Part shown: piece by piece, positions 1 through 64,000 of the stretch
Position numbering within the stretch: position 1 is the stretch's first letter
Layout: each line of letters starts with the position of its first letter
Source of the DNA: Arthrobacter silvisoli
GTDB taxonomy: Bacteria > Actinomycetota > Actinomycetes > Actinomycetales > Micrococcaceae
Assembly: GCF_003369445.1 (NCBI RefSeq)
Contig: NZ_QRCU01000078.1
Location: 1 to 64,000 of the forward strand
Length of the DNA stretch: 64,000 bases
Direction of reading: 5' to 3'
The notes under the pieces: generated by a model
What the model was told of the DNA's origin: nothing
The model's database searches: none
Seen by the model: the letters and a program-made list of their open reading frames with translations, nothing else
Translations under genes and position numbers: made by a program

Positions 1-20
1 CGCCCACCGGAAGGTGGGCG
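1..20 (-). terminator. Hairpin downstream of the DUF2004 gene
   Basis: A perfect 8-bp inverted repeat (CGCCCACC / GGTGGGCG) closed by a GGAA tetraloop lies just past the stop codon of the leftward DUF2004 gene. There is no T tract in view, so it is a likely but not certain intrinsic terminator. It may also serve a gene outside the window. Confidence 0.55.
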
Positions 21-46
21 GCCGCCGTCGTTGTTGAAGCGGATCC

Positions 47-553
47 TCAGGATTCCCAGAGGATCTCGTCGTCCACCACTCCATCTTCATCGGCGGCCGC
101 TACCAGGATTTCGTCCGTGAAGTGGGAGCCCAGGGTGAAGTCGAGGACGAAGTAGCGCTCCGGCTGCCCGGGGTAGATGCCTACGTGCCCGAGCTTGAGC
201 GCCTTGAGGAAAACGTCGTGGGTCAGTTCGTCCTTGTCGCGGACGCCGAACACGGCTTCCAGCTGCTCTTCCTTGAGCTGCGTGGAATGGAAGTGCAGGA
301 ACTGCTGCGAGTTGGTGCCCTCCTGTTCGAGCTCGTCGGCGATCATGTCGCGGACCTGCTCGACCAGTTCGGGAAGATAGCCCAGACGGTAGTCCACCTT
401 GTGCAGGGCCCGCTCGTCGAAGTGGTCGTGGGCACCCACATTAAGGTCAAGTTCCAGGGGAGTTCCAGCGAGCTCATGCGAGGCCACGTAGCAGTGTTCA
501 CGCCCGTGGTTGAGCTCAATCTCCCCGAAATGTTTGCTCGCTACCTTGCTCAT
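47..553 (-). CDS. DUF2004 domain-containing protein
   Basis: A 168-residue acidic, soluble protein with no signal peptide or membrane segment. The opening pattern (SKHFGEIELN then LELDLNVGAHD) and the later YFVLDFTLG segment resemble the DUF2004 family, whose function is unknown. The ATG at 553 has only a weak ribosome-binding site. The gene lies about 50 bases downstream of the LysR gene on the same strand and could be read through from it, but nothing links the two functionally. Family assignment is by eye; the frame is long, uninterrupted and has the expected codon bias. Confidence 0.7.
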   Translation of the reverse strand: MSKVASKHFGEIELNHGREHCYVASHELAGTPLELDLNVGAHDHFDERALHKVDYRLGYLPELVEQVRDMIADELEQEGTNSQQFLHFHSTQLKEEQLEAVFGVRDKDELTHDVFLKALKLGHVGIYPGQPERYFVLDFTLGSHFTDEILVAAADEDGVVDDEILWES

Positions 554-603
554 GCCAACAATCTAGACCCAAAGAACCAGCCTGTTCCAGCATCCCGGGA
601 AAT

Positions 604-1581
604 TCACTGGCTGCGCTGCGGTCGTGGCTTCCCGGCCGGGCGCCCGGCCGCCGGCTGAGCCTTTGCCGTGGGGGCCAGGGACGCCCCGCGCAGTGTGTCA
701 GCGAGCAGTTCCGTGAAGAGCTGCACCTGCGCAGTGCGCTTTTCGTTGATGAGCAATGCGAAGACGTTCCGGGCCAGCCGGATGTCCGGCACGTCCAGGA
801 CGACGACGCCGGCGGGCCGGTGCCGGAGCGCCAGTTCCGGTACCAGCGCGGCGCCCAGGCCCGCTGCCGCCATTTCGAGGCTGGCGTGGAAGTCGTCGCT
901 GTAGGCCACCACCCGCGGGTGGAGGTTGCAGCTGGCGAAAAGCCGCTCGATCACCAGTGCGTCGCTTGTCCCTGGGTGGTGGATGATCCACGGCATGTCC
1001 GAGAGCTGGGCGGCCTGCATTTCGGCATCCTCCCGGATCCCCCAGGACGCGGGCAGGACCACCCGGAAGTCGTCGTCGCCGATCCACTGCCGGTCCAGGG
1101 TGTGCGGCCACGCCAGTCCCGACTGGCCCACCTGGTAGACGAGCGCGACGTCGAGGTCACCGCCGGTGCGCAGGCCCTGGATGGTCTGCGCGGGTTCGGC
1201 CACGGAGACCCGCAGCTCGATGCCGAGGTCGTTCCAGCGCGGGTTCCGCAGGATGTCCGGCAGCACGTAGGTGGCCAGGCTGGGGAAGATGCCGAGCCTG
1301 AGTTCCTGGGCGGGGGAGTCCTGGCTCCTGGACGCCGCGGCGAGCAGCGCCTCGACGTCGGTGAGCACCTTCGAGGCGTGCCGCACCATGGTGAAGGCGG
1401 CTTCGGTGGGTACCACGCTGCGGGCGGAGCGGTGGAAGAGTTCGACGCCGGTGTCCCGTTCCAGGGCAGCCATCTGCTGGGAGACCGCCGACGCGGTGTA
1501 CCCCAGCCGTGTGGCCGCGGCAGCAAAGGATCCAAGCCGCGTCACCTCGAGGAGAGTGCGCAGGTGGAGGAGGTTGACCAT
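604..1581 (-). CDS. LysR-family transcriptional regulator
   Basis: A 325-residue LysR-type regulator. Residues 1-60 form the winged helix-turn-helix, with the typical pattern LRTLLEVTRLGSFAAAA then TASAVSQQMAALE and LFHRSAR; residues about 90-295 form the periplasmic-binding-like effector domain. The frame is open 44 codons further upstream, but the ATG at 1581 gives the standard LysR N-terminus (MVNLLHLRTL) and has AAAGGA about seven bases upstream, so it was chosen. The effector is unknown. LysR proteins often control a divergent neighbour, which here would be the nrd operon about 470 bases away; that link is not demonstrated. The Pro/Gly-rich tail after residue 300 looks disordered. Confidence 0.85.
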   Translation of the reverse strand: MVNLLHLRTLLEVTRLGSFAAAATRLGYTASAVSQQMAALERDTGVELFHRSARSVVPTEAAFTMVRHASKVLTDVEALLAAASRSQDSPAQELRLGIFPSLATYVLPDILRNPRWNDLGIELRVSVAEPAQTIQGLRTGGDLDVALVYQVGQSGLAWPHTLDRQWIGDDDFRVVLPASWGIREDAEMQAAQLSDMPWIIHHPGTSDALVIERLFASCNLHPRVVAYSDDFHASLEMAAAGLGAALVPELALRHRPAGVVVLDVPDIRLARNVFALLINEKRTAQVQLFTELLADTLRGASLAPTAKAQPAAGRPAGKPRPQRSQ

Positions 1582-1755
1582 CAGTGATCCTTTGGCTGGG
1601 GCGGGCGAATTCCGTGCCAAGCCAGTGTAGCCGGGCCCCGGCCGCAGGGTTCCAGGCGGGGCCTGGCCGCGGAGTGCCGTGGTCCAGGACACGTGGCGCG
1701 CTGTCCACGACACGCCGGGGACACTGCGACACGCGGGGAATTAAATGTGGTTAAC

Positions 1756-1776
1756 CAATCCACAGGGTGTGGATTG
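1756..1776. promoter_or_regulatory. Perfect 9+3+9 palindrome, paired DnaA-box-like halves
   Basis: CAATCCACA, GGG, TGTGGATTG is a perfect inverted repeat. Each half contains ATCCACA, the last seven bases of the DnaA-box consensus (TTATCCACA, or TTGTCCACA in high-GC actinobacteria). It could be a DnaA-responsive element for nrd expression, as known for E. coli nrdAB, or simply the LysR operator. The function is inferred. Confidence 0.4.
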
Positions 1777-1891
1777 AACTACCACTTTTGGCGGATTTCC
1801 GGCCATTTTTCCTGCCCCTGCCTGTGGACTACCGGTGTGTTAAATGACATACTTGTAATACATCATCTTGGGGTCCGCGCCAGCTGCTTGC

Positions 1892-1903
1892 ACTACATGT
1901 AGT
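1892..1903. promoter_or_regulatory. NrdR-box-like palindrome upstream of nrdH
   Basis: ACTACATGTAGT is a perfect 12-base palindrome about 150 bases before nrdH; with one more base on the left it reads CACTACATGTAGT, close to the NrdR consensus ACACTATATATAGTGT. NrdR boxes usually come in pairs. A weaker partner, TACTTGTA inside the imperfect palindrome at 1844-1863, lies about 44 bases upstream centre to centre. Repression of nrdHIEF by NrdR when dNTP pools are high is the expected role. Confidence 0.6.
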
Positions 1904-2050
1904 ATCGATTTACGGATTGGGCGGGAAACCAGCACAAGACAGACAAGAGCTACAGCTGCCATAGCAGCAAGCGGGCCGGCATCGGATTCAGGAGCTTCCG
2001 GCATAGGCCTGCTGAATACGAAGAAGACTCCAACTGAGGGGACAGGGATC

Positions 2051-2293
2051 ATGACCGTCACGGTTTACACGAAGCCGGCCTGTGTTCAGTGCAACGCGAC
2101 CTACCGGGCGCTGGACAAGAAGGGCATCGCCTACCAGAGCGTTGACATCTCCCAGGATGCCGAAGCCCTTGAGCGACTGAAGGCCCTCGGCTACATGCAG
2201 GCCCCCGTTGTGGTGACCGAGAAGGACCACTGGTCGGGGTTCCGCCCGGACAAGATCGAAGAACTGGCCGTCGCGGCAGCTTCGGTGGCCTAG
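2051..2293 (+). CDS. nrdH: Glutaredoxin-like protein NrdH
   Basis: An 80-residue thioredoxin-fold electron donor for class Ib ribonucleotide reductase. The redox motif CVQC is at residues 11-14, and the NrdH signature WSGFRPDKI is near the C-terminus. The frame is open upstream, but the ATG at 2051 gives the family length and N-terminus and is preceded by purine-rich GGGGACAGGGATC. It is the first gene of the nrdH-nrdI-nrdE-nrdF operon. NrdH normally re-reduces the C-terminal cysteine pair of NrdE, using thioredoxin reductase. Confidence 0.95.
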   Translation: MTVTVYTKPACVQCNATYRALDKKGIAYQSVDISQDAEALERLKALGYMQAPVVVTEKDHWSGFRPDKIEELAVAAASVA

Positions 2294-2359
2294 CTTTTCC
2301 TGGACCCAGTTCCCGGTACAGGCCACCGCCAAGGATTTACACGAGGTGAGGTGACCCCC

Positions 2360-2830
2360 ATGGCAGCGCTGGCAACAGCACCTGCACGTACCGACGGTGA
2401 AACCGTCAGGACGAGGAGTCACCTCATCTATTTTTCCTCCACCTCGGAGAACACCCGGCGCTTTGTCCGGAAACTGGGCAGGCACGCGGCCCGGATCCCC
2501 CTTTACGCCAAGGATGCACCGCTGCTCGCATCAGAACCTTATGTGCTTGTGGTGCCGACTTACGGCGGCACCAACGGCGAAGGCTCGGTGCCCAAGCAGG
2601 TGATCAGGTTCCTGAACAACCCGCAGAACAGGGCGCTGATCCGCGGCGTCATCGGAGCAGGGAACATGAACTTCGCGGACAACTACTGTGCCGCCGGCGA
2701 CATCATCGCGGCGAAGTGCAAGGTTCCGCACCTCTATAAATTCGAACTTATGGGAACCCCGGAAGACGTCGACCGGGTAAACCAAGGATTGGACAAGTTT
2801 TGGACACTACTGTCGCAGAAACAGAAGTAA
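2360..2830 (+). CDS. nrdI: Class Ib RNR flavodoxin NrdI
   Basis: A 156-residue flavodoxin-like protein that supplies the oxidant used to assemble the Mn(III)2-tyrosyl radical cofactor of NrdF. The FMN phosphate loop [12 protein letters not shown] is near residues 24-35, followed by the typical [13 protein letters not shown] segment. A GTG nine bases upstream is also in frame, but the ATG at 2360 has GAGGTGA at a better spacing and is preferred. The 3' end overlaps nrdE by 31 bases, implying coupled translation. Confidence 0.93.
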
Positions 2831-4986
2831 CGCCGTCCGTGGAAACCGGCCAGGACAAGAAGCCGCTTCCCGAGGCCTACAAGGGCCTGGGCTATCACGA
2901 GCTCAACGCGATGCTGAACCTCTACGGGGCGGACGGCAGGATCCAGTTCGAAGCCGACCGCGAGGCTGCGCACCAGTACTTCCTGCAGCACGTCAACAAC
3001 AACACGGTGTTCTTCCACGACCTGGAAGAGAAGCTCGACTACCTGGTGAAGAACCAGTACTACGAGCGCGAAACCCTCGACCAGTACACGATGAACTTCA
3101 TCCGCGAGCTGTTCAACCGTGCCTACAAGAAGAAGTTCCGTTTCGAGACCTTCCTGGGCGCCTTCAAGTTCTACACCTCCTACACGCTGAAGACCTTCGA
3201 CGGCAAGCGGTTCCTGGAGCGCTACGAAGACCGCGTCTGCATGGTGGCGCTGCACCTGGGCCGCGGCAACGAGGAACTCGCCACCCGCCTGGTGGACGAG
3301 ATCATCGACGGCCGTTTCCAGCCGGCCACCCCCACGTTCCTTAACGCCGGCAAGGCCCAGCGCGGCGAGCTGGTCTCCTGCTTCCTGCTGCGCATTGAGG
3401 ACAACATGGAGTCGATCGCCCGCGGCATCAACTCCGCCCTGCAGCTGTCCAAGCGCGGCGGCGGCGTGGCGCTGTCGCTGACCAACATCCGCGAGCACGG
3501 CGCACCGATCAAGCAGATCGAGAACCAGTCCTCGGGCGTCATCCCCGTGATGAAGCTCCTCGAAGACAGCTTCTCCTACGCCAACCAGCTCGGCGCCCGC
3601 CAGGGTGCGGGAGCTGTGTACCTGCACGCCCACCACCCGGACATCTACCGCTTCCTGGACACCAAGCGCGAGAACGCTGACGAGAAGATCCGCATCAAGA
3701 CTCTTTCGCTCGGCGTCGTGATCCCCGACATCACCTTCGAGCTGGCCAAGAAGAACGAGGACATGTACCTGTTCTCCCCGTACGACGTCGAACGCGTCTA
3801 CGGCGTGCCGTTCTCCGACATCTCAGTCACCGAGAAGTACTACGAGATGGTGGACGACTCCCGGATCAAGAAGACCAAGATCAACGCCCGCGAGTTCTTC
3901 CAGACCCTTGCGGAGATCCAGTTCGAATCCGGCTACCCGTACATCATGTTCGAAGACACCGTGAACCGGGCGAACCCGATCGCCGGCAGGATCACCATGA
4001 GCAACCTGTGCTCGGAGATCCTGCAGGTGTCCACGCCGTCCATCTACGCAGAGGACCTCAGCTACGAGACCGTCGGCAAGGACATCTCCTGCAACCTGGG
4101 CTCGATGAACATCGCCAAGACCATGGACTCCCCGGACTTCGGCGCCTCCATCGAGACGTCCATCCGCGCCCTGTCCGCCGTCTCGGACATGTCCTACATC
4201 AACTCGGTGCCGTCCATCGCCCAGGGCAACGCCCAGAGCCACGCGATCGGCCTCGGCCAGATGAACCTGCACGGCTACCTTGCCCGCGAGCGGGTCCACT
4301 ACGGTTCCGAAGAGGGCCTGGACTTCACGAACATCTACTTCTACACGGTGCTGTTCCACGCGCTGCGGGCCTCCAACAAGCTCGCCATCGAGACGGGGGA
4401 GAAGTTCGGCGGTTTCGAGGACTCCAAGTACGCCAGCGGCGAGTTCTTCGACAAGTACACCGAGCAGGAATGGGTTCCGGAAACCGAGCGCGTCCGCGAA
4501 CTGTTCGCCGGCCACCACATCCCCACCCAGGATGACTGGCGCGAGCTGAAGGCCTCTGTCATGGAGCACGGCATCTACAACCAGAACCTGCAGGCCGTGC
4601 CGCCCACCGGCTCCATCAGCTACATCAACAACTCCACCTCGTCGATCCACCCGGTGGCCGCCAAGATCGAAATCCGCAAGGAAGGCAAGATCGGCCGCGT
4701 CTACTACCCGGCGCCGTACCTCACCAACGAGAACCTGGACTACTACCAGGACGCGTACGAGATCGGCTACGAGAAGATCATCGACACCTACGCCGCCGCC
4801 ACGCAGCACGTGGACCAGGGCCTGTCCCTGACGCTGTTCTTCAAGGACACTGCCACCACGCGTGACATCAACAAGGCCCAGATCTACGCCTGGCGCAAGG
4901 GCATCAAGACGCTCTACTACATCCGCCTCCGCCAGCTCGCGCTGGAAGGGACCGAGGTGGAGGGTTGTGTTTCGTGTGCCTTGTGA
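2800..4986 (+). CDS. nrdE: Class Ib ribonucleoside-diphosphate reductase, alpha subunit
   Basis: A 728-residue catalytic subunit that reduces NDPs to dNDPs. The catalytic triad is visible as N402-x-C404-x-E406 (NLCSEI); C194 (VSCFLL) is the expected first redox cysteine, and the PPTGSIS loop and the C-terminal relay pair C723/C726 (CVSC) are present. No ATP-cone domain and no intein insertion are seen, and the length fits NrdE. The start is a TTG inside the nrdI reading frame with AAGGA upstream; the next in-frame ATG would remove about 35 conserved-looking residues. NrdF, its partner, is separated from it by a homing endonuclease gene. Confidence 0.95.
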
Positions 4987-5021
4987 CAACTGAAATCGGT
5001 TGATTTTAGGGAGTTGAACTG

Positions 5022-6784
<1,763 letters not shown>

Positions 6785-6803
6785 TTCTTCCTGGAGATGA
6801 GCG

Positions 6804-6842
6804 ACGGCGGTTGGCTGGCTTTGGCTGGCCGGCCGCCGTTTT
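6804..6842 (+). terminator. Intrinsic terminator after nrdF
   Basis: ACGGCGG at 6804-6810 pairs with CCGCCGT at 6833-6839, with further pairing possible in between, and the right arm runs into TTTT. The position about 20 bases past the nrdF stop fits termination of the nrd operon. Confidence 0.65.
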
Positions 6843-6910
6843 GCTTGTCGCGGAGCTGGGCGGATCAACCTATCTGCACATCTGAATCCTCTTAATGCAG
6901 ATTCTTGTCT

Positions 6911-7208
6911 ATGACTACAGTCAGCGTGTCGAATGCGCGTGCCCATCTTCCAGCGTTGCTGAACGCTGTTGCTGACGAGCCGGTGTTCATTGAACGGCGG
7001 GGTCACCGGGCGGCGGTGATCATTTCCCCGGAGCGCTACGAACAGATGCTTGACGCGCTCGAGGAGCAGGAGGATGTCGCCGCTTTCGATGCCTCGCTGC
7101 GTACATCCGCAAGAACAGAAAGGAATCCAGGGCGCAATCACGCTGTTGGGACAGGACCCGCGGCCTCCTGCCTCAAGGGCACTGCCCGGCCGTCCGGGTT
7201 ACAGATAA
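6911..7208 (+). pseudogene. Remnant phd/relB-relE toxin-antitoxin module
   Basis: Residues 1 to about 62 from the ATG at 6911 are a normal Phd/YefM-type antitoxin N-terminus (VSNARAHLPALLNAV, then RAAVIISPERYEQML, then EDVAAFDASL). The antitoxin tail is missing. In the next frame, from about 7104 to the TAA at 7206-7208, the reading is RelE toxin-like (KGIQGAITLLGQDPRPPAS then RPGYR), ending where a RelE protein would continue with its catalytic strand. A deletion therefore seems to have joined the antitoxin to the middle of the toxin out of frame. The antitoxin part might still be translated, but no toxin can be made. Confidence 0.7.
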
Positions 7209-7282
7209 GCGTGGCGGTCGGGAACGCATCGCCCAGGTGGCCGGCGCAGCCACCGAGGTCGTCGGAGTGGGAACGGTGGGCC

Positions 7283-7611
7283 TCATCGACAAACGACAAT
7301 GATGTTCCGTCGGTCCGAAAGCAACAGGTGCTCGGTTCCTGAGTCCCTTTCGGCTTTGCTGCGTCCGAACTTCAGCAGCGTGGTGAAGGAGATGCCGCCG
7401 GTGGTGCGGTAGCCGAGCCGCTGCAATGCGTCCATGAGCCGGGGCCGGATGAGCAGTTCGTCCCAGCTGTCCCGTTCCCCGGTGCCGGGTACGATCTGAT
7501 CGCCGGCTTTGGGTTTCCCAGCCGAGCTCGCCCAGGAGGTCGAGGATGAGGCCCTCCGGTCGGCTTCGGAAGAGCCCGCCGGATGAATGTGTCCTGCAAA
7601 GTGCCTGTCAC
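7283..7611 (-). pseudogene. Remnant of type I restriction endonuclease subunit R
   Basis: Three frames hold successive pieces of an HsdR-like protein. A GTG at 7611 overlaps the stop of the DUF1016 gene as GTGA and begins VTGTLQDTF; another frame reads EGLILDLLGELGWETQ, typical of the HsdR N-terminus; a third reads ERDSWDELLIRPRLMDAL and then jumps to TTGGISFTTLLKFG and LLSDRRNIIVV, the helicase region just before the DEAH box, where it stops. Several frameshifts and one large internal deletion are needed to explain this. It was probably co-transcribed with the DUF1016 gene upstream. No hsdM or hsdS is in the window. Confidence 0.7.
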
Positions 7612-8771
7612 GGTGAGTCCCCGTGAGTAACCGTTGTGGTGCTGATGTCCTGCGAGAGTTCGGCTTCGAGCTCTTCGATGCTGGGCAAGGTCGTTGCGAA
7701 TTCTTCGGGCAATGATTCCACAATTTCGGTCTTCCACTCGGAGACGCCTATGGGCATTTGTGTCGTCCGAAGGGCATACTCAGCCACGAGGTCGTTTTTG
7801 GATTTGCACAGCAGCAGGCCGATGGTGGGTTTGTCGTCCTGGTGCGCCAGCAGGTCATCCACCGCGGCCATATACATGCCGAGCTGGCCGAGGTAGCTCG
7901 GGTCGAACTTGCTCGCCTTGAGTTCGATGACCACATAGGCGCGGAGTTTTAGGTGGTAGAAGAGCAAGTCCGTGAAAAACTCGTCTTCATCGATGACCAG
8001 GCGCACTTGCCGGCCGACGAAAGCAAAGCCCTGGCCGAGTTCCAGCAGGAACTTTTGGATGTGGTCCACGAGTTGGTTTTCGAGCTCGCGCTCGTTTCGC
8101 CTGTCCGACATGGAGACGAAATCGAAGACGTACGGGTCCTTGAATGACTGCTGCGCCAGGTCAGAATCCTCTGGTGGCAGGGTCGCGACGAAGTTGCTGA
8201 TCGCCTTGCCGGAACGCTCCATACGCTTGGTCTCGATGTGATGGACCATGACGTTGCGGGACCAGCCATGTTCGACGGCGGCCGCAGCGTACCAAAGGCG
8301 TGCTTCAGGATTGTCGAGCTTCTCAAGGAGGGCGATGTGGTGATACCACGGCAATTGTGCAAGCGGCGCTTGCACAATTGATTCCGCCGCCCAAGCTGTT
8401 GCAAACGCCCGCATGTACTTCAGGTTTCTAGGCGAGAAGCCCGTGGCGTCGGGATGCTGGCTTCGGAGGTCTGCCGACAACCGATCAATAATCTTCGTCC
8501 CCCAGCCTTCGCTGCTTTGCCGGCTAAGGATCTCGCGCCCGATCGCCAAGTAGCTGTTCAAGAGTTCCTTGTTTGCGGCAGCGATAACTTTCGAACGGCC
8601 TGTGGTGACCTGCCGCGATACGGAGGCAAGCAGTTCGGGGTACCAGGCGGGCATGCCGCTTTTTGCCGGGGTCCCGGGAAATGAGGCGCCGGTGGTGGCG
8701 TCCTTCCGGGTGCCGGGACCGATGCCCAGTCCCTTTGAATCTGCCGGGTTCTGCTTACTCGGAGTCGGCAT
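7608..8771 (-). CDS. PDDEXK nuclease domain protein, YhcG/DUF1016 family
   Basis: A 387-residue protein matching the YhcG (DUF1016) family. Residues 40-210 form the DUF1016 N-terminal helical domain (LLNSYLAIGREI, then GFSPRNLKYMRAFA and LPWYHHIALLEKL). The C-terminal half carries the PD-(D/E)XK core: D in the EFFTDLLFYH strand and ELK in YVVIELKASKFDP. These proteins are restriction-endonuclease-like and often sit in or next to type I restriction-modification loci, which fits the hsdR remnant immediately downstream. The gene is intact, in contrast to the broken second copy at about 18.9-19.75 kb. Cellular role: probably defence or DNA turnover, by inference. Confidence 0.85.
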   Translation of the reverse strand: MPTPSKQNPADSKGLGIGPGTRKDATTGASFPGTPAKSGMPAWYPELLASVSRQVTTGRSKVIAAANKELLNSYLAIGREILSRQSSEGWGTKIIDRLSADLRSQHPDATGFSPRNLKYMRAFATAWAAESIVQAPLAQLPWYHHIALLEKLDNPEARLWYAAAAVEHGWSRNVMVHHIETKRMERSGKAISNFVATLPPEDSDLAQQSFKDPYVFDFVSMSDRRNERELENQLVDHIQKFLLELGQGFAFVGRQVRLVIDEDEFFTDLLFYHLKLRAYVVIELKASKFDPSYLGQLGMYMAAVDDLLAHQDDKPTIGLLLCKSKNDLVAEYALRTTQMPIGVSEWKTEIVESLPEEFATTLPSIEELEAELSQDISTTTVTHGDSP

Positions 8772-9221
8772 GGCTGGACCTTTCCACGATTGCTTTGCTT
8801 GCCTTCAAGCTACCCATCGGGTCTGACATATTGACGGACGTAGGGACCGTGGAGATCGTGCAATGCCTTACACAAGGCCGTCGATGAACTGCACCTGGCC
8901 GGTACGGTCCACAGAACCGCGGGGCCGGACGCCTTGTCCCACGAACCCGATCCCGCAGGAAGCTGCCCGGATTCAGATTCCGGGCTGACCAAGGCGGCGC
9001 CCCGGAGCCTCATGTGGCTGCGGGGCGCGTTTGCGGGCCATGATCCTGCTTTCCGTCAAGCTTCTCTGCCTCCCACGCCCTGAGGTGCGGTCACCTTCGA
9101 GGCGCGATCCACTCTGCCTGATTTCGCTTTTGGGCACTAGGGGCCGAAGTCCCACAGCGGCTTCCAGCTTCCGGCGCCGGCCCCCGCTTGCAGGAACGCC
9201 GCTTGCAGGATCGGGCGGCGG
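8772..9221. other. 450-base stretch without a recognisable gene
   Basis: Short open frames exist on both strands but none has convincing codon bias, a ribosome-binding site or a recognisable motif. It lies between the DUF1016 gene and the end of the hemerythrin gene and may be further decayed island DNA. The first part must contain the promoter of the leftward DUF1016 gene. Confidence 0.5.
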
Positions 9222-9755
9222 TCAATGATGGCGCGTGCCGTCGTCGCGCGACTGCTCGTGCTGATGTGCGGGGCCGCCCACCAACTCGTGAAGTCCCTTG
9301 ACGGACTCCGCAAGCGAGAGCTCAGGGGACGCGGCAATGAAGGGCATCAGGAGGTGGTTCTCCTTCTCCAGGTGGAGCGCGAACACCCGTTGGATGACGG
9401 CTCCGGCGACGACAGCGGACAAGCCGCTGGAAATGCGCAGTTCCTCTACGAGGTCGACAATCACTTTGTGTTCCGCCAGCATCCCGTCGACGAGGAGCTT
9501 TCCCTCCGGCAGGGCGTGCGGGCCGGAGTACAGGGGTCCTTCTTCGGCAAGGGCGTGCGGGATCAGCTCGCCGTCGCACCAGGCCAGGAGGGCACCGTGG
9601 GCGGATTCGGCGGCGCCGGCATCGACTGCTTCAACAGCCTCCATGAGAACCGACACCAGCGCGGTGAGTTGCTTGAGCATTTCCGTGTGGTGTCTTTCAA
9701 CTGCCTGGAGTGCTTGCGCTTCGGAAGTGCTGTCTTTGCTCTTTCCCTTATCCAT
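9222..9755 (-). CDS. Hemerythrin domain-containing protein
   Basis: A 177-residue helical protein of the hemerythrin HHE type. Candidate diiron ligands lie in successive helices: ERHHTEMLKQL, LIPHALAEEGPLY, MLAEHKVIVDLVEEL and ALHLEKENHLLMPFI. Such proteins bind O2 or NO or sense redox state through a non-haem diiron site. The gene follows the membrane-protein gene by nine bases with AAGGAGG between them, so the two form an operon read leftward. The tail is His-rich and polar. Confidence 0.85.
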   Translation of the reverse strand: MDKGKSKDSTSEAQALQAVERHHTEMLKQLTALVSVLMEAVEAVDAGAAESAHGALLAWCDGELIPHALAEEGPLYSGPHALPEGKLLVDGMLAEHKVIVDLVEELRISSGLSAVVAGAVIQRVFALHLEKENHLLMPFIAASPELSLAESVKGLHELVGGPAHQHEQSRDDGTRHH

Positions 9756-9764
9756 GGTTCCTCA

Positions 9765-10253
9765 CTAGGCCTCCTTCGGATTGCCGCCGGCAGAACGCCC
9801 GTGCGGCGTTGACGCGGACTGTCCGCTCTCGACGCCCGAATGCCCGGGCGTGGGGACAAGCCCCAGCAGAACCATCAGGAAACCGAATTCCGCCAGCCCG
9901 GCGGTGAAGTAGAGGGCCTGAAGGAAGCTGAAAGGAACGAACACCATTTGGACGAAGATCCAGATGAGGAGTGCGAATCCCGCCACGGCTGCAAGGAATT
10001 CCGCCCAGCGCATCCTGCGGATCGTGAGAAGGAAGGCCCACAGCTGCGTGCCGCCTACGATGACAGCGAGCAGAAGGCCCGGGACCAGGTAGGAACTGAA
10101 GGGCGTGCCTTCGAGCAAGGCGGGAGGCAGGTAAACCTCAGCCGGTAACCCCAGTGACTCAGGGCCCAGCCATGCGCCCAGCACCATGAACAATCCGCCG
10201 GGGATTGCGGTCACGGCCACAAAACCTTGGGCGATCAATAAGCCTGCTCGCAT
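9765..10253 (-). CDS. Small integral membrane protein
   Basis: A 162-residue protein with about four hydrophobic segments (around residues 5-30, 55-75, 85-105 and 108-125) and a polar Pro/Gly/Ser-rich tail. I do not recognise the family. The frame extends 12 codons upstream to a TTG, but the ATG at 10253 has GGAGGA eight bases before it and gives a clean first membrane segment (LLIAQGFVAVTAIPGGLFMVLG). It is cotranscribed with the hemerythrin gene, so the two may act together, for example in oxygen or NO handling; that is inference only. Confidence 0.7.
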   Translation of the reverse strand: MRAGLLIAQGFVAVTAIPGGLFMVLGAWLGPESLGLPAEVYLPPALLEGTPFSSYLVPGLLLAVIVGGTQLWAFLLTIRRMRWAEFLAAVAGFALLIWIFVQMVFVPFSFLQALYFTAGLAEFGFLMVLLGLVPTPGHSGVESGQSASTPHGRSAGGNPKEA

Positions 10254-10434
10254 TTCCCGGTCCTCCAGCGTGATGAAGCGGACGGTCAATCGCGTCCTGG
10301 GTTCAATTGTCAGCAGGCATCGGACAGGCCGGCAGAGCCTTTGGTCCCGCTTCCGGTGGTCTTAAAGAAACCGGGCGGTGACATTCTCCGGACATTTCTT
10401 GACCGCCATGTGTGCTGCATGACAAGGTCGAGGC

Positions 10435-11151
10435 ATGAACAACCTGTTGGACAGCTGGACAGTTGGTCAGGGACCCGTTGTGCGGGTGGGGGCCGCTGAG
10501 GGAGTCCTTGCGGCCCTGCGTTCGGCCATCGAAAGCGGGACGCTTCCGGTGGGAACGAAGCTTGAGTCCGAGGCCATGCTTGCGCAGCGGTTCGGCGTAT
10601 CCCGGACGATGGTCCGGGAGGCCCTCCGGTCATTGGCATCGCTCGGGCTGACGGCAACCCAGACCGGCAAGGGAACGTTCGTCATCGCCGACCAGGCGGT
10701 GCAGGATCTGCGTCTGGGCAAGTATTCGGCGCACCAGTTGTTGGAGGCGCGGCCCCACATCGAGATACCCGCGGCGGGCCTGGCCGCGCAGCGCAGGACT
10801 GCCGAGGACCTTGAAGGACTGCGGGAGATCCTTGAGGCCATGGACGTGGAAGAAGAACTCTCCCAGTGGGTGGCACTCAACTCAGAGTTCCATGCCCGGA
10901 TCGCCCGGGCCAGCGGGAACGGTGTGTTCGCCGCCATGCAGGCCGACATTGAAGACGCGATGTCAAAGCAGTCCAACACCCTGAACCAAGTACTCGACCG
11001 CAGGAAGGAATCCGGGGCCGAGCACCACGCGATTTTTGCGGCGATCGAGCGCGGTTCGGCGGACGAGGCCACCCTGGCCATGATGCTGCACCTGCAGGGA
11101 GTCGAGTTCGCCCTCGAGACAGTTACGGCCAAGGACTCCCAGGAGATCTAG
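10435..11151 (+). CDS. FadR/GntR-family transcriptional regulator
   Basis: A 238-residue regulator. The GntR winged helix is at residues 22-85 (GVLAALRSAIESGTLPVGTKL, then RFGVSRTMVREALRSLASLGL and TGKGTFV), and an all-helical FCD effector domain follows (LEARPHIEIPAAGLAA, then NSEFHARIARASGN and EHHAIFAAIERG). FCD proteins usually bind organic acids through a metal site. No obvious metabolic target lies next to it, so its regulon is unknown. The ATG at 10435 follows CAAGGTCGAGGC. Confidence 0.9.
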   Translation: MNNLLDSWTVGQGPVVRVGAAEGVLAALRSAIESGTLPVGTKLESEAMLAQRFGVSRTMVREALRSLASLGLTATQTGKGTFVIADQAVQDLRLGKYSAHQLLEARPHIEIPAAGLAAQRRTAEDLEGLREILEAMDVEEELSQWVALNSEFHARIARASGNGVFAAMQADIEDAMSKQSNTLNQVLDRRKESGAEHHAIFAAIERGSADEATLAMMLHLQGVEFALETVTAKDSQEI

Positions 11152-11287
11152 CCAACCAAGAAAACACCCGCTTGACCTTCCCGGATCCGCTGAAACCGCG
11201 GCGGTTCCGGGGCGATCCGTCATATCCGGAACCGCGCAGGCACAATGACGTGCCGTGCGCAGGAGAAAGCAAGGAGCGCGACACCCC

Positions 11288-11791
11288 ATGACCCAGACAG
11301 CCATCCAGGAGCCGGCCCAAACGACCATGCCGGGCTCAACCGCTTCCGGCGCCGCCCCGACAGGCAAAACCAGGCACACCCGGCTTCACGCCCAGATCAT
11401 CAGCTATCTCGCCCGGCACGGTGCCAGCAGGCTCTCGGATATCCTCACGGAGGTGGATGTCTGCAGGGCCACCCTCTTCGTACATCTGGCACTCCTCGAA
11501 GAGGAGGAGATCATCCAGTGCGACCGGCCCAAGGGTGCTCGACGCCGTTCGACCCCGTTCTACTCGCTCCGCCGGCCAGGATCCGCTCACGACCTCCGGA
11601 TGGACCGCCAGGCGAACCTCACCGCGCGCATCAAGGAGGCCGCGGACGGGAAGATCGCGGTGACCGTGGACGAAATTCCGGGAATGCTCGTCCACTCCCG
11701 GAGCTTCGAGGACATCCCGTCCGCCGTCGCGACCGCCGCCAGGACGAGGCGCGACGCAGCGGGCGGCTTCACGGTGCAGGTCGTCATTTAG
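11288..11791 (+). CDS. Winged-helix protein fused to a HicB-like domain
   Basis: A 167-residue protein. After a disordered N-terminal 25 residues comes a winged-helix DNA-binding domain (RLHAQIISYLARHG, SRLSDILTEVDVCRATLFVHL, LEEEEIIQCDRP, ending in FYSLR). The last 60 residues (AVTVDEIPGMLVHSRSFED then IPSAVATAARTRRD and FTVQVVI) resemble the partial RNase-H-like fold of HicB antitoxins. No HicA-like partner is adjacent. It may be an orphan regulator that senses a ligand or a toxin. The ATG at 11288 was chosen over an upstream GTG because AAGGAG lies before it. The domain reading is by pattern and moderately secure. Confidence 0.6.
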   Translation: MTQTAIQEPAQTTMPGSTASGAAPTGKTRHTRLHAQIISYLARHGASRLSDILTEVDVCRATLFVHLALLEEEEIIQCDRPKGARRRSTPFYSLRRPGSAHDLRMDRQANLTARIKEAADGKIAVTVDEIPGMLVHSRSFEDIPSAVATAARTRRDAAGGFTVQVVI

Positions 11792-12027
11792 CCTCCGCGG
11801 GTGCGGGGTCTTGTCCGGAGCTTTCGCTTTCGCGTCCATTACCCCGACTGCCGTGCAGTTCGTCATTTCCGGTGTGATGGTCGCTTGGGCCGGTGCCGGT
11901 GTGGCTGTCATCAATCTTCGGAAGGAACCCGGGCCGCCCAAGCTGTTCCTTGAAGATGAGCGGTTTGAAGGCGGGGGAGTACTCGCCAGGGGGCTTCCGG
12001 GGTTCGGGGAGCCCCTGGGCTTCGCCT

Positions 12028-12294
12028 ATGCTGCGGATCGTGGTCCTGCGCCCTACAGCCGACGCCCTTGAGTTCGGACGGGGGTACGGCATGGGGCGCT
12101 TCCTCGGGCCCTGGACTCTCCGGCGGCAGGACATCTCGGAAGTCCGGCGCGTGCGCACGCGGTTTGCGGCGCACGACTACGTCCGGATCGTCACGTTCGC
12201 CGGCGCACCATGGACCTTCACGACCCATGAGCCCGGCACCGTCCTCGCCTGTCTGGAGGAGCGGAGTCACCCGGTGGCCCGCGCCGCCGTTTAG
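12028..12294 (+). CDS. Conserved-looking hypothetical protein
   Basis: An 88-residue protein without a recognised family. The pattern LRIVVLRPTADALEF, then LGPWTLRRQDISEVRRVR and YVRIVTFAGAPWTFTTHEPG, suggests a small beta-rich fold, perhaps PH-like, since many actinobacterial PH-type proteins alternate similar strands. The start is uncertain: the ATG at 12028 was chosen, with GGGGAG rather far upstream; the frame is open further 5'. The 236 bases between the previous stop and this ATG hold nothing else I can support. Confidence 0.45.
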   Translation: MLRIVVLRPTADALEFGRGYGMGRFLGPWTLRRQDISEVRRVRTRFAAHDYVRIVTFAGAPWTFTTHEPGTVLACLEERSHPVARAAV

Positions 12295-12340
12295 CCAGGC
12301 TTGCGGGGTGTCACCCGGGGGTGTCCGCGAAAGACATTGC

Positions 12341-12355
12341 TAAGTAGACTTACTA
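12341..12355. promoter_or_regulatory. Palindromic motif TAAG-N4-CTTACTA upstream of the DUF1508 gene
   Basis: TAAGTAGACTTACTA, with palindromic core TAAGT-AG-ACTTA, lies about 50 bases before the DUF1508 start codon. The same pattern with a different centre (CATG) occurs before the CsbD gene at 16940-16954. It is a candidate shared operator or stress promoter element. Confidence 0.45.
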
Positions 12356-12405
12356 GTGTCCTTTTCATGCATGGGTGCACATCGATGAACAAGGAGGCGG
12401 ACAGT

Positions 12406-12702
12406 ATGGCTGGGTATTTCGAACTGGTTGACGCGCCCGACGGCGGTTTCCGGGTGGCGTTGGTGGGCGGCGACGGCGAATTGCTGGCGATGTCCGTTAC
12501 GTTCCCCAGCAAGCAGGCCGCGGTCCAAGGGATCTGGCGGACCAGGGAGCTTGCCGGGACGGGCTTGATCCGCGACCGCAGCCGCGGACATGACAGTCAC
12601 GGGCATGACAAAGTGGCCTCCATCCGGCACTCCCACGGACTCCGCCTGGTGCCGGACCATGGCCGGGCCGCGCATGGCGTGTGGAGCAACGACGGCCATT
12701 AG
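12406..12702 (+). CDS. DUF1508 (YegP-like) family protein
   Basis: A 98-residue protein whose first 60 residues (GYFELVDAPDGGFRVALVG, then LLAMSVTFPSKQAAVQGI) match the short DUF1508 repeat, a small alpha-beta module seen in stress-associated proteins of unknown mechanism. The remaining part is His-rich (RGHDSHGHDK then SIRHSHGLRL), which may bind metal. The ATG at 12406 has a strong AAGGAGG ten bases upstream and was preferred to the ATG at 12385. It opens a run of small stress-type genes. Confidence 0.75.
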   Translation: MAGYFELVDAPDGGFRVALVGGDGELLAMSVTFPSKQAAVQGIWRTRELAGTGLIRDRSRGHDSHGHDKVASIRHSHGLRLVPDHGRAAHGVWSNDGH

Positions 12703-12780
12703 CCTGCCGTCACTCCACGCGGACGCCTTTCAGGTCCCGCCGGAAACCGCAGCCCTATCCACCGCCAAGGGGGTGAAAGC

Positions 12781-13047
12781 ATGCCAGGAAAGAAGAATCC
12801 GAGCCTGAAGGATCCGGAACTCTACGAGGAACTCCGCGACGAAGGCGCCTCGAAGGAAAAGGCCGCCCGGATTTCCAACGCCGCAGCCAAGGAAGGCCGA
12901 AAGAAGGTCGGGAGCAGGGGCGCCAACGCGAAGGACTACGACGAGCGCACGGTCCCCGAGCTCAAGGCCCGCGCCAAGGAACTGGGCTTGAAGGGATATT
13001 CCTCCAAGACGAAATCAGAACTGATCGACGCACTCCGCAACCACTGA
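12781..13047 (+). CDS. SAP/Rho-N domain small basic protein
   Basis: An 88-residue basic protein. Residues 1-45 form a helical segment (DPELYEELRDEGASKEKAARISN), and residues 53-88 are a SAP/Rho-N-terminal-like helix-extended-loop-helix (RTVPELKARAKELGLKGYS then KTKSELIDALRNH), a nucleic-acid-binding motif. Such proteins are frequent in actinobacterial stress clusters together with GlsB and CsbD proteins; their exact role is unknown. The ATG follows AAGGGGGTGAAAGC. Confidence 0.75.
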   Translation: MPGKKNPSLKDPELYEELRDEGASKEKAARISNAAAKEGRKKVGSRGANAKDYDERTVPELKARAKELGLKGYSSKTKSELIDALRNH

Positions 13048-13091
13048 CACTGCGCAACCACTGTGCAAAGAACCACCGAAACACCTGAACA

Positions 13092-13112
13092 GGCCCGCGA
13101 AAGCCGCGGGCC
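13092..13112 (+). terminator. Hairpin after the SAP-domain gene
   Basis: GGCCCGCG and CGCGGGCC form a perfect 8-bp stem around an AAAGC loop. There is no T tract. It may attenuate rather than fully stop transcription into the GlsB gene. Confidence 0.4.
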
Positions 13113-13165
13113 GCCGTCGGGCGGTAACGGGCCGCACGGCAGACCCACAAGGAAGCGAGAACATC

Positions 13166-13432
13166 ATGGGATTCTTCGGATTTCTCCTGCTCGGCCTCAT
13201 TGCCGGTGCCATCGCCAAGTTGCTCATCCCCGGAAGGCAAGGCGGCGGGTGGTTCATCACCTTGATCCTTGGAGTGCTCGGGGCGCTGCTGGGCGGCTGG
13301 ATCGGCGGACTCATCTTCGGCGGCGGCCTGCAGGAGTTCTTCTCCTGGCGGACCTGGCTTCTGGCGATAGGCGGCTCCGTGATCGTCCTGTTGATCTATG
13401 GGCTGATCACGGGGCGGCGGAGCCATGTCTGA
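13166..13432 (+). CDS. GlsB/YeaQ/YmgE-family stress response membrane protein
   Basis: An 88-residue protein with three hydrophobic segments and the family's glycine-rich pattern: GFLLLGLIAGAIAKLLIPG, GGGWFITLILGVLGALLGGW and a third helix near residue 75. These transglycosylase-associated/GlsB proteins are membrane components induced by general stress. The start follows AAGGAAGCGAGAACATC. Its 3' end overlaps the next gene by eight bases, so the two are translated together. Confidence 0.88.
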   Translation: MGFFGFLLLGLIAGAIAKLLIPGRQGGGWFITLILGVLGALLGGWIGGLIFGGGLQEFFSWRTWLLAIGGSVIVLLIYGLITGRRSHV

Positions 13433-13661
13433 GGAAGCGCGCACTGAAGACCGGCGGAACCTGCCGCCCGAAGACGAAGAGCGGGGCCGCTACACCGAAG
13501 GCGACTACGGCGAGGGCGGCGCTGTCGCCGAAGAAAGGGATCCCCGGCCCGGCGAGGACGACTACACCGCGGGCGAGTACCCGGAGGACGGAAAAAGCGC
13601 CCGGGAGGACGAAACGGAAGGCAACGACCCCGATATCGCGATCCGTGCGCCGGATGAGTAG
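13425..13661 (+). CDS. Small acidic, disordered hypothetical protein
   Basis: A 78-residue protein made almost wholly of Glu, Asp, Gly, Arg and Pro (for example PPEDEERGRYTEGDYGEGG). No fold is expected. It begins inside the last codons of the GlsB gene, and its codon use is consistent with coding. It may be an intrinsically disordered stress or desiccation protein; the function is not known. Confidence 0.5.
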   Translation: MSEEARTEDRRNLPPEDEERGRYTEGDYGEGGAVAEERDPRPGEDDYTAGEYPEDGKSAREDETEGNDPDIAIRAPDE

Positions 13662-13694
13662 CCCTGCGATGCAGGAGCGGAGGAACCGGTGCGG

Positions 13695-14045
13695 CTATGC
13701 CGTGCCGGTTCCGTCCAGTCCTGGGTCGTAGGCGCTGAACCCTTCACGAAGGGTCACTGTCTCCGGTCCCATCACCTCGATGTCCTCCCACAGGACGAGG
13801 AACGACCCCCGGTGCCACCACTTCAGGAGCTGGGCCCACGGCCAGGGCCGGTTGACGCTGTTGCGTTCATAGCCCATGAAGGACCCGGCCGAGTGCGGGC
13901 TGACAATCAGGCCCAGCAGGCGGGCCCCGGCCAACAGCTGCCCGGGTGGCGGCTGGTCGAGGACGAACCGTGCGTCGGCTACGCGCCCCAGGTAGCGTCC
14001 GTCGGAACTGGTTACGCGTGAGCCGAGGACGTCAGTGAGGATCAT
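13695..14045 (-). CDS. PRC-barrel-like protein A
   Basis: A 116-residue protein opening with MILTDVLGSRVTSSDGRYLGRVADARFVLD, the beta-strand pattern of PRC-barrel domains. The second half (LLGLIVSPHSAGSFMGYER, then LVLWEDIEVMG) is a second set of strands. PRC barrels bind proteins or RNA in ribosome maturation and photosynthetic complexes. Its 5' end overlaps the 3' end of the next PRC-barrel gene by 14 bases. It is the last gene of the leftward group lipoprotein, NRAMP-like carrier, PRC-B, PRC-A. Confidence 0.65.
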   Translation of the reverse strand: MILTDVLGSRVTSSDGRYLGRVADARFVLDQPPPGQLLAGARLLGLIVSPHSAGSFMGYERNSVNRPWPWAQLLKWWHRGSFLVLWEDIEVMGPETVTLREGFSAYDPGLDGTGTA

Positions 14046-14451
14046 GCTTTCCTCCCGGTATCCGCATGATGATCTTGTCCCGGATCCACCGCTCCACCCA
14101 ACCCGCGTCGAGGCCCTCGCTGCGGACGCCCAGCTTGATCGCGACGTCGACGGCGGACACGTCCTTCCACGGCAGCCGGATCAGCCGGCTCGACGGCGGA
14201 CGCCCGCCGAAGATCCGCGTGCCGAGGACCGGTCCGGTGAGGAGGGCTGAAATCACCGGCGGCGGGTCGCCCGCGGTCATCGGGCTGTCGGCTTCGACTC
14301 CCTCCAGTTCGAGATCGTCGACGGTGGTGACGGGCAGGCCCTCGGCGTCGATCACCTGGCGGTCCAGCAGGTGGAGCTGGGCATCCAGGACACGGCCTGC
14401 GGCAGGCGGCGCGGGCTTGAGGTGGACGGGTGCGTTCTGCGCTCTGTTCAT
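14032..14451 (-). CDS. PRC-barrel-like protein B
   Basis: A 139-residue protein with the segment VLDAQLHLLDRQVIDAEGL then VTTVDDLELEGVE, again the PRC-barrel strand pattern, followed by SRLIRLPWKDVSAVDVAIKL and an amphipathic C-terminal helix (GWVERWIRDKIIMRIPGG). It overlaps both neighbours by a few bases, so it is translationally coupled to the NRAMP-like carrier and to PRC-A. It may be a cytoplasmic partner of the carrier (inference from position). Confidence 0.65.
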   Translation of the reverse strand: MNRAQNAPVHLKPAPPAAGRVLDAQLHLLDRQVIDAEGLPVTTVDDLELEGVEADSPMTAGDPPPVISALLTGPVLGTRIFGGRPPSSRLIRLPWKDVSAVDVAIKLGVRSEGLDAGWVERWIRDKIIMRIPGGKHDPH

Positions 14452-15677
14452 GCTCCGGCCCCGGTGACGATCATGAGGGGAATTGCGCCGAGGGATGCGG
14501 CGAGGATGATCAGCAGGTAGACATTGGCTGCCACGTTGATCCCACGGCTGTTGACGTCCGATCCCATGTATTGCGGGTCATTGGCGACGATCAGGATCGG
14601 CAGGTAGGTCAGGGGAAGTGCGACCGCAGAGAAGACCACCGAGTATTCGGTGATCAGGATCGGATCCGCGCCGGTGGCCAGCACCCCCAGTGCTACGAGC
14701 AGGCACACGATCATCGAGAGGTGGAAGCGTGCGGCGCGCCCTGGGCTGCGGAACTTTCCCCAGGACCAGCCGAAGAACTGTGCGAGCGTGTAGCCGCTGG
14801 AGAGGGTGGTTTCCAGCGCGGCTCCGAATGTCGCCGCCAGGATGCCGACGAGGGCGAAGGCCAGGGCCAGCTTCCCGCCGGCGTCGGCCACCGGAAGAAC
14901 GATCTGCGACAGTGACGTCACCTCCACGCCCGCCGGCATCAGCACGACGGCGGCGCACCCCGCGATCGCGACCGAGAGCAATCCGCCCAGCGGGAAGCCG
15001 GCCAGCACGTTGATCCGTGACTGGATGAGGTCCTTGCGCTTCCAGCCTTCCTCGACCGCCCCCGAGGAGAAGAAGAACACCTCATATGGCGTCATGGCCG
15101 CGCCGAACAGGCCCACCGCATAGAACCAGTACACCGCCGCGTTTTCCGTCTGCGGGACGGCGGGGGATAGTGCCTGGCCGGCCAGCTGTCCCCAGTCCGG
15201 TTGAAGCAGGAACAGGGCAACGCCAAATACGACCAGGCAAAGGCCGAGCAGCCCGGCGACATTCTCCATGATCTTGAACCGGACCCGCCAGATCACCAGC
15301 CACACCGCGAAGGCCGCCAACGGAATCCACAGCAGATAGTGGATGCTCGTGACCAGTTGCAGGGCCAGGGCGATGCCGCCGACTTCGGCTGTCACGGTCA
15401 TGAGGTTGATGAAGAAGGAAGCCCCAAGGTTGGCCAGGCCTGCGCGCGGGCCCAGCCGTTCACGGATGACTTCGAAGGTGGCCCGCCCGGACACGGCGGC
15501 CACCCGGCCGGACATGTCCGCGAACAGGCAGATGCCCACCACTCCGACGCCTACCACCCAGATCAGCGACATGCCGAAACGCGAGCCGACGACGGCGTTC
15601 GTCACCAGGTCGCCGATGTCGACGAATCCGCCGATCGCCGTCAGGATCCCGAGGGCGACGCCGAGGAGGCGCTTCAC
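14448..15677 (-). CDS. NRAMP-family divalent cation transporter-like protein with variant metal-site motifs
   Basis: A 409-residue polytopic membrane protein with about 11 hydrophobic helices and NRAMP-like order. The first helix has D20-I-G-D23 (GGFVDIGDLVTNAVVG) where classical NRAMPs have DPGN, and helix 6 has AMTPYEVFFFSSGA where MntH proteins have a MPHN-type motif with a metal-binding methionine. The substrate may therefore not be Mn or Fe; Mg or another hard cation is possible. The GTG start overlaps the lipoprotein stop codon as GTGA, and the 3' end overlaps PRC-B, so four genes form one tightly packed operon. Confidence 0.8.
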   Translation of the reverse strand: MKRLLGVALGILTAIGGFVDIGDLVTNAVVGSRFGMSLIWVVGVGVVGICLFADMSGRVAAVSGRATFEVIRERLGPRAGLANLGASFFINLMTVTAEVGGIALALQLVTSIHYLLWIPLAAFAVWLVIWRVRFKIMENVAGLLGLCLVVFGVALFLLQPDWGQLAGQALSPAVPQTENAAVYWFYAVGLFGAAMTPYEVFFFSSGAVEEGWKRKDLIQSRINVLAGFPLGGLLSVAIAGCAAVVLMPAGVEVTSLSQIVLPVADAGGKLALAFALVGILAATFGAALETTLSSGYTLAQFFGWSWGKFRSPGRAARFHLSMIVCLLVALGVLATGADPILITEYSVVFSAVALPLTYLPILIVANDPQYMGSDVNSRGINVAANVYLLIILAASLGAIPLMIVTGAGA

Positions 15678-16186
15678 CGTCCGGTCCCCAGGCGTTGGCG
15701 CAGTCCCTTGAGCTCCTTCGCCGAAGCTGCCAGTGCCGTCTGCGCGGCGCGGAACCCAGGGGTGTCCGCTGTGTCGCCACGGGAGTCCTTTGCAGCCAAG
15801 GCCTGCCGGGCGAGGCCCAACGCGGCCTCCGCGCGTACGAGGGCACTGATCACCTCGCGATGCAGGCCGCGCTCCGCGGCCGTGGCGGGCACGCTGTCCA
15901 AGAGCCCTTTGCGGGCATCCTCGAGTTCACCTGCCATGTCTTCAAGGCTGGTCCCGACCGCAGGAGTTCCGGCCCGCTCCCGTGCGAGGAGGTCGAGTGC
16001 GAGGACACTGGTGCCGACGGCGGACGAGCCTTGGTTGACGGCCGTAGCCGCCACCTGGCCCTGGGGAGCCGAACAGCCGCTGAGGGCTTGGCCGAGGGCG
16101 AAGAGCAGGACGGCGGCGGACGCTATCCGTCCGCCTGGCCGTCCTGGCGCCGGTAGAACCGGTCTTGCTTGAGTGGGGGAATTCAA
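15674..16186 (-). CDS. Putative lipoprotein
   Basis: A 170-residue protein with an N-terminal hydrophobic stretch ending in the lipobox L35-S-G-C38, so it should be lipid-anchored outside the membrane. The mature part is Ala-rich and helical (LEDARKGLLDSVPATAAER, then ALVRAEAALGLARQALAA), likely a helical bundle. I do not recognise the family. The TTG start has GAGGAACGTTC upstream. It is the first gene of the NRAMP-like operon, so it may be the external partner of that carrier. Confidence 0.65.
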   Translation of the reverse strand: MNSPTQARPVLPAPGRPGGRIASAAVLLFALGQALSGCSAPQGQVAATAVNQGSSAVGTSVLALDLLARERAGTPAVGTSLEDMAGELEDARKGLLDSVPATAAERGLHREVISALVRAEAALGLARQALAAKDSRGDTADTPGFRAAQTALAASAKELKGLRQRLGTGR

Positions 16187-16224
16187 GAACGTTCCTCAGC
16201 TTTCCCGGGAACGGATGGTGCCGG

Positions 16225-16434
16225 TCAGGGCGAGGGCTGCGGCAGTTCGCACCCCACCCGGGGATTCAGGCCGAGGTAGTTCAGGGGACCGGCCACGATG
16301 ACCACCGCAATGGTCGCCGCCTGTGAACACCGTTCCGGCGGTTCCCTGAAATATCCCCGTTGGGCTGTCGCGACGATCCCCGAGACCAGCCATAGAATGA
16401 CCAGGATCCCGAGGATGCCGCGGAACGCGCGCAC
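16225..16434 (-). CDS. Small membrane protein
   Basis: A 69-residue protein with two hydrophobic helices (ILGILVILWLVSGIVATAQRG and AATIAVVIVAGPLNYLG) and cysteines at C36 and C62 in the segments following each helix. It resembles a small actinobacterial membrane protein of unknown function seen near stress genes. The GTG start is only moderately supported. Confidence 0.5.
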   Translation of the reverse strand: MRAFRGILGILVILWLVSGIVATAQRGYFREPPERCSQAATIAVVIVAGPLNYLGLNPRVGCELPQPSP

Positions 16435-16444
16435 GCCTGCCCCG

Positions 16445-16609
16445 CTAGGGTACCCGGCTACCCCTGGAGCGGCCGAGGATCCAGCCGAGCACGGCGAGGA
16501 CCAGCAAGATCAGGCCGACCCACAGGAGGAAACTGAGGGCTTGGTTGATTCCTCCAACGAGCAACAAAACGATCGCGATGACGCCCGCGATCACCAACAG
16601 AGTGTTCAT
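16445..16609 (-). CDS. 54-residue hydrophobic membrane protein
   Basis: A short frame reads MNTLLVIAGVIAIVLLLVGG, then INQALSFLLWVGLILLVLAV and LGWILGRSRG, ending at a TAG: two hydrophobic helices and a short basic tail. AAAGGAAG precedes the ATG at 16609. It resembles the tiny hydrophobic proteins (DUF6131-like) common next to CsbD and GlsB genes in actinobacteria. It is read leftward, downstream of the CsbD gene and possibly with it. No function is known. Confidence 0.65.
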   Translation of the reverse strand: MNTLLVIAGVIAIVLLLVGGINQALSFLLWVGLILLVLAVLGWILGRSRGSRVP

Positions 16610-16683
16610 GACGGGTGCTTCCTTTCGTATGGGGAACGGCCGCTTGCGTTCCCGGTAAAGCGGGACGTGGCCCTGTGTGGACG

Positions 16684-16881
16684 TCAGTCCCGCTTGAGCG
16701 AGTCCGTGGCGTCCTTCGCCGCGTCCTTGACCTTTTCCCCGGCCTGCTTCACGTTCGCCTTCACCTGATCGGCCTGGCCTTCAGCTTCGAGCTGTTCGTT
16801 GTCCGTAGCTTCGCCGGCCTTCTCCTTGACCTTGCCGGCGGCTTCTTCGGCGCTGTTCCTGATCTTGTCATCCAGTCCCAT
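16684..16881 (-). CDS. CsbD-family stress response protein
   Basis: A 65-residue hydrophilic, Lys/Glu/Ala-rich protein with the CsbD pattern MGLDDKIRNSAEEAAGKVKE then KVKDAAKDATDSLK. CsbD proteins are abundant general-stress proteins (SigB-controlled in Bacillus) of unknown mechanism. The frame is open further upstream, but the ATG at 16881 gives the family N-terminus and has AGGAGAAACCCC before it. A palindromic motif lies about 60 bases upstream. Confidence 0.88.
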   Translation of the reverse strand: MGLDDKIRNSAEEAAGKVKEKAGEATDNEQLEAEGQADQVKANVKQAGEKVKDAAKDATDSLKRD

Positions 16882-16939
16882 GGGGTTTCTCCTATGGTCG
16901 CTTTCAGCAATCGGTGCTTTCTGCACCCAAGACCGATTA

Positions 16940-16954
16940 TAAGCATGCTTACTA
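16940..16954. promoter_or_regulatory. Palindromic motif TAAG-N4-CTTACTA upstream of the CsbD gene
   Basis: TAAGCATGCTTACTA includes the perfect 12-base palindrome TAAGCATGCTTA and lies about 60 bases before the CsbD start. The outer bases are identical to the element at 12341-12355 before the DUF1508 gene. It is an AT-rich island in GC-rich DNA and a good candidate for a common stress-regulator site. Confidence 0.45.
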
Positions 16955-17002
16955 ATTCTGCGAAAGGCTGCTTGCTATCAGGAGGATCGCTGCGGGAAAG
17001 CT

Positions 17003-17146
17003 TCAGGAGTCCCGCCGGGGCCGTGGTTCCGGCATCCGCAGGCTGCGCCAGGCCATGACGGCGAACAGGAGGACTGCGCCGACGGCAGCGGCGGACAGCC
17101 AGCTGCGCTTGTGCTTTCGGGTGGTGTGCGATGGGCGTGAATGCAT
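17003..17146 (-). CDS. 47-residue single-pass membrane protein
   Basis: A short frame reads MHSRPSHTTRKHKRSWLSAA, then AVGAVLLFAVMAWRSLRMPE and a basic tail. It has a basic N-terminus, one membrane helix and a positively charged end. GGAGAGAACAT directly precedes the ATG at 17146. The family is unknown. It sits upstream of the CsbD gene on the same strand. Confidence 0.5.
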   Translation of the reverse strand: MHSRPSHTTRKHKRSWLSAAAVGAVLLFAVMAWRSLRMPEPRPRRDS

Positions 17147-17244
17147 ATGTTCTCTCCGAACCGCAGGGTAGCTTCAGGGTACGCCGGGATACAGATCGGT
17201 GAAACGCCCGACGGCGGCGGGCGGGCTTTCGGGGCAGCCGCAGT

Positions 17245-18225
17245 TCAGCGGTGGGGTGCAGGCTCCGGGACGTGCGTCCCGCCGTCGGCCGCGTAATTTC
17301 CGGCGCGCCGGCGGGGGGAGACGGGTAGCGTCAGGATGAAGAGGCTGCCCGTGATGAGCGCAGCGCCGGTCCAGGCCAGTGCGGACAACTGCTCGCCCAC
17401 CACCAGCACGGCCAGCGCAGCGGCCACGACGATCTCGGACAAGGTCAGGGTCGTGGCGGTCCCGGCGCCGACCCGCGCAAGACCCCAGCCGAAGAGGACA
17501 TATCCGGCGAACATGGGTACTGCCGCCATGTAGGCGCCCACCGCGAAGTTCTGCCACGAATCCAGGAACGGGGCGCCGGTGACAGCAAGCACGGGCGCCA
17601 GCAGCAGGCCTCCGGCGCCGAAGACCGAACCCATGGCCGCCGTTGACGGGATCCCCATGTCAATCAGCCGGTGGGCCGCCCAGGAATAGACGGCGTAACT
17701 GAGGCCGGCGAGCAACCCAAGGCCGATGCCAAGGCTCATGGCCCAGCCGGAGATTTCGGGGCCGGACCCTGCGTGGACGGGGCCGGCGAGGCACAAGAAC
17801 AAGGCGCCGCACAGCCCAAACGCTGTGCCGAGGGCCCAGCGGGAGCTAAAAGGGTGCTTGTCCATGATGCGTTCGATGACGGCGGACATGAGTGGAGCCG
17901 AACCCAGTGAAACGACAGTTCCGATTGCCACTCCGGCCAGCCGCATCGAGGAGTAGAAGGCGAGCGGGTAGACCGCGACGGCAACTGCGCCGACGGCGAT
18001 AACGGGCCGGCGGCGGGCCAGTGCGGGCCGGCAGGCATTGATGGGCCGGACGGCGATTGCGGCTTGGAGCAGGCCGCCGATGCCCATCGCCGCCGCTCCG
18101 ATCGCGAAAGAGCCAACCCCGGGGGCAAAGCTGGCTGCGGTTCCGGTAGTGCCCCACAGGATGGACGAAAACAGGATCGCCAGGGCACCCCATCCGCGCC
18201 CTGCGGCTGCCGTGGTTTTCGTCAT
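17245..18225 (-). CDS. DMT-family (EamA) transporter
   Basis: A 326-residue membrane protein with ten predicted helices in two EamA repeats; typical segments are LFSSILWGTTGTAASFAPG, YPLAFYSSMRLAGVAIGTVV and LTLSEIVVAAALAVLVVGEQ. It is probably an exporter of a metabolite or toxic compound. The frame is open 15 codons upstream, but the ATG at 18225 overlaps the TetR stop codon as ATGA, giving coupled translation, and leads straight into the first helix. TetR control of its own operon is expected. Confidence 0.85.
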   Translation of the reverse strand: MTKTTAAAGRGWGALAILFSSILWGTTGTAASFAPGVGSFAIGAAAMGIGGLLQAAIAVRPINACRPALARRRPVIAVGAVAVAVYPLAFYSSMRLAGVAIGTVVSLGSAPLMSAVIERIMDKHPFSSRWALGTAFGLCGALFLCLAGPVHAGSGPEISGWAMSLGIGLGLLAGLSYAVYSWAAHRLIDMGIPSTAAMGSVFGAGGLLLAPVLAVTGAPFLDSWQNFAVGAYMAAVPMFAGYVLFGWGLARVGAGTATTLTLSEIVVAAALAVLVVGEQLSALAWTGAALITGSLFILTLPVSPRRRAGNYAADGGTHVPEPAPHR

Positions 18226-18824
18226 GAGCCGACCAGCTCCGCGGCGATCCGGCGCGCTTCCTGGATGCACCGGTCGTTTCCTTCGAGTCCCGCGCGTGCC
18301 ATCGCCCCTTCAAGCAGGAATGCCAGGTGGCGGGCCATCGGCGCGACGTGTCCGGCGTCAGGGAGGAGTTCCGCGAGGTGCTCGGACAGCAAAGCCTCAA
18401 CCTCTTCCTTGTGGCGGCGGACAGCTTCCCTGCCGGGATCGCGTGCGGGCAGTTCGGCGGCGGCGTTGAGAAGCCCGCAGCCGCGGAAGCCGTGCTCGTA
18501 GGCCATCTCCGCATGGTCCGCGTATGCATCGAAAACGGCCAGCATGCGTTCCTTGGCATCGGCTGCGCCTTCGAGCCGCACGCGGTAGAGCTCAAGCCAT
18601 TCAGCATGCCTGGCCTCCAGGTAGGCGCCGACCAGTTCGGCCTTGGATGCGAAGTTGTTGTAGAGGCTCTTCCTGGCCACGCCGGCTTCCGCAGTGATGG
18701 CGTCAATGCCGGTCCCGGCGAGCCCGTCGGCATAAAACAGCCGGGCCGCAGCACGCAGCAGGGCATCGCGTGCGGGTTTGCGCGGCTGCGGCCTTGCGGG
18801 AAGGTCCTGCTTTGTTGCGGGCAT
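18222..18824 (-). CDS. TetR-family transcriptional regulator
   Basis: A 200-residue repressor. The N-terminal helix-turn-helix is at residues 18-62 (ARDALLRAAARLFYADGLAG, then GVARKSLYNNFASKAELV), followed by a helical ligand-binding domain. It is the first gene of a two-gene operon with the DMT transporter. A 30-base perfect palindrome lies about 20 bases upstream of its start and almost certainly is its operator, so the operon should be autoregulated and induced by the exported compound. Confidence 0.9.
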   Translation of the reverse strand: MPATKQDLPARPQPRKPARDALLRAAARLFYADGLAGTGIDAITAEAGVARKSLYNNFASKAELVGAYLEARHAEWLELYRVRLEGAADAKERMLAVFDAYADHAEMAYEHGFRGCGLLNAAAELPARDPGREAVRRHKEEVEALLSEHLAELLPDAGHVAPMARHLAFLLEGAMARAGLEGNDRCIQEARRIAAELVGS

Positions 18825-18842
18825 GATCGGGACTCCCGTCTC

Positions 18843-18872
18843 CTAGGTAGGTAGACCAGCCTACCTACCTAG
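18843..18872. promoter_or_regulatory. TetR operator, perfect 12+6+12 inverted repeat
   Basis: CTAGGTAGGTAG and CTACCTACCTAG flank ACCAGC. The arms are perfectly complementary and also internally repeated (GGTAG twice per arm), which could allow two dimers to bind. It lies just upstream of the TetR gene, where binding would block RNA polymerase. Confidence 0.85.
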
Positions 18873-18876
18873 CTCG

Positions 18877-19745
18877 TCATGTCGCCATCCCCTGGCCCGG
18901 AGCCCGCTGGCGGAGTTCGGATTCCAACAAGGTGGTGATGCTGGGCAGCGTGGAGGCAAACTCTTCAGGAAGCGAGGCCACGATTTCGGCTTCCCATTCT
19001 GCGACACCGATCGGTTTGCCTGAACCCCCGGAGCGCATATTCGGCCACCACGTTGTTCTTGGTCCGGCACAGCAGCAATCCGATGGTCGGCTGGTCGTCC
19101 GGATGCCCCAGCAGGTCATCGACGGCGGACATGTACAAGTTGATCTGGCCAAGGTATTCGGGTTTGAAGGCGGTGGCCTTGAGCTCAACGCCCACAAAGC
19201 AGCGCAAGCTTGACGTTGTCGAGCAAGTCGGCATAGAACTCCTCGCCATCGACCGTGAGCCGCACCTGGCGGCCAACGAAGGCGAAGCCGCGGCCAAGCT
19301 TGAGCAGGAACCTCTCGACATGCACCACGAATTGGTGTTCCAGGTCCGGCTCATCCCGCCCTCCGGTCATCGCCACGAAATCGACGACATACGGGTCATT
19401 GAAGGATTGCAGGGCCAGGTCCGAACCGGGCGGGGGCAGGGTGTCCTTGAAGTTGGTGACGGCCTTGCCCGCGCGGTCGTGTGCCCTACTGTCGGTCTGC
19501 AAAGCCAGGGCACTGCGGACCAACCTTCGGCCAAGGCCCGCTGAGGACCAGATTGTGCCCCCACGGCAATGTTGCAACGGGCTGTTGCAACATCGGGAAA
19601 TCGGGCCAGGCTTGGGCGAAGGACTTCATGTAGCGCAGGTTCGGGGCGAGAAACCCTTGGCGTCGGGGTACGCAGCGCGCACATCGGCGGAGAGCCGGGT
19701 GACGACCTTGCTGCCCCAGCCTTCCGAGGATTCCCGGGTGGAATT
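18877..19745 (-). pseudogene. Degraded DUF1016/YhcG-type nuclease gene
   Basis: Pieces of a DUF1016 protein appear in order across different leftward frames: NLRYMKSFAQAWPDF and QPVATLPWG; then AVTNFKDTLPPPGSDLALQS with FNDPYVVDFVAM and FVGRQVRLTVDGEEF; then VGVELKATAFKPEYLGQINL and QPTIGLLLCRTKNNVVAEYA; then IGVAEWEAEIVASLPEEF to the stop. At least three frameshifts are present and the N-terminus is missing. It is clearly related to the intact gene at 7608-8771 but diverged, so it is an old, separate acquisition rather than a fresh duplication. Confidence 0.8.
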
Positions 19746-19896
19746 CCGGGGAATCGGGTTCATCCGGAAACTAACGCGCACCACCGACATTCATTGCCGG
19801 CGGATGCCGTCGGAGCTGGCCACCCGGTTTCTGTAGGCCGGATCCCATTCCCTCGGCGCCCGGAGGCTTCTACGCTGATGTACGGAGGTGGTTGCC

Positions 19897-20088
19897 GTGG
19901 AGGCTTCCCAGGGAGACCGGATCATCATCCGGGGCAGGACCGTAGGATCGACCGATCGTCACGGGGAGATTCTCGAAGTGAAGGGCGAGAACGGGGCTCC
20001 GCCCTATTTCGTGCGCTTCGATGACGGGCACGAAACGATGCTCTATCCCGGCGGCGATTTCGCCGTCGAGCGCAAAACCGGCAGCTGA
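19897..20088 (+). CDS. DUF1918 domain-containing protein
   Basis: A 63-residue protein with the DUF1918 pattern GDRIIIRGRTVGSTDRHGEI then EVKGENGAPPYFVRFDDGHE, a small SH3-like beta barrel of unknown function common in actinobacteria. The GTG at 19897 has GGAGG eight bases upstream; an in-frame GTG nine bases earlier is less well placed. It ends six bases before the convergent hydrolase gene. Confidence 0.8.
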   Translation: MEASQGDRIIIRGRTVGSTDRHGEILEVKGENGAPPYFVRFDDGHETMLYPGGDFAVERKTGS

Positions 20089-20094
20089 CCGCCG

Positions 20095-20814
20095 CTAGCC
20101 CGCCAGGACTGCCGGTTCCCGCCCGTATTTTGCGGTGACCATGATCGGCAGGTGGTCAGACTTGCCCTGCGGGAGGGTCTCCACCTTGCTGATGTCCAGT
20201 CCAAGGGACGTGGCAAAGTCGAAGTGGCCGCGGAAGACCTTGTACCGGAGGTAGGTCTTCCGGTCGCTCAGGGACACCGAGTAGCCGGAGTTCTTGACGT
20301 GCGCGTGCAGCTTGTCCGTGAAGAACGGGTAGTTGAAGTCGCCGACCATGAGGGTCATGAGGTCGTCGCCCATGGCCATCAACTCGGAGTGGGCGGCGTG
20401 GATCTGCTTGCGGCGCAACGAGTTCGATGCCGTGAGGGGCGCGGCGTGGAAGGACCCGATCACCAGTTCGTGCCCGGTGGTGTGGTCGGTCATCCTGGTG
20501 CCGAGCAACCGTTCGTGCGCGGGTGCCAGGACCCGGTCGTGGATGGATTTCTGCAGCGCGAAGGACCTGCTCTCCAGCGGGTTGAAGCGTTCGGGGCGGT
20601 AGTAGATGGCCAAGCCCAGGCGGTTTCCCTTGGTGGAGTCGGCCAAGCGCAGCGGACCGAGCCCCGCGGGAAGGTCGGCGGCGTCGCACTCCTGCAGGCA
20701 TAGCGCGTCGAGATCGAACTCGTGGGCGAGCTGGTGCAACTCATTGCTTGCCCTGTGCTTGCGGAGGTTGTAGCTGATTACCCGGATCAGAAGAAGACCT
20801 CCTTGGAGTGGCAA
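20095..20814 (-). CDS. Endonuclease/exonuclease/phosphatase (EEP) family protein
   Basis: A 239-residue metal-dependent phosphoesterase. EEP motifs in order: VISYNLRKH, CLQECD with the metal-binding Glu, VGDFNYPF (DxN) and KSDHLPIMV (the SDH motif). No signal peptide is seen. Substrates in this family range from DNA to phosphoinositides and sphingomyelin, so it cannot be specified. The start is unclear: the TTG at 20814 keeps the full frame, but the strong AAGGAGG lies after it and would fit a CTG at about 20790 just before LIRVISYN. Confidence 0.8.
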   Translation of the reverse strand: MPLQGGLLLIRVISYNLRKHRASNELHQLAHEFDLDALCLQECDAADLPAGLGPLRLADSTKGNRLGLAIYYRPERFNPLESRSFALQKSIHDRVLAPAHERLLGTRMTDHTTGHELVIGSFHAAPLTASNSLRRKQIHAAHSELMAMGDDLMTLMVGDFNYPFFTDKLHAHVKNSGYSVSLSDRKTYLRYKVFRGHFDFATSLGLDISKVETLPQGKSDHLPIMVTAKYGREPAVLAG

Positions 20815-20856
20815 CAGCGAATTGTCCCTTCGCCCAAGTTAGCAGCTTTCCGTGGC

Positions 20857-21528
20857 TTAGCCGGGGAATCCGAAGCAGGGGAAAAATTCTTCCACTCCCG
20901 GCCGGGCCACCTCCACACACCGTGACTTCACCCGTTCCAGCACCGCATTCGAATCCGTTCCGGAGATCGAATAGGGTCCTGCCTCGACGTGCAGCGTCGC
21001 CACGGCGGCCCTGCGGAGGTTGTTGTCGGTCGCGCTGACGTTGCCGACGTCGGGGAAATGATCATGGGTGTTTACCGTGCTGTGTTCCAAGGGCCCGACG
21101 CCGGTCCACGAGGCCGCGACACGGATCGTCACCGGGTTGCCGTCGCCATCGGTGCCGGCCAGTTCCGTGGCGATGGATGCCGATTCGAGGCGGGGGTCGG
21201 TGACCAGCGGTGCGAAGTTCTGGCCGTCAGCCTGGAACAGCACCGAACCGCCTGGAGCCGCGGCCGCAGCAATGCCGGCGCATGCGTCAGAAACCCGCAC
21301 GAAGACTCCTGTGAGCCCTTGCTTGTTGACCGGTCCCGGCTGGCTTGCAAAAGCTGCGACACTGGAAGAGAGAAAGATTTCCACCCGCTCACAGCCGTTT
21401 GTCTGGTCCAGGTTCGCCGAACCGTGACTGTTGTAAATGGTGTGGTAGATGTTGGGCTGGGCCCCGGCCGGGGGAGCAGTCAGAGGAAGCAATACGAGCG
21501 CCGCGAGGATGGCAGCAAGGCGTTTCAT
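20857..21528 (-). CDS. Secreted hypothetical protein
   Basis: A 223-residue protein with a clear signal peptide (basic start, then LAAILAALVLLPLTAPPAGA with cleavage likely before QP). The mature part is rich in Gly, Ser and Val with paired cysteines, suggesting a disulphide-bonded beta domain (NGCERVEIFLSSSVAAF, then TGVFVRVSDACAG). No family is recognised. It is separated by about 40 bases from the EEP gene downstream on the same strand. Confidence 0.65.
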   Translation of the reverse strand: MKRLAAILAALVLLPLTAPPAGAQPNIYHTIYNSHGSANLDQTNGCERVEIFLSSSVAAFASQPGPVNKQGLTGVFVRVSDACAGIAAAAAPGGSVLFQADGQNFAPLVTDPRLESASIATELAGTDGDGNPVTIRVAASWTGVGPLEHSTVNTHDHFPDVGNVSATDNNLRRAAVATLHVEAGPYSISGTDSNAVLERVKSRCVEVARPGVEEFFPCFGFPG

Positions 21529-21634
21529 GGTGACTCCTTTGTCCTGGAACCTCAGGTTAGGCCCGGCTCATCACGCGGTCAACGGGGGTACCGAAGCGCG
21601 GATCGAGGCGCGTGATTGGCTGGGAGGCCGGAGC

Positions 21635-22138
21635 ATGGACGACATTCTGAAGCTGCCGTTCGGCATGGCACTGGCTATCTTGTTCGGCATCGTGATGATC
21701 CGCGTCAACGTCACGTACTGGCTGGGCAGGGGGGCCGCGGCCGGCGTCGAACGGAGCCGTTTCGCCGCCCGTTTCCACACCTCAAAGGCAGCCAAAGCCC
21801 AGGCGCTCATCCAGCGCTGGGGACCGTTCGCCGTCGTGCTGTCCTTCCTCACGGTGGGAGTCCAGACGGCCATCAACTTCGCCGCCGGCGCTGCCGTGAT
21901 GCCCCTGCGCCGCTACCTCCCGGCCGCCGTCGTCGGCTCCGCGGCGTGGGCGCTGCTCTACGCGACGATCGGCTTCGCAGCGATCGACGCCTGGCTGGCC
22001 CTTGCGGCCGTTTCACCCCTCACCGGCCTGCTCTTCCTGGCCATCGCTTGTGGTGTGCTGGTGGTACTGCTTGTGCGCCGGCGGCGCCGGTCCGCACTGG
22101 CGGCAGATGCCCCCTCCGCAGGGGATACAGTGGTCTGA
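21635..22138 (+). CDS. VTT/DedA-like membrane protein
   Basis: A 167-residue membrane protein with three or four helices. The central part (QALIQRWGPFAVVLSFLTVG, then AINFAAGAAVMPLRRYLPAA with GSAAWALLYATIGF) matches the VTT (SNARE-associated/DedA) domain pattern, linked to lipid scrambling and membrane homeostasis. The ATG at 21635 follows GGGAGGCCGGAGC. It is short for DedA but has the core segment. Confidence 0.7.
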   Translation: MDDILKLPFGMALAILFGIVMIRVNVTYWLGRGAAAGVERSRFAARFHTSKAAKAQALIQRWGPFAVVLSFLTVGVQTAINFAAGAAVMPLRRYLPAAVVGSAAWALLYATIGFAAIDAWLALAAVSPLTGLLFLAIACGVLVVLLVRRRRRSALAADAPSAGDTVV

Positions 22139-22186
22139 GTTCCAGCAACGACGAGGATCCCGTAACCGGGCGCTGAAAGGGCATGC

Positions 22187-22990
22187 GTGAGTACTGAGCT
22201 TCCTGAACTCGCGGAAGGCAACTTCTACTACCAGTCCCTCGGTGGCGGCCGCTACCGTTCCACGATCCACGTCCAAGGAGCCTGGAACCCCCATGAACAG
22301 CACATGGCGCCGGCCTCGGGAATCCTCGCCGAGGCACTTCTTCGCCACGAACCCCGCGACGACATGCGGATCGCCCGCATCAGCTACGAGATCCTGGGCC
22401 TGATTCCGGGCGGCGAATTCGCGATCGCCAGCACCACACTGCGCCCCGGCCGGACCATCGAACTGATACAGGCCGAACTCACCGCCGCAGGACGGACCGC
22501 CATCCGCGCCACTGCCTGGCGGATGGCCACCAGTGACTCCAGCGCCGTGGCCGCCATCGAAGACGAAACCATGCCCCCGCCCGACGAATGCAAGCCCTGG
22601 GACGGCGCCAGCGTGTGGCCAGGCGGCTACATCCGCTCCCTCGAGATGCGCATCGCCGAAGGCCACCGAGCAGGATCCGGCAAGGTCTGGATCCACACCG
22701 ATGTGCCGCTGACCGACGCCGGAGACAGCCGCGACTTCGCCCGCCTCATCGGCCTCGTGGACACCGCGAACGGGATCGCCGCGCGCGTCTCGCCCGGCAA
22801 GAACAGCTATCTGTTCCCGAACCTCGACCTGCAGATCCACATGTACCGGGAACCCGCAGGGGAGTGGCTCGGGTTGGACAACAAGGTGTCCTTCGGCACG
22901 GACGGGATCGGCCTGACATCCACGGTGCTTCATGACCTCGAAGGCCCCTTCGGCAGGGCCGAACAGATCCTGACCCTGAGGCGCAGCTGA
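22187..22990 (+). CDS. Hot-dog thioesterase-like protein
   Basis: A 267-residue protein that reads as two hot-dog halves of an acyl-CoA thioesterase-like fold (YRSTIHVQGAWNPHEQHMAP, then MRIARISYEILGLIPGGEF and TIELIQAELTAAGRTAIRAT; second half from about residue 150). It would hydrolyse an acyl-CoA; the substrate is unknown. The GTG start has AAAGG upstream. The stop overlaps the next start as TGATG, so it is coupled to the lipoate-ligase-like gene, which also handles acyl groups. Confidence 0.7.
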   Translation: MSTELPELAEGNFYYQSLGGGRYRSTIHVQGAWNPHEQHMAPASGILAEALLRHEPRDDMRIARISYEILGLIPGGEFAIASTTLRPGRTIELIQAELTAAGRTAIRATAWRMATSDSSAVAAIEDETMPPPDECKPWDGASVWPGGYIRSLEMRIAEGHRAGSGKVWIHTDVPLTDAGDSRDFARLIGLVDTANGIAARVSPGKNSYLFPNLDLQIHMYREPAGEWLGLDNKVSFGTDGIGLTSTVLHDLEGPFGRAEQILTLRRS

Positions 22991-23742
22991 TGGCCGCCCC
23001 GGCAAGCGGCTACGCCGGAACCCTGACCGTCATGCGGCAGGGCGAATCCCTGGGTGCCGCCCAAGACCTCGATTTCGGCATCGAATTGCTGAACCGCGCC
23101 CGCCGCGGGCAGCTGGAGCCTACCCTCAGGCTGTACCGTCCGGAGCCGACCGTCGCCTTCGGACAGCGGGACGCCAAACTGCTCGGCTTCGAGTGCGCCT
23201 CGCAGGCCTGCCGGGAGCTCGGCTTCGAGCCGCTGGTGCGCAAGGCCGGAGGTCGGGCCGCGGCCTACCACCGGGGCACCCTCGTGGTGGACCACGTCGA
23301 ACCGCACCATGACGCGATCGCCGGAGCGAAGGCGCGTTTCGGGTACTTCGGGGAGATGCTGGCGACTGCGCTGCGCAGCGTCGGAGTCCATGCCGCCGTC
23401 GGCGAGATCCCGGGGGAGTACTGCCCCGGCGAGTTCAGCGTGCACGGTGTTGACACCGAGTTTCCGGCCCACCGGGTGAAGCTGATCGGCACCGCCCAGC
23501 GCGTGGTCTCCGGTGCGTGGTTGTTCAGTTCGGTGGTGGTGGTCCAGGATTCGGCGCCGATCCGGGAGGTCCTGACGGCGAGCTACGAGGCGCTTGGCCT
23601 CGACTGGGATCCTGCCACCGCGGGCGCCGCGGACGACCTCCTGCCCGGGGTGGATGTCCCGGCCGTCGAGGACGCCATCATCAAGGTGTACGCGGAGCAC
23701 GCCGAACTGCGCGACGGCGACTTCCGGACGCTGCTGGGCTGA
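22990..23742 (+). CDS. Lipoate--protein ligase family protein
   Basis: A 250-residue protein of the BPL/LplA/LipM superfamily. Diagnostic segments: PTVAFGQRDA, RKAGGRAAAYHRGTLVVDH (the RxxGGxAxxH motif), and GEFSVHG with KLIGTAQRV carrying the catalytic-region lysine. It would transfer lipoate or octanoate to a carrier domain, but orphan members of unclear substrate are common. It forms an operon with the thioesterase-like gene. A role in lipoylation of 2-oxoacid dehydrogenases is plausible but not proved. Confidence 0.8.
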   Translation: MAAPASGYAGTLTVMRQGESLGAAQDLDFGIELLNRARRGQLEPTLRLYRPEPTVAFGQRDAKLLGFECASQACRELGFEPLVRKAGGRAAAYHRGTLVVDHVEPHHDAIAGAKARFGYFGEMLATALRSVGVHAAVGEIPGEYCPGEFSVHGVDTEFPAHRVKLIGTAQRVVSGAWLFSSVVVVQDSAPIREVLTASYEALGLDWDPATAGAADDLLPGVDVPAVEDAIIKVYAEHAELRDGDFRTLLG

Positions 23743-23858
23743 CGCGCCACCTGGACGCTGCGGGCGGCCCGGGCGTTGTCGCCGGCCGGTGCCGGGTCTA
23801 GGCTTGGTGCGGAACGAGCGATTCCCCTGGTCTTCCCGGCGAGGGAGGTGGTGCACCG

Positions 23859-26194
<2,336 letters not shown>

Positions 26195-26198
<4 letters not shown>

Positions 26199-26452
26199 GC
26201 TGCGAGGCGCTCCACGATTTCGGCGGCAGACGGGTTGGTGGCAGCGGAGCCGTCCGGGAACAGGACCGTGGGAACGGTGCGATTGCCACCGTTGATCTGC
26301 TCCACGATTTCGGCAGTGCCGTCGACCTCTTCGATGTTGATCTCGGTGTAGCCGATGCCTTGGACATCCAACTGCTTCTTCAGCCGCTTGCAGTAGCCGC
26401 ACCAAGTGGTCGAAAACATGGTGATCGTGCCGGAATCGGGGGTGAAGTCCAC
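26195..26452 (-). CDS. Mycoredoxin / glutaredoxin-like protein
   Basis: An 85-residue glutaredoxin-fold protein with the redox motif C18-G-Y-C21 (STTWCGYCKRLKKQLD) and the TVP cis-proline loop (NRTVPTVLF). It matches mycoredoxin-1, which reduces mycothiol mixed disulphides in actinobacteria. Its stop codon overlaps the stop codon of the convergent FdhF/YdeP gene. There is no operon partner. Confidence 0.88.
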
Positions 26453-26537
26453 AGAGTGCTCCTGTCGCCGTTTTGTTATGAACCAGTCGGATCAACGGTA
26501 CCCCGGGAGCGGCTATTCCCCTGCGCAACGGAAGGCG

Positions 26538-26559
26538 CCGGACGTCACATGACGTCCGG
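26538..26559 (-). terminator. Hairpin after the 129-residue protein gene
   Basis: CCGGACGTCA and TGACGTCCGG form a perfect 10-bp inverted repeat with two bases between the arms, about 20 bases past the stop of the leftward gene. The position fits a terminator, although no T tract follows. Confidence 0.5.
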
Positions 26560-26577
26560 GCAGCAGGCCCTGGCGTT

Positions 26578-26967
26578 TCAGAGGCTTTCGGTGACGGGAA
26601 CGCCGGACTGGAACTCCCGGCCGTCCGCTTCGCTGAACGCGGTGATCACATGGCCCTTGCCCAAGCCGTTGATGGCCGAAATCGGGAAGTTGGCAGTGAT
26701 CGTGTTGCTGGTGTGCCAAACGTCCTTGAGGTCGAAGTTTTCCTCGGTGCCCTGGTCATGGTTGAAGGCGAAAAACGCGATCGCTTCGCCGTTCATGAAT
26801 TCGACGCCGAGCCTGCGCTGCGAGGAGTAGTCCGGGCTGGCGGCCATGAGGCCCACTACATATGCGCCCGAGGCCGGAATACTGCCGTCTATTTCAAAAC
26901 TGGCCACCAGCGTGGCCTCGGTTGCCGTGATGCTTGCCTGCTTCAGGAATGCGTCGTGGGTACTCAT
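26578..26967 (-). CDS. Conserved-looking hypothetical protein
   Basis: A 129-residue soluble protein that reads as a beta-sandwich (ATEATLVASFEIDGSI, then GAYVVGLMAASPDYSSQRRL, AIAFFAFNHDQGTEENF and SNTITANFPISAI). No family is recognised. The frame is open far upstream, but the ATG at 26967 (MSTHDAFLK) is where codon bias and amino-acid composition become protein-like. Confidence 0.6.
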   Translation of the reverse strand: MSTHDAFLKQASITATEATLVASFEIDGSIPASGAYVVGLMAASPDYSSQRRLGVEFMNGEAIAFFAFNHDQGTEENFDLKDVWHTSNTITANFPISAINGLGKGHVITAFSEADGREFQSGVPVTESL

Positions 26968-27073
26968 GCCACAATCCTGCTCCCCGGCCTCCCCGCAGTC
27001 CACCCCCAAAAGAGTTCCGGATCCGGTTTCCGGCAGCCGGCCCGGACCGCGGCGCGGGGCCCCGCCCGGCAGC

Positions 27074-27103
27074 TTTGGACGCCCTCGGCCAAACCGATAC
27101 GAT
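27074..27103 (+). promoter_or_regulatory. Possible sigma-70 promoter for thrS
   Basis: TTTGGA at 27074-27079 and TACGAT at 27098-27103 are separated by 18 bases and lie about 70 bases upstream of the thrS start. Both hexamers are reasonable matches to the housekeeping consensus. No T-box leader was recognised in the short interval that follows. Confidence 0.35.
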
Positions 27104-27171
27104 GGACGGTGGCTGGCTGTGGTCCCCGTACGCCACAAGCTATGAAGCCTCAACAATGAATAGGAGACCCC

Positions 27172-29181
27172 GTGTCAGATGCCCAGCAGATCACCCTCAT
27201 CGTCGATGGCGAAGAGACCAAGGTGACGGAGGGGACTACCGGGGCGGAACTCTTCTTCGAACGGCGCGACGTCGTCGTCGCCCGGGTCAACGGTGAACTC
27301 AAGGACCTGGACCAGGTGCTGCCCGAAGGCGCAGACATCGAAGGCGTCACCATCGGCTCCCCGGACGGACTCAACGTCCTCCGGCACTCCACCGCCCACG
27401 TCATGGCGCAGGCCGTGCAACAGCTGCGCCCCGACGCCAAGCTCGGCATCGGCCCGTACATCACCGACGGTTTCTACTTCGACTTCGACGTTGCCGAACC
27501 CTTCACCCCGGAGGACCTGCGCACCCTCGAAAAGATGATGCAGAAGATCATCAACCAGAACCAGAAGTTCGTGCGCCGCGTGGTCGATGAGGACGAGGCC
27601 CGCGAAGCGATGAAGGACGAGCCCTACAAGCTCGAGCTGCTCGGCAAGAAGAATGACGCCTCCGACGCCGGCGAGGGCGTCAACGTCGAGGTCGGTGCCG
27701 GAGACATCACCATCTACGACAACGTGGACCGCAAGAGTGGCGACACCGTGTGGTGCGACCTCTGCCGCGGCCCGCACCTGCCCAACACCAAGCTCATCTC
27801 CAACGCCTTCGCGCTCACCCGTTCCTCGGCGGCATACTGGCTGGGCAACCAGAACAACCAGCAGCTGCAGCGTATTTACGGCACCGCCTGGCCCACCAAG
27901 GATGCCCTCAAGGCCTACCAGGAGCGCATCGCCGAGGCCGAGCGCCGCGACCACCGCAAGCTCGGCGCGGAACTGGACCTGTTCTCCTTCCCGGACGAAC
28001 TGGGCTCCGGCCTGCCCGTGTTCCACCCCAAGGGCGGCATCATCCGTAAGGCCATGGAGGACTACTCCCGGCAGCGCCACGTGGATGCCGGCTACGAGTT
28101 CGTCTTCACGCCGCACATCACCAAGGGACACCTCTACGAGGTTTCCGGTCACCTTGACTGGTACCGCGACGGCATGTTCCCGGCGATGCACATCGATGCC
28201 GAACTCAACGAGGACGGCACCGTGCGCAAGCCCGGCCAGGACTACTACCTGAAGCCGATGAACTGCCCAATGCACAACCTCATCTTCCGCTCGCGCGGAC
28301 GTTCCTACCGCGAGCTGCCCCTGCGGCTCTTCGAGTTCGGGTCCGTCTACCGTTACGAGAAGTCCGGCGTGGTGCACGGCCTGACCCGTGTCCGTGGCAT
28401 GACACAGGACGACGCCCACATCTACTGCACCAAAGAGCAGATGAAGGATGAGCTCACCTCCACCCTGAACTTCGTCCTGGGCCTGCTGAAGGACTACGGG
28501 CTGGACGACTTCTACCTGGAACTGTCCACCAGGAACGAGGACAAGTTCGTCGGTGACGACGCCATCTGGGAAGAGGCAACCCGCACCCTGGCGGAGGTGG
28601 CCGAGGCCTCCGGGCTGGAGCTCGTCCCGGATCCGGGCGGAGCGGCGTTCTACGGCCCGAAGATCTCCGTGCAGGCAAAGGACGCCCTGGGCCGGACCTG
28701 GCAGATGTCCACCATCCAGCTGGATTTCAACCTGCCCGAGCGCTTCGAACTCGAGTACCAGGCAGCCGACGGCACCCGCCAGCGCCCGGTCATGATCCAC
28801 CGTGCGCTCTTCGGATCGGTGGAGCGTTTCATGGGCGTGCTCACAGAGCACTACGCCGGCGCCTTCCCGGCCTGGCTCGCTCCGGTCCAGGTGGTCGGCA
28901 TTCCGGTTGCCGAGGCGTTCAACGATTACATGTTCGACGTCGTGGACCAGCTCAAGGCGGCGGGCATCCGCGCCGAGGTGGACATTTCCTCGGACCGCTT
29001 CCCGAAGAAGATCCGCACCGCAAGCAAGGACAAGATCCCCTTCGTCCTGATCGCCGGCGGCGAGGATGCTGAAGCCGGGGCCGTGTCGTTCCGCTTCCGC
29101 GACGGCAGCCAGGACAACGGCGTACCGGTCGCCGAGGCAGTCCGCCGGATCGTCGACGCCGTCAAGAACCGCGAGAGCTGA
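27172..29181 (+). CDS. thrS: Threonine--tRNA ligase
   Basis: A 669-residue class II aminoacyl-tRNA synthetase. An N-terminal TGS domain (residues 1-65) is followed by the editing domain ([17 protein letters not shown], with its HxxxH metal-like motif), the catalytic core with zinc ligands C365 (MNCPMHN), the His of QDDAHIYC and the His of MIHRALFGS, and the anticodon-binding domain from about residue 565. The GTG start follows TAGGAGACCCC. It heads the run thrS-HIT-pgsA. Confidence 0.96.
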
Positions 29182-29229
29182 CGGGCAGCCAGCGTCCGCG
29201 TCAGGAGAACAGTGCAGGAGGACACAGGC

Positions 29230-29805
29230 GTGAGCCCTGAATACCCCGGCGATGCCGAAGTTACCGATGACTTCGGCCTGGCAGGCGTTCCCGACGCCTT
29301 CCAGCGCCTGTGGACTCCGCACCGCATGGCCTACATCAAAGGCGGTCAGCAGCAGTTCAAGAACCAGAATGACTGCCCCTTTTGCGTGGCGCCGGCCCGC
29401 AGCGACGAGGAATCGCTGATCGTGTACCGCGGCAGGACCTGCTTCGTGGTGCTCAACCTCTTCCCCTACAACCCCGGCCACCTGCTGGTCTGCCCCTACC
29501 GGCATGTGCCCGACTACACGGACATCACGGCCGAGGAAACCGCGGAAATGGCCGAACTCACGCAGACCGCCATGCGGGTCCTGCGGAAGGTGGCCAACCC
29601 CAGCGGCTTCAACCTGGGCATGAACCAAGGGGTCACGGGGGGTGCCGGAATCGCGGCGCACCTGCACCAGCACGTGGTTCCGCGCTGGGGTGGGGACGGC
29701 AACTTCTTCCCGATCATCGCCCAGACCAAGGCCATCACCCAGACGCTCGACGAAGTCAGGCAGCAGGTGGCCGACGCCTGGCCGGGGGAGACGGATGCTC
29801 AATAG
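29230..29805 (+). CDS. HIT-family protein
   Basis: A 191-residue histidine-triad nucleotide hydrolase or transferase with the motif HLHQHVVPRW near residue 145, and C-x2-C at NDCPFCVAP near residue 50, which may bind zinc. The substrate is probably an AMP-linked nucleotide (Ap4A-hydrolase-like). Two GTG starts are possible: 29212 and 29230; the second has AGGAGG at ideal spacing and was chosen. The 3' end overlaps pgsA by 11 bases. Confidence 0.9.
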   Translation: MSPEYPGDAEVTDDFGLAGVPDAFQRLWTPHRMAYIKGGQQQFKNQNDCPFCVAPARSDEESLIVYRGRTCFVVLNLFPYNPGHLLVCPYRHVPDYTDITAEETAEMAELTQTAMRVLRKVANPSGFNLGMNQGVTGGAGIAAHLHQHVVPRWGGDGNFFPIIAQTKAITQTLDEVRQQVADAWPGETDAQ

Positions 29806-30424
29806 GCACGCCCGCGGTTTCTTCACCGCGCTCTTCGCGCCCATAGCCCGCTTCCTCCTCAGCCGCGGCGTCTCCCCGGACACCGTGACCATCGTCGGCA
29901 CCGCCGGCGTCGTGCTGGGCGCCCTGGCGCTCTACCCGGTCGGTGAGCTCTGGTGGGGCTCCCTGCTGATCGCTGTCTTCGCGCTGTCCGATGTCGTTGA
30001 CGGAATCATGGCCCGCCAACTGCACCGCAGCGGCACTTGGGGGAACTTCCTCGACTCCACGCTGGACCGCATCGCCGACGGCGCGATCTTCGCGGGCGTC
30101 TCGATCTGGTTCTTCACCGGCGGCGCCGACCGGCCGATTGCCCTGGCGTCCCTCGCCTGCCTGGTGCTCGGCATGGTGGTCTCCTATGCCCGGGCAAAGG
30201 CGGAATCCCTCGGCTTCCGCGCCAACGTGGGCATCGCCGAACGCGCCGAGCGGCTCATCTCGGTCCTCATGGTTACCGGCCTCACCGGGCTCGGCCTGCC
30301 GCCTGTGGTCCTGTTCGTGACCCTCGTGGCCCTCGCCGTCGCCACCGCCATCACAGTAGTGCAGCGGATGGCGGCCGTCCGCCGGCAGTCCCTGGCAGCG
30401 GTCGACGGCGGCGCCTCCGCCTGA
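29795..30424 (+). CDS. pgsA: CDP-alcohol phosphatidyltransferase, probable phosphatidylinositol-phosphate synthase
   Basis: A 209-residue membrane enzyme with about six helices and the complete CDP-alcohol phosphotransferase motif: DGIMAR followed at the right distance by GNFLDSTLDRIAD (D-G-x2-A-R-x8-G-x3-D-x3-D). In actinobacteria the copy next to thrS and HIT makes phosphatidylinositol phosphate from CDP-diacylglycerol and inositol phosphate. The PatA-type acyltransferase and PimA mannosyltransferase genes that follow it in mycobacteria are absent here. Confidence 0.85.
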   Translation: MLNRHARGFFTALFAPIARFLLSRGVSPDTVTIVGTAGVVLGALALYPVGELWWGSLLIAVFALSDVVDGIMARQLHRSGTWGNFLDSTLDRIADGAIFAGVSIWFFTGGADRPIALASLACLVLGMVVSYARAKAESLGFRANVGIAERAERLISVLMVTGLTGLGLPPVVLFVTLVALAVATAITVVQRMAAVRRQSLAAVDGGASA

Positions 30425-30513
30425 GCGGACCCTCGCCGCCGTTCCGAACAGTGGCCGGCAGGCGGCCCTTCCGGCGCCGGGTCACGAAGTGCAAGCGCCC
30501 CTCCGCAGGGGAC

Positions 30514-30519
30514 TAGTAT
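30514..30519 (+). promoter_or_regulatory. Possible -10 element for pdxS
   Basis: TAGTAT lies about 100 bases before pdxS in the 197-base gap after pgsA, just after a small CCCCT-CCGC-AGGGG hairpin. The -35 region is poor. It suggests pdxS has its own promoter. Confidence 0.3.
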
Positions 30520-30621
30520 GGAAGTACTTGGTCAAAACGACCTGGAAATCCGGCGCGCGTGAGAGGTTCCCGTCCGCATGCGCCCGGGCAGAAGGTCTTC
30601 TATCTACCCATAGGGGTTTTT

Positions 30622-31548
30622 GTGTCTACACCAGATGTAAGCAACGAAGCCGGCTCGTCCGCAGCGTCCGTGACGGGCAGCAGCCGCGTGAAGCGGGGCA
30701 TGGCTGAGATGCTCAAGGGCGGCGTCATCATGGACGTTGTCAACGTCGAGCAGGCCCGCATCGCCGAGGATGCCGGTGCCGTGGCGGTCATGGCCCTCGA
30801 GCGTGTTCCCGCTGACATCCGCGCCCAGGGCGGCGTGTCCCGCATGTCCGATCCGGACATGATCGATCAGATCATCGAAGCCGTGTCCATCCCGGTCATG
30901 GCCAAGGCCCGCATCGGCCACTTCGTCGAAGCCCAGGTGCTGCAGTCCCTGGGTGTGGACTACATCGACGAGTCCGAGGTCCTGACCCCGGCCGACTACA
31001 TCAACCACATCGACAAGTGGAACTTCACCGTTCCCTTCGTCTGCGGTGCCACGAACCTCGGTGAGGCCCTGCGCCGCATCAACGAGGGCGCGGCCATGAT
31101 CCGTTCCAAGGGCGAAGCCGGCACCGGCGACGTCTCCAACGCCACCGGCCACATGCGCCAGATCCGCGCCGAAATCGCCAAGCTCTCGGCCCTGCCCGAG
31201 GACGAACTGTACGTTGCTGCCAAGGAACTGCAGGCCCCGTACGAACTGGTCAAGGAAGTCGCCGCCACCGGCAAGCTCCCGGTGGTGCTCTTCACCGCCG
31301 GCGGCATCGCCACCCCGGCTGACGCCGCGATGATGATGCAGCTGGGCGCTGACGGCGTGTTCGTCGGCTCCGGTATCTTCAAGTCCGGCAACCCGGCGCA
31401 GCGCGCGGCCGCCGTCGTGAAGGCCACCACCTTCTATGACGACCCGGACGTCATCGCCAAGGTCTCCCGGGGCCTGGGCGAAGCCATGGTGGGCATCAAC
31501 GTCGACGAGATCCCCCAGCCGCACCGCCTCGCAGAGCGCGGCTGGTAA
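30622..31548 (+). CDS. pdxS: Pyridoxal 5'-phosphate synthase, lyase subunit PdxS
   Basis: A 308-residue TIM-barrel that builds PLP from ribose 5-phosphate, glyceraldehyde 3-phosphate and ammonia. K95 ([11 protein letters not shown]) and the lysine in [10 protein letters not shown] are the two catalytic lysines; the phosphate loop [11 protein letters not shown] and [10 protein letters not shown] are intact. The GTG start ([10 protein letters not shown]) follows ATAGGGG. The glutaminase partner PdxT lies 5.3 kb downstream instead of adjacent. Confidence 0.96.
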
Positions 31549-31595
31549 GCCTTCGCCTTACGGCGAATAACGGCGCTGATCCTCTGCGTGCTATT

Positions 31596-31650
31596 CCCCG
31601 CGCCCCTGCTAGGCCGCTTCGCGGCGAAGCCGGGGCGCGGGGCCCCTTTT
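31596..31650 (+). terminator. Intrinsic terminator after pdxS
   Basis: CCCCGCGCCCC at 31596-31606 pairs with GGGGCGCGGGG at 31632-31642; the intervening sequence forms its own CCGC-TTC-GCGG stem. A TTTT run follows at 31647-31650. It is a classic terminator for the rightward pdxS transcript. Confidence 0.75.
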
Positions 31651-31699
31651 ACGCACGCTGCCGGATCACACCGTCATTCGTATTGAACCGCCAACACGT

Positions 31700-31739
31700 A
31701 CGACGCCGGTCCTCACCTTTTAGTGGGGACCGGCGTCGT
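31700..31739. terminator. Strong hairpin between convergent pdxS and peptidase genes
   Basis: Arms of 17 bases at 31700-31716 and 31723-31739 pair with a single wobble mismatch around the loop CTTTTA. It sits about 30 bases beyond the stop of the leftward peptidase gene and probably terminates transcription from both sides. Confidence 0.75.
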
Positions 31740-31767
31740 CGTTGTCTAAGGAGAAGGGAAATGCTGG

Positions 31768-33792
31768 TTACTCGAGGCCTCGGCGCTTTAGTAGGGGCGT
31801 GATGTCGGCGTCGCGGCCCCGGAAGGCCCGGAAGGAATCCAGTGGGTCACGGCTGTTTCCGCGGGAGAGGAGTTCTGCTCGGAAGGTGTCTCCGTTGGCG
31901 CGGGTGAGGCCGCCGTTTTCCTTGAACCATTCCACAGTGTCCGCATCCAGGACCTCGCTCCAGATGTAGGAGTAGTACCCGGCCGCGTAACCGTCGCCGG
32001 CGAAGATGTGCTGGAAGTACCCCGTGCGGTAACGCGGCGGGATCAGCGGGTGCGCCACGCCGGCGGAGGCGAGGGCCTTCGCCTCGAAGGCGAGGACATC
32101 CTCGGGGATGCCGGACCCGTCCAGTACGTGCCAGGCAAGGTCAAGCAGCGCCGCTCCAAGGTACTCGGTGGTGGCGAAGCCTTCGCCCCAGAGCCGGGAT
32201 TCTTCCAGCCGGGCGACAGTGTCCTGGGGGAGCGGCTCGCCGGTGCGGTAATGGCGGGCATAATTGGCCAGCACCTCCGGCCACATGATCCACATTTCAT
32301 TGACCTGCGATGGGTATTCGACAAAGTCCCGGGGCACTTCCGGTCCGGAGAAGCGCGGGTACGTGACGGCGGAGAGCAGCCCGTGCAGGGCGTGCCCGAA
32401 CTCATGGAACACGGTGCGGACCTCGTCGAGGGTCAGCAGCGTTGCTTCCCCGGCCGGCGGCTTGGAGATGTTCAAGGTATTGATCACCACCGGCTTGGCA
32501 GCCGGCAGCGCCGACTGTTCCACCAGGGAATTCATCCAGGCTCCGCCGCGCTTGGTGTCCCGGGTGTAGTAGTCGCCCAGGAACAGGCCCAGGCCCGTGC
32601 CGTCGGCGTCGAAGACTTCCCACACCCGCACGTCCGGGTGATACCCGGCAAGGTCGCTGCGTTCCTGGAACGTCAGCCCGTAGAGCCTGCCCGCCGCGAA
32701 GAAGACACCCTCCGTGAGCACCCGGTCCAGCTCGAAATACGGCCGCAAGGCCTGTTCGTCCACCTCGTACCGTTCGCGCCGCACCTTGGCGGAGTAGAAA
32801 GCCCAGTCCCACGCCTCCAGAGGGTGACCGGCATTCTCCGCCAGAGCGGCGGCCTCGGCGTCGGCGTTACGGACGGCCGCCGGCGCCAGGCGGTTCAGCA
32901 TGGTCTCGACGGCGGCGAAGTCCGGTGCCGTCTGCCGCTCGACCACCAGTTCGGCATAGTTCGCGAAACCCAGCAAGGCCGCTTTCTCGGCACGCAGCCG
33001 CGCCAAGTCCAGTACCAGCCCGCGGACGTCCAGCGGGCCGCCGTCGGTGCCCCGGGCGATGGATGCCTCGTACAGGCGCCGCCGCAGCTCCCTGTTCTCG
33101 AGCGAGGCCATCGCCGCCTGGTTGCTCGGCTGGATCAGGGTCAGCAGGTACTTGCCGTCGTGGCCGGCTACGCGGGCGGCCTCGGCTGCGCTGGCGATAT
33201 CGTCTTCCGGGAGTCCGACCAGGTCTGCGGCGTCGTCCACCAGGACGGCGGCCGCCTTCATCGCTTCCTTGGTACGCTGGCCGAACTCCGTGCCGAGGCG
33301 CGAGAGCTCCGCGTTGAGCTCCCGCAACCGCTCCTGGCCCGCGGCGTCCAGCTGGATTCCGGACTGCCGGAACTCGCGTAGATACTCTTCCACCAGGCGC
33401 CGCGACTCGGCGCCCTGGCCGGCGGTGTCGATCGCAGCGAAGCGCTCGTAGAGCCCCTTGTTGAGGTAGATCGCGTCCCGGTGCGCAGCCAGCTTGGGCA
33501 TGAGCGCCGTTTCAAGCTCGCGGATGGACTCGCTGGCGTCGGCCGACACCATGGTGAAGAAGGAACTGACCGCACGGCCAAGCAACTGGCCCGAGCGTTC
33601 CATGGCCTCGGCGGTGTTCGAGAAGTCCGCTGGCTTGGGGACGGCGAGGATCGCATCGATTTCGGCAAGCTGCCCGGCCAGTCCGGCCTCGATGGCTTCC
33701 GCGTAATGGCCATCGTCGATCGCTGCGAACGGCGGCAACTGGTACGGAAGGTCGCTGGGTTTGAGCAGGGGATTGCTGCGGGAAATCGTCAT
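31768..33792 (-). CDS. M3-family metallopeptidase (peptidyl-dipeptidase Dcp-like)
   Basis: A 674-residue zinc peptidase. The HExxH motif is in VFHEFGHALHGLL, and the third ligand is the Glu of RDFVEYPSQVNEMW; a long helical N-terminal half closes over the active site. The C-terminal YRTGYFQHIFAGDGYAAGYY is typical of the thimet oligopeptidase/Dcp group. It is cytoplasmic (no signal) and probably degrades short peptides. It lies between pdxS and pdxT on the opposite strand. Confidence 0.93.
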   Translation of the reverse strand: MTISRSNPLLKPSDLPYQLPPFAAIDDGHYAEAIEAGLAGQLAEIDAILAVPKPADFSNTAEAMERSGQLLGRAVSSFFTMVSADASESIRELETALMPKLAAHRDAIYLNKGLYERFAAIDTAGQGAESRRLVEEYLREFRQSGIQLDAAGQERLRELNAELSRLGTEFGQRTKEAMKAAAVLVDDAADLVGLPEDDIASAAEAARVAGHDGKYLLTLIQPSNQAAMASLENRELRRRLYEASIARGTDGGPLDVRGLVLDLARLRAEKAALLGFANYAELVVERQTAPDFAAVETMLNRLAPAAVRNADAEAAALAENAGHPLEAWDWAFYSAKVRRERYEVDEQALRPYFELDRVLTEGVFFAAGRLYGLTFQERSDLAGYHPDVRVWEVFDADGTGLGLFLGDYYTRDTKRGGAWMNSLVEQSALPAAKPVVINTLNISKPPAGEATLLTLDEVRTVFHEFGHALHGLLSAVTYPRFSGPEVPRDFVEYPSQVNEMWIMWPEVLANYARHYRTGEPLPQDTVARLEESRLWGEGFATTEYLGAALLDLAWHVLDGSGIPEDVLAFEAKALASAGVAHPLIPPRYRTGYFQHIFAGDGYAAGYYSYIWSEVLDADTVEWFKENGGLTRANGDTFRAELLSRGNSRDPLDSFRAFRGRDADITPLLKRRGLE

Positions 33793-34036
33793 GAAGGAAC
33801 ACTTTCATGAGTGCGGTCCCGCTCACAAGGCAGGGTCCGCAGAGTGCAACAAACAGAGTGCAACAATCAGCCCTCTGCCGGAATCCGGCGGCGCGGAACA
33901 GGGTGCCGACGTCGTCGGGCTGCTTGAACAGTACTCCCGCCTCCGCGCGCCCAAGGCCGCACGGCTGCTCCGCGCCCCCAGGCTTATGGGCCGTGTGGCC
34001 CAGCGCGAACGCAAAGCCTGGAGGCCCGGCGGTTAA
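33791..34036 (+). CDS. Possible small protein, uncertain
   Basis: An 81-residue frame in the gap between the peptidase and asparagine synthetase genes. Its second half has strong GC-rich third positions and reads like a basic helical protein (GADVVGLLEQYSRLRAPKAA, then LRAPRLMGRVAQRERKAW). The first half has poor codon bias and overlaps the divergent peptidase start, so the true start may be later or the frame may be chance. No family is recognised. Confidence 0.25.
   Translation: MKEHFHECGPAHKAGSAECNKQSATISPLPESGGAEQGADVVGLLEQYSRLRAPKAARLLRAPRLMGRVAQRERKAWRPGG
33840..33866. repeat. Tandem direct repeat in the peptidase promoter region
   Basis: CAGAGTGCAACAA occurs twice with a 14-base period (33840-33852 and 33854-33866), about 50-75 bases upstream of the M3 peptidase start. 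It could be a regulator site read as TTGTTGCACTCTG on the gene's strand. Confidence 0.5.
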
Positions 34037-34071
34037 CTCCTGCTTGAGGACCCCTGATTCTGCTTGAACAC

Positions 34072-36747
34072 TTAGCCCTGTTTGAAGACGAGGGACATCG
34101 GGGTCGCCTGGGCGCCCTGGCCCTGCGGGTTATCCTTGAAGATCGCCTGGATGGTGTCCTTCGGCAGGTCGGTGTCGTGACCCATCGCCACCACGCCGAG
34201 GTCGTTGGCGTCCATGATCGACGTCCCGGCGAAGTTCGCGGCGTACTCGGCGGGGACCCGCTCCCGGACCAAGGCGCTGATCCGGCGTGCGACCGCCTCG
34301 GGGTCCTTCGGGGCCAGCTTCACCGAGTTGGCGGATGAGCCAAGGCTGTACGGCGTGGCACCGTCGATCGCATTGATGTTGTGGCCGACCACGTCGTAGA
34401 ACACGCCGCTCTTGCCCTGCAGCTTGCCAACCACGCTCGCAGCCGCGGCCTTCACGATCAGCGGCAGGCCCACCTCGTTGATGGCGATCTGCATGGACCA
34501 CGGGCTGCCCAGGCCGATGCCGGCAGGGGTCCGCTTGACGAACTTGCTCAGCACGCGGGCGGCCGGGGTGACCTTGATTTCCCACACCGGGAAGGAACGG
34601 CCCTGGGTGATGGCCACGATCTTCTCGCTCACCAGCAGGTACCACGGGGTCGAAGTGACGGCCTTGCGGGTTGCCTCGTCGGCGGTCTCCAGTCCGTCGA
34701 AGAAGCGGTTCACGTAGGAAAGGACCTCCGGGTCGAGGTCGGTTTCGCGCTTGAACACGCCGGTCTGCAGCGGGTAGCGGCGGAAGGTTTCGCCGCCCAC
34801 GGCTTCCGGAACCGTGATGTCCAGGTTCTTGCCCGGATTCGCCTCGTAGTCGCTCTTGTTCTCCTTGACGTCCGCCGGAGCCTCGTTCGTGTCGATGAAC
34901 TCACGGAACCACAGCTCGACGTTCAGCAGGCGCCAGAAGATCATGGTGTCGGCGTCGTTCTTGTCGTTAAGGTACTCCTCGAATGCCGTCAGGACGGCTT
35001 CGCGGTTCCAGTACGGACGCTCGGCGAAGGAGTTGGACATGAAGATCTTGTACAGCCGCTCCTTCATCAGCTTGAACCACTCGGCCTCGGGAGTGGTGAA
35101 GCCGATCTTGTTCCGGCGGTTGCTGATTTTCTCCGGCAGCAGGCCGCGGGTGGCATCGCGCAGGATCCGCTTGTTCCAGCCGCCCTTGATGATGGCCTCA
35201 TCGGACAGGCTGAAGAGGAACTTGACCACTTCCTTGTCCAGGAACGGCACGCGGCCTTCCAGGGAGAAGCGCATGGTGTTCTTGTCCTCGTAGCGCAGCA
35301 GCGAGGGCAGTGACTTGTGGAAGAGGTCGTCGATCAGGCGCAGCTTCATGTTGTCCGGGATGTTGCTGAAGCTTTCGCCCTTGAAGCGGCCGGTGAAGCT
35401 CTTGTTCAGCAGGGAGGACATGGCCACGGTCTTCTTTGCCGTGAGCTTGCCCTGCAGCCGGAAGCGGCCCAGGCGGTAGAAGATGTCCAGGGAGGAGGTG
35501 GCTTCCTTCAGGAGGGTCTTGTAGTCGCCCTTGGCCTTGAGCTGGCGCAGGTAGGCGAAGTAGTAGGGGATGTAGCCCGCCATCATCTCGTCCGCACCCT
35601 GGCCGTCCAGGAGGACGGTGACGTGCTTGGACGCTTCCTTCATCACGCAGTACTGGGCGTACGGGCCCGAGGAGATGATGGGTTCTTCCATGGTGCGCAC
35701 GAAGTCGTCCAGGTCCGCGGCGAAACCGTCCGGCGTCGGGAGGATCTTGTGCGCCTGGATGTTGCCGCTGCACTTGGCGATCGCGGCGTCGGCGTAGTGC
35801 TCTTCGTCGTTGATCGAGTTCGGGAAGACGGCGCTGAAGGTGTTCTGCTTGGCGCCCAGGGAGTCCGTGGCTTCGGCCTTCTCCTGCATGAGCTTGTTGA
35901 TTGTCACCACGACGGCGGAGGAATCCAGTCCGCCGGACAGGGCCGAGCCCAGCGGGACCTCGGACTTCAGGCGCATGCGGATGGCTTCGGTGAAGCGGGT
36001 GCGGTACTCCTCGGTGACCTCGGGAGTGTAGGGCCGGTTGATCTTGGAAAGCTCTTCGAGTTCCTCCCGCAGCCGGGTGAAGGCGCTGATCGTGTACTTG
36101 CCGGTGGCGTTGTCGATGGTCATCATCTCGCCCGGCTGCAGCTTGGACACGCCGTCGAAGAAGGTCTCTGCGGAGTCGTCGTGGATGCGGTACTGAAGGT
36201 AGCGGTACAGGATGCGCTCGTTGGGCTTGCGTTCGATCTTCCCGCTCTGCAGCAGGGGCTTGATCTCGGAGGCGAAGATGATCTTCGGTGCCTCGTCCGT
36301 GCCCGCGTTGGCCCAGTACACCGGCTTGATGCCGAAGTGGTCGCGGGCCAGGACCGTGACGTTCTTCTTCCTGTCGAGGATGGCAAGGCCGAACATGCCG
36401 TTGAAGCGGTCGAACGCCTCGGTACCCCACTGTTCGTAGGACTGCAGCACCACTTCGGTATCCGACTGGGTGCGGAAGGTACGGCCCAGTCCCTCGAGTT
36501 CGGAGCGGAGCTCCAGGTAGTTGTAGACCTCGCCGTTGTAGACCAGCACGGTGTCGCCGTCGGCGCTGATCATCGGTTCCTGGCCGTGTGCGACGTCGAT
36601 GATGGACAGCCGGCGGTGGGCGAGTCCCACGTTTCCTTCGGTGAAGTAGCCCTCGCCGTCGGGGCCGCGATGCTCGATGCAGTCATTCATGACCTTCAGC
36701 AGAGCTTCGTCTTCCCCAAAACCGTGGTAACCGGCGATTCCGCACAT
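34072..36747 (-). CDS. Asparagine synthetase (glutamine-hydrolysing) fused to a CofE-like F420 gamma-glutamyl ligase domain
   Basis: An 891-residue protein. Residues 1-210 are a class II glutaminase (C2 of MCGIAGYHG, then IEHRGPDGEG, LAHRRLSIID and YNGEVYNY). Residues about 240-615 are the AMP-forming synthetase domain with the PP-loop SGGLDSSAVV near residue 270. Ordinary AsnB stops there. After a linker, residues about 690-885 read like the coenzyme F420-0:L-glutamate ligase family (LLVSEKIVAITQGRSFPVWE, GIGLGSPWSMQIAINEVGLP, SGVFYDVVGHNINAIDG, IMDANDLGVVAMG, DNPQGQG). The frame is uninterrupted. The product could be an amidated or glutamylated metabolite, not only asparagine; that is inference. 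Start ATG has AGAGGTAGGCACT upstream. Confidence 0.88.
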   Translation of the reverse strand: MCGIAGYHGFGEDEALLKVMNDCIEHRGPDGEGYFTEGNVGLAHRRLSIIDVAHGQEPMISADGDTVLVYNGEVYNYLELRSELEGLGRTFRTQSDTEVVLQSYEQWGTEAFDRFNGMFGLAILDRKKNVTVLARDHFGIKPVYWANAGTDEAPKIIFASEIKPLLQSGKIERKPNERILYRYLQYRIHDDSAETFFDGVSKLQPGEMMTIDNATGKYTISAFTRLREELEELSKINRPYTPEVTEEYRTRFTEAIRMRLKSEVPLGSALSGGLDSSAVVVTINKLMQEKAEATDSLGAKQNTFSAVFPNSINDEEHYADAAIAKCSGNIQAHKILPTPDGFAADLDDFVRTMEEPIISSGPYAQYCVMKEASKHVTVLLDGQGADEMMAGYIPYYFAYLRQLKAKGDYKTLLKEATSSLDIFYRLGRFRLQGKLTAKKTVAMSSLLNKSFTGRFKGESFSNIPDNMKLRLIDDLFHKSLPSLLRYEDKNTMRFSLEGRVPFLDKEVVKFLFSLSDEAIIKGGWNKRILRDATRGLLPEKISNRRNKIGFTTPEAEWFKLMKERLYKIFMSNSFAERPYWNREAVLTAFEEYLNDKNDADTMIFWRLLNVELWFREFIDTNEAPADVKENKSDYEANPGKNLDITVPEAVGGETFRRYPLQTGVFKRETDLDPEVLSYVNRFFDGLETADEATRKAVTSTPWYLLVSEKIVAITQGRSFPVWEIKVTPAARVLSKFVKRTPAGIGLGSPWSMQIAINEVGLPLIVKAAAASVVGKLQGKSGVFYDVVGHNINAIDGATPYSLGSSANSVKLAPKDPEAVARRISALVRERVPAEYAANFAGTSIMDANDLGVVAMGHDTDLPKDTIQAIFKDNPQGQGAQATPMSLVFKQG

Positions 36748-36856
36748 AGTGCCTACCTCTTCAATCGTCCTCTGAATCCTTGTCCATGCTACTTGCTGAG
36801 CGTCGGCGGGCCTCCCGGCGGCCGGTCCGCGTGCCTTCCACCCCTAGAATGTTCTG

Positions 36857-37537
36857 GTGAACTATCCGCAGATTTCCTCCCCGCTGGTTGGTGTGCTCGC
36901 GCTGCAGGGCGACGTGCGCGAACACCTCCACGCCCTCGAAGCAGTGGGCGCACGCGCCGTCGGCATCCGCCGCCCGTCGGAACTTGCCGCCGTCGACGGC
37001 CTGGTGATTCCCGGCGGTGAGTCGACCACGATCGACAAGCTGTCCCGCATCTTCGAACTCGCCGAACCGATCAAGGAACGGATCGCCGGCGGAATGCCGG
37101 TGTACGGCTCCTGCGCCGGCATGATCCTGCTGGCCAACGAGATCGCGGACCCGGCCAAGGACCTGGAAGGCCGGCCGCAGCAAAGCTTCGGCGGCCTGGA
37201 CATCACGGTGCGCCGCAACGCCTTCGGCCGGCAGCGCGAATCCTTCGAGACCGATCTGGACTTCAAGGGCCTGGACTTCAGCGCGGGCGAGGCGGGCGTG
37301 GACCCGGTGCACGCCGTGTTCATCCGCGGCCCGTGGGTGGAAAGGGTTGGCCCGGAGGTCGAAATCCTGGCCCAGGTGGACCCGGATAAGGCACGCCACA
37401 CGGACACTTTGCACGGGTTGGCTAGAATTGTTGCCGTGCGCTCCGGCAAGTTGCTGGCCACCTCCTTCCATCCGGAAGTGACGGGCGAGAAGCGCATCCA
37501 CGAACTTTTCATTCGAATGATCAGAGGAGAAGCGTAA
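36857..37537 (+). CDS. pdxT: Pyridoxal 5'-phosphate synthase, glutaminase subunit PdxT
   Basis: A 226-residue class I glutaminase that feeds ammonia to PdxS. C86 lies in [10 protein letters not shown], and the His-Glu pair is in SFHPEVTGE near the C-terminus; GGESTTI is the usual glutamine-site loop. Slightly longer than usual because of an insert around residue 125. The GTG start lies 110 bases from the divergent asparagine synthetase fusion. yebC follows by four bases. Confidence 0.95.
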
Positions 37538-37541
37538 GAGC

Positions 37542-38297
37542 ATGTCAGGCCACTCCAAATGGGCGACCACCAAGCACAAGAAAGCCGTCATTGACGCGAA
37601 GCGTGCAAAGTCGTTCGCCAAGCTGATCAAGAACATCGAAGTTGCAGCCCGCATGGGCGGCCCTGACCTCGCCGGAAACCCCGGCCTGGAACTGGCCGTC
37701 ACCAAGGCCAAGAAAACCTCGGTGCCCAACGACAACATCGACCGCGCCATCAAGCGCGGCGCCGGCCTGACCGGCGAGGTCGTCGACTACACCGAGATCA
37801 TGTACGAGGCCCGCGGCCCGCAGGGTTCGGCGCTGCTTATCGAATGTCTGACGGACAACAAGAACCGTGCGGCTTCCGAAGTGCGCCTGGCGATCTCCCG
37901 CAACGGCGGCACCATCGCCGACCCGGGTTCCGTGAGCTACCTCTTCACCCGCAAGGGCGTCGTCAGCCTGCCGAAGAACGGCCTGAGCGAAGACGACGTC
38001 CTGATGGCCGTGCTGGACGCCGGTGCCGAGGAAGTCAAGGACAGCGGCGACAACTGGGAAGTCCACTCCGAACCGGGCGACCTGCAGGCCATCCGCGACG
38101 CCCTGGGCGAGGCCGGCATCGAGTACGAAAGCGACGAAGCCGAGTTCGTGCCGTCCATGGAGGTCCAGCTCGACCTCGACGGTGCCAAGAAGTTCCTGAA
38201 GCTCGTGGACGCCCTCGAAGACCTCGACGACGTGCAGAATGTCTACACGAACGCCGACATGAGCGATGAGGTCCAGGCGGCCCTCGACGCCGAATAA
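37542..38297 (+). CDS. YebC/PmpR-family regulatory or translation factor
   Basis: A 251-residue protein with the full YebC pattern: [20 protein letters not shown], then [38 protein letters not shown] and VSYLFTRKG. Family members have been described as transcription regulators and, more recently, as factors easing ribosome stalling. GGAGAAGCGTAAGAGC precedes the ATG. Its place before ruvC is conserved in actinobacteria. Confidence 0.93.
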
Positions 38298-38345
38298 CCC
38301 AATAAGCTGGGAGCTCGAGCAAGCAGCAAACAGGAAGGCCCGGAA

Positions 38346-38924
38346 TTGACTCTTCGCGTATTAGGAGTCGATCCGGGCCTTACCCGTTGCGGCATCGGGG
38401 TGGTCGACGTCGAACGGAACCGGCGGGCGACCATGGTCGCGGTCGGCGTCGTAGGGACGTCGCCCGACGAAACACTGGACCGGCGCCTGCTGGTGATCGC
38501 CGAGGCGATCGACGAATGGCTCGACCTGCACAAGCCGGACGTCATGGCCGTGGAGCGCGTCTTCTCGCAGCTCAACGTCAGCACGGTGATGGGCGTGGCG
38601 CAGGCGTCCGGCGTCGTCATCGCCGCCGCCGCCCGCCGCGGCATCCCGGTGGCGCTGCACACGCCGTCGGAAGTCAAGGCCGCTGTGACCGGCAGCGGCG
38701 GTGCGAACAAGGACGCCGTCACCAAGCTGATTACCAAGATCCTGCGCCTCGACGCCCCGCCGCGCCCCGCCGATGCGGCGGACGCCCTCGCGCTGGCGGT
38801 GACGCACGCCTGGCGGGCGGGGAGCGGAGCCGCCGTCGCCACCACCGGACCGGGCCGCAGCGCCCTGACACCCGCACAGCGCGCCTGGGCCGAAGCCGAG
38901 GAGAAAGCGCGCCGCGGCCGCTGA
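38346..38924 (+). CDS. ruvC: Holliday junction resolvase RuvC
   Basis: A 192-residue endonuclease that cuts Holliday junctions. Acidic active-site residues are visible in [11 protein letters not shown] (D7), [11 protein letters not shown] and [14 protein letters not shown]. The TTG start has AGGAAGG upstream and gives the family N-terminus. It is the first gene of ruvCAB. Confidence 0.94.
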
Positions 38925-39016
38925 ATGTCGCCCGCCCTTGCTAGGGTATTCGTAGATATGTTCGGATCGTCGCCTGGCACCAGGCTTGACGGCGAGTTTG
39001 GGTTCAGGAGCCGGCT

Positions 39017-39661
39017 TTGATCAGTTTTCTTCGCGGAACGGTGGCGCACGTGGGACTCTCCACGGCGGTCATCGACCTCAACGGCGCCGGAATGGCCGTC
39101 TTCGCCACGCCGCAGACCCTCAGCCGCCTGCACGTCGGCGAGGAAGCGAAGCTGTTCACCTCCCTGATCGTCCGGGAAGACTCCCTGACGCTCTTCGCCT
39201 TTGCCGACGACGACGAGCGCGAGGTTTTCGAGGTCCTGCTCAGTGTCAGCGGGGTCGGGCCGCGGCTGGCCCTGGCGGTCCTGGCCGTCCACGATCCCGA
39301 GACGATCCGCGTGGCCGCGCACAGCGGGGACGGCAAGGCGTTCACCAAAGTTCCCGGAATCGGCCCGAAGGTTGCCGGGCGGATCGTCCTTGAACTGTCC
39401 GGCAAGCTCGTGCCACACGGTACGGGCCCGGCCCCCGTCCAGGCCGCCGTCGCGCAGGCCGACTGGAAGCCGCAGGTGGTCGCCGCGATGACCAGCCTTG
39501 GCTGGTCCGAGAAAGACGCCGGTGGAAGCATCGACAAGGCCATGGCCGATTCCCCGGACCTCGCCCAGGCCGGCGACGTCGCCCAGATCCTGCGCGCCAC
39601 GCTGCGTTGGCTCGGCCAGGACGGTGCGCGGGCCGGCAACAGGGTAGGCAGCCGTGGCTGA
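39017..39661 (+). CDS. ruvA: Holliday junction DNA helicase subunit RuvA
   Basis: A 214-residue junction-binding protein. The N-terminal OB fold ([12 protein letters not shown]) is followed by two helix-hairpin-helix motifs ([16 protein letters not shown] and [14 protein letters not shown]) and a C-terminal RuvB-contacting domain (ALTSLGWSE-like segment). The TTG start follows CAGGAGCCGGC. Its end overlaps ruvB by eight bases. Confidence 0.94.
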
Positions 39662-40730
39662 ACCTTCCCTCGTCTCCGGTGGCGAGGAACCGGAAGAGCG
39701 CATCATCGAGGCCGCCCTCCGCCCGAAGAACCTGCACGATTTCGTTGGCCAGCACAGGGTGCGCAAGCAGCTTGCCTTGGTCCTGGAAGCCTCACGTATC
39801 CGCGGCCGCAGCGCCGACCATGTGCTGCTCTCCGGCCCGCCCGGCCTCGGCAAGACCACTCTCTCGATGATCATCGCCGCAGAGATGAACGTGCCCCTTC
39901 GGATCAGCAGTGGCCCGGCCATTCAGCACGCCGGCGACCTCGCCGCGATCCTTTCCTCCCTGTCCGAGGGCGAGGTCTTGTTCCTCGACGAAATCCACCG
40001 GATGTCCCGGCCGGCCGAAGAAATGCTCTACATGGCCATGGAGGACTTCCGGGTGGACATCGTGGTGGGCAAGGGCGCCGGTGCAACGGCCATTCCGCTG
40101 GAGCTGCCGCCCTTCACCCTGGTGGGCGCTACCACCCGTGCGGGCCTGCTGCCGGGTCCGCTGCGTGACCGCTTCGGGTTCACCGGGCATTTGGAGTTCT
40201 ACTCGGTTGAGGAGCTCGAACTCGTCCTCCGGCGCTCCGCGGGACTTCTCGACCTCAAGGTGAATTCGGCGGGCTTCCGCGAAATCGCCGGCCGTTCCCG
40301 CGGAACGCCCCGTATCGCCAACCGCCTGCTCCGCCGCGTCCGCGACTGGGCGCTGGTGCACGGCGTCGAGCAGATCGACGCCCGCTCGGCGTCGGCTGCC
40401 CTTGACATGTACGAGGTGGACCAGCGCGGGCTGGACCGCCTGGACCGCTCGGTCCTCGATGCGCTCATCACCAAGTTCAACGGCGGCCCGGTGGGACTCT
40501 CTACCCTGGCGATCGCCGTCGGCGAGGAGCCTGAAACTGTCGAAACCGTGGCCGAACCCTTCCTGGTGCGGGAGGGCCTGCTGGGCCGGACCCCGCGGGG
40601 GAGGATCGCGCTGGCCCCGGCCTGGACGCACCTCGGTTACGCTGTGCCGCCCGGTGTATTCGGGCAGGACCCGCTGGACCTGTTCGGTCAGGAAGACAAC
40701 ACGGAACAGCCCATCGAATCCGGTTTGTAA
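39654..40730 (+). CDS. ruvB: Holliday junction DNA helicase RuvB
   Basis: A 358-residue AAA+ motor for branch migration. Walker A is [14 protein letters not shown], Walker [11 protein letters not shown], sensor/arginine-finger region [16 protein letters not shown], and a C-terminal winged helix ([12 protein letters not shown]). The GTG start overlaps ruvA, so expression is coupled. Confidence 0.96.
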
Positions 40731-40908
40731 CCCTGCTCCCAGCTTTTCCCCCTAGACTGGTATGACGCTCGGCACGTTCGAGCCCATGGAGCCATGCCCG
40801 CCGTACGGCGGCGCACCGTCCGGTTTGTCGGGGGATTTCCCCGCTTCCGGATCCACCAGGGGAGCGATGCCGTGAACCTCAACGTATGCAAAGAAATGGA
40901 ACTTCCCC

Positions 40909-41307
40909 GTGGATGTAATGAACATTCTGCTGTTTGTCCTTCTTGGCGTCTTCATCTTCATGATGTTCCGCCGCAACAAGAAGGCCCGGGAGCAGCAGAC
41001 CAAGCTGCAGTCCCAGTTCGCCCCGGGCGTAGACGTGATGACCAGCTTCGGGCTGTTCGGCCGCATCGTGTCGATGGATGACGCCGAGAACAAAGTGGTC
41101 CTCGAGCTGTCCCCCGGAAACTTTGCCACCGTGCACCGCCAGGCCGTGACCAAGGTGATCGAAGCCCCCGAGGCCGCCGCTGTCGAGGTCCCGGACGACG
41201 CCTCTTCCCTCGGTGAGCAGGCACAGGCCGGTCCCGCGGCGGATCCTGCGGAGACCCCGGAAGAGTCCATCAAGCGCCTCAACGGTGAGGACAAGAAGGA
41301 CAGCTAG
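40909..41307 (+). CDS. yajC: Preprotein translocase subunit YajC
   Basis: A 132-residue protein with one N-terminal membrane helix (ILLFVLLGVFIFMMF), the RRNKKAREQQTKLQ basic stretch and the FAPGVDVMTSFGLFGRIV core domain. The acidic tail is variable in the family. It forms the accessory Sec complex with SecD and SecF, encoded next. The GTG at 40909 has GGAAC upstream; an ATG nine bases later is also possible. Confidence 0.9.
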   Translation: MDVMNILLFVLLGVFIFMMFRRNKKAREQQTKLQSQFAPGVDVMTSFGLFGRIVSMDDAENKVVLELSPGNFATVHRQAVTKVIEAPEAAAVEVPDDASSLGEQAQAGPAADPAETPEESIKRLNGEDKKDS

Positions 41308-41414
41308 TCCTGCGCCTTTTCAGGGCGGACACGTTCCCAAGGCAATGACCTGCCGTCGGCCGGCGCTTACAAGTGACGGCCGGCGGTAGATCCGTCACAA
41401 CAGGAAGATCGAAC

Positions 41415-43187
41415 ATGGCACGAACCGGCCGCAAGAACCCAGCCCGCAGGGTGCTGATCTGGCTTGTCGCAATTTTCGCCGCACTGACCGCCGTCCTTGG
41501 CGGCGGTGTCATCGCCGGCCACGCAAGCTGGGCTCCGAAGCTCGCGCTGGACCTCGAGGGCGGTACCCAGATGATCCTGGCGCCCAAGGTCGAGGGCTCC
41601 TCGGAAATCAATGAGGACCAACTGAATCAGGCCGTGGCGATCATCCGCCAGCGCGTGGATGGCTCCGGCGTCGCCGAAGCCGAAATCAGCACCCAGTCCG
41701 GGCGTAACGTGGTGGTCAGCCTTCCGGGCACCCCCTCGAAGGAAACCCGTGCCCTGATCCAGGCTTCCGCCGACATGAACTTCCGCCCGGTCATCGCGGC
41801 CGGTGACGGCGCTGCCGTGCCGGTGGCTTCCCGGACCAAAGACGCGGACCTGCCCAAGCCGACGGCGAAGCCCACCAACGCCAGCGACAACAACTGGGTC
41901 ACGGCCGACGTCTACAAGGCCTTCGAAGCCCTCGACTGCGTCAACCCCTCGCAGGACAAGCAGGAACGCTCCGATCCCGCCAAGCCGCTCGTCACGTGTG
42001 AACCGGCCACCGCACAGTCCCCGGCCGTCAAGTACATCCTCGGTCCCGTGGAGGTGAAGGGCCAGGACATCACGTCCTCGACCTTCGGCCCGGTCCAGGG
42101 CGCGCAGGGTTCCGTGACGAATGACTGGGGTGTGAACATCACCTTCAACGAGTCCGCCACCAAGACCTTCAAAGCGGTCACCGAGCGACTCAACCAGTAC
42201 TACGTCGCGTCCCAGGCGCAGGGCGGCAACGACCCCAAGGCCCAGTTCGCCATCGTCCTGGACGACCAGGTCATTTCCGCGCCCCGTTCGCTTGCGGTCA
42301 TCACCGACGGCCGCCCACAGATCACCGGCAACTTCACCGAACAGACCGCCAAGGCCCTGTCCGACCAACTGCGCTACGGTGCCCTGCCCATCAGCTTCGA
42401 CATCCAGTCCGAAGAGCAGATTTCGGCAACCCTCGGCGGCGAGCAGCTGCGGCTGGGCCTGCTGGCCGGCATCATCGGCCTGCTGCTCGTGGTGGTGTAC
42501 TCCCTGTTCCAGTACCGCGCACTCGGCTTCGTCACCATCGCCTCGCTCGTCGTGGCAGGCGGCCTGACCTACCTCGCCATCGCCATCCTTGGCTGGACCG
42601 AGAATTACCGGCTTTCCCTCGCCGGCGTCGCGGGCCTCATCGTCGCAATCGGCCAGACCGCGGACTCGTTCATCGTCTACTTCGAACGCATCCGCGACGA
42701 ACTGCGCGAGGGCAAGGGCCTGGTCTCCGCCGTCGAGAACGGCTGGAAGCGCGCCAAGCGCACGGTCCTGGCCTCCAAGGCTGTCAACCTCCTCGCCGCG
42801 CTCGTGCTCTACTTCGTGGCTGTCGGTAACGTCCGCGGCTTCGCCTTCACCCTCGGCCTGACCGCCCTCGCCGATCTCCTCGTGGTCTTCATGTTCACGC
42901 ACCCCACCCTGCAGGTGCTGGCGCGTACGAAGTTCTTCGGCGAAGGCCACCGCTTCTCCGGGCTGGACCCGGCACGGCTCGGCGCGGTGCCGCTGTACCG
43001 CGGTGCGGGCCGGCTCCGCACGCCCACGGAGAAGCCCGCCGTCGTGCGTCCGCGCAACGCCGGTGCCGCTGCTGAGGCCGAACGCCGCATGACCATTGCC
43101 GAACGCCGCCTCGCCGAGAAGCAGGGCGAACTGTCCGGATCTTCGAAGGGCAGCAGTTCTTCCAGCGGAACCAAGGAAGGCAAGTAA
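41415..43187 (+). CDS. secD: Protein translocase subunit SecD
   Basis: A 590-residue membrane protein with one N-terminal helix, a large extracytoplasmic P1 domain (starting KLALDLEGGTQMILAPKV) and five further helices, with the RND-type segment FVTIASLVVAGGLTYLAIA and the GQTADSFIVYFERIRDELR loop. It uses the proton-motive force to help release translocated proteins. The ATG at 41415 follows AGGAAGATCGAAC. It has a Ser/Lys-rich tail and overlaps secF by one base. Confidence 0.95.
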   Translation: MARTGRKNPARRVLIWLVAIFAALTAVLGGGVIAGHASWAPKLALDLEGGTQMILAPKVEGSSEINEDQLNQAVAIIRQRVDGSGVAEAEISTQSGRNVVVSLPGTPSKETRALIQASADMNFRPVIAAGDGAAVPVASRTKDADLPKPTAKPTNASDNNWVTADVYKAFEALDCVNPSQDKQERSDPAKPLVTCEPATAQSPAVKYILGPVEVKGQDITSSTFGPVQGAQGSVTNDWGVNITFNESATKTFKAVTERLNQYYVASQAQGGNDPKAQFAIVLDDQVISAPRSLAVITDGRPQITGNFTEQTAKALSDQLRYGALPISFDIQSEEQISATLGGEQLRLGLLAGIIGLLLVVVYSLFQYRALGFVTIASLVVAGGLTYLAIAILGWTENYRLSLAGVAGLIVAIGQTADSFIVYFERIRDELREGKGLVSAVENGWKRAKRTVLASKAVNLLAALVLYFVAVGNVRGFAFTLGLTALADLLVVFMFTHPTLQVLARTKFFGEGHRFSGLDPARLGAVPLYRGAGRLRTPTEKPAVVRPRNAGAAAEAERRMTIAERRLAEKQGELSGSSKGSSSSSGTKEGK

Positions 43188-44200
43188 TGACCAGCAGCTT
43201 TGCACGCTTCGGTAACGAGCTTTACACCGGGAAGCGCTCCTACGATTTCGTCGGTGCCAAGAAGATCTGGTTCCTGATCGCCGCCGTCGCGATCGCCGTG
43301 TCCATCCTCCTGCCGGCGGTCAAGGGCGGTTTCAACCTCGGCATCGAGTTCCGCGGCGGTTCCGAGTTCACCGTCTCGAACGTCAAGACCACGGACTCGA
43401 CGCTGGGCGAGAAGGCCGTGCACAACGTCGTTGCCGGCGCCGTGCCGCGCGTGGCCAACGTCGCCGGCAACACGATGCGGATCCAGACCGACAAGCTCAG
43501 CGACGACGAGACGCTGCGGATCAAGGAGGGCCTCACCTCCGCCTATGGCGTCACGGAAAACGAAGTCACGTCGACCTTCATCGGTCCCACCTGGGGCCAG
43601 GACGTCACCAAGCAGGCGCTGATCGGCCTCGCCGTGTTCGTCGGCCTCGCCGCCGTCCTGATGGCCCTGTACTTCCGCACCTGGAAGATGTCCGTCTCCG
43701 CCCTCGCGGGCATGGTGGTCACCATGGTCATCACCGCCGGCGTGTATTCGGCGAGCGACTTCGAAGTGACGCCTTCGGCGATCATCGGCTTCCTGACAGT
43801 GCTGAGCTACTCGTTGTACGACACCGTGGTGGTCTTCGACAAGATCCGCGAAAACACCTCCGATATCGCCACCTCCACCCGGCGGACATTCGCCGGCGAA
43901 GTGAACCTCGCCGTGAACCAGACCCTGGTCCGTTCCATCAACACCATGATGGTCGCCGTCCTGCCGGTTGCCGCGATCCTGTTCATCGGTGCCGGACTGC
44001 TGGGCGCAGGCACCCTGCGGGACCTGTCGCTGGCACTGTTCGTCGGCATCCTGATCGGCACGGCAGCTACGATCTTCATCGCCGCGCCGCTGTACGCCTG
44101 GCTGCGCCAGGGCGAGCCGGACCTGGTCAAGCAGGCCAAGAAGGTCGCGTCCCGCCGCGCGGGCGCCGCAGCGGCCGAAAGTGAGCCCGCCACTACCTGA
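43187..44200 (+). CDS. secF: Protein translocase subunit SecF
   Basis: A 337-residue membrane protein with six helices and the SecF signatures FNLGIEFRGGSEFTV and SYSLYDTVVVFDKIRENT. It forms a complex with SecD. The ATG overlaps the secD stop codon as TAATG. A strong hairpin follows, ending the yajC-secDF unit. Confidence 0.95.
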   Translation: MTSSFARFGNELYTGKRSYDFVGAKKIWFLIAAVAIAVSILLPAVKGGFNLGIEFRGGSEFTVSNVKTTDSTLGEKAVHNVVAGAVPRVANVAGNTMRIQTDKLSDDETLRIKEGLTSAYGVTENEVTSTFIGPTWGQDVTKQALIGLAVFVGLAAVLMALYFRTWKMSVSALAGMVVTMVITAGVYSASDFEVTPSAIIGFLTVLSYSLYDTVVVFDKIRENTSDIATSTRRTFAGEVNLAVNQTLVRSINTMMVAVLPVAAILFIGAGLLGAGTLRDLSLALFVGILIGTAATIFIAAPLYAWLRQGEPDLVKQAKKVASRRAGAAAAESEPATT

Positions 44201-44217
44201 GTGCTGCGTTTCGATCA

Positions 44218-44250
44218 GGGCCGGCCACCGCATGCCGCGGTGGCCGGCCC
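44218..44250 (+). terminator. Intrinsic terminator after secF
   Basis: GGGCCGGCCACCGC and GCGGTGGCCGGCCC form a perfect 14-bp stem around ATGCC, about 18 bases past the secF stop. A weak T run (GTTTCC) follows. Confidence 0.7.
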
Positions 44251-44340
44251 GTGGCGTTTCCGTCATGTTGCCGGCTGTTCCCGACGGATGCCCCGGCAGG
44301 AATAGACTGGGATAATTAATCCGTTCGTGAGGGGACTTCT

Positions 44341-46734
44341 GTGGAGGAACGTACGACGTCGGCGCCACCGGCAGGCGGGGACAGCGGCTTGGGCCCTGCC
44401 TCCGGAACTGCCCCTGCGCCGTCGGCAGGCACCGCAGGCGGGGTGCCTGTGGACAGCTTCGGCATCCGCCCGACCTTCCCGGGCCGGCGAGAACGGACGC
44501 GTTCCCGGCTTGCGCGGCTGACCGGCCGCGGGGTCGCCAGCTACTCGCCGATCCTCGAACCCCTGCTGCGCACCGTACGGGTGAACAACCCCAAGGAAGA
44601 CTTCGACCTCATCCAGCGGGCCTTCGCCGTAGCCGAGCGCAGCCACCAGGGCCAGAAGCGCAAGAGCGGCGATCCCTACATCACCCACCCCGTCGCCGTT
44701 GCCACCATCCTGGCCGAGCTCGGCATGACCGGGACCACCCTCGCCGCGGCCCTGCTCCACGACACCGTTGAGGACACCCCCTACACCCTGGGTGACCTCA
44801 CCCGGGATTTCGGACCCGAAGTAGCCATGCTGGTGGACGGCGTGACCAAGCTGGACAAGGTGCAGTTTGGTGATGCCGCCCAGTCCGAGACCGTCCGCAA
44901 GATGGTCGTCGCGATGGCCAAGGACATCCGCGTCCTGATGATCAAGCTCGCCGACCGCCTGCACAACGCGCGCACCTGGCGGTTCGTGTCCGCGGAGTCC
45001 TCCTCGCGCAAGGCACGCGAGACCCTGGAAATCTTCGCGCCGCTGGCGCACCGCCTCGGCATGAACACGATCAAGTGGGAACTCGAGGACCTGTCCTTCG
45101 CGGCCCTGTATCCCAAGGTGTACGAGGAAATCGTCCGCATGGTGGGGGACCGGACCCCGGAGCGCGAGAAGAGCCTCAGCGTCATCCGCAACCAGATTGC
45201 CGACGATCTGCGGCTGGCGAAGATCAAGGCCACCATCACCGGCCGGCCCAAGCATTACTACTCCATCTACCAGAAGATGGTGGTCCGCGATAAGGACTTC
45301 GACGACATCAACGACCTGATGGGCGTGCGCGTCCTGGTCGACACTGTCCGGGACTGTTACGCCGCCCTTGGCACCCTGCACGCGCGCTGGAACCCGCTGC
45401 CCGGCCGGTTCAAGGATTACATCGCGATGCCGAAGTTCAACATGTACCAGTCGCTGCACACCACGGTGATCGGACCCGGCGGCAAGCCCGTGGAAATCCA
45501 GATCCGCACGCACGAGATGCACCGCCGCGCCGAATACGGTGTGGCCGCGCACTGGAAGTACAAAGACCAGCCCAACCGGACCGCCGTCGGGCCCGGCAGC
45601 CCCCGCGACGGGGACATGGGCTGGCTGCGGTCCCTTGTCGACTGGCAGCAGGAAACCTCCGACCCGGGCGAGTTCCTCGACTCCCTGCGTTTCGAAATCA
45701 ACGCCCGCGAAGTCTTCGTGTTCACCCCCAAGGGCGAGGTCATGGCGCTGCCGGCCGGCTCCACGCCGGTGGACTTCGCCTACGCGGTGCACACCGAGGT
45801 GGGCCACCGGACCATCGGCGCCCGGGTGAACGGCAAGCTCGTTCCACTCAACAGCGAACTCAACCACGGCGACTGGGTGGAGATCTTCACCTCCAAGGCC
45901 GAAGGCGCCGGCCCCAGCCAGGACTGGCAGCACTTCGTCAAGAGCGCCCGGGCCCGCAACAAAATCCGCCAGTGGTTCAGCAAGGAACGCCGCGAAGAGG
46001 CGATAGAACGCGGCAAGGACCTGCTGACCCGCGCGATGCGCAAGCAGAACCTGCCGCTCCAGCGCCTCATGACCCACGACGCTTTGGCCACCGTGGCCGA
46101 GGACTTCCACTACGTGGACATCTCCGGCCTGTACGCCGGGGTGGGCGACGGGCACACCTCGGCCCAGTCCGTCATGGAAAAGCTCATGGAGCACCTCGGC
46201 GGGCAGGAATCGCCGGACGAGGAACTGGACGAAGTCAGTGTCCCCACCCAGGTGGCGAAGACCCGCTACTCGGATTCGGGCGTCATCGTCCGCGGCGTCG
46301 GCGATGTCTGGGTGAAGCTGGCACGCTGCTGCACCCCGGTGCCGCCCGATCCCATCCTGGGCTTCGTTACCCGCGGTTCGGGGGTCTCGGTGCACCGCAC
46401 CGACTGCACCAATGTGGCCGGGCTTCGGGACGAGCCGGACCGGATTGTGGACGTGGAGTGGGCGCCCACCCAGTCCAGCGTGTTCCTCGTGGAGATCCAG
46501 GTGGAGGCGCTTGACCGCAAGTCGCTGCTGTCCGATGTGACCCGCGTACTCTCGGACAACCACGTCAACATCCTGGCCGCCTCCGTTCACACCTCCAGCG
46601 ACCGGGTGGCGATCTCCCGTTTCGCGTTCGAAATGGGCGACCCGAAGTACCTGCACCACGTCCTGAGCGCGGTCCGCAGGATTGACGGCGTCTTCGACGT
46701 CTACCGCACCACCGGCAACCGGCGCCGCAGCTAG
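44341..46734 (+). CDS. rel: Bifunctional (p)ppGpp synthetase/hydrolase, RelA/SpoT family
   Basis: A 797-residue stringent-response enzyme. An HD hydrolase domain ([25 protein letters not shown]) at about residues 95-250 precedes the synthetase domain ([41 protein letters not shown]), then TGS ([20 protein letters not shown]) and a C-terminal ACT domain. The intact HD motif argues for hydrolase activity as well. The first 60 residues are disordered, as usual in this group. GTG start after GTGAGGGGACTTCT. Confidence 0.95.
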
Positions 46735-46748
46735 CACCCCGACGGCGC

Positions 46749-47351
46749 TCATGCCGCCGCAGGTGCCGACAGCAGCGCCAGCTTGGCCAGGGCCGCCCTC
46801 TTATGCGGCACCCTCTGGGTCGCCTCGACGGCGAGGACGAGCAGGCGGAGGCGGATTCCCAGTTCGGCCTTGTCCAGGAGGGCCTGGAGCGCGGGAACGG
46901 CGCGCTCGGCCTCCACATGGAGAGCGACGTCGACGGCGGTTCGCAGCGGGCTCGTGACCAGGAGTCCGCCGATGCTCACCACGTCCAGGGGCCCGAGCCG
47001 GACTTCGTGCAGAATGCAGCCCCGCGTCGACCGCAGGCTCGAGACCCGGTGCTTGGCGTCTACCAGCAGGGAGAGCCGCTCCGGGACGGTTCCGCAGCCG
47101 AAGATCCACGCCGCCGTCATTCGCCCGGCCACCACCTTCTGCCGGATGTTCTCCGGCACCACCAGCCCGGCCGCCCGGGCGCGCAGCCGCGGCGTCGCAC
47201 TCACGCCCGGTGCCGTGAAGCTGTCGCCGTACAAGGGCTGCAGCACGCCGTCGAACGCCATGGACTGCAGTTCGCCGTGGCTGAACACATCGTTGGGGGA
47301 GTACAGCTCCTGGAACGGAGGCCCCGGCTCCGTCGGCGTTGGCGCATTCAT
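46749..47351 (-). CDS. AbiEi-like antitoxin/regulator family protein
   Basis: A 200-residue protein. The central part (ARAAGLVVPENIRQKVVAGR, then AWIFGCGTVPERLSLLVD and VSIGGLLVTSPLRTAVDVAL) resembles the AbiEi-type antitoxin C-terminal fold often found as orphan genes in actinobacteria. There is no AbiEii nucleotidyltransferase toxin nearby and no clear DNA-binding N-terminus, so function is unassigned. It converges on rel with 14 bases between the stops. Confidence 0.5.
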   Translation of the reverse strand: MNAPTPTEPGPPFQELYSPNDVFSHGELQSMAFDGVLQPLYGDSFTAPGVSATPRLRARAAGLVVPENIRQKVVAGRMTAAWIFGCGTVPERLSLLVDAKHRVSSLRSTRGCILHEVRLGPLDVVSIGGLLVTSPLRTAVDVALHVEAERAVPALQALLDKAELGIRLRLLVLAVEATQRVPHKRAALAKLALLSAPAAA

Positions 47352-47382
47352 TGAGCCATCATGGCCCTGCGCCCTTTAACGC

Positions 47383-47430
47383 GTACAGGCCCGGTTCCGG
47401 TTATGTGGATAACCGGAACCGGGCCTGTAC
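47383..47430 (-). terminator. Very long perfect hairpin downstream of the DUF349 gene
   Basis: Two perfectly complementary 22-base arms (47383-47404 and 47409-47430) enclose the loop GTGG. It lies about 30 bases past the DUF349 stop. The T tract is missing, but the stem is strong enough to end transcription, possibly in both directions. Confidence 0.65.
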
Positions 47431-47461
47431 GGCGGTGCGTGGAACAGCCGGTTCGGAAGGC

Positions 47462-48913
47462 TTAGCCGAGGTCGCTGGCGGAGCGCTGGATCTGGTCGAG
47501 CCAGGCCTGCCGTGCCTCGAGGGCTTCCCGGGCTTCCTTGATGCCGCGTGCGTCGCCGGACTTTTCCGCCTTGGCGAGGTCGTCCTTCAGCCCGGCTATC
47601 GCGGACTCGAGCTGGGCAAGGGCGCTGTTGGTGCGCGCCTTGGTTTCCGGGTTGCTGCGGCGCCACTTGTCGTCTTCGGCCTCCCGGACTGCGTCCTCCA
47701 CCTTGCGTAGGCCCGCTTCGATCCGGCCCATGTCGGCGCGCGGTACCTTGCCGGCCTCGTCCCAGCGGTCCCGGATGGACTGCAGGGCCTTCTTGGCGGC
47801 CGCGAGGTCGGTGATCGGCAGCAGGGCCTGGGCCTCGGCGATCAGCTCTTCCTTGACCACGAGGTTCGCTGCGTACTGCTGGTCGATTTCCTCGTTCGCG
47901 GCCTGGCGCTTGCTGAAGAAGACGTCCTGGGCGGCGCGGAAGCGCAACCACAGCGCGTCGTCGTCCTTGCGGCTCGCCCGCGGGGTGGCCTTCCACTGGT
48001 CCATCAGGCGGCGGTACTCGCCTGCGGTGTAGCCCCAGTCGGTGGAGTCGGACAGGGCCTCGGCTTCGGCGATCAGCTTCTCCTTGGCGGCCTTGGCCGC
48101 GGAGTTGGTGCTGTCCAGCTGGGAGAAGTAGGCCCGGCGGTGGCGGTCGAACACGGTGCGGGCAGCGCGGAAGCGCTTCCACAGGGCATCTTCGTTGCTG
48201 CGGCCGAGCCGGATGCCGTTCTTCTGGGCCGTCTTCCAGCTTTCGAAGAGCTCGTTCATGCGGGCGCTGGAGGTCTTCCACTGCACCTGGGACGGGTCCT
48301 GGCCGGAAATGGCTTCGGCCTCTGCGACGATGGCTTCGCGGGCGGCGAGTTCAGCGGTGCGCGCGGCTTCATGCGCGGCCTTCTCGGACTGTTCGAGTTC
48401 GGCGATCTGCGCGGTCAGGGTATCGAGCCGGGCCTCGGCGGAGCGGATGTCACCCACCATGTTGCGCTCGGCCAGCTGCTCGCGGAGGTGATTCACGGTC
48501 TTCTGCATGTCCGTGGCCGGGGCCTTGGATTCGACGCGGTGTTCCAGCAGTACCACCTGGGCCAGGATGTCCTCGAACTTGCGCGCGAAGTAGCCCAGGG
48601 CCTCCTCACGGCTCACACCGGGGTACTGGCCCACCGGCTGCTCAGCGCCGTCGATGGTCAGGAAGACGTGGCCGTCCTCCTCCGCACGTCCCCACTTGGA
48701 TGCCTCCGCCAGCGAAACGGCGGACGGCGCGGGAGCAGGTGCCGCGGGGATGACGCTCGGTGCGGCCTTCGGACGGGCTGCGAACGCTGCCGGCGAGGGG
48801 GCGGCGGGACGCGGCGCCTCCGATGCAACAGGCGTGGGCGTTTCCGTGGCAGGGAGCTGTTCCGCTTCGTTGGCCGTTACTGCAGTTTCGTCGGATTGCT
48901 GACTGTGTGTCAC
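47462..48913 (-). CDS. DUF349 domain-containing protein
   Basis: A 483-residue cytoplasmic protein. The first 70 residues are Pro/Ala-rich and disordered; then come several DUF349 helical repeats (VQWKTSSARMNELFESWKTA, then RSNEDALWKRFRAARTVFD; GEYRRLMDQWKATPRASRKD with DALWLRFRAAQDVF). Long coiled-coil segments connect them. The function is unknown; DUF349 proteins in other bacteria have been linked to nucleic-acid or stress processes. The GTG start lies near the gene for the cyclophilin upstream on the same strand. Confidence 0.88.
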   Translation of the reverse strand: MTHSQQSDETAVTANEAEQLPATETPTPVASEAPRPAAPSPAAFAARPKAAPSVIPAAPAPAPSAVSLAEASKWGRAEEDGHVFLTIDGAEQPVGQYPGVSREEALGYFARKFEDILAQVVLLEHRVESKAPATDMQKTVNHLREQLAERNMVGDIRSAEARLDTLTAQIAELEQSEKAAHEAARTAELAAREAIVAEAEAISGQDPSQVQWKTSSARMNELFESWKTAQKNGIRLGRSNEDALWKRFRAARTVFDRHRRAYFSQLDSTNSAAKAAKEKLIAEAEALSDSTDWGYTAGEYRRLMDQWKATPRASRKDDDALWLRFRAAQDVFFSKRQAANEEIDQQYAANLVVKEELIAEAQALLPITDLAAAKKALQSIRDRWDEAGKVPRADMGRIEAGLRKVEDAVREAEDDKWRRSNPETKARTNSALAQLESAIAGLKDDLAKAEKSGDARGIKEAREALEARQAWLDQIQRSASDLG

Positions 48914-48976
48914 CGCTAAAAGTCTTTCGCTTGGAGGGATTACTAAGGTAAGGCGCCGTGCGGGTTGCCCGGCTGT

Positions 48977-49774
48977 TTACTTCAGGGAAAACGAGTCTAT
49001 CGTGACTGTTGCCACAGGGGCGCCGTCTGTGGCGGATCCGCCGTCTTTGATCCCTGCCTTGGCGATTTTCGCCACCGCGTCCAGGCCGCTGGTTACCTTG
49101 CCCACGATTGTGTAGCCGCCCGCGCTGTCCGACGGGATGACGGTGTCCTTATAGACGATGAAGAACTGGTGCCCGTTTCCGTAGGCGTTGTCGCCGCTGC
49201 GTGCCACCGCGATGGTGCCGGCCGGGTACTTGTTGTCCGCCGGGGTGTTCTCCAAGGGACCCCAGCGGTAGCCGCTGTCGTCGCTGGTGTCGGTAGGCTG
49301 CTTGCCGCCGCACTGCAGGACGGCGAAGGTGTTGCCCGTGGTGACCCGGGGGCAGAACAGGCCCTTGTAGTAGCCGGAGTCGGCCAGGGACTTGAAGACG
49401 GCGGCGGCCTGCGGGGCCTTCTTGCCGTCCAGCGAAACCCCGACGGTGGCGCCGTTGAGCTTCAGCTCGCCGGTGAACGTCTTTCCGGCCGCAGTCTCGG
49501 GTTTGGGGATGTCCGGTCCGTTCGACGGCGACGGGCTGGCCGACGGCGAGTTCAGGCCCGCCTGGGCGGCGCCGTATTCCGCTTCCGTCGGGTTGGAGTT
49601 GAAGACCGTGAGTTGGAGGACGACGGCGGCAGCCAGGAGGGCGGCACCGCCGGTGGCCGCGACAATATTGTCAAGGCGGCGGCGTTTGCCCTGCTCCTGC
49701 CGTAGCTCGCGTTTGGCTTCCATCTGGCGGATGCGCCGTTTGGCTTCACGGGTCTCCCGCGGCCTTGTTGCCAA
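48977..49774 (-). CDS. Membrane-anchored cyclophilin-type peptidyl-prolyl isomerase
   Basis: A 265-residue protein: a basic N-terminus (residues 1-37), one membrane helix (about 38-60), a Ser/Pro linker and an extracytoplasmic cyclophilin domain with GNGHQFFIVYKDT in place of the usual GSQFFI and GGYTIVGKVTSGLDAVAKI. It should help fold secreted proteins. The TTG start is the only one giving the basic segment. Confidence 0.85.
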   Translation of the reverse strand: MATRPRETREAKRRIRQMEAKRELRQEQGKRRRLDNIVAATGGAALLAAAVVLQLTVFNSNPTEAEYGAAQAGLNSPSASPSPSNGPDIPKPETAAGKTFTGELKLNGATVGVSLDGKKAPQAAAVFKSLADSGYYKGLFCPRVTTGNTFAVLQCGGKQPTDTSDDSGYRWGPLENTPADNKYPAGTIAVARSGDNAYGNGHQFFIVYKDTVIPSDSAGGYTIVGKVTSGLDAVAKIAKAGIKDGGSATDGAPVATVTIDSFSLK

Positions 49775-49856
49775 GAGTCCTCCTGCTTGTCTGGACAGCT
49801 ACCATTCACGCCAGCCTGCCCGGTCCCCGCCGCATTGGATGTGCGGGCGCCGGGAA

Positions 49857-49887
49857 GCATAAACTGGCTGCCGCACATAGTTTATGC
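49857..49887. promoter_or_regulatory. Inverted repeat upstream of hisS
   Basis: GCATAAACT and AGTTTATGC form a perfect 9-bp inverted repeat with 13 bases between, in the divergent region between the cyclophilin and hisS genes, about 95 bases before hisS. It is AT-rich in GC-rich surroundings and could be an operator. No regulator can be named. Confidence 0.4.
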
Positions 49888-49982
49888 ATGACTGACTGGA
49901 CGCAGGCAGGACACGGCTGCCGATTCGGCGCCGGTTCCGGGTCCGTTCCGCCGCGCGCAACGTTTGAGGAGAAAATTCCACC

Positions 49983-51326
49983 ATGGCACGTACCGCCTCC
50001 CTGTCCGGATTCCCCGAGTGGCTTCCCCAGGAGCGGTTGGTGGAGCTGCATGTGCTGGACACCCTGCGCCGCGTCTTCGAGCTCCACGGTTTTTCCTCCA
50101 TTGAGACCCGCGCCGTCGAGACCGTCGGGCAGCTGCTGCGCAAGGGCGAGATCGACAAGGAGGTCTACGGCCTCAGCCGTCTCCAGGAAGACGAAGAATC
50201 CGCCGGCACCGGCAAGGACGACCCCAACGCGCTGGCCCTGCACTTCGACCTGACGGTCCCGTTTGCCCGCTACGTCGTCGAGAACGCCGGGTACCTCACC
50301 TTCCCGTTCCGCCGCTACCAGATCCAGAAGGTCTGGCGCGGCGAACGCCCGCAGGAAGGCCGCGCCCGCGAGTTCACCCAGGCGGATATCGACGTCGTCG
50401 GCGACGGTGAACTGCCGTTCCGCTACGACGTCGAGATCGCCCTGGTGATCGCCGAGGCCCTGAGCGCCCTCCCCATCCCGGACTTCCGCCTGCGGGTCAA
50501 CAACCGCAAGCTCGCCGAAGGCTTCTACCGCGGCATCGGCCTCGATGACACGGCCGGGGTGCTGCGCAGCATCGACAAGCTCGAGAAGATCGGCGAGGAG
50601 AAGGTAGCCGAGCTCCTCAAGAGCGAGCTCGGTGCCAGCGACGACCAGGCCCGGCTCGCCCTCAGCCTGGCGAAGATCCGTACTGAAGACACGTCCTTCG
50701 TGGACCAGGTCCGTGCCCTCGGCGTCAGCCACGAGCTGCTCGAGGAAGGACTCAGCGAACTCGAACAGGTCATCGAAGCGGCCGTTCAGCGCGCCCCCGG
50801 CAAGGTGGTCGCTGACCTCAGCATCGCCCGCGGCCTGGACTACTACACGGGCACCGTCGTCGAGACCGTGCTGGTCGGCCACGAACAGCTGGGCTCCATC
50901 TGCTCCGGCGGCCGCTACGACGCCCTTGCCCGGAAGGGCAACCGCACCTTCCCGGGCGTCGGCCTGTCCATCGGGGTCACACGCCTTGTGTCCCGGATCC
51001 TCAGCCAGGAACTGGCCACGGCCTCCCGTTCGGTCCCGACCGCCGTGCTCGTCGCGTTGAACAACGACGACAGTTGGGCGGCCGCCCAGGACGTGGCTGC
51101 GCAGCTGCGTGCCCGGGGGATCGCCACCGAGGTGGCCGCGAAGGCCGAGAAGTTCGGCAAGCAGATCAAGTTCGCCGACCGGCGGGGCATCCCCTTCGTC
51201 TGGTTCATGGACGACGACGGCAAGCACCAGGTCAAGGACATCCGCAGCGGTGAGCAGACCGACGCGGACCCGGCCAGCTGGTCTCCGCCGGCCGAGGATC
51301 TCAACGTCCGCATCACCACCGCCTGA
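49983..51326 (+). CDS. hisS: Histidine--tRNA ligase
   Basis: A 447-residue class II synthetase. Motif 2 is FPFRRYQIQKVWRGERPQEG, the histidine A region RGLDYYTGTVVETV, motif 3 FPGVGLSIGVTRLVSRIL, and a C-terminal anticodon-binding domain follows from about residue 355. It has the longer middle insert of actinobacterial HisRS. Start ATG with GAGGAG upstream. An amino-acid permease follows after 16 bases. Confidence 0.95.
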   Translation: MARTASLSGFPEWLPQERLVELHVLDTLRRVFELHGFSSIETRAVETVGQLLRKGEIDKEVYGLSRLQEDEESAGTGKDDPNALALHFDLTVPFARYVVENAGYLTFPFRRYQIQKVWRGERPQEGRAREFTQADIDVVGDGELPFRYDVEIALVIAEALSALPIPDFRLRVNNRKLAEGFYRGIGLDDTAGVLRSIDKLEKIGEEKVAELLKSELGASDDQARLALSLAKIRTEDTSFVDQVRALGVSHELLEEGLSELEQVIEAAVQRAPGKVVADLSIARGLDYYTGTVVETVLVGHEQLGSICSGGRYDALARKGNRTFPGVGLSIGVTRLVSRILSQELATASRSVPTAVLVALNNDDSWAAAQDVAAQLRARGIATEVAAKAEKFGKQIKFADRRGIPFVWFMDDDGKHQVKDIRSGEQTDADPASWSPPAEDLNVRITTA

Positions 51327-51342
51327 CGACGGCGTAGCGGCG

Positions 51343-52623
51343 ATGACAAGCAACGCCGGCGGAATACTCGCCCGGCGCCTCGGCACCGCCGACGCCGTGA
51401 CGATCGGCCTGGGATCGATGATCGGCGCCGGCGTGTTCGCCGCCTTCACACCGGCGGCCCGGTCCGCAGGTGCCGGACTGTTGGTAGGCCTGCTGATCGC
51501 CGCGTTCGTTGCCTATTGCAACGCCACCTCCTCGGCCCAGCTTGCCGCCGCATACCCGTCCTCCGGGGGCACCTACCTGTATGGCCGCAAGCAACTGGGG
51601 GAATGGCCCGGCTTCCTGGCCGGCTGGGGCTTCGTCATCGGCAAGACGGCGAGCAGTGCGGCGATGGCCCTCACCTTCGCCACGTACCTCGCACCCGCCG
51701 GCTGGGAACGGCCCCTCGCCATCGCCGCGGTACTGTGCCTGGCTGCGGTCAACTACCGCGGCGTCACCAGGACCGCCCGGCTGGCGCGGATCATCGTGGC
51801 CGCCGTGCTCCTGGTGCTGGTGCTGCTCGTGGCCGCCTGCCTTGCCGGCGCGGCGTCCCCCACCGGGGCGGGTTTTGGCAGGATGTTCGACGGCGGACTG
51901 CTCGCCGGAGGCTGGTACGGGATCCTGCAGTCGGCGGGTCTGTTGTTCTTCGCCTTCGCCGGGTACGCCCGGATCGCGACCATGGGTGAGGAAGTCATCC
52001 GGCCCGAGCGGACCATTCCCCGGGCAATCACCATCTCGCTGGGCATCGCCGTCCTGGTCTATGCCGCTGTCGCGACCGGCATCCTGGCGGCACTCGGACC
52101 GCAGGGAGTCGCCGGTACCGCCACGCCGCTCGCTGCCGCCGTCGCCGCCGGTCCTTGGACCTGGCTTGTTCCCCTCGTCTCCTTCGCGGCAGCGCTTGCG
52201 GCCCTCGGCGCACTGCTGGCGCTCATCGCCGGTATCGGCCGGACCACCCTGGCCATGGCCCGGGACGCTGAACTGCCCGCTTGGCTGGCCGCGGTGCACC
52301 CGCGCTTCAAGGTCCCGCACCGGGCCGAGGTGGTCCTCGCCGTCGTCGTCTGCCTGGTGATCGCGGTGGCGGACCTGCGCGGCGCGATCGGCTTCTCCTC
52401 CTTCGGCGTGCTGCTCTATTACCTGGTGGCGAACCTTGCCGCCTTCACGCAAAAAGCCGGGCAACGGCGCTACCCGAAGGCCCTCCAGGTGCTGGGGGCG
52501 CTGGCGTGCGTGCTGCTCGTGGCGACCCTTCCGCCGTTGTCGCTGCTCACCGGGGCGGCGGTCTTCGCCGCTGGGATCGTGTACCGGCTGGTCCGGCTGC
52601 GTCTGGCTGCCACCCGGTCCTGA
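51343..52623 (+). CDS. APC-family amino-acid permease
   Basis: A 426-residue transporter with twelve helices. The first helix has the APC motif LGSMIGAGVF, and YPSSGGTYLYGRKQLGEWPG marks the substrate-binding loop. The frame continues upstream inside hisS, but the ATG at 51343 gives the proper N-terminus. Amino-acid specificity cannot be read. It may be co-transcribed with hisS. Confidence 0.88.
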   Translation: MTSNAGGILARRLGTADAVTIGLGSMIGAGVFAAFTPAARSAGAGLLVGLLIAAFVAYCNATSSAQLAAAYPSSGGTYLYGRKQLGEWPGFLAGWGFVIGKTASSAAMALTFATYLAPAGWERPLAIAAVLCLAAVNYRGVTRTARLARIIVAAVLLVLVLLVAACLAGAASPTGAGFGRMFDGGLLAGGWYGILQSAGLLFFAFAGYARIATMGEEVIRPERTIPRAITISLGIAVLVYAAVATGILAALGPQGVAGTATPLAAAVAAGPWTWLVPLVSFAAALAALGALLALIAGIGRTTLAMARDAELPAWLAAVHPRFKVPHRAEVVLAVVVCLVIAVADLRGAIGFSSFGVLLYYLVANLAAFTQKAGQRRYPKALQVLGALACVLLVATLPPLSLLTGAAVFAAGIVYRLVRLRLAATRS

Positions 52624-52714
52624 GCCCGGTGGCGGCTGTGCTGCATCCGGGCGGGTAAACTCAGACGGGATCGTTTAGCCACGATCGGCCGAAAATCATG
52701 CTGAAAGGAATGCT

Positions 52715-54496
52715 GTGCTGCGCACACATGACCTCGGATCGCTGCGTTCCGAGCACATTGGACAGACCGTTACCCTGGCAGGCTGGGTGGGCCGCCGCCG
52801 TGACCACGGTGGTGTGGCCTTCGTCGACCTCCGGGACGCTTCCGGTGTCGCCCAGGTGGTCGTCCGCGAGGAAGAGGTCTTCCACGGGCTCCGCAACGAA
52901 TACGTGCTGCAGGTCATCGGCACCGTGAACAAGCGGCCCGAAGGCAACGAAAACCCGGCCTTGGCCACGGGCGAGATCGAGGTCATCGCCGAAAAGGTCG
53001 TGATCCTCAACACCTCGGACCCGCTGCCTTTCCAGATCGACGAGCACGTCGAGGTCGGCGAAGAGGCCCGCCTCAAGCACCGTTACCTGGACCTGCGCCG
53101 GCCGGGTCCCGCCCGCAACCTGCGCCTGCGTTCTGAAGCGAACCGGGTGGCCCGCGAACTGCTGCACCAGCAGGGATACGTGGAGATCGAAACCCCCACC
53201 CTGACGCGCTCGACGCCGGAAGGCGCCCGCGACTTCGTGGTCCCCGCCCGCCTGGCGCCGGGTTCCTGGTACGCCCTGCCGCAGTCCCCGCAGCTTTTCA
53301 AGCAGCTGCTGCAGGTAGGCGGCTTCGAGAAGTACTACCAGATCGCCCGCTGCTACCGCGACGAGGACTTCCGTGCGGACCGCCAGCCCGAGTTCACCCA
53401 GCTGGACATCGAGGCGAGCTTCGTTGAGCAGGACGACATCATCGAGCTCGGCGAAGCCCTGATCAAGGTGCTCTGGAAACTCATCGACGTCGAGGTTCCC
53501 ACCCCGATCCGCCGCATGACCTACTGGGACGCGATGGCCAAGTACGGCTCCGACAAGCCGGACCTTCGCTTCGGCCTCGAGCTGACCGAACTGACGGACT
53601 TCTTCAAGGACACCGACTTCGGTGTCTTCAAGGCTCCTTACGTCGGCGCCGTCGTCATGCCCGGTGGCGCTTCGCAGCCCCGCCGCACGCTGGATGCCTG
53701 GCAGGAATGGGCCAAGCAGCGCGGCGCCAAGGGCCTGGCCTACGTGCTGTACAAGGAAGACGGCGAGCTCGCCGGCCCCGTGGCGAAGAACCTGACCGAC
53801 GCCGAGCGGGCCGGCCTGGCCGATGCCGTCGGCGCCAAGCCTGGCGACTGCATCTTCTTTGCCGCCGGCGAAGCGTCCCCGTCCCGTGCGCTGCTCGGTG
53901 CGGCCCGTGTGGAGATCGGCCACCGCACCGGCCTGATCGACCCCAAGGACTGGGCCTTCGTCTGGATCGTCGACGCCCCGATGTTCGAACCCGTTGCCCA
54001 GGCCACCGCCTCCGGCGACGTCGCCCTCGGCTACTCTGCCTGGACTGCCGTGCACCACGCGTTCACCTCGCCGAAGCCGGAATTCCTGGACAACTTCGAC
54101 GAGAACCCGGAAGCGGCCCTGGCCTACGCCTACGACATCGTGTGCAACGGCAACGAGATCGGCGGCGGGTCCATCCGTATCCACCAGGGCGACATCCAGG
54201 AACGTGTCTTTAAGGTCATGGGCATCAGCCACGAAGAAGCACAGGAGAAGTTCGGCTTCCTCCTGGAGGGCTTCAAGTACGGTGCACCCCCGCACGGCGG
54301 CATCGCCCTCGGCTGGGACCGCGTTGTCTCGCTGCTGGCCGGTGTCGACTCGATCCGCGATGTCATCGCCTTCCCGAAGTCCGGTGGCGGCTTCGACCCG
54401 CTGACCGCCGCGCCTGCGCCGATCACGGCCCAGCAGCGCAAGGAAGCGGGCGTGGACTTCAAGCCCGAGGCCAAGCCGGCAGCCACCTCGGAATAG
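52715..54496 (+). CDS. aspS: Aspartate--tRNA(Asp/Asn) ligase
   Basis: A 593-residue class II synthetase of the bacterial type. The N-terminal OB anticodon-binding domain ([20 protein letters not shown]) precedes motif 2 ([20 protein letters not shown]), a GAD insertion (about residues 280-420), and motif 3 ([19 protein letters not shown]). Many actinobacterial AspRSs are non-discriminating and work with GatCAB; this cannot be settled here. The GTG start follows AAAGGAATGCT. Confidence 0.95.
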
Positions 54497-54505
54497 TGAC
54501 CACCG

Positions 54506-54541
54506 AAGCTCCCCGTTCCGCAGCCGCGGAGCGGGGAGCTT
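54506..54541 (+). terminator. Intrinsic terminator after aspS
   Basis: AAGCTCCCCG and CGGGGAGCTT form the base of a stem that continues with one wobble pair (TTCCGC / GCGGAG) around AGCC. It lies ten bases past the aspS stop; only TTT follows. Confidence 0.7.
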
Positions 54542-54577
54542 TGGCTTTCAGCGTAAGTTCTCAGTGTGGGAGGGCCG

Positions 54578-55381
54578 ATGGCAGGCGAAGCGAATCCTGT
54601 TGAAGCAGGGCTGCTCGAAGAGCTCATGGACCGGGCCTGGCCCGCTCCGGACCGGGAGGAAGTGGCCGGCTGGGTGATGCGCTCCGCCGGCGGCGTCACC
54701 CAGCGCGCCAATTCCGTATGGCCGCGCGCCGCCGTTGCGGATGCCGCCGCGCTACGCGCCGCAACACTCTGGTACCGGAGCCGACGGCTGCCGCTGATCT
54801 TCCAGGTATTCGACGATCCGCGCAGTGCGGAGCTGAACGCCCTTCTCGACGCCGGAGGCTTCACCCGGCAGTCGGAAACCTTCATCATGACCCGCGGAGC
54901 GGAAGGCATCCCGCCCGGGGCCGTGCCCGGCGTCGAGATCTCCGACACACCCTCGGAGGAATGGCTCAGGCTTTGGTGGACGGTGGACGGCCGCGGCGGT
55001 GACACGGAACTGGAAATCGCCCGCGGCATCCTCGCTGGCTGTCCCTCCTTGTATGCCCTGCTGAGGGCCGACGACGGCGTGCCCGCCGCCGTCGGACGCC
55101 TCGCCCTGCCGCCGGGTGCTTTACGGGCGGATATCCCGGGTGGCTGGGGCGGGATCTACTGCATGGCGACCGGCCCGGAACACCGGCGCCAACGGTACGC
55201 GCGGCGCATCCTGGACGCTCTGCTTTCGGCCGGCGTCGACAATGGCGCAGCGGACTTCTGGCTCATGGTGACCGCCGGCAACACCGCGGCGCAGTCCCTG
55301 TATGCCGGAGCCGGGTTCGTCGAGCGCGGACGGTACCTGTACCGCCAGGCGCCGTTGCAGCGGGCGCTGTCGGGCTGCTGA
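54578..55381 (+). CDS. GNAT-family N-acetyltransferase
   Basis: A 267-residue protein with an acetyl-CoA-binding domain in the last 90 residues (YCMATGPEHRRQRYARRILD then AQSLYAGAGFVERGRYLYR). The N-terminal half looks like a degenerate second GNAT domain. The substrate is unknown. The ATG at 54578 has GGGAGG close upstream; a GTG four codons earlier is the alternative. Confidence 0.82.
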   Translation: MAGEANPVEAGLLEELMDRAWPAPDREEVAGWVMRSAGGVTQRANSVWPRAAVADAAALRAATLWYRSRRLPLIFQVFDDPRSAELNALLDAGGFTRQSETFIMTRGAEGIPPGAVPGVEISDTPSEEWLRLWWTVDGRGGDTELEIARGILAGCPSLYALLRADDGVPAAVGRLALPPGALRADIPGGWGGIYCMATGPEHRRQRYARRILDALLSAGVDNGAADFWLMVTAGNTAAQSLYAGAGFVERGRYLYRQAPLQRALSGC

Positions 55382-55466
55382 CAACCGGGCGGGCCGCTGA
55401 GACGGGGCTTCTGAAGGCCGCTGGCTTCGCCGGCACGACGCCGGGAGCGCCGCAAGGCAATCGGGC

Positions 55467-56849
55467 TCAGCGGTTCTGGGGGACCGGCCGTTGTGCCTCC
55501 GCCTGCTGACGCCGGCCGGTGCCCGCCAGGTATGGTGCGCCAAGGCGCTCGATGGGCGTCCCGGCAGTTTCACGCGAGAAGAAGGTGGCCCCTGCCGCGA
55601 TGAGCATGCAGACGGTGCCGAAGACGGCCACCGGGATCCAGCCCCAGATCCCGGGAGCGAGCAGCATTCCGGCGATCATCGGGCCAAACCCGGCGAGGAC
55701 CAGGCCGAACTGGTTGCCAAGTGCCATGCCCGTGTACCGCACCGGCGCCGCGAACTGTTCGGCGAAGAATGCAGGCCAGACTCCGTTGAAAGCGGAGTAC
55801 AACACGGTCATGTTCAGGAAGGCGGCGAGGAAGACCAGGACGAGGTTGCCGCTTGCGAGTGCGAGGAAATACAGGAAGATCGTGATGGAACATCCGATCG
55901 CGGCGGTCAGCAGCAGGGGACGCCGGCCGATCCTGTCAGAAAGCTTCGCTGCCAGCGGCATGGCGAACATGGACAACCCGATGGCGACGGCGTTGACCGT
56001 CAGGATGGATGCCCGGTCGAAGCCCGCGGAGGAACTGGCGTAGGCGAGTCCGAAGACCGTGAAGATGGTCTGCATCACGGACATGATGGACATTCCCGCC
56101 ACCCGCAGCACATCCGGGGCCTGGAAACGGAGGACATCCCTGATGGGTAGCGGAGCAACCTGGCGGCGTTCCTGGGCTTCCTCGAAGACCGGTGTTTCCT
56201 CCAGGTGTGTGCGCACCCAGTAGGCGATGGCCAACACCACGATGGACAGCCAGAAGGGGACGCGCCAGCCCCAGTCCATCATCGCGTCCCGGGGCAGGGC
56301 GGTAACCGGGATGAACACGAGCGTGGCCAGCACCATGCCGGAGGCGTACCCGGTCATCACAAAGCTGGTGAAAAACCCACGCCTGCCCTCGGGCGAGTGT
56401 TCGAGCGTCAGCGTGGAAGCACCGGCCGATTCCGCACCGGCGGAAAAGCCCTGCGCCAGCCGGCCCGCCACCAGGAGAATGGGTGCCCAGACCCCCAACT
56501 GCTCATAGGTGGGCAGGAAGCCGATGCCCAGCGAGGCCAGGCCCATGATGCCCAATGTCAGAAGCAGGATCTTCTTGCGTCCCAGCTTGTCGCCGAAGTG
56601 GCCCATCACCAGCCCGCCAAAGGGCCTGGCCACGTACGCGACACCGAAGGTAGCGAAAGCCCCGATCAGCCCGATCGCCGGGTCTGCCGACGGAAAGAAC
56701 AGATGCGGGAACACGAGGGCGGCGGCGGTGCCGTAGATGAAGAAGTCGTAGTACTCCAGCGTGCTGCCGAGGAAGGACGCCAGGGCCGCCTTCCGGGGAG
56801 TCTTGCGGGGAAGCTGCATCGGGAACTGCGGTGGAGGGGTTGTGGTCAC
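55467..56849 (-). CDS. MFS transporter, metabolite:H+ symporter (ShiA/MHS-like)
   Basis: A 460-residue permease with twelve helices. The N-terminal ASFLGSTLEYYDFFIYGTAA and the loop GHFGDKLGRKKILLLTLGIM are signatures of the MHS family, which takes up organic acids such as shikimate, citrate or aromatic acids. The GTG at 56849 has GAGGAG upstream and was preferred to the upstream extension. It is the last gene of the IclR-SDR-flavoprotein-Dabb-MHS operon and probably imports its substrate. Confidence 0.88.
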   Translation of the reverse strand: MTTTPPPQFPMQLPRKTPRKAALASFLGSTLEYYDFFIYGTAAALVFPHLFFPSADPAIGLIGAFATFGVAYVARPFGGLVMGHFGDKLGRKKILLLTLGIMGLASLGIGFLPTYEQLGVWAPILLVAGRLAQGFSAGAESAGASTLTLEHSPEGRRGFFTSFVMTGYASGMVLATLVFIPVTALPRDAMMDWGWRVPFWLSIVVLAIAYWVRTHLEETPVFEEAQERRQVAPLPIRDVLRFQAPDVLRVAGMSIMSVMQTIFTVFGLAYASSSAGFDRASILTVNAVAIGLSMFAMPLAAKLSDRIGRRPLLLTAAIGCSITIFLYFLALASGNLVLVFLAAFLNMTVLYSAFNGVWPAFFAEQFAAPVRYTGMALGNQFGLVLAGFGPMIAGMLLAPGIWGWIPVAVFGTVCMLIAAGATFFSRETAGTPIERLGAPYLAGTGRRQQAEAQRPVPQNR

Positions 56850-56859
56850 GGGAATCTCC

Positions 56860-57189
56860 TCAGGACTGCGCTGTCTCAAGCGGCGCCGGCGCCGCATCCG
56901 GAAGGTGGAAGTCCACCGCGAGGATCTGCCGGCTGTTGGGGAACGAGTACGCTTTCAGCGGCTCGTGGAGCGGATGTGTGTTGTACACCGCGATGTCTTC
57001 AACCGTTTCGAAGTCGGCCACGATGGCGTAGTCGAAGGAACGCTCCGTCCCGAGGACATCGGGGCCGTGGCTGAGGTTGAACATGCCGGGAATCTTCCCG
57101 GCCATATTGTTGAGGCCGTCAATCCAGGCCTGCCGCTCGGCGGGCGGGAAATCCGAGGTGAACTGGAAGAGGACGGTGTGGCGGATCAT
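56860..57189 (-). CDS. Dabb (dimeric alpha-beta barrel) domain protein
   Basis: A 109-residue ferredoxin-like protein: MIRHTVLFQFTSDFPPAERQ, FDYAIVADFETVEDIAVYNT and HPLHEPLKAY are Dabb signatures (stress-responsive A/B barrel). Some members are polyketide cyclases or act on cyclic intermediates. The ATG overlaps the stop of the flavoprotein gene as TGATG, so the two are made together, suggesting that it works on the product of the dehydrogenase (inference). Confidence 0.85.
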   Translation of the reverse strand: MIRHTVLFQFTSDFPPAERQAWIDGLNNMAGKIPGMFNLSHGPDVLGTERSFDYAIVADFETVEDIAVYNTHPLHEPLKAYSFPNSRQILAVDFHLPDAAPAPLETAQS

Positions 57190-58874
57190 CAGGCGCCCAC
57201 GAGATGCGTGGTCGGCTGCGCTGCGGCGGTTTCGCCGATAGGCATATAGTCCGGCGACCGGTCGGCCAGCGTGCAGCCGGCGAGGTAGCCCATGGTCATG
57301 ATCGGTCCGAGGGTGGCACCGGCACCCGGGTAACCGGCGGCGTAGGCGTTCTCTGTGGTGTTTCCCGCGGCGAACAGGCCGGGGATCGGGCGGTCGTCGA
57401 CGTCGAGCACGCGGGCCCGGCCGTCCGTGACCACGCCGCCGTTGGTGCCGAAGGCGCCGTTCACCACTTCGAGGGCGTAGAACGGCCCGGACTCGAGCGG
57501 ACCCAGCGAGGGATTCGGCCAGGGGCTGTCGGCGTCGCCCCAGTACTTGTCGTAGGCGCTCTCGCCGCGGCCGAAATCGGGGTCCTCGCCCCTGGCCGCG
57601 AATTCGTTGAAGCGGGCCACGGTGGCTTCCAGGTTTTCCGCCGGAACATTGATTTTCGCCGCGAGTTCAGCCAAGGTGGGCGCCTCGATCAGGTAGTCCG
57701 GCGTCGGCTGGCCCGCGCGGTGGGACAGGATGCCATAGCGCTCCAGGTAGCCGTGGTCCACGATGACGTGCGCCGGCGTGTTCAGGGTGCGGTTGGCGGC
57801 GGAATCCCAGGACTGCAGGCTGCGGGCGAGGTCGTTGTAGTTCTGGGACTCGTTGGCGAAGCGGCGGCCATGGCGGTTCACCATGATGGAACCCGGGCCT
57901 TGCCGTTCGAAGCGGAGCAGCGTACCCACCGGCTCTCCATCCCGGGTGTCGCCGGTGATGGACATCGGTGCCCACCAGGCTTCGCGCGTGCCGCGGGTCT
58001 GGCCGCCGATGCGCTGGGACATCCGCAGCCCGTCGCCGGTGTTCGATGGCGGCGAGCACATGGTGTAGAGCCGGGACGCGAGCATCGAGTCGGCCAGGGC
58101 CTTGTCCCATTCGAAGCCGCCCGTGGCCAGTACTACGCCATCGCGGGCATGGAAGGTTTCGCCGGTCTCCAGTTCGACGCCGGTCACCCGGCCGCCGTCG
58201 GTGAGCAGGCGGTGCCCGCGTGCCTCTGTGGCCAGCGCGGCGCCGTCGCGGACCAGGCTGGCGAGCAGCATGGAAACGAGGGCCTGGCCCTTGGCTACAA
58301 GGCCGCCGTCCTGACGGCGGGCCAGTTCATCCCACGGGAACTTGGTGAAGGCTCCCCACTCCTCGTATTCCTGCATGGTGAACGGGGCGCGGCCGTCGCT
58401 GCGGACATGGTCCCGCAGGCGGCCGAGGGCTTCGGTGCTGTTGAACAGTTCGGGTTCCACCGTGCGCCCGCCCGCCAGGGCGCCCGGCAGGTCCTGCCGG
58501 TAATCGGGGAAGTTGTCGAGGAAGATGAACCGGACACCGCATTCGTCCTCGACGAATCGAAGCATCCGGTCCCCATAGGCCAGGGCGGCGTCCATCAGTT
58601 CCTCGCGGCCCCTGCCCCGCGCCACGGCACGTACATACTCCGCGGCTGCCTCCTTGGAATCCGTGATTCCGGCTTTCCTGGCGTGATGGTTGTCCGCCAC
58701 CCACAGCATGCCGCCGGACACGGCGGAGGTTCCGCCGAGCAGGTGGCTCTTTTCGAGGACGACGACGGACTTGCCGGCCCGGGCAGCGGTGGCCGCCGCA
58801 GTGAGTGCGCCTGCGCCGGAACCGACGACCACGACGTCGTACGTGTCCGCGGGGTTGCCGTTGACGAATTTCAT
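57189..58874 (-). CDS. FAD-dependent oxidoreductase, 3-ketosteroid-Delta1-dehydrogenase/fumarate-reductase flavoprotein family
   Basis: A 561-residue flavoprotein. The FAD-binding dinucleotide fold is DVVVVGSGAGALTAAATAAR with GGTSAVSGGMLW after it; the C-terminal FAD segment is PIPGLFAAGNTTENAYAAGY then GATLGPIMTMGYLAG. The layout matches KstD-like dehydrogenases, which introduce a double bond next to a ring ketone; GFEWDKA is also typical of this group. Catalytic tyrosines cannot be assigned confidently by eye. It is co-transcribed with an SDR and a Dabb protein, so a cyclic ketone or steroid-like substrate is plausible. Confidence 0.85.
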   Translation of the reverse strand: MKFVNGNPADTYDVVVVGSGAGALTAAATAARAGKSVVVLEKSHLLGGTSAVSGGMLWVADNHHARKAGITDSKEAAAEYVRAVARGRGREELMDAALAYGDRMLRFVEDECGVRFIFLDNFPDYRQDLPGALAGGRTVEPELFNSTEALGRLRDHVRSDGRAPFTMQEYEEWGAFTKFPWDELARRQDGGLVAKGQALVSMLLASLVRDGAALATEARGHRLLTDGGRVTGVELETGETFHARDGVVLATGGFEWDKALADSMLASRLYTMCSPPSNTGDGLRMSQRIGGQTRGTREAWWAPMSITGDTRDGEPVGTLLRFERQGPGSIMVNRHGRRFANESQNYNDLARSLQSWDSAANRTLNTPAHVIVDHGYLERYGILSHRAGQPTPDYLIEAPTLAELAAKINVPAENLEATVARFNEFAARGEDPDFGRGESAYDKYWGDADSPWPNPSLGPLESGPFYALEVVNGAFGTNGGVVTDGRARVLDVDDRPIPGLFAAGNTTENAYAAGYPGAGATLGPIMTMGYLAGCTLADRSPDYMPIGETAAAQPTTHLVGA

Positions 58875-58937
58875 GGATGTTGCCTTTCAAGAGGATGTGG
58901 GGTGCCGCTGTGGCACGGGAAAGGGACGGCCGGGCCG

Positions 58938-59699
58938 TCAGACGGCGGTGTAGCCGCCGTCGATGACCAGCTCCGAGCCGGTGGTGAAGCGCGATTCCTC
59001 GGAAGCGAGGTAGAGAACGCCGTAGGCGACCTCGTCTGGTTCACCCTGGCGCGGCAGCGGGTTGGAACCGACCAGTTGCTTGTAGTAGGCCTCGGGGCCG
59101 ATGTCCGATTGTTCGGCCGAGCGGCGGCTCATCCGGGTGTTCATCGACCCGGGATGGATGGAGTTCACCCGGATCCCGTAGCCGCCGTAGGCCGCCGCGT
59201 CCGACTTGCTGAGCAGCCTCACGGCTCCTTTGGTGGCGTGGTAGAGAGGCACGTTCCGGCCGCCGGTGATGCCGTGGATTGAGGAGAAGTTGATGATGCT
59301 CCCGGCGCCCTTTTCGATCATGCCGGGGACCACATGCTTGGTCATCAGCCAGACGCCTTTGACGTTGACGTCGAAGATCAGCTCGAAGTCCGCCGTCGAC
59401 GCGGTATGCGAAGCTCCCGCCGGGCCGATGATGCCGGCAGCGTTGACCAGGATGTCAGGTGTGCCCAGTTCGTCGCGGACCTGCCGGACGGCCTCAGCGA
59501 CGCTGGCCTCGCTGGTGACATCGACGTCGAACTGGCTGATGTTTTCATGGGAGGCGGCGGCGGGGATGCCCGCGACGTCCAGGCTGGCAACCTTCGCGCC
59601 GTGCTCGGCCAGGAGGGCGGCCGTGGCGCCGCCCAGATCGCCCCGCCCGCCGGTGACAATGGCGGTCTTACCTGCCACCCGGTTCTGAATCGGTTTCAT
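58938..59699 (-). CDS. Short-chain dehydrogenase/reductase (SDR)
   Basis: A 253-residue classical SDR. The catalytic S (INFSSIHG) and Y-x3-K (LYHATKGAVRLL) are present, as are LVNAAG and the IHPGSMNT segment. The cofactor loop reads TGGRGDLGGA, with Asp where the second Gly of TGxxxGxG is normal, a slight oddity. It oxidises or reduces an alcohol or ketone. The ATG at 59699 has AAGGAG upstream. A palindrome upstream is a likely operator. Confidence 0.9.
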   Translation of the reverse strand: MKPIQNRVAGKTAIVTGGRGDLGGATAALLAEHGAKVASLDVAGIPAAASHENISQFDVDVTSEASVAEAVRQVRDELGTPDILVNAAGIIGPAGASHTASTADFELIFDVNVKGVWLMTKHVVPGMIEKGAGSIINFSSIHGITGGRNVPLYHATKGAVRLLSKSDAAAYGGYGIRVNSIHPGSMNTRMSRRSAEQSDIGPEAYYKQLVGSNPLPRQGEPDEVAYGVLYLASEESRFTTGSELVIDGGYTAV

Positions 59700-59782
59700 G
59701 TGGTGGTGCTCCTTGTGCTCCTGCAGCGTCGTTGCTGCGTCCCGGCAAGCGTGGCAGGGGAGCTGTGACGGCAGCCACACGA

Positions 59783-59799
59783 TTACCGATGAACGGTAA
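59783..59799. promoter_or_regulatory. Candidate IclR operator before the SDR gene
   Basis: TTACCG-ATGAA-CGGTAA is a perfect 6+5+6 palindrome in the 123-base gap between the IclR and SDR genes, about 85 bases upstream of the SDR start. A related sequence lies before the IclR gene at 60627-60643. Confidence 0.5.
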
Positions 59800-59822
59800 G
59801 AGCAGCTTTTCAGCGGTCGTGG

Positions 59823-60608
59823 TCAGTGACTTTGCCGGAGCGTGCCCTTCAGCTCGCCCCGCCAGCCCAGGGCGCGGGAGATTCCACGCGCGGCGGCCAG
59901 GAGGACGGGCACCCGGGCGGAGGCGTTTTCCTCATGGCGCGGCACTACCACGCTGAGCGCCGCAACGACAGTGTTGTCCTGGCCGAACACCGGGACGGCA
60001 ATGCCGCTGGACTCCGGCACGATCACTCCGGGCATGGCGGCGAAACCGCGCTGCCGGATCTCCGCCAGGTGGCGGCGGAGGGCGGCCGGCTCGGTCAGGG
60101 TTGTCTCGGTGAACTTCGTCAGCGGGCGGGCCAGGAACGAATCCTGGTAGGACGCGGGGGAGTGCGCCAACAGCACCAGGCCCGACGACGTCGCGTGGAC
60201 CGGCAGCCGCCCGGCGATCTTGGTGATGTCCACGATGGTCCTGTCCGAGGCGAGCCGCTCGATGTACAGGACCTCATCCGAATCCAGGATGCCCAAGGTG
60301 GTGGAATGCTGCACCACGGCCTGGACGTCCTCCATGAAAGGCAGGGCCGCCTCGCGCAGGCCCAGCGTCCGGGAACCTCGGGAGGCAAGCTCCCACATCC
60401 TGGTGCCCAGACGGATCTCCCCGCCCGGTTCCCGTTCCAGCAGCCGCTCGAACAGGAGGTCCTTCACGATCCGGTACGTGGTGGTGACCGGCAGGCCGGT
60501 CCGGCGCCCCAGCTCGGCAACGCTCATGGCAGGGTGGCGGTCATCGAAGGCGCTCACGATTCTCACGAAGCGGCCGATGATCGATTCGCCCGATGTGGAG
60601 TTGGCCAC
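59823..60608 (-). CDS. IclR-family transcriptional regulator
   Basis: A 261-residue regulator: winged helix at residues 10-75 (IIGRFVRIVSAFDDRHPAMS, then LGRRTGLPVTTTYRIVKDLL) and an IclR effector domain (LPVHATSSGLVLLAHS, then RGFAAMPGVIVPESSGIAVP). It precedes the catabolic genes on the same strand and most likely controls them in response to the substrate. The GTG start has GAGGAGGAACG upstream. Confidence 0.9.
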   Translation of the reverse strand: MANSTSGESIIGRFVRIVSAFDDRHPAMSVAELGRRTGLPVTTTYRIVKDLLFERLLEREPGGEIRLGTRMWELASRGSRTLGLREAALPFMEDVQAVVQHSTTLGILDSDEVLYIERLASDRTIVDITKIAGRLPVHATSSGLVLLAHSPASYQDSFLARPLTKFTETTLTEPAALRRHLAEIRQRGFAAMPGVIVPESSGIAVPVFGQDNTVVAALSVVVPRHEENASARVPVLLAAARGISRALGWRGELKGTLRQSH

Positions 60609-60626
60609 CGTTCCTCCTCGCGTCGA

Positions 60627-60643
60627 TGCCCGCTCAATGGTAA
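60627..60643. promoter_or_regulatory. Second candidate operator, upstream of the IclR gene
   Basis: On the gene's strand this reads TTACCATTGAGCGGGCA, sharing TTACC, TGA and CGG at the same spacing with the palindrome at 59783-59799 (TTACCGATGAACGGTAA). It lies about 20-35 bases before the IclR start, a suitable place for autoregulation. Confidence 0.4.
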
Positions 60644-60650
60644 TCCTCCT

Positions 60651-60668
60651 CCGGCGTGTGAACGCCGG
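60651..60668 (-). terminator. Hairpin after the acVLRF1 gene
   Basis: CCGGCG and CGCCGG form a 6-bp stem around TGTGAA, starting six bases past the stop of the leftward acVLRF1 gene. It is short and lacks a T tract, so it is only a possible terminator. Confidence 0.35.
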
Positions 60669-60673
60669 CGGGC

Positions 60674-61333
60674 CTACGCGGGGTCCGTGACCTCGACCCG
60701 GATGGAGCAGGCATCAGCGGCAGCTTTGCGGAGGACGCCCGCGTTGGGGTCCGCAACAGCCAGGAACGGCAGCCGGGTCCGGCCGTAATATTCCCTCATG
60801 GCCGGGTCGGCAAGGGCAGCCGCGGCCAGTGCGGCGTCCCCACCCGGGACGAGGTATTCCACGCCCTGCCCCGCGAAGAGCCCGGCCGCATGCTGTGCCA
60901 CTGCCGCCGTGAGCGCATTCGCCTGGTTCTCCCGGCGTCGTGCAAAGCGCTGCTGCGAACTGCCCCCGGCCGAGGAACGGGACTGCACGTAGCGGCTGCC
61001 GGTCTTGGACGCGAGCAGCTTCCCTCCGCTGGCAACGCCCACTGCGAATCCGCCGCGCCGCACCAGGACGAGGCCGGTTTTCCGCTCCTGGGACGCCAGT
61101 GAAATCAGCCGCTGCACGCCGTCGGCGCCGCGTCCGGGACGCCCGTCGTCGGGCCACGGCCCCTGCAGCAGGGCCGTGGCGCCGTCGGCTGCCCGCAACA
61201 ACAGCCCGCCGTCGTCCGGTTCCTCCCGGACGCTGCCATGGCCGGCGGCGAAGCGCTCCACCCAGCCAGCGAGCCTGGCCGCGGGAACGATCGCGGTCCG
61301 GGATCGTGCCGCCTTGGACCGGGCGCTGTCCAT
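60674..61333 (-). CDS. acVLRF1-family peptidyl-tRNA hydrolase-like protein
   Basis: A 219-residue protein of the VLRF1 (Vms1-like release factor) group: [20 protein letters not shown] then [20 protein letters not shown] followed by [12 protein letters not shown]. The GGSSQQ loop occupies the place of the eRF1 GGQ loop. Eukaryotic Vms1/ANKZF1 release peptides from stalled 60S ribosomes, so this may be a ribosome-quality-control factor in actinobacteria. The ATG at 61333 has AAGGAGG upstream; it diverges from rarA. Confidence 0.8.
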
Positions 61334-61376
61334 CGCGATGCCTCCTTCGCCGGAATCCATGAGTAGCCTAGTCCGT

Positions 61377-62837
61377 GTGGAAGATCTCTTTGGTTCAGGC
61401 GCCGACGGCATGGACGAAACCGGCAGCCGCTACACGGACCAGGACACCGGCGACAACGGCAGGCAGGCCCCGCCGCTGGCCGTCCGGATGCGCCCGAAGA
61501 ACCTTGACGAGGTGGTCGGCCAGCAGCACCTGCTGGGCCAGGGCTCACCGCTGCGCCAGCTTGCCGCAGGAGCCGAGGCTGCAGGCCCGGCCGGTCCCAG
61601 CTCCGTGCTGCTCTGGGGTCCTCCCGGCACCGGCAAGACCACGCTCGCTCATGTGATCGCACGCGGCCCGGGCAGGAAGTTCGTGGAGCTTTCCGCGATC
61701 ACGGCCGGGGTCCGGGACGTCCGCCGCGTCATGGACGAGGCCCTGACCGCGCGGGACTTGTACAAGACCACCACGGTCCTCTTCCTCGACGAGATCCACC
61801 GCTTCAACAAAGCGCAGCAGGATGCGCTGCTGCCCGGCGTCGAGAACCGCTGGGTGGTGCTGGTGGCGGCCACCACCGAAAACCCCTCGTTCTCCGTGGT
61901 GTCTCCGCTGCTGTCGCGGTCGCTGCTGCTGACCCTGAAGCCGCTCACCGACCAGGACATCGAAGGACTGCTGCTGCGCGCCGTCAGTGATCCGCGCGGC
62001 CTCGGTGGCACTGTGGAACTCAGCCCCGACGCGCTGGAACACCTCGTCCGGCTCTCGGCCGGGGATGCCCGACGTGCACTGACCGCGCTGGAAGCGGCGG
62101 CGGGCGTCGCCTTCGGTGACCGGCACGACCACCCGGGGCAGGGCAGTGCGGAGAAGGATGACGACGGCGGCAGCCCCGCGGGTGCCGGCGCGGATTCCGC
62201 GCTGCTCGTCGAACTCCGGCACACCGAGCGCGCGCTGGATTCCGCGGCCGTGCGGTATGACCGGGCCGGGGACCAGCACTACGACGTGGCCAGCGCGTTC
62301 ATCAAGTCCATCAGGGGCTCGGACGTCGACGCCGCCCTGCACTACCTGGCGCGGATGCTGGAGGCCGGGGAGGACCCGCGCTTCATCGCCCGCCGCATCG
62401 TGATCTCTGCGTCCGAAGACATCGGCATGGCGGACCCGACGGCCCTGCAGACGGCGGTCGCCGCCGCCCAGGCCGTCCAGCTCATCGGAATGCCCGAGGG
62501 CCGGATCATCCTCGCGGAGGCAGTGGTCCACCTCGCCACCGCGCCCAAGTCAAACGCTGCCTACATGGGCATCAACGCGGCAATCGCCGACGTCCGGGCC
62601 GGGCTGGGCAGCGGAATCCCGATGCACTTGCGCGACGCCCACTATCAGGGCGCCAAGGGCCTGGGCCACGGGCAGGGCTACAAATACGCCCACGACGCCC
62701 CGCATGGTGTGGCCACGCAGCAATACCCGCCGGACGATCTGGTGGGCAAGGACTACTACAACCCCACCGCGAACGGTGCCGAGCGGGAGATCGCGCCCCG
62801 GCTCGAGAGGCTGCGGAAGATCGTCCGGGGAAAGTAG
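61377..62837 (+). CDS. rarA: Replication-associated recombination protein A (RarA/MgsA), AAA+ ATPase
   Basis: A 486-residue AAA+ protein: Walker [21 protein letters not shown], Walker [21 protein letters not shown], sensor [14 protein letters not shown] and the C-terminal [20 protein letters not shown] with KSNAAYMGI. It acts at stalled replication forks. Start is uncertain: the GTG at 61377 gives the family-like VEDLF opening; an ATG at 61359 is also in frame with a poor ribosome-binding site. An Asp/Gly-rich insert near residue 255 is unusual. Confidence 0.93.
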
Positions 62838-63077
62838 CCGCGGGGAGGGCGGTGCCGGGACGGGCGGCTGCGCCGAGAACCCGCACGTCCGGCGGCCGCT
62901 CTTGCCGCGGGATGCTAGGATTGATGCTTGTCTGGCATGGTCCGGGCACAATCATCTTCGAAGGTTCCTTTGACGGTGCTGTGCCGCGGGGCAGTAGCAA
63001 AAGGCAGCGGTTGGCCGATGCTCTCCCACCTGGAGGCCAGTTACATCAACACACCGCAGTATTTTGGAAGGACACAA

Positions 63078-63704
63078 GTGGCTAACAACACTCGTGCTCG
63101 CCGTACCGCACGCCTTTCGCGTTCGCTCGGCATCGCCCTGACTCCCAAGGCCGCCAAGTACATGGAGCGCCGTCCGTACGGCCCCGGTGAACACGGTCGT
63201 GCCCGCAAGAAGCAGGACTCCGACTACGCCGTTCGTCTGCGCGAGAAGCAGCGTCTGCGCGCCCAGTACGGCATCCGCGAAGCCCAGATGACCCGTGCCT
63301 TCGAAGAAGCACGCCGCACCAAGGGCCTGACCGGTGAAAACCTGATCGAACTGCTCGAAATGCGTCTCGACGCCCTCGTGCTGCGCGCCGGTTTCGCCCG
63401 TACCATCGCCCAGGCCCGCCAGCTGGTTGTGCACCGCCACATCCTGGTTGACGGCGTCCGCGTGGACCGCCCGTCGTTCCGCGTTTCCGAAGGCCAGCTC
63501 GTCCACGTCCACAGCCGCAGCGAAACCATGGCCCCGTTCCAGGTTGCTGCAGCAGGTGCGCACCGCGATGTTCTGCCGACCGTCCCGGCCTACCTGGACG
63601 TCAAGCTTGACGCCCTCCAGGCACGCCTGGTCCGTCGCCCGAAGCGCTCCGAGGTCCCCGTGACCTGCGAAGAGCAGCTCGTCGTCGAATTCTACGCGCG
63701 CTAG
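63078..63704 (+). CDS. rpsD: 30S ribosomal protein S4
   Basis: A 208-residue primary rRNA-binding protein with the S4 domain (LRAGFARTIAQARQLVVHRH then ILVDGVRVDRPSFRV) and the conserved N-terminus NNTRARRTARLSRSLGI. It reads open far upstream, but the GTG at 63078 with GGAAGG gives the exact family length. It stands alone rather than in an alpha-operon. The 240-base leader may contain autoregulatory structure, but none was clearly identified. Confidence 0.96.
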   Translation: MANNTRARRTARLSRSLGIALTPKAAKYMERRPYGPGEHGRARKKQDSDYAVRLREKQRLRAQYGIREAQMTRAFEEARRTKGLTGENLIELLEMRLDALVLRAGFARTIAQARQLVVHRHILVDGVRVDRPSFRVSEGQLVHVHSRSETMAPFQVAAAGAHRDVLPTVPAYLDVKLDALQARLVRRPKRSEVPVTCEEQLVVEFYAR

Positions 63705-63718
63705 ATTCCAGCGAACGT

Positions 63719-63760
63719 ATACAAAGAAGCCCGTGGCACGCGCCGCGGGCTTCTTTGTAT
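63719..63760 (+). terminator. Intrinsic terminator after rpsD
   Basis: ATACAAAGAAGCCCG and CGGGCTTCTTTGTAT form a perfect 15-bp stem with a GC-rich loop; the right arm carries its own T-rich stretch. It starts 15 bases after the rpsD stop. Confidence 0.85.
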
Positions 63761-63849
63761 GTAAGGTACTTGGGGGAGAACAGCAGGACGGCCACCGGTG
63801 TTTCCGCAGGCCGGCCCGCCAGACACGCGACGCAAGGAGATGAGAGAAC

Positions 63850-64000
63850 ATGACCGGTGGCGACATCGCAGGACTGATCGCAGCCGGGGTTTTCGCACTC
63901 CTTGTCCTCCTGCTGGCAGTGCCGATCCTCAAGCTCGGGCGGGTCTTCGACGAAGTCCGCACCTCCATCCGCAGCCTCAGCGATGGTGCCACTCCGCTGA
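63850..64000 (+). CDS. DUF948 domain-containing protein, 5' part
   Basis: The first 50 codons of a gene cut by the window edge. It reads MTGGDIAGLIAAGVFALLVL, then LLAVPILKLGRVFDEVRTSI, a membrane helix followed by a helical segment as in DUF948 proteins (general stress YtxG-like). AAGGAGATGAGAGAAC precedes the ATG. Position before alaS is usual in actinobacteria but lies outside the window. Confidence 0.7.
   Translation, partial: MTGGDIAGLIAAGVFALLVLLLAVPILKLGRVFDEVRTSIRSLSDGATPL

Follow-up and report, generated by a model that had tools for sequence, protein, structure and literature searches.

The window, a 64,000-nucleotide stretch of DNA from the soil bacterium Arthrobacter silvisoli, carries on its minus strand a gene (34072..36747) whose 891-aa product joins an asparagine synthetase (AsnB) to a domain resembling the coenzyme F420 ligase CofE. 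An earlier note on this DNA had proposed such a fusion, and its reality is borne out by the uninterrupted open reading frame, by the Pfam domains and by recurrence across named Micrococcaceae. The N-terminal glutamine amidotransferase domain (GATase_7/GATase_6; residues 1–170; 36238..36747, minus strand) has Cys2 as its nucleophile; the Pfam GATase_7 match spans residues 44–166 (E 8e-43), and the MCGIAG, HRRLSII, NGE and SDTE motifs are retained in the alignment. It is followed by the Asn_synthase (ATP pyrophosphatase) domain at residues 248–615 (34903..36006, minus strand; PF00733, E 5e-66), in which the PP-loop SGGLDS at residues 271–276 (35920..35937, minus strand) was located by direct reading and alignment. 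The Cys nucleophile (MCGIAG) and the PP-loop (SGGLDSS) are both in place, as the note had stated. The CofE-like domain, delimited by predicted structure, a profile search of the PDB and hhalign, occupies residues 641–891 (34075..34827, minus strand). Its start (around residue 641) was placed where the tail aligns with its relatives, resulting in a length of about 250 residues; thus, the CofE resemblance noted earlier stood, while the length of about 195 residues did not. Within this domain lie Asp795 of an AIDG motif (34363..34365, minus strand), Asp846 of an MDAND motif (34210..34212, minus strand) and, recognized by conservation, the C-terminal motif NPxGQ (residues 873–877; 34117..34131, minus strand), followed by TP (882–883). 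Two flanking genes were considered to be outside the system, namely pdxT (36857..37537, plus strand), a conserved neighbor that served as synteny anchor, and an M3-type peptidase gene on the other side (31768..33792, minus strand); the name of the former and the family of the latter were assigned by eye, and the latter was identified as a conserved neighbor by synteny. No paper treating CofE and asparagine synthetase together was found among the open-licence literature.

The C-terminal domain and its relation to CofE

The Pfam model F420_ligase (PF01996, gathering score 25 bits) matched the whole fusion protein at residues 704–832 (E 4.7e-4, 20.1 bits), with scores of 23.5 bits for the tail alone and of 28–45 bits for its relatives; all 14 aligned tail relatives matched this model, at best with an E of 1.9e-7. 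A profile of the wider family (17 diverse homologues) retrieved the solved Archaeoglobus fulgidus CofE from the PDB (E 8e-7), and no CofE was found when the PDB was searched with the Micrococcaceae tail alone. The full-length fusion model (mean pLDDT 54.7) was left out of the analysis; the AF2 model of the CofE-like domain (pLDDT 81) matched CofE 2PHN with Z 14.0 and rmsd 3.5 over 187 residues. CofE entries were the only structure matches (Z 14.0, 13.6 and 13.2), followed by an unrelated row at 3.8, and Foldseek returned CofE with an E of 2e-7. Comparison by hhalign with true CofE/FbiB domains, which had been taken from weakly matching loci, yielded a probability of 98.2%. The tail is therefore CofE-like in sequence as well as in predicted fold. 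In hhalign, Asp795 aligned with the Asp of the CofE motif AGxDxSN, and Asp846 aligned, also in hmmsearch, with the Asp of (I/V)xDT/DS; we take these CofE counterparts to be the metal-binding aspartates. Both Asp residues, as well as N, P, G, T and P of the NPxGQ...TP motifs, are invariant in the 17 diverse homologues.

The curated CofE model TIGR01916 (cut-off 180.65 bits) was matched neither by the fusion protein nor by its tail, and scored 35 bits with a standalone partner gene and 23 bits with a distant fusion. True CofE/FbiB proteins formed a separate group, with about 30 bits against 240–300. Judged from model and sequence, the domain uses the CofE scaffold, yet stands outside true CofE. 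With the N-terminal domain of CofE/FbiB it shares the predicted fold, the two aligned Asp residues and the LxPxDP motif, and the SxKxxSxxxGR-like strand of CofE reads SEKIVAITQGR in the fusion tail. Unlike CofE, the tail is devoid of much of the stretch that follows the second Asp, has about 80 residues of other sequence ahead of the first one, falls below every CofE equivalog cut-off, and is joined to or paired with AsnB in the absence of an F420 pathway.

The AsnB half and the supply of asparagine

The fusion provides the single Asn_synthase match in the whole genome. It scored 402 bits against the generic asparagine synthase model TIGR01536 (cut-off 267), and alignment showed that it has kept the Cys2 glutaminase domain with its glutaminase residues, the PP-loop and the active-site Lys in common with AsnB. 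It differs from AsnB by its added C-terminal ligase domain, by its placement in a separate clade and by Gln383 (35599..35601, minus strand), which, in an alignment with 1CT9 and more than 50 AsnB proteins, replaces the Glu of the aspartate site, Glu348 in E. coli AsnB and Glu364 in human ASNS. The Gln is common to the entire clade, and the E364Q variant of human ASNS has no activity with aspartate (PMC6748925). No AsnRS match above the cut-off was found in the genome, the best match being the AspRS of this window and another frame probably encoding LysRS. As GatB is present and AsnRS absent, asparagine is presumably made on the tRNA by transamidation; moreover, 111 of the 197 sampled Micrococcaceae genomes gave no Asn_synthase match. 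On this genome evidence, the AsnB of the fusion is not required for asparagine, and the protein, although annotated as AsnB, is probably something other than a plain asparagine synthetase, as the earlier note had suspected. That note had also considered that every AsnB of the genus may carry the tail along with ordinary asparagine synthesis. The first part held, since the AsnBs of this clade all bear the tail in the 197 sampled Micrococcaceae genomes, whereas the ordinary asparagine part was contradicted. The AspRS gene of the window (52715-54496) probably encodes the non-discriminating type, given that the genome yielded no AsnRS.

A Gln at the position of Gln383 was also seen in the alignment with amidotransferases of the NAGGN system, which act not on aspartate but on a dipeptide that a partner enzyme has formed (PMC8070244). 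Like the fusion, the NAGGN system (AsnO plus Ngg) combines an AsnB-type amidotransferase bearing Gln with a peptide-forming enzyme, the latter being separate. The partner in that system is, however, an acetyltransferase/peptide synthase instead of a CofE-like ligase, and its AsnB belongs to a different clade. The fusion scored 318 bits against the NAGGN amidotransferase model TIGR03104 (cut-off 570), compared with about 1000 bits for true members.

Distribution, linkage and gene context

The tail was detected in 45 of the 197 sampled Micrococcaceae genomes, as a full fusion in 43 and lacking a usable AsnB in two (genus g14). In the genus of the A. silvisoli genome itself, only this one of 12 sampled genomes has the fusion; named carriers include Sinomonas, some Arthrobacter, Psychromicrobium and Tersicoccus. 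Across the family the fusion is most often 886–901 aa long, and nearly all named Micrococcaceae loci have the neighborhood ruvCAB-yebC-pdxT-fusion-M3 peptidase in common. Since this gene order is shared across genera, the gene is old in Micrococcaceae, and its patchiness is read as frequent loss. Recent horizontal gain within the family was ruled out by the shared pdxT-fusion-M3 peptidase order, and a plasmid search found no match. Fusions are present in other actinobacterial groups as well. A complete AsnB/CofE-like fusion, followed by a gene reading as dapA, was also found in a sequence filed as 'Bacteriophage sp.' from human faeces (L218:4844-7724; MT835656.1, 73% GC), which appears to be bacterial DNA wrongly assigned to a phage.

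In a tree of 54 AsnB proteins, all fused or paired AsnBs fell into one clade (support 99/97), apart from a 36-row group of other actinobacterial AsnBs. The two halves are also linked where they are encoded separately: six genomes of genus g202 have them as two genes that adjoin or overlap, and a seventh has the CofE-like gene in the corresponding position, next to a neighbor that the simple ORF finder did not call. The g202 pair is inserted between yggT and divIVA in an ftsZ-yggS-sepF-proC-yggT-[asnB-cofE]-divIVA cluster (yggS denoting a yggS-like gene). Distant standalone or TPR-fused CofE-like proteins are encoded next to or near murJ, the gene for the lipid II flippase, at four loci from three families. 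Both contexts point to the cell envelope, unlike the genes that surround the fusion in the window.

A different arrangement was found in two genomes, G124 and G044, where both the GATase domain and the PP-loop have disappeared from the fusion gene, leaving a complete CofE-like domain and a C-terminal AsnB stub; neither genome was listed with an Asn_synthase match. The catalase of G124 is identical to PDB 1GWE, which we take to be the Micrococcus luteus enzyme, and hence G124 to be M. luteus. In the two Micrococcus loci (L060, L061) the stub comprises about 260 residues devoid of the catalytic motifs. Between the two Micrococcus genomes, dN/dS was about 0.37 for the stub and about 0.23 for the CofE-like part. 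As the stub is constrained too, and may still serve in structure or binding, selection provides a modest argument for the CofE-like part.

A possible role in peptidoglycan precursor modification

M. luteus murein bears a plain, unamidated glycine on the α-carboxyl of D-Glu. According to what Katz et al. reportedly found in 1967, its addition is ATP-dependent, tRNA-independent and takes place at the lipid stage. Interschick et al. are said to have described, in 1970, glycinamide in the murein of Arthrobacter atrocyaneus. The latter organism is now Sinomonas atrocyanea, and both S. atrocyanea genomes that we found (L040, L045) encode the intact fusion. Loss of the amidotransferase half together with plain glycine, and retention of both halves together with the amide, is what a two-step model predicts, although this match comprises two organisms. 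Glycine on the D-Glu α-carboxyl also occurs in another actinomycete, Intrasporangium calvum (PMC3035309).

The two halves probably act jointly to make some amidated amino-acyl or peptidyl product. As to its identity, we tentatively favor, at slightly less than even chances, an enzyme working in two steps, by which an amino acid is added to the α-carboxyl of D-Glu in a cell-wall precursor and is amidated. The CofE-like domain would use an NTP to form an acyl phosphate on this carboxyl group, which would then be attacked by the amine of the incoming amino acid, with glycine as the probable candidate; CofE performs a comparable reaction with glutamate (PMC10861534). The AsnB domain would adenylate the free carboxylate of the glycine and capture glutamine-derived ammonia. 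The acceptor would be the stem D-Glu in lipid I/II or in a soluble precursor, and the product D-Glu(Gly-NH2) or a comparable amide of an amino acid. Loss of the AsnB half, as in M. luteus, would leave plain glycine. More specifically, though somewhat less likely than not, the CofE-like domain may be the missing enzyme that ligates glycine, independently of tRNA, in peptidoglycan of the Micrococcus type, and its fused AsnB partner the maker of glycinamide. Substrate, order of steps and the cell-wall role are what we infer here. The 'tailored small molecule' of the earlier note may be narrowed to a peptidoglycan precursor by the gene order and by the contrast between M. luteus and Sinomonas.

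The wall reading would further lead one to expect that MurT/GatD is absent from M. luteus, and no candidate was found by P-loop motif in 1.6 of 2.5 Mb (64%) of the genome, where the P-loop frames resemble FolC, MurD, MurF and MurE. The examined 64% includes recR and dnaX, beside which MurT/GatD is encoded in mycobacteria. In Gram-positive walls, LtsA/AsnB and MurT/GatD depend on glutamine to amidate carboxylates of the stem peptide (PMC8554201, PMC3266927), akin to the role proposed for the fusion. They differ in that LtsA acts on meso-DAP and MurT/GatD directly on D-Glu, both without a ligase domain, whereas the fusion would amidate an added amino acid. Several observations argue against a wall function. 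CofE uses GTP, whereas the glycine reaction of M. luteus reportedly depends on ATP; the Micrococcaceae gene is flanked by pdxT and a peptidase gene, outside any wall operon; and the murJ-adjacent CofE-like relatives are distant and lack AsnB. In addition, two sampled genomes matched in a family of the same order, f4, which may be Microbacteriaceae. In Microbacteriaceae, walls of the B type likewise start from the α-carboxyl of D-Glu, so that, if f4 is indeed this family, the finding of only two matching genomes would count against the wall reading.

AsnB and CofE-like domain could alternatively have a soluble metabolite as their substrate, with no relation to the wall. As in the NAGGN system, the CofE-like domain would ligate and the AsnB domain amidate the C-terminus of the product, yielding an amidated gamma-glutamyl or amino-acyl compound that serves as osmolyte or signal. 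We regard this as rather unlikely but worth serious consideration, since the Glu-to-Gln change is common to NAGGN amidotransferases whose partner forms a peptide bond, since a gene that is patchily distributed and was lost several times in different genera would fit a dispensable metabolite, and since no obvious wall gene adjoins the fusion in the window. However, the score against the NAGGN model (318 versus 570 bits) does not favor this scheme, which also leaves unexplained the division-cluster and murJ neighborhoods as well as the murein match of M. luteus and Sinomonas. That the protein is an ordinary asparagine synthetase with an acquired regulatory or structural CofE-like domain appears improbable. 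Its TIGR01536 score (402 versus 267 bits), its retained glutaminase residues, PP-loop and active-site Lys and its status as sole Asn_synthase of the genome would be in line with this notion, but the catalytic Glu is replaced clade-wide by the Gln that inactivates human ASNS, asparagine is obtainable on tRNA, relatives live without AsnB, and M. luteus has kept only the CofE half.

The last point, with a dN/dS of about 0.23 for that half, likewise makes it very unlikely that the CofE-like domain has lost its catalytic activity and survives as a remnant merely holding AsnB in place. The part of CofE that extends from the second Asp to the C-terminus is in large measure missing, which would be compatible with such a remnant, but the aligned Asp residues, NPxG and TP are invariant in the 17 diverse homologues. 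Hardly credible, despite the CofE fold and sequence relation, is a role as gamma-glutamyl ligase in making coenzyme F420 or some related deazaflavin, with the AsnB half supplying ammonia or glutamate. The earlier note had seen no F420 biosynthesis genes in the window, and for CofD this extends to the whole genome (G000): a whole-genome profile search found no CofD, there is no second F420_ligase elsewhere in the genome, and CofD exceeded the cut-off in 2 of 61 family genomes. The standalone partner stays far below the CofE equivalog cut-off (35 versus 180.65 bits), the tail gave no match at all, and true CofE/FbiB proteins group separately. A role in F420 metabolism was ruled out by the missing CofD and the low CofE model scores, and the relation to F420 is structural only.

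We know of no gene identified so far for attaching or amidating an amino acid on cell-wall precursors in this way. If the preferred wall reading is correct, the fusion would represent the first enzyme of the CofE fold to act on a precursor of the cell wall. The lipid II stem would then be open to one more kind of modification, in addition to those by Fem transferases and ATP-grasp ligases and to amidation by MurT/GatD or LtsA. The wall reading would assign a function to a CofE-like family that is named after F420 in Pfam even though the F420 pathway is absent from bearers like the present one, and would provide a testable candidate gene for an old activity, the addition of glycine to the M. 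luteus peptidoglycan precursor.

Some of the distant relatives deserve mention in their own right. In L100:6684-8093, L102 (~6360-6980) and L103:3413-5023, the CofE-like domain lies behind a long N-terminal part that consists of TPR repeats according to Pfam (L100) or looks similar by eye (L102, L103); murJ is close to the CofE-like genes of L100 and L102. In two small genomes from two genera with identical gene order (L098:4215-6958, L099:6409-9112), a standalone CofE-like gene is located by genes for a class-III aminotransferase and a HAD phosphatase and by dnaX. In L101:6153-8326, an Orn/Lys/Arg decarboxylase gene overlaps a standalone CofE-like gene, which suggests a polyamine-linked variant.
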